Positions 1-32,731 of a stretch of 32,731 nucleotides of DNA are shown here, piece after piece (the stretch's first letter is position 1; every line of letters starts with the position of its first letter). The position numbers and the translations under genes are program-made. The notes below the pieces were generated by a model. That model saw only the letters and a program-made list of their open reading frames with translations. It was not told the origin of the DNA and ran no database searches. This stretch comes from Actinomycetota bacterium (lineage in GTDB: Bacteria > Actinomycetota > Acidimicrobiia > Acidimicrobiales > Acidimicrobilacustridaceae), in assembly GCA_009700115.1 (NCBI GenBank), contig WLMU01000014.1, forward strand, positions 1 through 32,731. The letters are read 5' to 3'.

Positions 1-705
1 GGCAAGAGCAACGCGCTCGTTCATGAGCGTGGTGATCGCCACACGCCAGCCATCGCCCTCGTCGCCAAGACGCAAGGAATCGTGAATGCGCACGTCGGTC
101 AGGAAGACCTCATTGAATTCCGCTTCACCGGTCATTTGGTAGAGCGGGCGAACATCGACACCGGGGGCATGCATATCCAGAACGAAATAGCTCAGACCCT
201 TGTGCTTTGGAACATCTGGATTCGTTCGAGTCAGAAGCATCCCGTAGTTAGATGTGTGCGCCAACGTCGTCCACACCTTTTGACCGTTGACGACCCATTC
301 ATCCCCATCGCGGACTGCGCGACTCGGAATGCCGGCAACATCGGAACCGTGGGTAGGTTCTGAAAACAGCTGACACCACACATCTTCACCAGTGAAGATT
401 TTTCGGATGTGCTTCTGTTTCAATTCATCACTGCCGTAGGCCAGAACAGTTGGTGCACCCATTCCGATGCCGATCGGGTTGATGCGAAGGTCTTCGTAGT
501 TCACCCCGTGTGAGCGCAGTACTGCATCGATCACAGCTTGCTGGCCACGGTTACCGCCAAGACCGCCAAACTCCTCAGGGAAATGCACCATCGCCAGTCC
601 AGCGTCGTACTGCTTGCTGCGAAACGCGAACTGATCGTCGAGGATGTCTCGGTTTTCCTCAACCAATTCCTCGGCACGCTTGGCCAGATCCTGATCTTCG
701 TACAT
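1..705 (-). CDS. Acyl-CoA dehydrogenase (FadE-like), 3' end cut by window edge
   Basis: This is a flavin-dependent acyl-CoA dehydrogenase, which introduces the alpha-beta double bond in acyl-CoA during beta-oxidation. The first 235 residues are present and the reading frame runs off the left edge. Visible family marks are the N-terminal helical part ending FPEEFGGLGG, the FAD/substrate segment CQLFSEPTHGSDVAG (usual form SEPGAGSDLAG), the beta-domain stretch VNGQKVWTT, the DxxAPGVxVRPL run and EFNEVFLTDVRI, and EGDGWRVAITTLMNER at the edge. The ATG at 705 follows an AGGA four bases upstream, which supports this start. The 117-base gap to the next gene upstream shows no obvious terminator. The fatty acyl substrate cannot be told from sequence. 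The family call is very firm. Confidence 0.93.
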   Translation of the reverse strand, partial: MYEDQDLAKRAEELVEENRDILDDQFAFRSKQYDAGLAMVHFPEEFGGLGGNRGQQAVIDAVLRSHGVNYEDLRINPIGIGMGAPTVLAYGSDELKQKHIRKIFTGEDVWCQLFSEPTHGSDVAGIPSRAVRDGDEWVVNGQKVWTTLAHTSNYGMLLTRTNPDVPKHKGLSYFVLDMHAPGVDVRPLYQMTGEAEFNEVFLTDVRIHDSLRLGDEGDGWRVAITTLMNERVALA

Positions 706-822
706 GCGTCCTCATAGATGTTCGGGAAAGTGTTTCAGCAAGTTCAAACCCCGGGCTCACCCACCTGCTGCAGGTCTGCATCGTGTCACTCAAACTGAGA
801 TTCGACCAGCCAAAGGACCAAA

Positions 823-1497
823 TCAATCGTCTCGTTCAGACCTCGAGAACGAATCATCCGTCGACCATGACTCGAAAGCATTCGTTTGGCGAGACCCGTC
901 CCCTTGCGTCTGATTTCCAGGCTTTGTCGTTGTTGATGAAGGCGGCTTCGCCGTCGTGGTCGTAGGCGACTTCGTGGTTGTTGTCGGCCTTGAGGGTGCC
1001 GTAGTGGTCGTGCTTGGCCCCGAGGCTCCACCCGGACCACCCGGAACCGGACTGCCATTGGCCCCAGGGTCATCCGAAACTGCGGGAGTGCTTGAGGAAC
1101 TCCTCGGGGTTGATCCCCCAGTGGTTCCGCTTCCATTGGTCGAACTGTTCACCGGATTCTGCTGCTTCTCGATCTTCTCTTGGGTCGGGCTCGGAAGATC
1201 GATACCGACCACATGCACCACATCGGCCACGAATTGCTGGACCGGATCGGGAAGATCACCGACAGCAGCAACAGTTATGAGCGCTCCAGCGCCACCCATC
1301 GTGAGCCATCCGATGAGTCCGATAGAGGCCAGGGTGCCAGCGATTCGACGTCCGGCGCGCACAAAACCAAGCGACGATGTTTCAGCGCTGGCCTTTGCCA
1401 TCTCAGGCAAGCGTTCCATGAGCGTGCTGGATGGAGTCGAGAAAGATTCATCGGCTGACCGTTGCATGCGGTCGCGAAGTTTGCGCTTAGAGATCAT
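823..1497 (-). CDS. Membrane-anchored Thr-rich protein, putative partner of the adjacent sigma factor
   Basis: This is a 224-residue protein with a basic cytoplasmic N-terminus (about residues 1-50), one hydrophobic segment (about 52-78), a short conserved-looking stretch LPDPVQQFVADVVHVVGIDLPSP just outside the membrane, and then a Thr/Ser/Pro-rich tail with several TTTT runs. Its ATG overlaps the stop of the sigma-factor gene (ATGA at 1494-1497), so the two are translationally coupled. That arrangement is typical of an ECF sigma factor with a membrane-bound regulator. No HxxxCxxC zinc-finger anti-sigma motif is present, so calling it an anti-sigma factor is inference from context. The low-complexity tail probably sits in the cell wall. 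Confidence 0.75.
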   Translation of the reverse strand: MISKRKLRDRMQRSADESFSTPSSTLMERLPEMAKASAETSSLGFVRAGRRIAGTLASIGLIGWLTMGGAGALITVAAVGDLPDPVQQFVADVVHVVGIDLPSPTQEKIEKQQNPVNSSTNGSGTTGGSTPRSSSSTPAVSDDPGANGSPVPGGPGGASGPSTTTTAPSRPTTTTKSPTTTTAKPPSSTTTKPGNQTQGDGSRQTNAFESWSTDDSFSRSERDD

Positions 1498-2036
1498 GGT
1501 TCGACCGTCGATTCCATGTCTCCATGTGACAACAGTTCACGCAATCGCCTTGAGCACCTATGAATTGCAACTCGGGTTGCGACTTCAGATCTATCGGTGA
1601 CTCGCGCAATTTCCTTCATACTTAATTCAAGAACGAAACGAAGATGCAATAGCGATCGCTGTTCTTCTGTCAGTTGATTCATGGCCACTTCAAGATCCGG
1701 GTCTCCCGATGTCACAAAGATATCGGAGCCCCCTTGAGCTCGGTCATGACTAGCAGTGAACTCAGTCTCGGGTCGACGATCCCGACGACGATGATCGTCG
1801 ACAATTCGTGCGTGGGCGATTGAGAAGACCCACGACCGAAATTGACTATGCGATCCCGAGAAGCTGCCCACACTTCGTGCAACCGTTTCAAGGACCGTTC
1901 CTGTTACATCGTCCGCGTCAGAAACTCCCATTCGTCGCGCGTAACCCGCGATCTGCCCAGAAAACTCCGTGAAGAACCACACCCACGCATCGCTATCCCC
2001 GTCCTTTAGTTGCGCAATACTCGGGCGAGAGGTCAT
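1494..2036 (-). CDS. ECF-type RNA polymerase sigma factor
   Basis: This is a sigma-70 family factor of the ECF kind, with only regions 2 and 4. Region 2 covers DADDVTGTVLETVARSVGSFSGSHSQFRSWVFSIA and the following basic RIVDDHRRRDRR helix. Region 4 has LTEEQRSLLHLRF followed by a helix-turn-helix (MKEIARVTDRSEVATRVAIHRCSRRLREL). I chose the ATG at 2036 (180 residues). A GTG at 2087 would add 17 residues with no domain homology, and neither start has a clear ribosome binding site. A perfect 17-bp palindrome lies immediately upstream of this ATG. The gene is divergent from cydA and coupled by a 4-base overlap to a membrane protein gene that is probably its regulator. The target genes are unknown. 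Confidence 0.88.
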   Translation of the reverse strand: MTSRPSIAQLKDGDSDAWVWFFTEFSGQIAGYARRMGVSDADDVTGTVLETVARSVGSFSGSHSQFRSWVFSIAHARIVDDHRRRDRRPETEFTASHDRAQGGSDIFVTSGDPDLEVAMNQLTEEQRSLLHLRFVLELSMKEIARVTDRSEVATRVAIHRCSRRLRELLSHGDMESTVEP

Positions 2037-2037
2037 A

Positions 2038-2054
2038 AGTGAATCGCATTCACT
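2038..2054. promoter_or_regulatory. Perfect 7-3-7 palindrome between sigma factor and cydA (Rex-like half-sites)
   Basis: The arms AGTGAAT and ATTCACT are exact reverse complements around a CGC centre. The half-sites GTGAA and TTCAC match those of the redox repressor Rex, which controls cyd operons in Streptomyces, but the spacing here is 5 bp where Rex sites have 4. The site is about 95 bp upstream of the cydA start and directly before the sigma-factor ATG. It could therefore act on either gene. A second, weaker palindrome (AGAAG-TG-CTTCT) follows at 2058-2069. Confidence 0.5.
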
Positions 2055-2148
2055 AGTAGAAGTGCTTCTGCAACGTATTCCCTTCACTCAAGTTACTACG
2101 ATCAATGCATCCCACACGGTCTGAAACAGATGGAATGAGGGCAGCTAA

Positions 2149-3558
2149 ATGAGCGTCGAAGTCCTTCACCGCATTCAATTCGCTCTCACCATCTCGTTCC
2201 ATTTCATCTTTCCGCCACTCTCCCTTGGCGTCGGCCTGATCCTCGTAATTTTCGGGATCAAATCAGTCCGAACCAAGGACCCAAAGTGGCGCCAGCTCTC
2301 GATGTTCTGGGTCAAGATTTACGGGCTGATCTTTTCCATGGGAATCGCCACCGGCATTGTCCAGGAATTCGAGTTCGGCACGAACTGGTCGCAGTATTCA
2401 CGGTTCGTTGGCAATATCTTCGGAAGCCTTCTGGCAGCCGAAGGCATCTTTGCCTTCATGCTCGAAGGTGGTTTTTTAGGCCTCATGCTTTTTGGTGGCA
2501 CTCGCCTTGGGAATCGCATGTGGCTGTTCGCCACAACGATGGTCGTCGTTGGCGCGACGTTCAGCGCCACTTGGATCGTCATGGCCAACTCCTGGATGCA
2601 GACCCCACAGGGATTTGAGATCAAAGACGTGGGTCAGGGCCCCCAAGCGTTCATGACGAGTTTTCACGATGTCGTCTTCACCCCTTCTTTCCTTCCTCGA
2701 GTCCTCCACGTGATCGCTGCGTGCTGGATGGTGGGTTCTTCGCTCGTTCTCAGCGTCGGAGCGTTCTACCTGTTGAAAAAGCGACACGTGGAACTCGCGA
2801 AGACAATGATCCGCGTCGCACTCCCCGTTTTCACCGTGGTCGCACTACTTCAGGTCGCAGTATTTGGCGCAAACCAAGCAACTGAAGTAGCAAAAAACCA
2901 ACCTGCGAAGTTGGCATCCATGGAAGGCCTTTACCAGAGCGAATCTTGCGCTCCCATGTATCTCCTGGGGTGGACAAACCCCGACACGGAGACAACTTCC
3001 GGAATCCATATTCCTTGCCTGTTGAGTTTCCTCACCGACAAAAGTTTTGACGCGACTGTGACTGGCCTTGAGGCGACTCCGCGCGACGAGTGGCCAGCAG
3101 TCAACCTTGTCTTCCAAGTGTACCACCTGATGATCAATCTCGGAATGTTGTTCATCCTGATTGGTTTGGTTGCGTGCGGATTCTGGATCTGGAAACGCAA
3201 GATCTGGGACCAACGATGGCTGTTATGGATCCTCGTTTCTTCTGTCGTACTCACCGAGATCGCGACGGAGACCGGTTGGTGGACTGCTGAATTCAGCCGT
3301 CAACCTTGGATCGTTTGGCAGGTACTCAAGACCACCGATGCCTATTCGCCGAATGTTTCGTTCAGTCAGGTCATGTTCTCGATTGTGATGTTCGTCTTGC
3401 TCTACATCACGGTGTTTGTTGTGTTCATCCGACTTCTTGATCGACACATCAAAGAGGGACCACCGCCACCCGTTGATCCCGATGAGACCTCCTCACTCCC
3501 TGACTCCTTCGGTGAAATCTTCCGCCGTCGTTCACGCGTCTCAAGTGGAGGTGATTGA
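2149..3558 (+). CDS. cydA: Cytochrome bd ubiquinol oxidase subunit I (CydA)
   Basis: This is the haem-bearing subunit of cytochrome bd oxidase, which oxidises quinol and reduces O2 to water at the cytoplasmic membrane. It has 469 residues and about nine membrane helices. Ligand positions align with E. coli CydA: H18 (haem b595), H187 and M328 (haem b558), and E98 and E106 in the AAEGIFAFMLEGGF proton/haem region. K254 and E259 lie in the quinol-binding loop. That loop is short, as in the CioA-like type, which explains the length being below the E. coli enzyme's 522. The usual GRQPW motif reads SRQPW at 383-387. The start has a GAGG about nine bases upstream. It is the first gene of cydABDC, and cydB begins just beyond its stop. 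Confidence 0.97.
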   Translation: MSVEVLHRIQFALTISFHFIFPPLSLGVGLILVIFGIKSVRTKDPKWRQLSMFWVKIYGLIFSMGIATGIVQEFEFGTNWSQYSRFVGNIFGSLLAAEGIFAFMLEGGFLGLMLFGGTRLGNRMWLFATTMVVVGATFSATWIVMANSWMQTPQGFEIKDVGQGPQAFMTSFHDVVFTPSFLPRVLHVIAACWMVGSSLVLSVGAFYLLKKRHVELAKTMIRVALPVFTVVALLQVAVFGANQATEVAKNQPAKLASMEGLYQSESCAPMYLLGWTNPDTETTSGIHIPCLLSFLTDKSFDATVTGLEATPRDEWPAVNLVFQVYHLMINLGMLFILIGLVACGFWIWKRKIWDQRWLLWILVSSVVLTEIATETGWWTAEFSRQPWIVWQVLKTTDAYSPNVSFSQVMFSIVMFVLLYITVFVVFIRLLDRHIKEGPPPPVDPDETSSLPDSFGEIFRRRSRVSSGGD

Positions 3559-3560
3559 TC

Positions 3561-4580
3561 ATGTGGCTTCAAACAACCTGGTTCGTTCTCTACGTCGTCA
3601 TCATGAGTGGGTACGTCATCCTCGACGGCTTCGACCTTGGCGTCGGCATGCTCTCGCCGTTCATCGCCCACAATGACCACGATCGACGAATACTGCTGAA
3701 TTCCATAGGCCCAGTATGGGACGGCAATGAGGTATGGCTCGTTCTCGGGGGAGGCGCCCTATTCGCTGCCTTCCCGCTTGTCTACGCATCGTTGTTCAGC
3801 GGCTTTTACCTCGCCATGATGCTTGTACTTCTTGTCCTCATCATGCGCACTGTGGCTATCGAGTTCCGTTCAAAACGGCCAGAGGCTTGGTGGCGTTCTC
3901 TCTGGGATTGGACCTTCACTCTTTCCTCGTACGGAATCACCATCCTTCTTGGCGTCGCATTAGGAAATGTGATTCGGGGAGTGAGCCTTGATCAACACGG
4001 CAACTTGAACGTGAGTCTCCTCGACTTACTCAACCCCTACTCAATTGCTCTCGGGCTTGTTGCTGTCGCAATGCTCTGCCTGCATGGTGCAATCTTCCTT
4101 ACCCAAAAAACCGAAGGTGAGCTTCGCAACACGATCAAGGTACTCATACCGAAATTGCTCGTCGCTTTCTTCATTCTCATGACAGCCCTCATTGCCTGGA
4201 CACTTCTTCGAGACGAACAGTTCACACAGAACTTCAAAGATCGACCATGGACAGCAATCTTCCCAATCTTGGCCTTCGCGTCGATCGCTTCCGCGTGGCT
4301 CTTCGTCCGTCGCGGCGCTTACCTCAGCGCGTTCCTTGCTTCGGCAACCATGATTGCCCTCCTTCTAGGTGCCATTGCTTGCGGGATGTACCCCGTCATG
4401 CTGCGCTCGACAACCAACAGCGCCTATGACCTCACGGTGCAGAACGCATCGGCCGCTAGGGAAACGCTCACAGTGATGTTCGTGATTGCCCTCATCGGAA
4501 TGCCCTTCGTCTTGCTCTACACGGCGGGCGTCTATTACTTCTTCCGCGGAAAAGTCGAACTCGACGACGACAGTTACTGA
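3561..4580 (+). CDS. cydB: Cytochrome bd ubiquinol oxidase subunit II (CydB)
   Basis: This is the second structural subunit of cytochrome bd oxidase, with 339 residues and about eight membrane helices. The N-terminal region carries the family pattern LDGFDLGVGMLSPFI, followed by NSIGPVWDGNEVWLVLGGGALFAAFP and SGFYLAMMLVL, nearly identical in layout to E. coli CydB. The ATG at 3561 is preferred over an in-frame TTG at 3555 because it sits 7 bases after a strong GGAGGTG. The start is 3 bases after the cydA stop, so the subunits are tightly co-translated. No small CydX-like subunit gene is visible after it; cydD follows after 35 bases. Confidence 0.97.
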   Translation: MWLQTTWFVLYVVIMSGYVILDGFDLGVGMLSPFIAHNDHDRRILLNSIGPVWDGNEVWLVLGGGALFAAFPLVYASLFSGFYLAMMLVLLVLIMRTVAIEFRSKRPEAWWRSLWDWTFTLSSYGITILLGVALGNVIRGVSLDQHGNLNVSLLDLLNPYSIALGLVAVAMLCLHGAIFLTQKTEGELRNTIKVLIPKLLVAFFILMTALIAWTLLRDEQFTQNFKDRPWTAIFPILAFASIASAWLFVRRGAYLSAFLASATMIALLLGAIACGMYPVMLRSTTNSAYDLTVQNASAARETLTVMFVIALIGMPFVLLYTAGVYYFFRGKVELDDDSY

Positions 4581-4615
4581 GACCAGACGGCGATCAACGC
4601 GGTACCGTCACACCC

Positions 4616-6265
4616 ATGAGCCCGCAGGAATTGCTGTCACGAGTTCCAAGTGCTCAACGCCTCCACAGAATCGGCGTTCTACTCGGCATTCTCGGTTCTA
4701 TCGCCCTCATCGCGTGGACATTTTCGCTCGCGCGCTCGATGTCTTCACTCTTCGACCACCGATCGTTAACACCCGCACTTATTGGACTTGCAGGCTTTCT
4801 TGCATTGCGCGTTGTATTTCGATTCGCCAGCTCACTATCACTCGCCACCGCAAGTAGTCGCCTCCGCACGAACGTCCGGTCCACCCTCACCGCGCATTGG
4901 GGAGCGGAACAACCGTCATTGACATCGACATCGACCGGCGTCGACAGCACTCTTCTGGGCCCGGGTGTCGATTCACTTGATGACTACATCACCAAGTACC
5001 TGCCAGCGCGGTCGCTTGCCACTGTCATTCCGCTCGTTGTCTTTCTGACGATCGGCGCTCTTGACCCGTGGACCCTGCTCATCTTGCTCTTTGCCGGGCC
5101 GATGCTGATCCTCTTGCTAGCGGTCATCGGCTCTCGCACCCGCGCTCTCGCCGATCAACGTTTTCGCGAACTCGGATGGCTTCGTTCCTTTTATCTCGAC
5201 ATGGTGCGCGGCATTCCAACCCTCAAGGTCTTCGGTCGGGCAACTGAAAGTGTTGGCACGATCGAAGAATTCAGTGATCGTTTTGCACGCACCACAATGA
5301 GTGTTCTGCGCACCGCTTTTCAGACATCGCTAGTCATCGAATGGGCTGCCACTGCGGCAACAGCACTCGTTGCTGTTGAAGTCAGTTTTCGAATGATCGA
5401 CGGAGAAATCGGTTTCACCACAGCTCTTGCGGTATTGATGCTCACTCCCGAATTTTTTGCGCCGCTGCGCAACCTGGCGATCGAATACCACGCCGGACAG
5501 ATGGGAAACGCCGCGCTCGCTCAACTCGCACCACTTGAGCTTCCTGTTGTGCTTTCATCACCAACCGCTCCGGCACCGTCAGCACTTCCCGCGAAACTGG
5601 CGATGATCCGATTCGAGGACGTTTCCTTCGCTTACCCGGGAACCGAAATACTCATTCTCGACCGCGTCTCTTTCACGATCGCAGCTGGTGAGACTGTCGT
5701 CCTTCTCGGGCCTAGTGGTACTGGTAAGACCACGGTTCTAGAACTTCTCCATGGGGAACTCCAGCCATCAGCGGGAAAAATCACGATCGGTAACACGCCG
5801 CTAGGAGATCTCGACCCCGACATGTGGCGGCGAGACATCACCTCGGTTCCCCAAAACCCGTTCATGTTCAGTTGGTCCATCTGCGACAACATCACCCTTT
5901 CAAATCGTGACGCCACCACCGATCAGATCCATGCCGCTCTAAGACTGGCCTTCGCTTCAGATTTCATCGCTGAACTTCCACTTGGGATCGAATCGCCGAT
6001 TGGCGAAGAAGGAACGACTCTCAGCGGGGGCCAACGACAACGTTTAGCGATCGCCCGAGCCCTGCTTCGCGATGCGCCGCTTGTCCTGCTCGATGAGTTC
6101 ACTGCCCACCTTGACCCCGAGACCGAACTCGGACTGATCTCTTCGATTCATCCGTTTCTCCAAGATCGAACCGCTGTCATCGCTGCGCATCGGGAAGCGA
6201 CGCTTTCCCTGGCCGATCGAGTGTTCAGACTCGAAAGCGGGAGCATCGAGGAGGTGTCGCCATGA
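4616..6265 (+). CDS. cydD: ABC exporter CydD, membrane and ATPase domains fused
   Basis: This is one half of the heterodimeric CydDC ABC transporter, which exports thiols (glutathione/cysteine in E. coli) and is needed to assemble cytochrome bd. Residues 1-305 form the type-I exporter membrane domain with six helices. Residues 330-549 form the ATPase domain with Walker A GPSGTGKTT (365-373), Q-loop Q413, signature LSGGQ (469-473), Walker B leading to LLDE (491-494), D-loop HLD (498-500) and H-loop H525. All catalytic elements look intact. The ribosome binding site before the ATG is poor, so translation may depend on cydB. Which half is CydD or CydC follows the usual actinobacterial order cydABDC. 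Confidence 0.93.
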   Translation: MSPQELLSRVPSAQRLHRIGVLLGILGSIALIAWTFSLARSMSSLFDHRSLTPALIGLAGFLALRVVFRFASSLSLATASSRLRTNVRSTLTAHWGAEQPSLTSTSTGVDSTLLGPGVDSLDDYITKYLPARSLATVIPLVVFLTIGALDPWTLLILLFAGPMLILLLAVIGSRTRALADQRFRELGWLRSFYLDMVRGIPTLKVFGRATESVGTIEEFSDRFARTTMSVLRTAFQTSLVIEWAATAATALVAVEVSFRMIDGEIGFTTALAVLMLTPEFFAPLRNLAIEYHAGQMGNAALAQLAPLELPVVLSSPTAPAPSALPAKLAMIRFEDVSFAYPGTEILILDRVSFTIAAGETVVLLGPSGTGKTTVLELLHGELQPSAGKITIGNTPLGDLDPDMWRRDITSVPQNPFMFSWSICDNITLSNRDATTDQIHAALRLAFASDFIAELPLGIESPIGEEGTTLSGGQRQRLAIARALLRDAPLVLLDEFTAHLDPETELGLISSIHPFLQDRTAVIAAHREATLSLADRVFRLESGSIEEVSP

Positions 6266-7938
6266 CATCGAACTCGTCGGGACATGAACTTTTCCGACAA
6301 ATTGGCAAAACCCGTCGCTGGGTTGCGCTCAGCTCGCTGCTCGGGATCATCACGATCGGTTCAAGCATTGGACTTCTCGCCATGGCGATCTACCTGCTTA
6401 CGCGTTCAGCGATACTCGGAAGTGCCGCCTCCCTTTCGCTCACGATTCTTGGGGTGCGCTTCTTCGCCCTGTCTCGAGTTGTCGGACGCTATTGCGAGCG
6501 CTATCTCGGACATCTAGGCACGTTTCGGGTACTCACTCGGCTGCGGGTTTGGTTGTTTGAACGTCTTGTCGAAACCGATGCAACCATTCTCGCTAGTCGG
6601 CGCAGAGGCGATGTTGTCGCTGGACTAGTTGACGATGTTGACGCGATGCAGGAACGCCTCTTACGCGTCTCTAGCCCACCATTTGTGGCGATCGGTACGT
6701 TGACTATCGCTCTCCTCGCGTTGCTCGCGATTGATGTCCGTAGCGCTGTCATTCTCGCTGTATTTTTTCTTATTGGAGCATTGACGCTTCCGCCCCTACT
6801 TTGGTCGCACACGCGGTTACTTTCCGGTCAACTGATCCGACTACGCGCGAGACGGTTGACTGAAGCAACAGAGTTGGTTGACGGTTTGGAAACACTCAAG
6901 ATCTGGGGAAGAGCCGATCGACTCTCAGAGTCGATCGCAGACCTTGACACGCAAGAGGCAGACCTCACACGCAAGCTGGCGCGGACACGAGCAATTCTGG
7001 ATATCGCGGTCGTTGGCCTACCGGGAATATGCGTTCTCACAATCGTTGCTGCGCTCAGATCGGCTGAAGCCTCGATCTCCACTATGTGGTGGCTCACCGC
7101 GACGCCATTGATCGCGCTTGCCTCGTTTGAAGCACTTGGCCCGCTGCTCGCCGCTCCTGACTTTCAGTCACAGACCGATGCCGCCGCGAGCCGAATTCTT
7201 TTCATGGCTAACTCGACAGCGCTCGCTGCTCCAGCAGTTAGAACAGAACAGCCGTCAATCAGGGACATACCAGCGAATCCAGAGATCGAGATATCCAATC
7301 TTTCGTTCTCGTACGGAGAGCAATCACCTGTCTTTCAAAACGCCTCGATCACCATCCCTTTTGGAACAACTGTTGCCATCGCTGCGCCATCAGGCACGGG
7401 GAAATCCACCCTCTTGCACCTTCTCGTAGGGCTTCTCCCCTGCCGCGAAGGAACTCTTTCGATCGGGGGCAGCCAAACCACCGATCTTCGAGACCTGGCT
7501 CGCCCCTGCATCGCTGCAGTCATGCAAGATGACCATGTCTTCGACACAACAATCCGCGACAACCTGCTGGTCGGTGACGGAGACGCTTCGGAAGACCAAC
7601 TCCTTGAGGCATGCAGGATCGCCGGTTTTCAGCCGTTTCTCGATGCTCGACCCGGCGGCCTTGACGCACCGATCGGTGCCAATGGCGATTTACTCAGTGG
7701 CGGCGAGCGTCAACGACTGATGATCGCTCGCGCAGTGCTTTCCGACTCCCCGATCCTCATACTCGATGAAGCAGCAGAACATCTTGAGCCTGAACTCCGC
7801 GCGTCAGTAATCAACGAAATCATCAGTTCACGTCAGAATCGAACCACCGTGATTCTCGCTCACGACGTAGACGCCATCACGCGTGCCGATGTTGTCTACG
7901 AAATCATTAATGGAGCGTTCGTTAAGCGTCAGTCGTGA
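6262..7938 (+). CDS. cydC: ABC exporter CydC, membrane and ATPase domains fused
   Basis: This is the partner half of the CydDC exporter, overlapping cydD by ATGA (6262-6265). It has 558 residues. The membrane domain covers about 1-310 and the ATPase domain about 340-558. Walker A is APSGTGKST (375-383), with Ala in place of the usual first Gly. Q-loop Q422, signature LSGGE (478-482), Walker B ILILDE (498-503) and H534 are present. The D-loop reads EHLEP, so the conserved Asp is replaced by Glu509. CydD keeps its Asp, so the two nucleotide sites are probably unequal. The gene ends the operon, and its stop overlaps by 10 bases the end of the convergent hydrolase gene. Confidence 0.93.
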   Translation: MTSNSSGHELFRQIGKTRRWVALSSLLGIITIGSSIGLLAMAIYLLTRSAILGSAASLSLTILGVRFFALSRVVGRYCERYLGHLGTFRVLTRLRVWLFERLVETDATILASRRRGDVVAGLVDDVDAMQERLLRVSSPPFVAIGTLTIALLALLAIDVRSAVILAVFFLIGALTLPPLLWSHTRLLSGQLIRLRARRLTEATELVDGLETLKIWGRADRLSESIADLDTQEADLTRKLARTRAILDIAVVGLPGICVLTIVAALRSAEASISTMWWLTATPLIALASFEALGPLLAAPDFQSQTDAAASRILFMANSTALAAPAVRTEQPSIRDIPANPEIEISNLSFSYGEQSPVFQNASITIPFGTTVAIAAPSGTGKSTLLHLLVGLLPCREGTLSIGGSQTTDLRDLARPCIAAVMQDDHVFDTTIRDNLLVGDGDASEDQLLEACRIAGFQPFLDARPGGLDAPIGANGDLLSGGERQRLMIARAVLSDSPILILDEAAEHLEPELRASVINEIISSRQNRTTVILAHDVDAITRADVVYEIINGAFVKRQS

Positions 7939-9008
7939 CTGAAGACAAGTTCTAGCGGCGGAGTTGACGCCGTGGCGTAGGTCTGCGTCATGGCATCTGC
8001 CGATCCACCCAATCTCCAGCGGAAATTGAACGCGATTAATCGAGCGACTGCCGGCTCGGTCTCTGGATTGGTTACTGCGCCGAGATGCGATGCGCCTTCG
8101 ACCCCAACCAGCATCGCTGAACCCGGATCATTTCCAACCAACATCTCGGAACTCTCAAACGGGTTGATTTCATCGAATTCCCCATGGATCGCTACCAGCG
8201 GTGGATCACTGGTCGTAAACCATTCACCACCAAACGTGTCGAAGTCCCCTGAAATTGCAACGACGGCCGCAACACGACTGTCGGCATACCGAGGCGCATA
8301 CCCGGCAAGCAACACAGTGACCGCTCCATCTGAATGACCAACAAGTCCCACCGGCCCTGCAGCGATCATTTCCGCTAACTCTGATGGCGCATCAGGGCCA
8401 GTCATTGCGGTGATGAGAAACGAAAGATCTCGAGCTTGTTCTGGAATGTCATATTCATCAGGTGCTCCGTCGAACACGGTGCTTGACATTGGGAACTCTG
8501 GGGCGGCAACTACAAATCCCGATGCAGCGAGATCGTGGAGCAATGATGAATACCGCTGGGAAGAGATATCAAATCCATGTGCAAACAAGATCAGCGGCGC
8601 CGGCTCATATGCAGGAGCGTCAGGGAATTCCTCTTCGCCCGTCATCCCTGGCGTTGGGTAACGAACCGTGACGGTGAGCGGTCGCGTCATCGACGTTTCA
8701 CGATCACCACGAGCTGGGGTCGTTCGAGTGAGATCAGTGAACGTCATCGTCCTGACCCCAACTGCTGACGGTGCATCTGGAGTGACGAAGTCTGTGATCG
8801 TTGGAAGGACTGTCGTCGGTGGCGGGGCGTCAGGGCTGACGGACATCGCTGCTGCGTCAGGAGAGACACTGGCGGAACCTGAGCCTCCCAAGCCGGGTCG
8901 GAAGGCAACAAAGAGCCCCGAGGCAGTAAGGGCCAATAACGCGACCACAACACCGACAACGCGCCACCGACGCGGTCGCGTTGCCGAGGGATGTTTCGAA
9001 GGTGGCAC
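7929..9008 (-). CDS. Exported alpha/beta hydrolase (PAF-acetylhydrolase/dienelactone hydrolase-like)
   Basis: This is a 359-residue hydrolase with an N-terminal membrane/signal segment (about 16-36) and a low-complexity Ser/Pro linker, so the catalytic part acts outside the cytoplasm. It shows the oxyanion region LFAHGFD, the nucleophile elbow GHSDGA with Ser226, a likely acid Asp279 in HGEFDE, and His308 in GASHLG. The substrate is an ester or lipid, not identifiable further. The start is a GTG at 9008 with only a weak ribosome binding site. A CTCACCT-N4-CTCACCT repeat lies 21 bases upstream in the orientation of this gene, suggesting phosphate-responsive control (inference). A clear paralogue lies at 23308-24264. 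Confidence 0.88.
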   Translation of the reverse strand: MPPSKHPSATRPRRWRVVGVVVALLALTASGLFVAFRPGLGGSGSASVSPDAAAMSVSPDAPPPTTVLPTITDFVTPDAPSAVGVRTMTFTDLTRTTPARGDRETSMTRPLTVTVRYPTPGMTGEEEFPDAPAYEPAPLILFAHGFDISSQRYSSLLHDLAASGFVVAAPEFPMSSTVFDGAPDEYDIPEQARDLSFLITAMTGPDAPSELAEMIAAGPVGLVGHSDGAVTVLLAGYAPRYADSRVAAVVAISGDFDTFGGEWFTTSDPPLVAIHGEFDEINPFESSEMLVGNDPGSAMLVGVEGASHLGAVTNPETEPAVARLIAFNFRWRLGGSADAMTQTYATASTPPLELVFSHD

Positions 9009-9028
9009 GACTCAAGAATTACCTACCG

Positions 9029-9046
9029 AGGTGAGAGTTAGGTGAG
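9029..9046 (-). promoter_or_regulatory. PHO-box-like 11-bp direct repeat upstream of the alpha/beta hydrolase
   Basis: On the minus strand two exact copies of CTCACCT are separated by four bases, giving an 11-bp period, one helical turn. This is the layout of PhoP/RegX3/PhoB-type response-regulator boxes (Streptomyces PHO units resemble GTTCACC with 11-bp spacing). It reads toward the hydrolase start at 9008. The same pattern recurs at 10007-10024, facing the other way. Assignment to a phosphate regulator is inference. Confidence 0.55.
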
Positions 9047-9098
9047 TTCATCGCCCAAATTCACGTCAAATCCCCCGTAAATCCAATTCAACGGCGGT

Positions 9099-9974
9099 TC
9101 AGCCGAGCGCTCCACCCTTCTCAAAGGGCGCTCCTTGGCGGATTCGATCGCGAGCCGATGGCCAATCAGACATCAGCGCGGCCATATTGATTTCGCCCGC
9201 CGAGGGCTCGAAGGGTGTGGTGTGGCTCACGAACGCTTCGCCATTCCACCAATGCAGTTGAAGTGCAGGAGTCTCTGCCGCCATAACGGGCTGGTGATCG
9301 GGGTCGAGGTTGCATTGGGTCTGGTGCGTCGTACTCGGACAACACGAAACCACTGTTGACGACCAATTTGTTTCGATCGGGCGATGCAAGTGTCCCGAAA
9401 TAATTCGCCTTACTTGAGGATGACGCGTAACAACATCGCGAAATTCTTTCGCTCCTGAAAGGCCGATGCTGTCCATCCACCAGATTCCGGTCTCGAACGG
9501 CGGGTGATGCAGAAAGAGAAGCGTTGGCCGCTCTGGCTCCTGTCCGAGCACATGGTCGAGCCATGCCAAACGTGGTGTATCGAATTCACCGTCATGGTGA
9601 CCATCGCGAGTTGAGTCGAGGCCGATCAAACGCACCGGAAGGTCGTCCACCACATAGTGAAGAGGACCTTCAGCTGGGAGATACGACGCTCCCATTGAAT
9701 GTGCCATCTCCCGAAATGGTTCGCGCTCATCGTGGTTTCCAGGGATAAGAAGCAACCGGACTTCGAGCTGCGAGAGGATCTCCTTGAGGAGCTCGTATTG
9801 CTCGGGACGCCCATGGTCGGTGAGGTCACCTGTAGCGATGACAACGTCGGGACGGCGAGTCATCGAATTAATAAACGCAACTGCCGTCCCAAGTTTTTCA
9901 TTGGCATCGACAAACCGGCGCATGAAGTTGTCATCCTCGGCAACGTGAAGATCAGAGATTTGAGCAATAAGCAT
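9099..9974 (-). CDS. Calcineurin-like metallophosphoesterase (CpdA/GpdQ class)
   Basis: This is a 291-residue dinuclear-metal phosphodiesterase. All five family blocks are present in order: DLH near the start (D8, H10), GDLTDHG, GNHDER, LHHPP and GHLHRP. The layout matches class III cyclic nucleotide phosphodiesterases (CpdA, mycobacterial Rv0805) and glycerophosphodiesterases (GpdQ). The choice between cAMP and phosphodiester lipid head groups cannot be made by eye. There is no signal peptide, so it is cytoplasmic. It lies 90 bases upstream of the alpha/beta hydrolase on the same strand and diverges from the GT-C-like gene. The surrounding PHO-box-like repeats fit a phosphorus-scavenging role (inference). 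Confidence 0.9.
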   Translation of the reverse strand: MLIAQISDLHVAEDDNFMRRFVDANEKLGTAVAFINSMTRRPDVVIATGDLTDHGRPEQYELLKEILSQLEVRLLLIPGNHDEREPFREMAHSMGASYLPAEGPLHYVVDDLPVRLIGLDSTRDGHHDGEFDTPRLAWLDHVLGQEPERPTLLFLHHPPFETGIWWMDSIGLSGAKEFRDVVTRHPQVRRIISGHLHRPIETNWSSTVVSCCPSTTHQTQCNLDPDHQPVMAAETPALQLHWWNGEAFVSHTTPFEPSAGEINMAALMSDWPSARDRIRQGAPFEKGGALG

Positions 9975-10006
9975 GACTAAATCATGACACCGAGCGACCG
10001 CTGATT

Positions 10007-10024
10007 CTCACCTCTTCCTCACCT
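10007..10024 (+). promoter_or_regulatory. PHO-box-like 11-bp direct repeat upstream of the GT-C-like gene
   Basis: Two exact CTCACCT copies start at 10007 and 10018, 11 bp apart. They lie in the divergent region between the phosphodiesterase (start 9974) and the GT-C-like gene (start 10074), reading toward the latter. This matches the repeat at 9029-9046 in unit, spacing and orientation relative to its gene. The shared pattern suggests one response regulator acts on both. Confidence 0.55.
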
Positions 10025-10073
10025 TTGTGATCTAAGAAGAGAGGACCATTTGTGTGAACACGGGGAGAGACCG

Positions 10074-11822
10074 TTGAGTAACCCAACTAGCGGTGAATCC
10101 TCGCCCCTTGAGACGCCCGTCCCGTCAAACGATCTGGCTCCTCCCACGAATCGTCAGATCGCCACACGTTGGTTACCAGCGATCATCGCTGTGCTTTTCT
10201 TCGTCGCGTTTTCAGCGATTGTCCTGAGTCAACCAGAGAAGATGATCGAACCCGACCCCTATGCGTATCGGGCGTCAATCGCAGCACTCGAAGACGGAAA
10301 CATCACACTTGACCAAAGTCAATATGACGCGCTCTCGACAACACTTCAACAAACGTCGCTCGGTGGCGGCATCATGCAGTGGCATCAAAATGACAACGGA
10401 ACATGGGTGAGCGAAAAGAATCCCGGGTATCCATTCCTTGCCGTCGGCTTTGACGAAGCCGGAGCACTTCGGCTCGCTCCCCTTTTCTATGGAGCGCTCG
10501 CGTGTCTCGCTCTTTGGTTCGGTGCTCGCCGATGGCTCGGGCGCTGGGGCGGAACGTTTGCTATCGGCGCTTATTGTTCAACTGCTTTGGCCATGGTGAT
10601 GGCCTGGCGCTCAACGATGCCGACATTCACCGATGCATCCCTCGTAGCTGTCGGACTCGGCCTACTCATTTGGAGCGTCGTCGCTCTCGACCGAAGCCAT
10701 CGGGCTCGTTCGATTGTCGGTGCACTCGCCTTCCTGACCTTCGGCCTCGCTACCTTCGTTCGATACACAAACATTGTGGTTCTCGGCGTTGCTTCGCTCT
10801 TCGCACTCGCCGTCTGTTTACGCCCCAAGTGGAAACTCGGTTTGTCGACACTCATTTGGTGGGCGATCGCATCGATTCCGCCGCTGATTGCATCACTCGT
10901 CTACAACGCCGTCGTTTTCGATGGTCCGTTCTCTACCGGTTACAACGCAAGCACCGTTCAATTTTCAACAAGCGCTGTCCCGGACAATTTCAGAATCATG
11001 CCCAGTAGATTGTGGCAAGCGATGCCCATCTTCGTGGTCGGGCTTCTTGCAATTGTTGTCCTCGTTGGGTTCCAAATCATGCACGCACTTCGAGTTCGAT
11101 CAGAAGAAACAACTGGCAACACAGAACTCGTGAAATCCGACACCGAAACCACAGCGACTGCCATCTCGGCGACAACGATCGACCGTTGGGTCGGGATCTT
11201 CCTCGTTTTCGCTTGGGCAGCAACGTGGGCCACCTATGCCGCCTACGAGTGGACCGCGAATATGGGGGGCGGCAGGCCCAGTGGCAGCGGCGGATTTGGT
11301 GGCGGCGCACTGCCAGGCGGCGCAATGTCACAACCTGTCTACAGCACCGTTCGTTTTTATCTTCCCGCTCTCGGTGCAATCGCGCTGTTAGTTGCATGGC
11401 TCTTCACGCGCATGCCCGCGGTAATCGGTGTGGTCGCGCTGATTGCACTCTTCGCTTTCGGTGGCCACGAATTCAGAGACACTGTCAATAGCCAATGGGC
11501 TTCGATGTCGATGAGTGGAGGTCGCGGAGCCTTCGGTGGCCCCCAACAATTCGACCTTTCGAAGTGCAGCAACCTTCCTCAAATGCCACAAGGGGCTCAG
11601 AATCAAAACGGTGGTCCTCCCGCCGGAGGTCTTCCGAATAGACAACAGAGCAACGGCGTTCCGAACGGTCTGCCCGGAACACCCCCTAATGGGGCCCAAG
11701 GGCGCGGGGAGCTAACGCTCGATGAAAGTGGGTGTCCTGTGCTCCCTGGCGCCAATTCATCAGGATCGACAACCACCTCCACCATTCCTGTTTCGACAAC
11801 GATCGCAGGCGGCCCCTCATAA
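10074..11822 (+). CDS. Polytopic membrane protein, putative GT-C-type glycosyltransferase
   Basis: This is a 582-residue membrane protein. A Pro-rich cytoplasmic N-terminus is followed by a first helix (about 35-54) and then an external loop with EPDPYAYRAS, an acidic motif in the position where GT-C enzymes (ArnT/Pmt-like) keep catalytic Asp/Glu. About eight to ten more helices follow. A Gly-rich external loop (GGGRPSGSGGFGGG) interrupts the last helices, and about 110 C-terminal residues rich in Gly, Pro, Gln and Asn appear to lie outside. The start is uncertain: TTG at 10074 follows GGGGAGAG with good spacing, while TTG at 10050 would add 8 residues. It could use a lipid-linked sugar as donor for wall glycans, but the specific reaction is not known. 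Confidence 0.7.
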   Translation: MSNPTSGESSPLETPVPSNDLAPPTNRQIATRWLPAIIAVLFFVAFSAIVLSQPEKMIEPDPYAYRASIAALEDGNITLDQSQYDALSTTLQQTSLGGGIMQWHQNDNGTWVSEKNPGYPFLAVGFDEAGALRLAPLFYGALACLALWFGARRWLGRWGGTFAIGAYCSTALAMVMAWRSTMPTFTDASLVAVGLGLLIWSVVALDRSHRARSIVGALAFLTFGLATFVRYTNIVVLGVASLFALAVCLRPKWKLGLSTLIWWAIASIPPLIASLVYNAVVFDGPFSTGYNASTVQFSTSAVPDNFRIMPSRLWQAMPIFVVGLLAIVVLVGFQIMHALRVRSEETTGNTELVKSDTETTATAISATTIDRWVGIFLVFAWAATWATYAAYEWTANMGGGRPSGSGGFGGGALPGGAMSQPVYSTVRFYLPALGAIALLVAWLFTRMPAVIGVVALIALFAFGGHEFRDTVNSQWASMSMSGGRGAFGGPQQFDLSKCSNLPQMPQGAQNQNGGPPAGGLPNRQQSNGVPNGLPGTPPNGAQGRGELTLDESGCPVLPGANSSGSTTTSTIPVSTTIAGGPS

Positions 11823-11887
11823 CGGCGGCGAGCGATAAGACTCGGCACATCGACCCGACATCTCGCCTCCATTCGACCATCACGGAA

Positions 11888-12988
11888 ATGCGACGTTTCG
11901 TGATCCTGATGATCTTGGCGTTTAGCCTTGTCGCCGTTGGATGTGGTTCGACGTCTCACTCGTCGAAGTCGAAAAGTCCGTCAACATTTTCCGAAATCGA
12001 TTCGGCAATGACTCTCAGAGTCGCAAGTGAACATCTGGACGGGGCTGGGTTACTGGTCGTAGCAAATGGCACTAGCTACCGCAACACTTTCTATGGGTCG
12101 TACACCAGCGAAACAGTCATTCCGATTGCATCGGCCAGTAAATGGCTTACCGCTGCGACCATGATGACTCTCGTCGACGATGGGAAAGTCTCGCTTGACG
12201 ATCCCGTTTCGAAATTCCTACCGAACTTCACTGAACCAGTCCGATCAGCGACGATCCGCCAGCTCCTTTCGCATACCGCTGGAATTGCTCAAGCGAACTG
12301 CATCTGGGAGCAACAACTTTCACTCGCTGAATGCGTCGACGAAGTTGCAACTCAGAAAGCATCCTACCCACCTGGAACGAAATTTTCCTACGGAAACACC
12401 AGTTTTTCTGTTGCCGGTCGAATCATTGAAGTCGTTACCAAGCAATCATTCGAAAAAGCATTTGAATCTCGCATCGGTCTTCCTCTCGGAATGAAACACA
12501 CGCGCTTCGACGGGAACTATTACCCCACCGAATCGAATCCTGTTCCTGCTGCTTCTGCGGAATCCACCATGTCCGATTATGGAACATTCGTCGAAATGAT
12601 CTTCAACAAAGGTTCCCTAAACGGCGTTCAGGTTCTCTCCGAACATTCAGCGCTTGAGATGGAAACTGATTCAGTTGTTGGCATCAACACAAGCGCCGAC
12701 TCTGCCGTCCGGACCACCGGCATTCCCACCTACGGACTAGGAACTTGGCGGGATGTCGTCACCGCCGACGACGTGGGAGTCGTCACGAGTGGAAATGGCG
12801 CCTATGGGTTCTACCCATGGGTTGACCGATCTCGGAATGGCTTCGGAATGGTGTTCGTTTACGACCAGCGCGGATCTGACCAAGCCGTTCCTGAATCTCA
12901 GCGCGAACTGCACTGGGTTCTTTGCGTCCTCGACGGACTCGGGGTCATGAAAACTGCCACCCCTACGACTGTGTACCGCCGGCGATAG
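11888..12988 (+). CDS. Lipoprotein of the beta-lactamase/serine hydrolase fold (PF00144-like)
   Basis: This is a 366-residue lipoprotein with a signal peptide ending AVGC (lipidated Cys19), then a Ser-rich spacer and the catalytic domain. Family motifs are SASK (nucleophile Ser82, Lys85), YGN (Tyr168, Asn170) and the QLLSHTAGI block. Such proteins include DD-peptidases, esterases and class C-like beta-lactamases; the substrate cannot be fixed here. I rejected a longer frame starting at 11732, because it overlaps the upstream gene and lacks a signal at its N-terminus. It lies 65 bases after the GT-C-like gene and may be co-transcribed with it. It ends 11 bases from the convergent sigma-fusion gene. 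Confidence 0.87.
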   Translation: MRRFVILMILAFSLVAVGCGSTSHSSKSKSPSTFSEIDSAMTLRVASEHLDGAGLLVVANGTSYRNTFYGSYTSETVIPIASASKWLTAATMMTLVDDGKVSLDDPVSKFLPNFTEPVRSATIRQLLSHTAGIAQANCIWEQQLSLAECVDEVATQKASYPPGTKFSYGNTSFSVAGRIIEVVTKQSFEKAFESRIGLPLGMKHTRFDGNYYPTESNPVPAASAESTMSDYGTFVEMIFNKGSLNGVQVLSEHSALEMETDSVVGINTSADSAVRTTGIPTYGLGTWRDVVTADDVGVVTSGNGAYGFYPWVDRSRNGFGMVFVYDQRGSDQAVPESQRELHWVLCVLDGLGVMKTATPTTVYRRR

Positions 12989-12999
12989 CGGCCTACCCG

Positions 13000-14544
13000 T
13001 CAGCAGGTGATTCCACCTGAGATCGGATTCGGCCAGACTGCGCTTCGATTGCCGGCAGCATCAACGACAGAGATCTGAATGATTGAGAACGATCCGGTAC
13101 TCAGAAAAGGACCGATTGTCGTTTTGACCGTTCCACCGGATCCTGACAACACCAGTGAACCGCCGCCTCCACTCACTCCAATCGTCGCTTGTCCAGATAC
13201 GACTCCAACATTGTCGGTCGCCATCACCGTAAGAACCGAAGTTCGGGTTCCAACCGATGAGCATTGAATTGCGGACGACACGAGAGACTGAGCGGTCAAC
13301 GACACCGACGTAATCTTCGGCGCTGTGGTGTCACGCTGAATCGTTGAGGTTTGATTCGCCGTTGAACTTGTACCTGCCACTCCCTGATTAGCTGATGTAT
13401 CGGTCATCGCGCCGGAACGCTGTGTCGTCTGAATCGTGGTTGAGCCATCCGATCCCACAACAGGCGAAATCGTCGTATCCACGACCTGCGCTGCCGAGTT
13501 CGCCGAAGAAGCCACTCGAGGACGCGAAGACCCGCCACTGACTCCGGTTACCTGAATCGTAGTCATTGTGAGCACAGCAATGGCCACGATCGCAACACCA
13601 AGACCGATGAGTAAGCGGCGAAGAGTTCCGCCACCGGTCGGGAATCCGTTCCGGCCTGCCCTGAACGAACTCGTATCGAATTTCGGAAGACCATCGGAAG
13701 TAACCGGGAGCGACGCAAGAATTTGCGTGCGAGCGGAGATCGGCGCCGCGCTTGCTGGCGACTCGCCGAACACTGCCAACGCCTTCGGCGCACGCTTCTT
13801 CGAGCAAACCACACACGCATCGGCGTGGCGCGAAATTCGCTTCCGCCAAAGCGGCGTGAGAGAACCAGAACAATCTGCAACAAGGTTCGAAAACTCAACG
13901 CAGCCATCATCGTTGTAGCGGAGAAGAAAGAGCGCCCCAATCGACCTCTCAAGATTCTGCCGCATTCTCGAAGCGATGACGTTTGCGTTATGGCGCGATA
14001 CGCCCAGTGCACTCGCAAGCTCGTCCCCCTCGACCCCTTGCCTGACAGAAAGCTCAAGAACGGCGCGCTCGTTCTCATTGAGTCCTTCAGCAGCTTCCCA
14101 AACGAGGGCTACCGCGGCATCGCCTCCCATCGCATCGGAAACCTCTGTTTCAGGTGCCGACTGATCAAGATCGAATGCGCTACGCATCTCGGTCCCCGAT
14201 GGATCGACTGCGACTTGGCGAGAAGACTTCACTCCCAGACGCGAGACCCGGTTCTTGGCAATTGCGAAGAGCCAAGGCCGAACTTGGTTGGGGTCGCGCA
14301 ATTGGTTCATTCGCTGCCACGCCGTTACAAACGTGTCCGCCATGGCATCTTCGGCCAGCCCGCGATCTCGAGTCAGCGTGAGGCAGAAGGAAAAGACTCG
14401 ATCGCTGTAGCGATCGTAGAGATGGGCGAAGGCATCCTGATCGCCCGATCCGCAGGCGTTGACCAACTCGGCATCCGTCGCCGATGCCATCGACCTGCTC
14501 GAGTTTCGAGCCCCATCCATTGGCGCAAACGATAGTTCGCTCAT
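13000..14544 (-). CDS. ECF sigma factor fused to zinc finger, membrane helix and external Ig-like domain
   Basis: This is a single 514-residue protein joining transcription and envelope parts. In numbering from the GTG at 14547: region 2 at about 36-105 (DAFAHLYDRYSDRVFSF, AEDAMADTFVTAWQRM, PWLFAIAKNR), region 4 at about 155-203 (LNENERAVLEL plus helix-turn-helix DELASALGVSRHNANVIASRM), zinc-finger-like HADACVVC (241-248, H-x3-C-x2-C as in anti-sigma ZAS domains), one membrane helix (about 309-331), a Ser/Thr linker, and an external beta-sandwich-like domain (about 406-515). That domain starts near Cys429 and ends in Cys515, a likely disulfide. ATG 14544 follows a strong GAGGGGGG. Fused ECF factors of this kind are known in actinobacteria (groups such as ECF52/53). 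It likely carries its own inhibitor and sensor (inference). Confidence 0.88.
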   Translation of the reverse strand: MSELSFAPMDGARNSSRSMASATDAELVNACGSGDQDAFAHLYDRYSDRVFSFCLTLTRDRGLAEDAMADTFVTAWQRMNQLRDPNQVRPWLFAIAKNRVSRLGVKSSRQVAVDPSGTEMRSAFDLDQSAPETEVSDAMGGDAAVALVWEAAEGLNENERAVLELSVRQGVEGDELASALGVSRHNANVIASRMRQNLERSIGALFLLRYNDDGCVEFSNLVADCSGSLTPLWRKRISRHADACVVCSKKRAPKALAVFGESPASAAPISARTQILASLPVTSDGLPKFDTSSFRAGRNGFPTGGGTLRRLLIGLGVAIVAIAVLTMTTIQVTGVSGGSSRPRVASSANSAAQVVDTTISPVVGSDGSTTIQTTQRSGAMTDTSANQGVAGTSSTANQTSTIQRDTTAPKITSVSLTAQSLVSSAIQCSSVGTRTSVLTVMATDNVGVVSGQATIGVSGGGGSLVLSGSGGTVKTTIGPFLSTGSFSIIQISVVDAAGNRSAVWPNPISGGITC

Positions 14545-14596
14545 CACCCACCCCCCTCGTCAGCTCTTTTCTTTCCACGTGACTCCCCTCCGTTCA

Positions 14597-15289
14597 TCAG
14601 GCGCAGAGCGTCGCCACAGAAAGGCTTGAATTGTTTCCCAGGCCATCCTTGGCGTAGACGACCAAGCCCGTAACTGGGCGAAAAGACCAATTCAAAATCG
14701 TGGCGGACCAAACATTGCTCCCTGGTGTCGCTGCCGTGAAGCTGTGCTTCGAACCGTCTATGTAATAGGAGCCCCAGACACTGACGACACCATTGGGGTC
14801 CTCCGCCGTAATCGAAACAATGACCTTGGAGCCACACGTCCAGATCGGCGAGGAGAGCGTGGGGCCTGCAGCAAACCCGGCAACGCCACCGTCGGGGACG
14901 ATAGGGACAGCTGGTCCCCATACTCCCCGGTCACTCGATGGCGACGATGTGCCGCCAGTCGACGAGCTTCCGGTTTCCGGCGTCTCCGAACTTGGTGCAG
15001 GAGCCGAGGTCCAATCCCCCGATGGCGGGTTCGACGACCCAAAATCGCTCGAAGAAGACCCGTCAGCTGCTCGCGCGAGACCAGATGCGGCGGTGCTTGT
15101 GTTCAAGTCTGCCGCGTTCACTCCAGTTGTACGTTGACTCGTACGGGACGACGCTGACCGAACGTTTTCGGAAGCGTTTGACTCCGTAGATGAAGTGGAC
15201 GATCTCGTTGCAAGAAATCCTGCAAGTGCAAGTGTGCCAACAAGTAAGACTGCGATTGCTCCGAGTACAACATTGCGTGAGTTCTTCAT
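14597..15289 (-). CDS. Membrane-anchored protein with Ig-like domain resembling that of the sigma fusion
   Basis: This is a 230-residue protein with a short cytoplasmic N-terminus, one membrane helix (about 8-27), a long Ser/Thr/Pro linker and a C-terminal external domain (about 142-230). That domain matches the end of the downstream sigma fusion in motif order: a first Cys (C152), then DPNGVVS (against DNVGVVS), then DGLGNNS (against DAAGNRS), and a last Cys at the extreme end (C229). ATG 15289 follows AGAGGA and is chosen over an upstream in-frame start at 15355, which would begin inside the conserved leader. The sigma-fusion gene starts 52 bases after this gene's stop, so they are probably one operon. 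The function is unknown; a sensor or decoy partner is plausible. Confidence 0.8.
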   Translation of the reverse strand: MKNSRNVVLGAIAVLLVGTLALAGFLATRSSTSSTESNASENVRSASSRTSQRTTGVNAADLNTSTAASGLARAADGSSSSDFGSSNPPSGDWTSAPAPSSETPETGSSSTGGTSSPSSDRGVWGPAVPIVPDGGVAGFAAGPTLSSPIWTCGSKVIVSITAEDPNGVVSVWGSYYIDGSKHSFTAATPGSNVWSATILNWSFRPVTGLVVYAKDGLGNNSSLSVATLCA

Positions 15290-15357
15290 GTGGTTCCTCT
15301 CCGGTCGCACGATGCGACCTCGAATGGAAGAGTCCACGAGATCTTCACCAGTCACAC
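15290..15357 (-). promoter_or_regulatory. Conserved leader copy A with hairpin before the ribosome binding site
   Basis: This leader aligns with the one at 16089-16157. Both begin with GTGTGACTGG 62-63 bases before the ATG, share a GTGG-centred block about 45 bases before it, and carry a hairpin just ahead of the Shine-Dalgarno. Here the hairpin is a perfect 7-3-7 (GGUCGCA-UCG-UGCGACC, 15303-15319). GTGTGACTGG may be the -35 element of an ECF promoter (inference). The hairpin could control translation. Confidence 0.6.
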
Positions 15358-15438
15358 ATTTTGAAAACTTTTTTATGTGGACGCGAAAAATTCAGTGCTG
15401 CTTTCGCTCCCTGACGCCCATCCGCAGTTCCACGCGAC

Positions 15439-15464
15439 GAGACCCGGAGAATTCTCCGGGTCTC
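15439..15464. terminator. 26-bp perfect palindrome between the His-rich gene and the Ig-domain gene
   Basis: The arms GAGACCCGGAGAA and its exact reverse complement meet without a loop, centred on GAATTC. It lies 52 bases past the stop of the His-rich gene and about 80 bases before leader A, so a hairpin terminator for the former is the simplest reading. No T-run follows on the minus strand. A protein-binding operator is the alternative. Confidence 0.5.
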
Positions 15465-15515
15465 CATCACTGAACTGACTGCACTGGCGGTGAAAGACGT
15501 CACCAGCACTCATGA

Positions 15516-16088
15516 CTATGAGTTTGAGCGATGGTCTTCGTGCGCCTCCTCATCATGACCATGGGATACGGCTTCGCGCTCGGCGTGGTGTTCAGAATGT
15601 TCGACTGCATGGTCATCGACACCATGTGCGTGGCCACAGCCCTCACTGGGCGCACCACTGTCAGACGACGGAACCGGAGCGGTTCCCGGTTCCTCAGCTG
15701 TTACCTCACGCTCAGGCATGGTAACGACAACACCGGGGACCGGAGCGCTGCCAACAATTCCTGGTTGCGGGCTCACTCGTCCGGTTGAATTTCCACTCTC
15801 GGCGTCGGGGGTGGAACCGCGCTGATCCGACACAGTTGATGTCGATGACGTCGCATCACTTTCGCGCTCCGTCGTAACATTGGCGGAAACATCAATCATG
15901 CCGCCGCCGTTCGCCAATTCGTTCCAATCGATGTCAGTTGAGGGCATGGCCCCGCTCACGTCTTGCGCTTCGGCAGTCTTGATGCCACCCCGATCACCGA
16001 AGGCAAGTTCGCCCACGACTCCGGCAAGGAGGAGGACGAAGATCGCGGTCAAAATGATCGTGCGGCGGGTTCGACGGTTTCTGGTCAT
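15516..16088 (-). CDS. Membrane-anchored protein with His-rich C-terminal tail
   Basis: This is a 190-residue protein with a basic cytoplasmic N-terminus (RNRRTRR), one membrane helix (about 11-30), a long polar Ser/Thr/Glu-rich external region, and a tail (about 150-190) with ten His residues plus Cys151 and many Asp/Glu. The tail looks like a divalent-metal (Zn, Ni or Cu) binding segment. No enzyme domain is recognised. The ATG at 16088 follows AAGGAAG and is preferred to the in-frame start at 16112, which lies inside the shared leader. The leader is a near copy of that of the Ig-domain gene, so both genes probably share regulation, likely by the neighbouring sigma fusion (inference). Confidence 0.72.
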   Translation of the reverse strand: MTRNRRTRRTIILTAIFVLLLAGVVGELAFGDRGGIKTAEAQDVSGAMPSTDIDWNELANGGGMIDVSANVTTERESDATSSTSTVSDQRGSTPDAESGNSTGRVSPQPGIVGSAPVPGVVVTMPEREVTAEEPGTAPVPSSDSGAPSEGCGHAHGVDDHAVEHSEHHAEREAVSHGHDEEAHEDHRSNS

Positions 16089-16157
16089 TGCTTCCTTCCC
16101 GGACCGCACCATGCGATCTCAGAAGGGAGGAGCCACCGTCAACGGTCCCAGTCACAC
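16089..16157 (-). promoter_or_regulatory. Conserved leader copy B with hairpin before the ribosome binding site
   Basis: This is the counterpart of the leader at 15290-15357. GTGTGACTGG is identical and the spacing to the ATG differs by one base. The hairpin (16102-16118) reads GAUCGCA-UGG-UGCGGUC in RNA. Against copy A, one pair changes from G-C to A-U on both sides and another from U-A to U-G, so pairing is kept while sequence drifts. An A/T-tract pair with a CTCGGCCGAG centre (16168-16177) lies just upstream. Confidence 0.6.
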
Positions 16158-16221
16158 TTTTTTTCGCCTCGGCCGAGAAAAACCCACAATCCCTGTCTCC
16201 CCTTGGGTGTGGACCGTTGCT

Positions 16222-17505
16222 CTAGGGCTTGATTGCTCGCTTCACAGGCCGATCCCAGCCGGGCTGCCCCGTGGACTTCGGACTCGGCCACAGACCTGGG
16301 CCCATTTCAAGAATGCCGTGATGTGAGCCGTATTCGCCGAGCAGATTCAGATAGCGAGCGGCGTCGAATGCCTCGGCGCCACGAACTCCAGTCCCTACCC
16401 AACCCCCACTAGCAAGAAGTTCTATTGCGACCACGGGACAAATTGCCGTTTGCCACAGCACTGCTTGTGAACCCCAATCACGCATTGTCGTTTCGTTATC
16501 GGCCACGTGATACAGGTACACCTCCCGCTGTGCCCCATCGAATGTTCCGCGAACCCAGGTCCCTGCGCACGTCTTTCCGTGCATGAGGTGACCGAGTTCG
16601 GCGGGGTTCGGCAACAGCGCAGCCAAAACATCACGGGGCGCAACTCGTGCATCGCCGACTTTGATTTTTTCTGTGGAATCGAGTCCGAGATATGCGAATG
16701 TCTTGAGCCAATCGATGAACTCTGCGCCCAAGCCGTACTTGAATGTGACTCGGCGACAATCAACTTCTCGCGGAACAAGGAGAACTTCCTCGTGTTCGAC
16801 GTTGACGCATTCGATCGGACCAATTCCCGCAGGGAAGTTGAAGACTTCAGGTTCACTAAAACATTCGGTCGTAAAGAATCCGCGATCCTTTTCCCAGATA
16901 AGGGGCGGATTCAAGCATTCTTCAATGGTGGTCCAGATCGAGAATGTCGGGGCGAAGTCGTACCCGTCGATTGAAAGATTTGAACCGTCTCGAATTCCGA
17001 TTTCATCAATCGTGTCAAAGAGATGATCTGCGGCGTAGCGGGCAAAGATATCGGACAGACCCGGCTCGACTCCCATCCCGACGATCGCCAGTAACCCTTT
17101 TTCTCGCCACGCCTCATCGGCCGCGAGCTGCGCTGCGCCAAGCGGAATACCAACCTGATTGTAGGGGTCGGTCACGTGCGGCTCACTGAGGTTCATCGCC
17201 ATATCGATGTAATTCGTGCCGGCAGTGAAACAGGCGTTGAAGATCGGTTCGTTCAATCGCGGATCGCAAGCATTAACCACGATGTCGGCTTTTGTCTCTG
17301 TAATCAACGCGACGATGTCAGCCTCACTGCGAGCATCGATGGCTGCCGCCCGGAACCGCCCCGGATCATCAAGCTCATCGATTGCGTGCTGGGCGGAATC
17401 AAAGGAAATATCCGCGAGCGTGAATGTTGAAAAGAAGGGACGATCTTCAGCGATAGACGCCATCGATGCGCCAACACCGCCTGCTCCGATCACCAGGATG
17501 TTCAT
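16222..17505 (-). CDS. Saccharopine dehydrogenase-like NAD(P)-dependent reductase
   Basis: This is a 427-residue protein beginning directly with a Rossmann dinucleotide-binding motif (MNILVIGAGGVGASMA). It continues with the saccharopine dehydrogenase family pattern: VVNACDPRLNEPIFNACFTAGTNYIDMA, then a GMGVEPGLSDIFA block that lines the substrate site. The family includes saccharopine reductase and carboxynorspermidine synthase, and the exact substrate is unknown. The start at 17505 is chosen because the fold begins there; an in-frame ATG at 17562 would add 19 residues without homology. It lies 113 bases after the LOG-family gene on the same strand. Confidence 0.85.
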   Translation of the reverse strand: MNILVIGAGGVGASMASIAEDRPFFSTFTLADISFDSAQHAIDELDDPGRFRAAAIDARSEADIVALITETKADIVVNACDPRLNEPIFNACFTAGTNYIDMAMNLSEPHVTDPYNQVGIPLGAAQLAADEAWREKGLLAIVGMGVEPGLSDIFARYAADHLFDTIDEIGIRDGSNLSIDGYDFAPTFSIWTTIEECLNPPLIWEKDRGFFTTECFSEPEVFNFPAGIGPIECVNVEHEEVLLVPREVDCRRVTFKYGLGAEFIDWLKTFAYLGLDSTEKIKVGDARVAPRDVLAALLPNPAELGHLMHGKTCAGTWVRGTFDGAQREVYLYHVADNETTMRDWGSQAVLWQTAICPVVAIELLASGGWVGTGVRGAEAFDAARYLNLLGEYGSHHGILEMGPGLWPSPKSTGQPGWDRPVKRAIKP

Positions 17506-17618
17506 AACTACCCGTCTGAGGAACGCCTCGGGTGCGAGGTCGTGCCCCCCAGTCTGCCTCATTCATGGTCGGTCCCCACGGCCACTAAGGGGGCCTCACG
17601 CATAGTTCGCAACCAGAT

Positions 17619-18380
17619 TCATCCCCGGCGAGGTTTCGTTGCTGGCTCCCCAAGCACTCGCAGGGGTCTGAGCCGCTTGGCCAATCCAAACCGCTGCACA
17701 GTGTGCTCGTGGATGTAGGAAGCCGCTTCCGAAGGGTCATCGGTGACAATGAGGAGTTCTAAGTCACTTCTCGAAATCATCCCTGCCTCGACCATCTCCT
17801 CGAGTTGCTCGACGAGATCCGCCCAGTACTCCACCCCCATCAGTACAACAGGAAACTGCTCGATCTTTCCTGTTTGAATGAGCGTGAGGGCTTCGAACAT
17901 TTCATCACCTGTGCCGAAACCGCCTTGCATGACGACGAAGGCGTACGAGTACTTCACCAGCATCACTTTGCGGATAAAGAAATGATCGAACGAAACTTCG
18001 AGATCAAGGTACGGATTCGATGATTGCTCATTCGGTAATTCGATTGTGCAACCCACGCTCATCGCACCGGCATCCTTCGCCCCGCGATTGGCCGCTTCCA
18101 TGACTCCCGGCCCTCCCCCACTCATGATTGTGAAACCAAGTTCACCGAGTCGGGCAGCAGTCGACCGAGCCATCACATATGCAGGTTCCGTCTCTGCAAG
18201 TCGAGCAGATCCAAAAACCGTGACACATGGTCCGACGAAGTGGAGTCGCCGGAATCCATGAAGGAGTTCGCGCCCGACGCGGAAAATGGTTCCGAGTTCA
18301 CGGCGTCGAAGCCGTGGGCCACGCAGAAAAACGAAATCGCTCGTTGCATGACGTCTCGAGTTCCCACCGAACACAGCCAA
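17619..18380 (-). CDS. LOG-family protein (TIGR00730, nucleotide 5'-monophosphate phosphoribohydrolase-like)
   Basis: This is a protein of about 253 residues with the Rossmann-like LOG fold. Marks are VFGSAR, MSGGGPGVMEAANRGAKDAG, and the catalytic motif in the form QGGFGTGDEMFE (usual PGGxGTxxE, here Gln in place of Pro, keeping the Gly-rich loop and Glu). Characterised relatives cleave AMP or cytokinin nucleotides to base and ribose phosphate. The start is uncertain: TTG at 18380 is five bases after GAGGAG, while GTG at 18386 or 18374 are alternatives. The protein is cytoplasmic. It is preceded by a long hairpin that probably ends transcription from the cellulase gene. Confidence 0.87.
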   Translation of the reverse strand: MAVFGGNSRRHATSDFVFLRGPRLRRRELGTIFRVGRELLHGFRRLHFVGPCVTVFGSARLAETEPAYVMARSTAARLGELGFTIMSGGGPGVMEAANRGAKDAGAMSVGCTIELPNEQSSNPYLDLEVSFDHFFIRKVMLVKYSYAFVVMQGGFGTGDEMFEALTLIQTGKIEQFPVVLMGVEYWADLVEQLEEMVEAGMISRSDLELLIVTDDPSEAASYIHEHTVQRFGLAKRLRPLRVLGEPATKPRRG

Positions 18381-18417
18381 TATCACTCCTCAACTTGTTG
18401 TCGAAGAATCGTCGCAC

Positions 18418-18460
18418 ACCGGTGAGTACTGCGCGTGACTTCTGCGCGGTACTCACCGGT
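18418..18460 (-). terminator. Hairpin with 17-bp stem after the cellulase gene
   Basis: The arms at 18418-18434 and 18444-18460 are reverse complements except for one position, which forms a G-U pair in RNA on one strand. The loop is 9 bases. The stem begins 18 bases past the cellulase stop. There is no following T-run, as often seen for actinobacterial hairpin terminators. It may also insulate the LOG-family gene downstream. Confidence 0.7.
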
Positions 18461-18477
18461 TCTACGAATCTGCGTCT

Positions 18478-20034
18478 TCAGCCGATAGTGAACACACACG
18501 TTGCAGAGTTCAACGAGCACGATGTCGGAATCGCTGAACCTTGAAGGACATAGCCAACTGACCAGGTTTCCCCCGGCGCTATCGACCTATGCCAAGAAGG
18601 ACCGGTCGCAACAATCGACTGACTCGACCCAGCGAGTGATGTTGTCCAGTCTGCATTCCACAAACTCGACATCGTCACACCGGATGGAAGTTGAAACTTG
18701 AGACTCCAGGGTGCAGATACGGATCCGATCGACGAGGTCCCCGTATTCGTGATGTCAATCGATGCTTGAAGTCCACCTGGCCAAGCATTAACAACCCGGT
18801 AGCGAACGATTGCTTTTCCTACTCCAGTTGATGAAGGCGTTGTCGTCGTACTCGTGGGCATCGTCGTCGTTGTTGTACGTGGTGCAGTCGTTGTCGTCGA
18901 CACAGGCCGGCTCGTGCTGGTTGTTGTCGCTGCAGTTCCCCCAGCGAGCGCAGCGAGGTGATCTCGGTATCCGACACCGAAACCAGTCGGAGTTCCCGAA
19001 TAGTCCGAGATCAACGAGGGACCATTTGTGCACGACCACCCACCAGCCGCATCCCAGGTCCAACCCATGTATGAAATTCCCTTTCCGTCAAACCAGTTCA
19101 TAAGGGAATCGATGAACCCATGTGCGCAATCTGTTTCTCCAATCTCACCAGCGACAATTGGGAAGAGAGCCGCCGTCGGAGCTACTGACTGATCCCATGA
19201 TGCCTGCGTATTGAACTGACTGAAGTTGTACAGGTGCAGGTCAGCGATGAGCTGCTTCTGTGGGTCATTAGGGACCCACGTATTCCATGCTGAGAGATCA
19301 CCCGCCCAATTAAGGCCCGACACCATGATCGGTTGCCTTGCTCCCGTTGATCGGACCGCGTTCACAAGTGATTGCATTCCGGCGGCCTGCCATCCCCCGG
19401 AGGTCATGCAACCGTCTCGCCAACATGACCAAGAAATATCGTGAGGTTCGTTGTAAAGGTCAAAAATGACTCCGGGATCTGCCTTAAAGACAGTCGCCAC
19501 TGATGTCCAAAACGCCGGTGCATGGTCAGCGTCAGCCATGAGTTGCTGACTCGTGGCCAGCGTTGTTCCGGCAGCGTTCCAGTGAAGGTCAAGTACAACT
19601 GCCATCCCCGCGTTGTGAAGTGACTTCACGTATCCAGCAATCGCATTCTGATAGTTGATCCCTGAATAAGCGGCATTTACCCCGTTAATGCCGAGCCAGC
19701 AATCCTCATTCAATGGGAGTCGAACAGCATTGACATTCCAAGATGCAATTGACGCAATTGACGCCGCATCAATTGGTCCATCGAACAATCCCCAGCCCTG
19801 GGCACACGCGTATTCACTTCCCGATCGATTCACTCCGAGAAGTCGAACCGTCTGGCCAGTCGCATTCACCAAATGGTTACCCACCACTTTGATCGTTACT
19901 GGTGTTCCAAGAGTTGGAGCTGATGCTGCACTCGCGGCACCTCCACCAACCGCTGTCATCGTGACTACCGATGCGATCAGCACTGCCAATACTGAAATCA
20001 AAGCAATCGCGCTCGTCCGAATTCGAACTCTCAT
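18478..20034 (-). CDS. Secreted GH5 endoglucanase with C-terminal CBM2
   Basis: This is a 518-residue secreted cellulase. A signal peptide (about 1-38, ending ASAASA) is followed by a glycoside hydrolase family 5 barrel (about 45-365). The acid/base is Glu196 in LYNEPH and the nucleophile Glu297 in VAGEIGE. Supporting marks are RLPLNEDCW, VVLDLHW and DLHLYN. Next come a Thr-rich linker (about 368-403) and a family 2 cellulose-binding module (about 407-516) with exposed-type Trp residues (W418, W459, W481) and two terminal Cys. It should cut beta-1,4-glucan outside the cell. ATG 20034 follows GGGGAG with eight-base spacing. A 153-base gap upstream holds its promoter; I see no clear -10/-35 pair there. 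Confidence 0.94.
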   Translation of the reverse strand: MRVRIRTSAIALISVLAVLIASVVTMTAVGGGAASAASAPTLGTPVTIKVVGNHLVNATGQTVRLLGVNRSGSEYACAQGWGLFDGPIDAASIASIASWNVNAVRLPLNEDCWLGINGVNAAYSGINYQNAIAGYVKSLHNAGMAVVLDLHWNAAGTTLATSQQLMADADHAPAFWTSVATVFKADPGVIFDLYNEPHDISWSCWRDGCMTSGGWQAAGMQSLVNAVRSTGARQPIMVSGLNWAGDLSAWNTWVPNDPQKQLIADLHLYNFSQFNTQASWDQSVAPTAALFPIVAGEIGETDCAHGFIDSLMNWFDGKGISYMGWTWDAAGGWSCTNGPSLISDYSGTPTGFGVGYRDHLAALAGGTAATTTSTSRPVSTTTTAPRTTTTTMPTSTTTTPSSTGVGKAIVRYRVVNAWPGGLQASIDITNTGTSSIGSVSAPWSLKFQLPSGVTMSSLWNADWTTSLAGSSQSIVATGPSWHRSIAPGETWSVGYVLQGSAIPTSCSLNSATCVFTIG

Positions 20035-20187
20035 GTCGCAACTCCCCTTCCCCGCAGCCCGCCTTGAGCCACAGCAACGAGTGTCAGCGAAAAAGCACCG
20101 AGATTCAGTTCACTACAGAAGTAATTGACCTTGTCTTTGCCTGGATTTGGAGTACCCGTCGGTAACTTTGAAGGGCGACTACTGGCG

Positions 20188-22134
20188 TTACGCGAAGTCG
20201 TAGTCGTCGGAAGTAATGCCGCGGGTCCACGCCCAATAGTCGGGAATCGGCCATGGCGAGAGGGTATAGATCTTGCCGTCTTTGTTCTTGAAATGGGAGA
20301 ACTTCACCGTTTCATGAGCCCACACCATCTGGCTGATTTCTGATTCGTACGTGGCAACGTACTTGTCATGCACTTCGATCTTCGGCTCCATCGCCCGTTT
20401 GCCAGTTGTGAGTAGTGCGTGAATCGCGCTCATCACGTAATTCACCTGACATTCGGATTGGAAAATCAAACTGGCGCCATGGGCAAGATTCGTGCCGGGA
20501 CCGTAGAGGCAAAAGAGATTCGGGAAGTTCGGAATCGAAATGCCGAGATAGGCAGTGGGCTCTTCACCAAACTGTTCGCGAAGCGAAATTCCGTCGCGAC
20601 CGATAATCGACATCGGGAACAAGTAATCGTTGTGACGGAAACCTGTTGCATAAATGATGACATCGGCCTCATGAACTTCACCGTCTTCAGTCACGACTCC
20701 ATTAGCGGTGACACGTTCAATGCCGGTGCGAATGAGTTCGACATTTGGCTTCAACAAACACTTCAGCCAGGACCCGTTGTCCTGGAGCATTCGCTTGGCG
20801 GAAGGCGGGTAATGGGGCATCGATTTTTCGATGAGATCAGGATGACCCTCAAGATGACTCGTGATCCATCCTTCAAACACGGTGCGCCGTTCGAAACTGG
20901 CTTTACTGATCGACCTGCCCTCGGGGTCATGCCAGGTCGGATCAACACGTGAGCCCTCAATGCTCAGACCTGAGGCTGGGTAGAACATGAGGAATCGGAA
21001 CCATCGCGCGTAAAACGGAAGGTGACGCATCGCCCACGCATCACCCGAGGGAACCTCCCGGTGATAGTTCATGTTCGGGAACATCCATTGTGCGGTGCGT
21101 TGGAAAATATCGAGATGCTCAACCTCGTCAGCGATGGTCGGAGCAATTTGGAAACCACTCGCTCCTGCACCCACCTGAGCAACTCGTTTTCCAGCGAGAT
21201 CAAGGCCTTCAGGCCACCGCGCCGAGTGAAACGACGGACCCTTGAAATCGTCCATACCCGGGATGTCGGGCATACGAGGAGCATTCAATGCACCGGTTCC
21301 GCTCACAATCACATTTGCGACGATGACATCCGTGGAACCATCGGCGGTGCGAACCTCAACTGACCATGTTGACGATTCTTCATTCCACACTGCTTCAACT
21401 ACTTCGGTATTGAATCGACACTTTTCATCGACGTTGTACTTACGCATGACACGTTCGAAGTAATCGCGAAGTTCCGGCTGCCGACAGAAGTATTCGCTCC
21501 AATGATCTGACGGCTCAAAGGAGTAGCAGTAAAAGTGACTGCCGATATCGACGCGCGCACCTGGGTAGCGGTTATCGCGCCAAGTGCCACCTGGACCCTC
21601 GGTCTTCTCAACAATTGTGTAAGGAATGCCGGCCTGATCGAGACGGATTCCCGTCAGCAGTCCGGACTCACCGCAACCGATCACGACAACGTGGAACGCG
21701 TCGCGGACATCGGACGGTATTTCGTCTTTCCACGTAATCGCGCCGCTGTCGGCACCATCAAAATGAAGATCGTCAGCAAACATTTCGACCACATCAGGAT
21801 TTACGGGTGCAGCAGCCATGAAATCCATGAGTTCTTTCACAAGTTCCGGTGAAGGAACAACAGGTTCAGGACAACCCGCATCACGCCAACGTGCAATGGC
21901 AGGAACTGCTCGTTGGCGAACCTCGGCCTGTTCCTCGGCGGTCAATCCGCTCTCGTAGTTATTCAGTAGCGCGAAACGCGGACGTATGTCTCCACGGATC
22001 CACGATGGATCGCCAGTCATGTGCACCAGCGAACACATCAATGCCGGAACGCAGACATCCTCAAGAGCGAGAGCGATCGACGCATCATCATCGGTGAATG
22101 GAGTTCCAGCATGAGGATTGCGATTGGTCGCCAT
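20188..22134 (-). CDS. Baeyer-Villiger-type flavin monooxygenase with N-terminal extension
   Basis: This is a 648-residue class B flavoprotein monooxygenase that inserts oxygen next to a ketone using NADPH and O2. The FAD motif GCGESG is at 153-158, followed by GGTWRDNRYPGARVD. The Baeyer-Villiger fingerprint FxGxxxHxxxWP appears as FKGPSFHSARWP (297-308), the NADPH motif GAGASG at 322-327, and YATGF near the C-terminus. About 150 residues precede the first Rossmann motif, as in 4-hydroxyacetophenone monooxygenase (HAPMO). I chose ATG 22134, with AGGAAGAG upstream; a GTG at 22170 would add 12 residues. The ketone substrate is unknown. It is cytoplasmic. Confidence 0.93.
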   Translation of the reverse strand: MATNRNPHAGTPFTDDDASIALALEDVCVPALMCSLVHMTGDPSWIRGDIRPRFALLNNYESGLTAEEQAEVRQRAVPAIARWRDAGCPEPVVPSPELVKELMDFMAAAPVNPDVVEMFADDLHFDGADSGAITWKDEIPSDVRDAFHVVVIGCGESGLLTGIRLDQAGIPYTIVEKTEGPGGTWRDNRYPGARVDIGSHFYCYSFEPSDHWSEYFCRQPELRDYFERVMRKYNVDEKCRFNTEVVEAVWNEESSTWSVEVRTADGSTDVIVANVIVSGTGALNAPRMPDIPGMDDFKGPSFHSARWPEGLDLAGKRVAQVGAGASGFQIAPTIADEVEHLDIFQRTAQWMFPNMNYHREVPSGDAWAMRHLPFYARWFRFLMFYPASGLSIEGSRVDPTWHDPEGRSISKASFERRTVFEGWITSHLEGHPDLIEKSMPHYPPSAKRMLQDNGSWLKCLLKPNVELIRTGIERVTANGVVTEDGEVHEADVIIYATGFRHNDYLFPMSIIGRDGISLREQFGEEPTAYLGISIPNFPNLFCLYGPGTNLAHGASLIFQSECQVNYVMSAIHALLTTGKRAMEPKIEVHDKYVATYESEISQMVWAHETVKFSHFKNKDGKIYTLSPWPIPDYWAWTRGITSDDYDFA

Positions 22135-22206
22135 GGCGACACTCTTCCTCATTGGCGTGACCGACGCCACATTCAGTTAGGGAGACGGAAAGCCCCAGTC
22201 GGCGAC

Positions 22207-22428
22207 TTACTTCGCAGCGGTCGTCGGTGAACTCGACGCACCCGACATCGTGCCCATCACCGTGGTGGTCGAACCCGATCCAGCAGTCGTCGTCGTTGTT
22301 GCCATCGTGGCCGGCGGAATTGACCCAGTAATGGGGGTCTGATGCTTCTTTGCACTCGAGCAACCGGACACGACTGCAGCGCTCAGGGCGAGGGCCGCGA
22401 TGAACACCTTGATTCCACGTGAAGTCAT
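22207..22428 (-). CDS. Small Thr/Ser-rich lipoprotein
   Basis: This is a 73-residue protein with a signal peptide and a lipobox ending VSGC at residue 23, followed by a tail almost entirely of Thr, Ser, Gly and Ala. No domain is recognised. It is divergent from exodeoxyribonuclease III and lies just upstream of the monooxygenase on the same strand. Lipidation is the only function that can be read from it. Confidence 0.65.
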   Translation of the reverse strand: MTSRGIKVFIAALALSAAVVSGCSSAKKHQTPITGSIPPATMATTTTTAGSGSTTTVMGTMSGASSSPTTAAK

Positions 22429-22488
22429 CCCCTGAGACTAGCGACCGGGACGCACCAGTCCGAACTCAGAACGTGACACGATCGGCGG

Positions 22489-23286
22489 GTGCTGAGAATC
22501 GCAACTGTCAACGTCAATGGCCTCCGAGCCGCCACCCGCAAGGGCATGCACGACTGGCTCGCCGAGAGCGAGCCCGATGTGGTCACCCTCCAAGAAGTGC
22601 GGGCCCCCGACGAGCTCGTCGCCGGCCTGATGGGAGAGGGCTGGAACATCGTGCACGCCGAATGCTCGGTCAAGGGCCGCGCTGGCGTGGCAGTGGCCAG
22701 CAGACTTCCGATCACCGATTCCCGAAGCGGCGAGCATTCCGCTTCCTTCGCCGACAAGGGCCGCTGGATCGAAGCCGACATCAAGACCGGTAAACGCAAG
22801 CCATTCACAGTTATCTCCGCGTATGCCCATACTGGCGACGAAACATCTCCGGCAAAGATGAAAGAAAAGTTGGCCTGGTTCGATGCGGCAACCGAACGGC
22901 TCACCGAGCTCCGAGCCGATGGCCGTCACGTTGTCTTTACCGGCGATCTCAATGTCGCCCATCGAGAAGCCGACCTTAAAAACTGGAAGGGCAACATTGG
23001 TTGCGCCGGTTTCCTGCCCGAAGAACAGGCGTACTTCACTTCTTGGTTCGACGAACTCGATTGGGTCGATGTGGTTCGCTCGGCATACCCCGATGAGGCC
23101 GGCCCCTATTCGTGGTGGTCCTATCGCGGAAAAGCATTTGATAACGATGCTGGCTGGCGAATCGACTATCAGATCGTCAACCCTCAACTCGCAAAGCTCG
23201 CAAGCAACGCTCGCGTCGATCGAGCACCCTCATACGACACACGCTGGAGCGATCATGCTCCTGTGGTCGTTGACTACAACGTCTGA
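22489..23286 (+). CDS. xth: Exodeoxyribonuclease III (Xth/ExoA family AP endonuclease)
   Basis: This is a 265-residue AP endonuclease and 3'-5' exonuclease of base excision repair. Catalytic residues are visible in order: Asn8 in TVNVNGLR, Glu36 in TLQEVRAP, GDLNVAH (the Asp/Asn pair), WRIDYQ near the C-terminus, and the terminal SDHAPV with Asp255 and His256. The length fits the family (about 260-270). The GTG start at 22489 has no strong ribosome binding site, but the homology begins there. It is a single gene, divergent from the small lipoprotein and convergent with the second alpha/beta hydrolase (21-base gap). Confidence 0.95.
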   Translation: MLRIATVNVNGLRAATRKGMHDWLAESEPDVVTLQEVRAPDELVAGLMGEGWNIVHAECSVKGRAGVAVASRLPITDSRSGEHSASFADKGRWIEADIKTGKRKPFTVISAYAHTGDETSPAKMKEKLAWFDAATERLTELRADGRHVVFTGDLNVAHREADLKNWKGNIGCAGFLPEEQAYFTSWFDELDWVDVVRSAYPDEAGPYSWWSYRGKAFDNDAGWRIDYQIVNPQLAKLASNARVDRAPSYDTRWSDHAPVVVDYNV

Positions 23287-23307
23287 ATCAACGACACAGT
23301 TTCAACC

Positions 23308-24264
23308 TCATGAACCGATTTGTATCTTGGAATGACCGAGCGTTCCTATCAATGTTTGTGCTGACGACAATGTCTGAACGTTCTTCAGTGTCGCGTCGAA
23401 GAACGTGAGAACAGCACCGTCGAGCACCGATGTCCACACCGTATTGCCGGCGATAGGCGGTAGATGATCGGCGCCGATCAAAGTAAGAAACGTTCGGTTC
23501 CCCGGAACGTGTGTAAAGACTTGGACGCTTTCTGAATAAGGGACGGTTGCATCAGAATCCGCATGGACAAGAAGCAACGATGGGCGATTCGTTGCAAGTT
23601 TCCCTGTGAACGCATCCGGTGCAACTGCCACAACGGAGCCAACCGCGGAATCGGCATAACCCTGCTGGTAGCCAACTATCAGCGCGACATCGGCGCCGTC
23701 GGAATGTCCAGCAACGCCAACCGGTCCCGGGGCTATCTGGGGACCGGTCGTGCTTGACCGTAACGCTGCGATCACGAATGCAACATCGAGGGCTTCGTTG
23801 GGGATGTCGTCACGGTTCAGCCCGTTTCCGCGGGACTCGTCGGCCAATGGGAATGACGGCGCAGCAACGATGTAACCGCCTTCTGCAAGTGCCGCACAAA
23901 AACGCGCGTAGCCCGGCGGACCGAGCCGATATCCGTGGGCGAAAACGACGAGGGGAAAGACTCCCGCGCGACTTGGTCGCCACACCGTTGTCGGAAGAGC
24001 CCGAGTCTTTGAGATTGTTTGCCCGTTGCTCACAACCGGCCGAGACGAATCAATGAAATTGACTATTTGCGGATTCGGGGCTGGAGTAACGGTCGTGACT
24101 ACTGCAGATGTCGTTGAAGACGCAGTGTCGATAGTTGCTAATGAACTCGTCGATTCCGAGGTATCAGTGAGGGAACTGCTTGAGCTTCCGCATCCGATGA
24201 CAAACGTCGCAATCAAAGCAACAGTGGCCGTGCAAACTAGCCACCGACTTCGACGCATCAGCAT
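23308..24264 (-). CDS. Alpha/beta hydrolase lipoprotein, paralogue of 7929-9008
   Basis: This is a 318-residue lipoprotein with a lipobox ending VIGC (Cys25) and a Ser/Thr spacer. The catalytic domain has FAHGYRLG, VAAPSFPL, the elbow GHSDGAD (Ser188), a likely acid Asp238 in HADSDAT, and His267 in GADHLP. It shares the FAHG, VVAAP-type and GHSDGA blocks and spacing with the hydrolase at 7929-9008. The ATG at 24264 overlaps the stop of the upstream membrane protein gene (TGATG), so they are coupled. The substrate is an ester or lipid at the outer face of the membrane; identity unknown. Confidence 0.88.
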   Translation of the reverse strand: MLMRRSRWLVCTATVALIATFVIGCGSSSSSLTDTSESTSSLATIDTASSTTSAVVTTVTPAPNPQIVNFIDSSRPVVSNGQTISKTRALPTTVWRPSRAGVFPLVVFAHGYRLGPPGYARFCAALAEGGYIVAAPSFPLADESRGNGLNRDDIPNEALDVAFVIAALRSSTTGPQIAPGPVGVAGHSDGADVALIVGYQQGYADSAVGSVVAVAPDAFTGKLATNRPSLLLVHADSDATVPYSESVQVFTHVPGNRTFLTLIGADHLPPIAGNTVWTSVLDGAVLTFFDATLKNVQTLSSAQTLIGTLGHSKIQIGS

Positions 24265-25004
24265 CAAGAATCTTCGCCAACAAAAGTCCCAGCAACAAAA
24301 TCCTGGAATCGAGAGATCTTGGTTCGCCAGCGAGAATCGAACTCAGCTTCACGCCTCTTCGACTTCTCCATTCGATGCGGATGCTTTCCATAAGAGCGCT
24401 TGGCCCATGGCGAATCTGGACGAGCAACACGCAGAGCCCCGACGTAAGCAAAGAGTGGAACAGCGACCCCCGCCACGGCTGTTCCCAATTTTCCCTTCGC
24501 TGCACAAATCGCAGCCATCACGAGATCAAGAGCGATGAGTACCAGGAGGGCAATCCGAAGATGTGACTGATTTCGATCAACGTCGATTCCGAAAGGTGAA
24601 TCAGCAACGAGTAGAAGGAACATCACCCCTGCAAGCACGAACACTGCATCAACCGAGAGTCGACCTTCCTCCTCCCAGTACACGTCTTGCAGATGGAGAA
24701 TCAGTGCGAACTCGTCGAGGACGAGCGCCAGGCCCATACCGAAGATGACACCTGCGAAGTTGTCCCAACCCGTTCCGATTCCGCCAATGGCTAACAATCC
24801 GCCGGCGATCATCAGGAACAGCCCGGGGACAACGTGATGGATATGCACGCCACCGACGGTGTTGTCCTTGAAGGGTCCACGACCCGAACGAATCATCCGG
24901 ACGACAATTCGAGTGACTACGAATGTGGCGATAAACGTGACCATGCACAGCAACAGGGGCAACTTCTGCGCGCTATCGACGTTCCCGCTCCATATGTCGC
25001 CCAT
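24264..25004 (-). CDS. Conserved polytopic membrane protein with GGVHIHH motif
   Basis: This is a 246-residue protein with about six membrane helices and a basic cytoplasmic C-terminus. It carries a GGVHIHHVVPG motif near the second helix and LDEFALILHLQDVYW after the third, both with conserved-looking His and acidic residues that could bind metal or lipid. Similar uncharacterised integral membrane proteins occur in actinobacteria. The ATG follows an ideal AGGAGGA five bases upstream, the strongest ribosome binding site in the window. It is coupled to the hydrolase lipoprotein, suggesting a shared role (inference). No reaction is known. Confidence 0.85.
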   Translation of the reverse strand: MGDIWSGNVDSAQKLPLLLCMVTFIATFVVTRIVVRMIRSGRGPFKDNTVGGVHIHHVVPGLFLMIAGGLLAIGGIGTGWDNFAGVIFGMGLALVLDEFALILHLQDVYWEEEGRLSVDAVFVLAGVMFLLLVADSPFGIDVDRNQSHLRIALLVLIALDLVMAAICAAKGKLGTAVAGVAVPLFAYVGALRVARPDSPWAKRSYGKHPHRMEKSKRREAEFDSRWRTKISRFQDFVAGTFVGEDS

Positions 25005-25063
25005 GATCCTCCTAAAGAAGTCCCAGCGTAGGGTCGGTTCCGCCGGAAGCGGCTGACCGACAA

Positions 25064-27265
25064 TTACCTCGCTCTTGCCCCGTGCTCGTACTCCGCCTCC
25101 GGCAATCGACTTTCACCCTCGATGTCGAGATTGGGGATGAGGCGATCAAGGAACTTTGGAAGCCACCAGTTGGCGTTACCCATGAGGCGCATTGACGCCG
25201 GTACCAGCACCATTCGAATAATCGTGGCATCGACGAATACCGCAGTCGCCAGTCCTATCCCCATCATCTTGATGGTCGGTTCGCCCCCGAACACGAAACT
25301 GATGAACACAGAGATCATGATGAGTGCAGCCGACGTAATCACACGAGCCGTCGCCGTAATTCCGACGATGACCGATTCAGTGTTATCTCCCGAATGGTTG
25401 TACTCCTCGCGAATACGGCTGAGGATGAATACCTCGTAGTCCATCGATAATCCAAAGAGGATCGCAAACATAAACATCGGGATGAAACTCACAATTGGTA
25501 ACGATTGATGCACGCCAAAGAGTTCCGCTCCCCATCCCCACTGGAAGACCGCCACGATGACGCCGTAAGCCGCACCAATCGAGAGCAAGTTCATAATCGC
25601 CGCTTTCAACGGAACGAGAATTGAGCGAAAGACAACCATCAGTAAGAGAAATGAAAGCCCAACGACACAGCCGATGAAAAGCGGCAAACGATCAGCAACT
25701 CGGTTGCTGAGATCAATAAATGTCGCAGTTTGCCCCCCGACATAGACCGCGCCGCCAGTTACGGCCACAGCATCCGGGAGCACCGACGATCGAAGGCGGG
25801 AAACAAGTTCACCTGTCGCCTTGTCCTGCGGGGCACTCTTGGCAATGACCTGAATGACTGCTGCTTTGCCATCGGGGCCGACAGTTGCGCGAGCAACCTT
25901 GGCCACATTTGGGTCGGCAGACACCGCAGCGCTTAGTTGTTCGACAACCTGCTCAGGAGGGAGCGTGGTTCCTTCAAGATTGACAGCGAGCACGAAGGGA
26001 CCGTTGAAACCTGGCCCAAACCCTTGAGCGAGCAGGTCGTAACTGCGCCGCAACGTCGACGTTGTGGGACTTTGGCTTGAGTCCGTCTGGCCAAGCCGCA
26101 AATCAAGAATTGGCGCAGCCAACGTGAGCATGAAGACAAGACCAACCAACAGATAGACCACCGGATGACGGGAAACATGATGAGCCCAACGCGCCCAACC
26201 GTGGTACTCCCCATCAATGTTTGTCGTCGAGCCTTCGCTGACGCGCTTTGTCCCCGGAAGACCGAATCGATCGATGTTGTGTCCAGCAAATCCCATGAGC
26301 GCCGGAAGAAGTGTGAGTGATGATGTCACCATCACTGCCACCACGATCGCCGCGCCGATTCCCATGAATGTGATCATCGGAATACCGGCAACAGCGAGAC
26401 CGCAGATTGCAATAACTACGGTTCCACCCGCAATGAGTACGGCTTGGCCTGCAGTAGCAATCGAACGGCCCGCGGCATCTTCAACCGTAAGACCGCGATG
26501 GAGTCCTGCCCGATGTCGGGTGATGATGAAAAGGGCGTAATCGATGCCCACACCCAGTCCGATCATTGACGCAAGCATCTCTGACGTTGACGGCATGTCA
26601 ACAAATGCCGACAAGCAGGTAATCACTGCGATACCTGCGCCCAATCCGAAAAGGGCGGTGCCTATCGGTAGTCCCATCGCGATAACTGACCCGAAGGCAA
26701 ACATCAAAATCACCATTGCCGCGAGTAGGCCAATTCCTTCAGTTCCACCGAGGCTCGGTTGCTCCATCAGACGTGGAAACTCACCACCGAACTCGACCTG
26801 AACACCAGCGGCCGTCGCGACTTCCGTCGTGGCAACAACCTCGTAATACACCGAATGAGGCAACACGCGAACTTCATCGTCGAATTGAACTGTTGTCAGA
26901 ACAGTCTTGCCGTCACTAGAAACCCGCTTCAGAAGTGCGGGAGCGGGCTGTACAACGTGCGGTACTGCAGCCATGGCATCAAGAGACGCTGCAATCGCTG
27001 ACGCAACGGGTTCATCTGAACTGGTTCCATTCGGAATGTGGAATACAACTTGCATCGATCCGCCCGCTTGGGACGGAAAAGTTTCGAGGAGGAGATTCGC
27101 GGCCTTTTGTGATTCGACTCCTGGAACCTGAAGGCGATCCACGAATTCTCCTCCCGCGGCCTTTCCAACCACGACGAGCGCAACGACGATTGCAACCCAT
27201 GCGAATAAAACACGCCAACGTCGTCGAGTGCAGACGCGACCAATTCGATACAGAACATTCGACAT
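25064..27265 (-). CDS. MMPL-family RND transporter
   Basis: This is a 733-residue polytopic transporter of the RND superfamily, built from two MMPL halves: each has one helix, a large external domain and a five-helix bundle. Signature segments are GLGVGIDYALFIITRHR in the first half and GLSMDYEVFILSRIREEY in the second, with Asp-Tyr pairs typical of proton-coupled transport. The external domain after the first helix has the usual LPxxSQA-like patch (TFPSQAGGSMQV). Relatives export lipids, siderophores or drugs. It is the last member of a minus-strand run that includes the sulfatases and thioesterase, 93 bases after the latter, and may serve that pathway (inference). Confidence 0.93.
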   Translation of the reverse strand: MSNVLYRIGRVCTRRRWRVLFAWVAIVVALVVVGKAAGGEFVDRLQVPGVESQKAANLLLETFPSQAGGSMQVVFHIPNGTSSDEPVASAIAASLDAMAAVPHVVQPAPALLKRVSSDGKTVLTTVQFDDEVRVLPHSVYYEVVATTEVATAAGVQVEFGGEFPRLMEQPSLGGTEGIGLLAAMVILMFAFGSVIAMGLPIGTALFGLGAGIAVITCLSAFVDMPSTSEMLASMIGLGVGIDYALFIITRHRAGLHRGLTVEDAAGRSIATAGQAVLIAGGTVVIAICGLAVAGIPMITFMGIGAAIVVAVMVTSSLTLLPALMGFAGHNIDRFGLPGTKRVSEGSTTNIDGEYHGWARWAHHVSRHPVVYLLVGLVFMLTLAAPILDLRLGQTDSSQSPTTSTLRRSYDLLAQGFGPGFNGPFVLAVNLEGTTLPPEQVVEQLSAAVSADPNVAKVARATVGPDGKAAVIQVIAKSAPQDKATGELVSRLRSSVLPDAVAVTGGAVYVGGQTATFIDLSNRVADRLPLFIGCVVGLSFLLLMVVFRSILVPLKAAIMNLLSIGAAYGVIVAVFQWGWGAELFGVHQSLPIVSFIPMFMFAILFGLSMDYEVFILSRIREEYNHSGDNTESVIVGITATARVITSAALIMISVFISFVFGGEPTIKMMGIGLATAVFVDATIIRMVLVPASMRLMGNANWWLPKFLDRLIPNLDIEGESRLPEAEYEHGARAR

Positions 27266-27358
27266 GCGGGGGGAGATCCTCTCGGGCGGCCTGAGCGGCG
27301 CCTCGACCGGTCAGACGATACCGGAGAGACACTTCATGACCACCCCCGGCGAACAGCC

Positions 27359-28168
27359 CTAACTGGGACTCGGGGCGACACGAACGACTCCAGAGGTTGT
27401 TCGTTTTCCGTTTCCATCGTCATCAAACAGATCCACTCGAATACACCCTTCCGATGGCGGACCGACGAAACGCGCTGAGCTCACGATCGGTGCGATCCGA
27501 TTCTGTGCAAGAAAACGCACTTCCATTTCCGTCACGACATACGGATGATCTCCCCCGAGCAACTCGTCAGCAAGATCCTCAGCAGCGGCTTCAATCAATC
27601 CGGCAACAACGGCTCCCTGCATCGCCCCTGCCGGATTCAGCAATTCCGTCTGCAGTTCTGCAGCAACTACTCCGAGCGATCGATCCCGCGAGATAAAACC
27701 CGCCGCAGAGCGGAGTGTCTCGTCGAGAGGAACCGAGGGCATACGGGTCACCGCGGCATTCACATCGAACGGCGGTTTCACTGGATCGCCATCACGGTGG
27801 GAAACTTTCGCAAAGCTAATGAGGCTGCTTCCCCATTCAACTCCGTCGGCCATAAGTGGCATTTCGCAAACCGCAGATCGTCCACCGTTGCGAAGAATCA
27901 CTGCTCGCGTTTCAATCGACACCGGCGCAACGGCAAGAGGGAGGCGTATCGAAAGATCTGATGTGAATGCCCAACAACTTGGGTCGGTATCAATCGTCAT
28001 CCCGCCAACAACATCGATTAGGAACGCAACTGCTGCCATCGATGCAGCACCGCGAGACGCTATTGATCTCGGTGATGATAAGTGGCCAACCAATTGACCG
28101 TTGTCCAGAGTGAGAGACGTGCCGAGACGGCTTGGAATCGAAGAAATCACATTGGGGATATCGGTCAC
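27359..28168 (-). CDS. Double-hotdog acyl-CoA thioesterase-like protein (PaaI/4HBT type)
   Basis: This is a 269-residue protein with two tandem hotdog-like halves. The first carries SRGAASMAAVAFLIDVVGG and ends FTSDLSIRLP; the second carries NPAGAMQGAVVAGLIEAAAED and MEVRFLAQNR. The two halves repeat the same pattern, a helix with small residues followed by a strand, as in fused thioesterases. It would hydrolyse acyl-CoA or a similar thioester; the substrate is unknown. I prefer the GTG at 28168, because the TTG at 28240 adds an unrelated stretch. A CATTAT nine bases before this GTG could be a -10 box giving a leaderless mRNA. It lies 95 bases after the arylsulfatase. Confidence 0.78.
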   Translation of the reverse strand: MTDIPNVISSIPSRLGTSLTLDNGQLVGHLSSPRSIASRGAASMAAVAFLIDVVGGMTIDTDPSCWAFTSDLSIRLPLAVAPVSIETRAVILRNGGRSAVCEMPLMADGVEWGSSLISFAKVSHRDGDPVKPPFDVNAAVTRMPSVPLDETLRSAAGFISRDRSLGVVAAELQTELLNPAGAMQGAVVAGLIEAAAEDLADELLGGDHPYVVTEMEVRFLAQNRIAPIVSSARFVGPPSEGCIRVDLFDDDGNGKRTTSGVVRVAPSPS

Positions 28169-28263
28169 GCAGTGACGATAATGCCCAATCGCACGCGGGT
28201 TGCACGGTCCCGGCGCAGTGAGGTGCCGCTCGTAGAGCAAACCGTCCTAGATGCGCTGATTCC

Positions 28264-30597
28264 TCATTGAGCACGCAGACCGGCTTGGAACATTCCGTCT
28301 CGCACCATTGCCAGAACCTCTTCAGACGGAAGATCAAGACGTTCGATCGTTACCGCTCGGATCGCTGCGGTGCACGAAAAATCATGCGGATAGTTGCCGA
28401 CGGGAGATCCTGTGTCAGTCCCCACATCGAATGTCTCGCCACTCATTGAGAAGACCAATGGGACTGTCTTCTCCACTCGCCCTTCTGCACTTCGAGTTCC
28501 ATCAACGAGCAATGAGGCCTGGCCGCCACCACCGAATCCTCCGTCGTATGCAAACACCAATTGCACGACATGTTCGCCCGGCCCAAGGGGCGCGGGACCG
28601 GTTATTACTGAATGCTCATGCCCGTACCAGTTGTAATGAAAGACCGGCACTCCGCTCTCGCTGAGATACAGCGACCATCCAGCCATAACACCGCCCTGAC
28701 AAGCAATCACGCCAAGGGCGCCATCTGCGGATACTTCAATGTCGGCGGTAATCGCGAACGAACAGTTCTTGATGTTGATGACCGACGACTCAGGCATTCG
28801 CACATGCGCGGCCGTATAGGTCATCGAAGAACGTCCGTCGAGAACATGGGGCACGGCGAAATCGCCGTGACGGGGTGAACCCGGATCGCGCAATGGGTAA
28901 ACGCCATAACGACGAGCGTGTTCATCAAAAACCTGCTGAAGTTCTAAAAGCTTCTCGGGCATCGCCTCAGCTAGATCAACTGACTGCGAGAAATCCTCGA
29001 CGACGTTGTACAGCTCCCAAACTTCCTGTGGCCCGTCGAAGTCATATCCCGCAAGTCGAATCCACGGGAGTCGCCCATGGAAACACGATGCCACCCAACC
29101 ATCGTGATAGATAGCGCGATTGCCAAGAATTTCGAAATATTGCGATCGGCGGGAACTTGGAGCCTCGGCATCGTCGAACGAATAGACCATCGACGTTCCG
29201 TGCACTTCCATTTGCTCAATACCATTCACGGCCGTCGGAGGCTCAATACCTACGACTTCATAGATTGTCGGCGCAATATCGATCAGATGATGAAACTGTT
29301 GACGCAGTCCCCCAGCGTCACTAATTCGCTTCGGCAACGAAATCGCAACTGCATTACGCGTTCCTCCGAAGTGTGACGCAACTTGCTTCATCCACTGGAA
29401 TGGAGCGTCTAGAGCCCAAGCCCAACCCACATTGAAGTGATTCTCACAACGGTCTGTTCCGAAGTCATCAATGTGTTCAAGCAACCATTCCGGATCTTCA
29501 TGCACACCATTTTGAAAACTTGGAGCGCTCCACGCGCCGTGAATCGTTCCTTCAGCTGATGCACCATTATCGCCAGTGATGTAGATCACCAGCGTGTTGT
29601 CCATCTCCCCCATGTCCTCAACGGCCTGAATCACTCGATGAATCTGTGCGTCGGTATGAGCAAGGAATCCGGCGAACACTTCCATGAGCCGGCGGGCAAC
29701 TGGCTTGTAACGATCCGGGTAGTCATCCCATGACGGAATCTCGTCAGGACGAGCAGTGAGTTTCGTGCCTGCAGGAATCACCCCGAGTTCGAGTTGCCGT
29801 TCAAAGATGTGCTGGCGCAGGGCATCCCACCCATCGTCGAACATGCCGGCAAATCGGTCACTCCACTCCCTTGCAACCTGGTGGGGCGCATGCACTGCTG
29901 GAGTTGAGAAATAACAAAAGAACGGTCGACCAGGCGTTGAAACGTGTTGACGTTGTATCCACGTAATCGCTTGATCGGCCAAGTCCTCGGTGAGGTGGTA
30001 ATCGTCACGACCGATATGCGGAGAGATCGGTGTGGTCTGGTCATACACAGGTGGTTCGTACTGCGAGGCTTCGGCCCCGAGGATCCCGTAGAAGCGATCA
30101 AAGCCCATTCCTGTAGGCCAGCGATCGAAAGGTCCGGATGGGCTTTGCTCCCACGAAGGAGTGAGGTGCCACTTCCCAAAACATGACGTGCTGTAGCCGG
30201 ACATTCGCAATACCTGCGCCACCGTGGCCGCTTCGGGAGGAATCGCGCTGTCGTAACCCGGAAATGAATTCGCGATCTCAGTAATTCCACCCATATGCAC
30301 TGCGTGGTGATTGCGCCCTGTCAACAACGCAGCGCGAGATGGCGAACACAATGCTGTGGTGTGGAACTGGTTGTAACGAAGACCTCGATCAGCAATCGCA
30401 TCCAATCCAGGGGTCGGGATGGGACCACCGAACGTCCCAAAGGTCCCGAAGCCGACATCATCAAGCAAGATCAATAAGACATTCGGTGCGTTCTCTGGTG
30501 CTGCCGAGGATGAAAGCCGCGAGGCAGTGGAGTCGCTGATCAGTCGTTGAATTTCTCCATCGAATGGCGGCGTAGACCGCGGCAGCGAACCAGTCAC
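28264..30597 (-). CDS. Large arylsulfatase (formylglycine-dependent, type I)
   Basis: This is a 777-residue sulfatase that cleaves sulfate esters. The active-site motif CSPSRAALLTGR has Cys84, the residue converted to formylglycine. Metal and catalytic residues include Asp46-Asp47 (LLDDVG), GKWH (Lys142, His144), His236 in HAPHQ and Asp343-Asn344 in TGDNGA. After the catalytic part (to about residue 560) comes a C-terminal beta-rich extension. The length resembles the large mycobacterial sulfatases (AtsD type). No signal peptide is seen, so it appears cytoplasmic. I chose GTG 30597, which overlaps the alkyl sulfatase stop (GTGA), over a longer frame inside that gene. No formylglycine-generating enzyme gene lies in the window. 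Confidence 0.92.
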   Translation of the reverse strand: MTGSLPRSTPPFDGEIQRLISDSTASRLSSSAAPENAPNVLLILLDDVGFGTFGTFGGPIPTPGLDAIADRGLRYNQFHTTALCSPSRAALLTGRNHHAVHMGGITEIANSFPGYDSAIPPEAATVAQVLRMSGYSTSCFGKWHLTPSWEQSPSGPFDRWPTGMGFDRFYGILGAEASQYEPPVYDQTTPISPHIGRDDYHLTEDLADQAITWIQRQHVSTPGRPFFCYFSTPAVHAPHQVAREWSDRFAGMFDDGWDALRQHIFERQLELGVIPAGTKLTARPDEIPSWDDYPDRYKPVARRLMEVFAGFLAHTDAQIHRVIQAVEDMGEMDNTLVIYITGDNGASAEGTIHGAWSAPSFQNGVHEDPEWLLEHIDDFGTDRCENHFNVGWAWALDAPFQWMKQVASHFGGTRNAVAISLPKRISDAGGLRQQFHHLIDIAPTIYEVVGIEPPTAVNGIEQMEVHGTSMVYSFDDAEAPSSRRSQYFEILGNRAIYHDGWVASCFHGRLPWIRLAGYDFDGPQEVWELYNVVEDFSQSVDLAEAMPEKLLELQQVFDEHARRYGVYPLRDPGSPRHGDFAVPHVLDGRSSMTYTAAHVRMPESSVINIKNCSFAITADIEVSADGALGVIACQGGVMAGWSLYLSESGVPVFHYNWYGHEHSVITGPAPLGPGEHVVQLVFAYDGGFGGGGQASLLVDGTRSAEGRVEKTVPLVFSMSGETFDVGTDTGSPVGNYPHDFSCTAAIRAVTIERLDLPSEEVLAMVRDGMFQAGLRAQ

Positions 30598-32303
30598 GAA
30601 CGCAGCCCATCGACATCGAAAATACCGAGGGCACCTATCGCCAATGAGTGCTCGCCGACAATCACGATGTTCCCATTTGCGATTGCATCGCTGAGAGCAA
30701 GCCGATTGGTCAGGACGTCGGCCCATGTCTCAAGAGAACATTCAACGACGATTTGAGCATCGCTACCGTCGGTTGGGCATGCAATCGAGTTGCGAACATG
30801 AAGGCCCGTCGCAACCCCATCACCGAAATCCCAACCAAGTCGCACATTCACGCCCTGAGCGAGTTCAGGATCGACCAGCACTCGGAGGATATGAACTGAG
30901 CGCTCAGGCGAAGCGCCGAAAATCTGTGCACGCGAGAAGCGGTGACGATACAACCGACTCGTATCGATCGACCCTTCAAGCGATAACGCTCGCGTCAGAC
31001 ACCAGATTCGAATATTCGCCGCCGAAGTGCGCTGCGCAACAGTCCGCAGACAACGCGCCAAACGGCGCCTGTCATCATCGTCATCCTCGCTACGAACCAG
31101 CCAGGTCGAAAGTTCAAGCGCCCAACGGACGTCATCAGATCCGAGAGCAGCGTCGGCCTGTTCGCGAACTACGGCCGGGCCACCGAAGCCTTCAATGAGC
31201 CGGCGCGCTCGCTCAGCCGTCGGTAACGGGAAGAGATCGGCCTCATCACCATCAAACCAGCCGAAAAGTCCAGTGCGAATCTGACGGAAATGATGTTCAG
31301 CAACGCCGTAACGCTCAGCAGTCAGGTTGTCATCGTCGGCTTCGGGTGGGAGTTGAACCTCAAGACCAATATCGGCCGACAACACTCCGCGGTTCGAGAG
31401 ACGAACACTTTGATCCCACAGGAACTGGAGCGAGTCGCGGTACTTGGTAACTCGATCACGAATGAGTTCTCGTCCCGAGATTGGTGGGCCGTGCGTAGCA
31501 ATCAGGTGTTCCGCCCCGAGCGACAGAAGGTGATCGATTCCGTCAAGCAGGATTCGTGGATCGCGATATTCCTCACCGCGGATGGCAAAAACATTGAACA
31601 GAACCGGCCACACCAAGTTGTTGACTGCGACCTTTAAGGTCGGGAACCAATAGGTGACGGAGTCGTCAGAATCTGACGGCGCATGCGTTACTTCGATGGG
31701 GAGCCCTGCGATATCCAGCGATGCACTTTCGCCAAATGTGTTCGTGGGCAGAACAAATACACTGGTGAACGGAAAGTGTGAAGGGTTCCGATAAAAGTGA
31801 CCCAATCCCACATTTACGCGTCCGTCAGGACCATCTTCGGGCAGGAACATCGCGAACTGTTCGGCAAGTCCCCGCCCATAGGCCGGCGCAATTTCCGACA
31901 CTGCCCGCTCGCGGTTATAGGAAACCTTCTCATGGGCCCAGATGGGAACTTCGCGAGCACCAGCATCTTCAAACACCGCTTCGGTTCCGCAGACGTAATG
32001 AAAGTGCGTATAGAGAACAGCGACAATTGGCCGACTGGTGACCTTGCGCAGTTCCACAATGGCCTCGCGCATTTCTTCGGTCGACTCGCCCGTGTCGATA
32101 GCAACAATTCCGTCGGGGCCCTCAACAAAGGTTTGGTTGGAAAGTCCATTCCCGACGAAGCACCACACCCCAGCAGCGACTTCATAAAAGCGACGAGCAA
32201 TGATTTCAGATTGAGCGACGTGATCACGATGGGCGATCTGCCCATTCGGAAGGGTCACGGTTTCAGATGAGTCCGGGGCAAAGGATCGGCTGCGACTAGT
32301 CAC
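30594..32303 (-). CDS. SdsA1/BDS1-like alkyl sulfatase with altered metal motif
   Basis: This is a 569-residue metallo-beta-lactamase-fold protein of the alkyl sulfatase family, which hydrolyses sulfate esters of long-chain alcohols. It has the GNGLSNQTFVEGPDGIVAIDTG beginning, a central MBL domain (about 35-290), an alpha-helical dimerisation region (about 290-430) and an SCP2-like C-terminal domain (about 440-569). The usual THxHxDH metal signature reads THFHYVC (His100, His102, Val104, Cys105), losing the Asp and third His. The later ASHHWPxWG-like site reads ATHGPPISG. So it may bind different metals or do another reaction. GTG start, no clear ribosome binding site. Divergent from the dehydrogenase at 32364. 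Confidence 0.85.
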   Translation of the reverse strand: MTSRSRSFAPDSSETVTLPNGQIAHRDHVAQSEIIARRFYEVAAGVWCFVGNGLSNQTFVEGPDGIVAIDTGESTEEMREAIVELRKVTSRPIVAVLYTHFHYVCGTEAVFEDAGAREVPIWAHEKVSYNRERAVSEIAPAYGRGLAEQFAMFLPEDGPDGRVNVGLGHFYRNPSHFPFTSVFVLPTNTFGESASLDIAGLPIEVTHAPSDSDDSVTYWFPTLKVAVNNLVWPVLFNVFAIRGEEYRDPRILLDGIDHLLSLGAEHLIATHGPPISGRELIRDRVTKYRDSLQFLWDQSVRLSNRGVLSADIGLEVQLPPEADDDNLTAERYGVAEHHFRQIRTGLFGWFDGDEADLFPLPTAERARRLIEGFGGPAVVREQADAALGSDDVRWALELSTWLVRSEDDDDDRRRLARCLRTVAQRTSAANIRIWCLTRALSLEGSIDTSRLYRHRFSRAQIFGASPERSVHILRVLVDPELAQGVNVRLGWDFGDGVATGLHVRNSIACPTDGSDAQIVVECSLETWADVLTNRLALSDAIANGNIVIVGEHSLAIGALGIFDVDGLRS

Positions 32304-32363
32304 AGCGGCATCGTAGGTGGCCTTGCGGCAGCGCTGTCGTCTGAACGGTGACAGGATGCGCCC

Positions 32364-32731
32364 ATGTTCGATCTCACCGGAAAGACCGCCCTCGTCACTG
32401 GTTCTGGCCAGGGAGTTGGCCTCGGAATCGCCCGCACACTCATCGATGCAGGCGCAATCGTCTACATCAACGACCTCGTTGCCGATCGCGCTATCGCTGC
32501 AGCCAACGAACTCGGCCCAAAGGCCCGACCGCTTCCTTTCGACGTCGCAAACTTTGCTGATGTCGAAGCTGCGATCGCGAGCGCCGATCCAATCGACATT
32601 CTGGTGAACAACGCCGGTATCCCGCCGTCGATGCGCGCCGTGAAATTCCGAGACCTTCCGCGCGAGGAATGGGGACCATATGTCGATGTGAATCTCTATG
32701 GCGTGCTCAATTGCGTAAAGGCTGTGCTTGA
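32364..32731 (+). CDS. Short-chain dehydrogenase/reductase, 3' end cut by window edge
   Basis: This is the first 122 residues of a classical SDR oxidoreductase, running off the right edge. The N-terminal NAD(P) motif TGSGQGVG (TGxxxGxG) and NNAG are present, the latter after DPIDILV. An Asp at the end of the second strand (INDL) suggests NAD rather than NADP. The catalytic Tyr-Lys lies beyond the window. ATG 32364 follows AGGA with 7-base spacing. The 60-base divergent region toward the alkyl sulfatase may hold promoters for both. The substrate is unknown. Confidence 0.92.
   Translation, partial: MFDLTGKTALVTGSGQGVGLGIARTLIDAGAIVYINDLVADRAIAAANELGPKARPLPFDVANFADVEAAIASADPIDILVNNAGIPPSMRAVKFRDLPREEWGPYVDVNLYGVLNCVKAVL

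Follow-up and report, generated by a model that had tools for sequence, protein, structure and literature searches.

We conclude that two related leaders on the minus strand of the window, by which we mean the whole 32,731-nt stretch of actinobacterial DNA analysed here, are quite probably promoters through which P0003, a fused ECF sigma factor, controls a single small regulon. Sequence comparison supports the motif, its link to this ECF and the kind of gene that lies behind it. That P0003 reads the leader promoters, where transcription starts, that P0003 is activated by proteolysis and what the hairpin in the leaders does, we infer.

Two Related Leaders With Promoter-Like Blocks

Leader 1 (15357-15290, minus strand) precedes P0001, whose ATG is at 15289, and leader 2 (16157-16089, minus strand) precedes P0002, with its ATG at 16088. 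The order of elements is the same in both: A-rich DNA, GTGTGACTGG, a second block, a 7-3-7 hairpin, the Shine-Dalgarno (SD) sequence and the ATG. The two leaders match in 47 of 72 aligned columns. As this agreement was equalled in none of 100,000 shuffles of one leader, the leaders are related, but they are not near-identical, as the sequence-only reading had called them. The agreement is complete in the -35 block (10/10), low in the spacer (2/9), and intermediate in the -10 block (9/13), the hairpin (13/17) and the final stretch before the ATG (5/13). The distance of GTGTGACTGG from the ATG, given earlier as 62-63 bases, is 68 and 69 bases when counted from the motif start. A shared block following it does exist; the GTGG by which it had been described is one column out of register between the leaders, and CG-n-n-G-n-CTC-n-TCC describes it better.

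Exact copies of GTGTGACTGG occur only twice in the window (15357-15348 and 16157-16148). The 2.23 Mb draft genome holds one more, at G000:C99, which we set aside as it is on the other strand and inside an apparent coding frame. A longer two-block pattern found a third match with two mismatches in the same genome (C151), which we take as chance because the reversed control also gave three matches.

The -35 block of leader 1 is GTGTGACTGG (15348..15357, minus strand), of which TGTGAC is invariant in six distinct leaders, and leader 2 carries an exact copy (16148..16157, minus strand). The -10 blocks are CGTGGACTCTTCC in leader 1 (15326..15338, minus strand), kept at fixed spacing in the six leaders, and CGGTGGCTCCTCC in leader 2 (16126..16138, minus strand), again a kept block at fixed spacing. 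Two kept blocks flanking a free spacer give the leaders a promoter-like look. They are best read as two-part ECF promoters with TGTGACYG, then G[A/G/C][C/A]TC 16 nt after TGTGAC, and A-rich DNA upstream. The suggestion that GTGTGACTGG is an ECF -35 element is thus well supported by the -10 partner at fixed spacing and the A-rich upstream DNA, and also by the fused ECF gene in the operon of leader 1 and by the co-occurrence with that ECF in relatives. Both marks of an ECF-dependent promoter, i.e., -35 and -10 elements at fixed spacing and linkage to an ECF gene, were found, and a search of the region 12900-16300 gave no housekeeping sigma-70 promoter. With the -35 element at motif positions 2-7, the established ECF spacing places the start of transcription ∼36 nt further on. 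From this spacing we expect transcription to begin around motif positions 36-40, where the hairpin has its edge, and the transcript would therefore open with the hairpin.

Genes Behind the Leaders

P0001 (14597..15289, minus strand) appears from its structure model to be an exported or membrane-anchored protein with a C-terminal Ig-like/CBM56-like beta domain, and has no Pfam match. In its 230 aa an N-terminal membrane segment is followed by low-complexity sequence and then by a beta sandwich at the C-terminus. Only for this sandwich can the model be used (block pLDDT 72-85 from about residue 140; 51 for the whole model), and in the PDB it comes closest to CBM56 and to fibronectin/Ig-like folds, with a best E of 6e-4.

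P0002 (15516..16088, minus strand) has an N-terminal membrane segment and a His/Asp/Glu-rich tail, and a homologue in the relative G005 lies behind the same promoter. The tail (15516-15650, minus strand) has HGVDDHAV[ED]HS in common with this homologue, and its composition suggests metal binding. Between P0002 and leader 1 lies a strong hairpin without a T-run (15439..15464, minus strand), a perfect 26-nt palindrome, GAGACCCGGAGAATTCTCCGGGTCTC, with a z of -5.7; none of 200 shuffles folds as well. The P0002 transcript probably stops at this hairpin, ahead of leader 1. Three genes upstream of P0002 the minus strand encodes a GH5 cellulase with CBM2 (18478-20034); an exact search of the window found no copy of GTGTGACTGG near this gene.

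The Fused Sigma Factor P0003

P0003 (13000..14544, minus strand) starts 52 nt after P0001, in the operon of leader 1, and combines an ECF sigma factor, a zinc-finger motif, a TM helix and an Ig-like domain. The sigma domain is recognized by PF04542 (42 bits, cut-off 24) and TIGR02937 (58.6 bits, cut-off 42.9); region 4 matches PF08281 with 20 bits and an E of 5e-4, the Pfam cut-off being 25.7. The sequence RKR-x2-RH-x3-C-x2-C after region 4 is invariant in 14 aligned proteins, P0003 included. In the structure model (mean pLDDT 72) a helix spans residues 305-329 and a beta domain residues 408-512. P0003 thus has the zinc finger after region 4 and, according to the model, the TM helix and extracytoplasmic domain of a fused ECF. 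By Foldseek, the model is closest to the inhibited SigW-RsiW complex (5wuq; E 8.6e-5, TM 0.78 by target length). As SigW is bound there to the zinc anti-sigma factor RsiW, P0003 probably carries its own inhibitor.

The C-terminal domains of the fused ECFs were also compared with the exported products. In a single profile-profile comparison, three exported Ig-like domains matched six ECF C-terminal domains with an E of 3.8e-5 and a probability of 71%. At most two of the six C-termini match any one Ig model of Pfam and one matches CBM_56 at E 0.02; the C-terminus of P0003 gave no match to the same Pfam Ig and CBM_56 models.

Distribution of the Site and the Sigma Factor

Three of the 21 genomes of the genus carry the ECF: that of the window (G000), G014 and G005. 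A slightly looser site pattern matches exactly these three and none of the other 18. The ECF of G014 is 99% identical, and both leaders are identical to those of the window from the -35 element to the ATG. In G005 the ECF is 56% identical and follows the P0002 homologue, which is preceded by the one site of this genome. No homologue of P0001 was found in G005, whose genome is 71% complete, and no site was seen directly before the ECF. The P0002 homologue is separated from the ECF by a hairpin resembling a terminator, and autoregulation may therefore differ in G005.

Within a sample of 397 genomes from the order, which holds neither G005 nor G014, a related ECF was found in 59 at E<=1e-30; outside the genus, that of G122 comes closest (62%). 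The exact pattern matches five places, all in genomes with a related ECF: two in G000, two in G122 and one in G059. The pattern was written from five sites, and one of the five matches in the order, the second place in G122, is not among them. This second site lies on another contig than the ECF and precedes an exported Ig-like protein, which is 30% identical to P0001 over the alignment; in a small database, phmmer gave reciprocal E values of 0.0013 and 0.0022. The expected number of exact matches is about 0.01 per genome. In five ECF genomes an ATG follows each of the eight exact sites after 68-79 nt; seven of them are sites, or identical G014 twins of sites, that served to write the pattern. 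The 21 sites with one mismatch all lie inside frames of at least 175 residues, 20 of them without a suitable downstream start. A weight matrix made from five sites and run on the window and 20 regions assigned 27-35 bits to those sites and to their G014 copies, with no other score above 10.7, so that, the G014 copies apart, its matches are its own training sites. With up to one mismatch allowed, the pattern matched 116 of the 397 order genomes, and the reversed control also matched many.

The exact pattern is present in one of six genomes of the family of G122, namely G122 itself. Of the 59 order genomes whose ECF is related, 56 do not show the exact motif, which thus belongs to a narrow branch. 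A scan for close ECFs retained 80 of 263 relatives, of which only three are above 50% identity. Near other fused ECFs of the same family the motif of the window is absent in the loci looked at. By eye, we noted before the ECF genes of four loci (L013, L014, L016 and L018) a CGTAAG...GGTCAGG pair with a constant 13-nt gap, after CGTAAGCGC-like blocks, and this pair is a likely promoter of other fused ECFs in the family of the window. A further locus (L081, G301:C8:45000-63000) has two adjoining cassettes, each of an exported protein with a C-terminal AFTGSS...TM anchor and a fused ECF. Its two leaders are near-identical and contain a GAGGG/CCCTC stem, and their promoter sequence is other than that of the window. 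The literature that we searched contained no paper on ECF sigma factors together with Acidimicrobiia.

These observations bear on two other explanations of the leaders. As TGTGA is also a CRP-like half site, GTGTGACTGG could be the operator of a DNA-binding regulator instead of a -35 element, and the conserved 10-mer alone would look alike in either case. We consider this the least probable explanation, as neither leader has TCACA, the CRP-type partner, at the right distance, while the second block at a fixed 16-nt spacing and the co-occurrence with the ECF fit a promoter. It is hardly more probable that the leaders are ECF promoters read by another sigma factor of the genome, with P0003 only a target. 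Autoregulation is deduced from gene position and further ECF genes exist in relatives; against this, in the genus the site is found where this ECF is found and nowhere else (3/21), and one G122 site is unlinked, yet its genome carries this ECF.

The Hairpin at the Promoter

Folding and stem search found the 7-3-7 hairpin that had been described in both leaders. In leader 1 (15303..15319, minus strand) the stem is GGTCGCA/TGCGACC, and in leader 2 (16102..16118, minus strand) it is GATCGCA/TGCGGTC with one U-G pair; between the copies the stem changes from G-C to A-U and from U-A to U-G, as had been claimed. Three random stem substitutions leave all seven pairs intact with a probability of 0.02 to 0.07, varying with the share of transitions, and the covariation within this pair of leaders is by itself weak evidence. 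The whole leaders (71-72 nt) fold no better than shuffles (z of -0.7 and -0.9); the hairpin stretches alone (39-40 nt) fold better than shuffles (z of -1.8 and -3.0). Rfam 15 has no match in the window at gathering score.

The six distinct leaders, i.e., leader 1, leader 2, G005, the two of G122 (G122a and G122b) and G059, all contain a stem of 5-7 pairs. In this order, the best stems have 7, 7, 6, 6, 5 and 6 pairs, their 5′ edges are at motif positions 39, 40, 33, 41, 40 and 38, and they lie 13, 13, 23, 22, 18 and 17 nt from the ATG. With the 5′ edge at position 38-41 in five of six leaders and the distance to the ATG ranging from 13 to 23 nt, the position of the hairpin is tied to the promoter and not to the start codon. 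Compared with shuffles, single leaders give p values of 0.02 to 0.22, and the Fisher p is 0.0018 over the six, of which leaders 1 and 2 are not independent; for the four relatives with the window pair excluded it is 0.019. A separate energy test gave a Stouffer z of -3.8.

Covariation was counted on hairpin segments chosen by hand, because MAFFT on whole leaders fails to line up the hairpins. Five segments were used; G059 was left out for its longer loop, and G005 was entered by position and not by its own shifted hairpin. In this alignment 80% of the cells pair and the covariation score is 0.49 versus 0.21, values each reached by 4 of 500 shuffles, and sliding the alignment by 1-3 columns lowers the pairing to 27-45%. 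Three pairs are changed on both sides (69 of 500 shuffles as high) and there are five further pair types (184/500). The G-U pairs seen in two leaders speak for RNA rather than for a DNA palindrome.

G005 is the nearest informative relative. In register, the stem of the window is disrupted there, and G005 has a weaker stem at a shifted position. Its TTGCA/TGCAA was considered as a homologue of the window stem and dropped as uncertain.

The hairpins could be chance, or a relic of the common origin of the leaders without function, behind promoters that are as described, and we give this a little less than an even chance. It would agree with the break in G005, the weakness of each leader alone and the two of five covariation measures that shuffles often reached. 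The hairpin energies are also ordinary among 80 leaders of the same regions, the regulon's own included, and there is no general stem excess in leaders of exported proteins near fused ECFs (19 versus 56 leaders, loci overlapping others left out; Mann-Whitney p 0.58). It is harder to reconcile with the recurrence of the stem in all six leaders, five times at the same promoter distance, and with a covariation score and paired cells that shuffles rarely equal. A hairpin that hides the SD sequence and controls translation is unlikely: in whole-leader folds of both window leaders outer pairs cover part of the SD, but these pairs need bases upstream of the expected start, and the kept stem ends at a varying distance before the ATG. 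For a working RNA or operator function of the hairpin the support is thus only moderate: the stem in six leaders and covariation above shuffles speak for it, the break in G005 and the ordinary energy against it. As its likeliest role we suggest protection of the mRNA at its 5′ end, with the SD remaining free.

Discussion

In the regulon that we propose, RNA polymerase with P0003 would read TGTGACYG as the -35 element and G[A/G/C][C/A]TC, 16 nt after TGTGAC, as the -10 element. Leader 1 would drive P0001 together with the sigma gene, a positive autoregulation, and leader 2 would drive P0002 as a separate transcript. The zinc-finger domain of P0003 probably keeps the sigma factor at the membrane in an inactive state, until the outer Ig-like domain senses something and proteolysis frees it. 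Because the sigma gene is in the operon of leader 1, release of P0003 should raise its own synthesis. Transcripts starting near motif position 36-40 would begin with the hairpin, which may protect the 5′ end with the SD free.

Fused sigma factors with a zinc finger and a TM helix, expected to be released by proteolysis, make up the groups ECF48, ECF52 and ECF53, as described in an excerpt of PMC8999054. P0003 is likewise predicted to join an ECF domain, a zinc finger, a TM helix and an outer domain in a single chain. A studied member of ECF52 is SCO4117 of Streptomyces coelicolor, for which the excerpt of PMC5826349 gives a putative motif, CSGYN-17-SRHA, and hints of autoregulation. P0003 differs from it in its Ig-like outer domain and in the motif of the window. 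By analogy of architecture, P0003 may work like the fused ECF48/52/53 kind, with another sensor domain and another motif. The predicted fold of its sigma and zinc-finger parts also resembles the inhibited SigW-RsiW complex, which in Bacillus consists of two separate proteins and in P0003 would be one chain.

SigI/RsgI of Clostridium thermocellum likewise has an extracellular sensor domain that is akin to the exported products; it differs in its separate anti-sigma factor, other sigma class and cellulosome genes. The resemblance between sensor domain and exported target suggests feedback outside the cell. The exported domain (that of P0001 or of the unlinked G122 protein) could compete for, or pair with, what P0003 senses. 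We consider it rather doubtful, and offer it as a bolder extension, that promoter and 5′-terminal hairpin are inherited as one module, giving each transcript made with this sigma factor a protective hairpin, and that the regulon also exports copies of the sigma factor's sensor domain, closing an extracellular feedback loop.

Stem-loops in 5′ untranslated regions stabilize some mRNAs, that of Escherichia coli ompA included, according to excerpts of PMC2777011 and PMC7509114. The likeness to the ompA type, as these excerpts present it, is an envelope-protein mRNA with a stem-loop close to or at its 5′ end, the 5′ end being a predicted one in the window; stems of the window type are short in comparison (5-7 pairs). 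By this analogy, a protective 5′ hairpin fits mRNAs for exported proteins whose SD is free.

Taken together, the system is a regulatory module of known kind, in which the promoter-linked hairpin is the open element and the likeness of sensor and target is suggestive. Two anonymous leaders from uncultured actinobacteria thereby become a regulon that can be tested, with a self-inhibited sigma factor at its head and a promoter motif that can be used in seeking more targets. Should the hairpin belong to the promoter module, the targets of this sigma factor would share a tag for mRNA stability besides their promoter.
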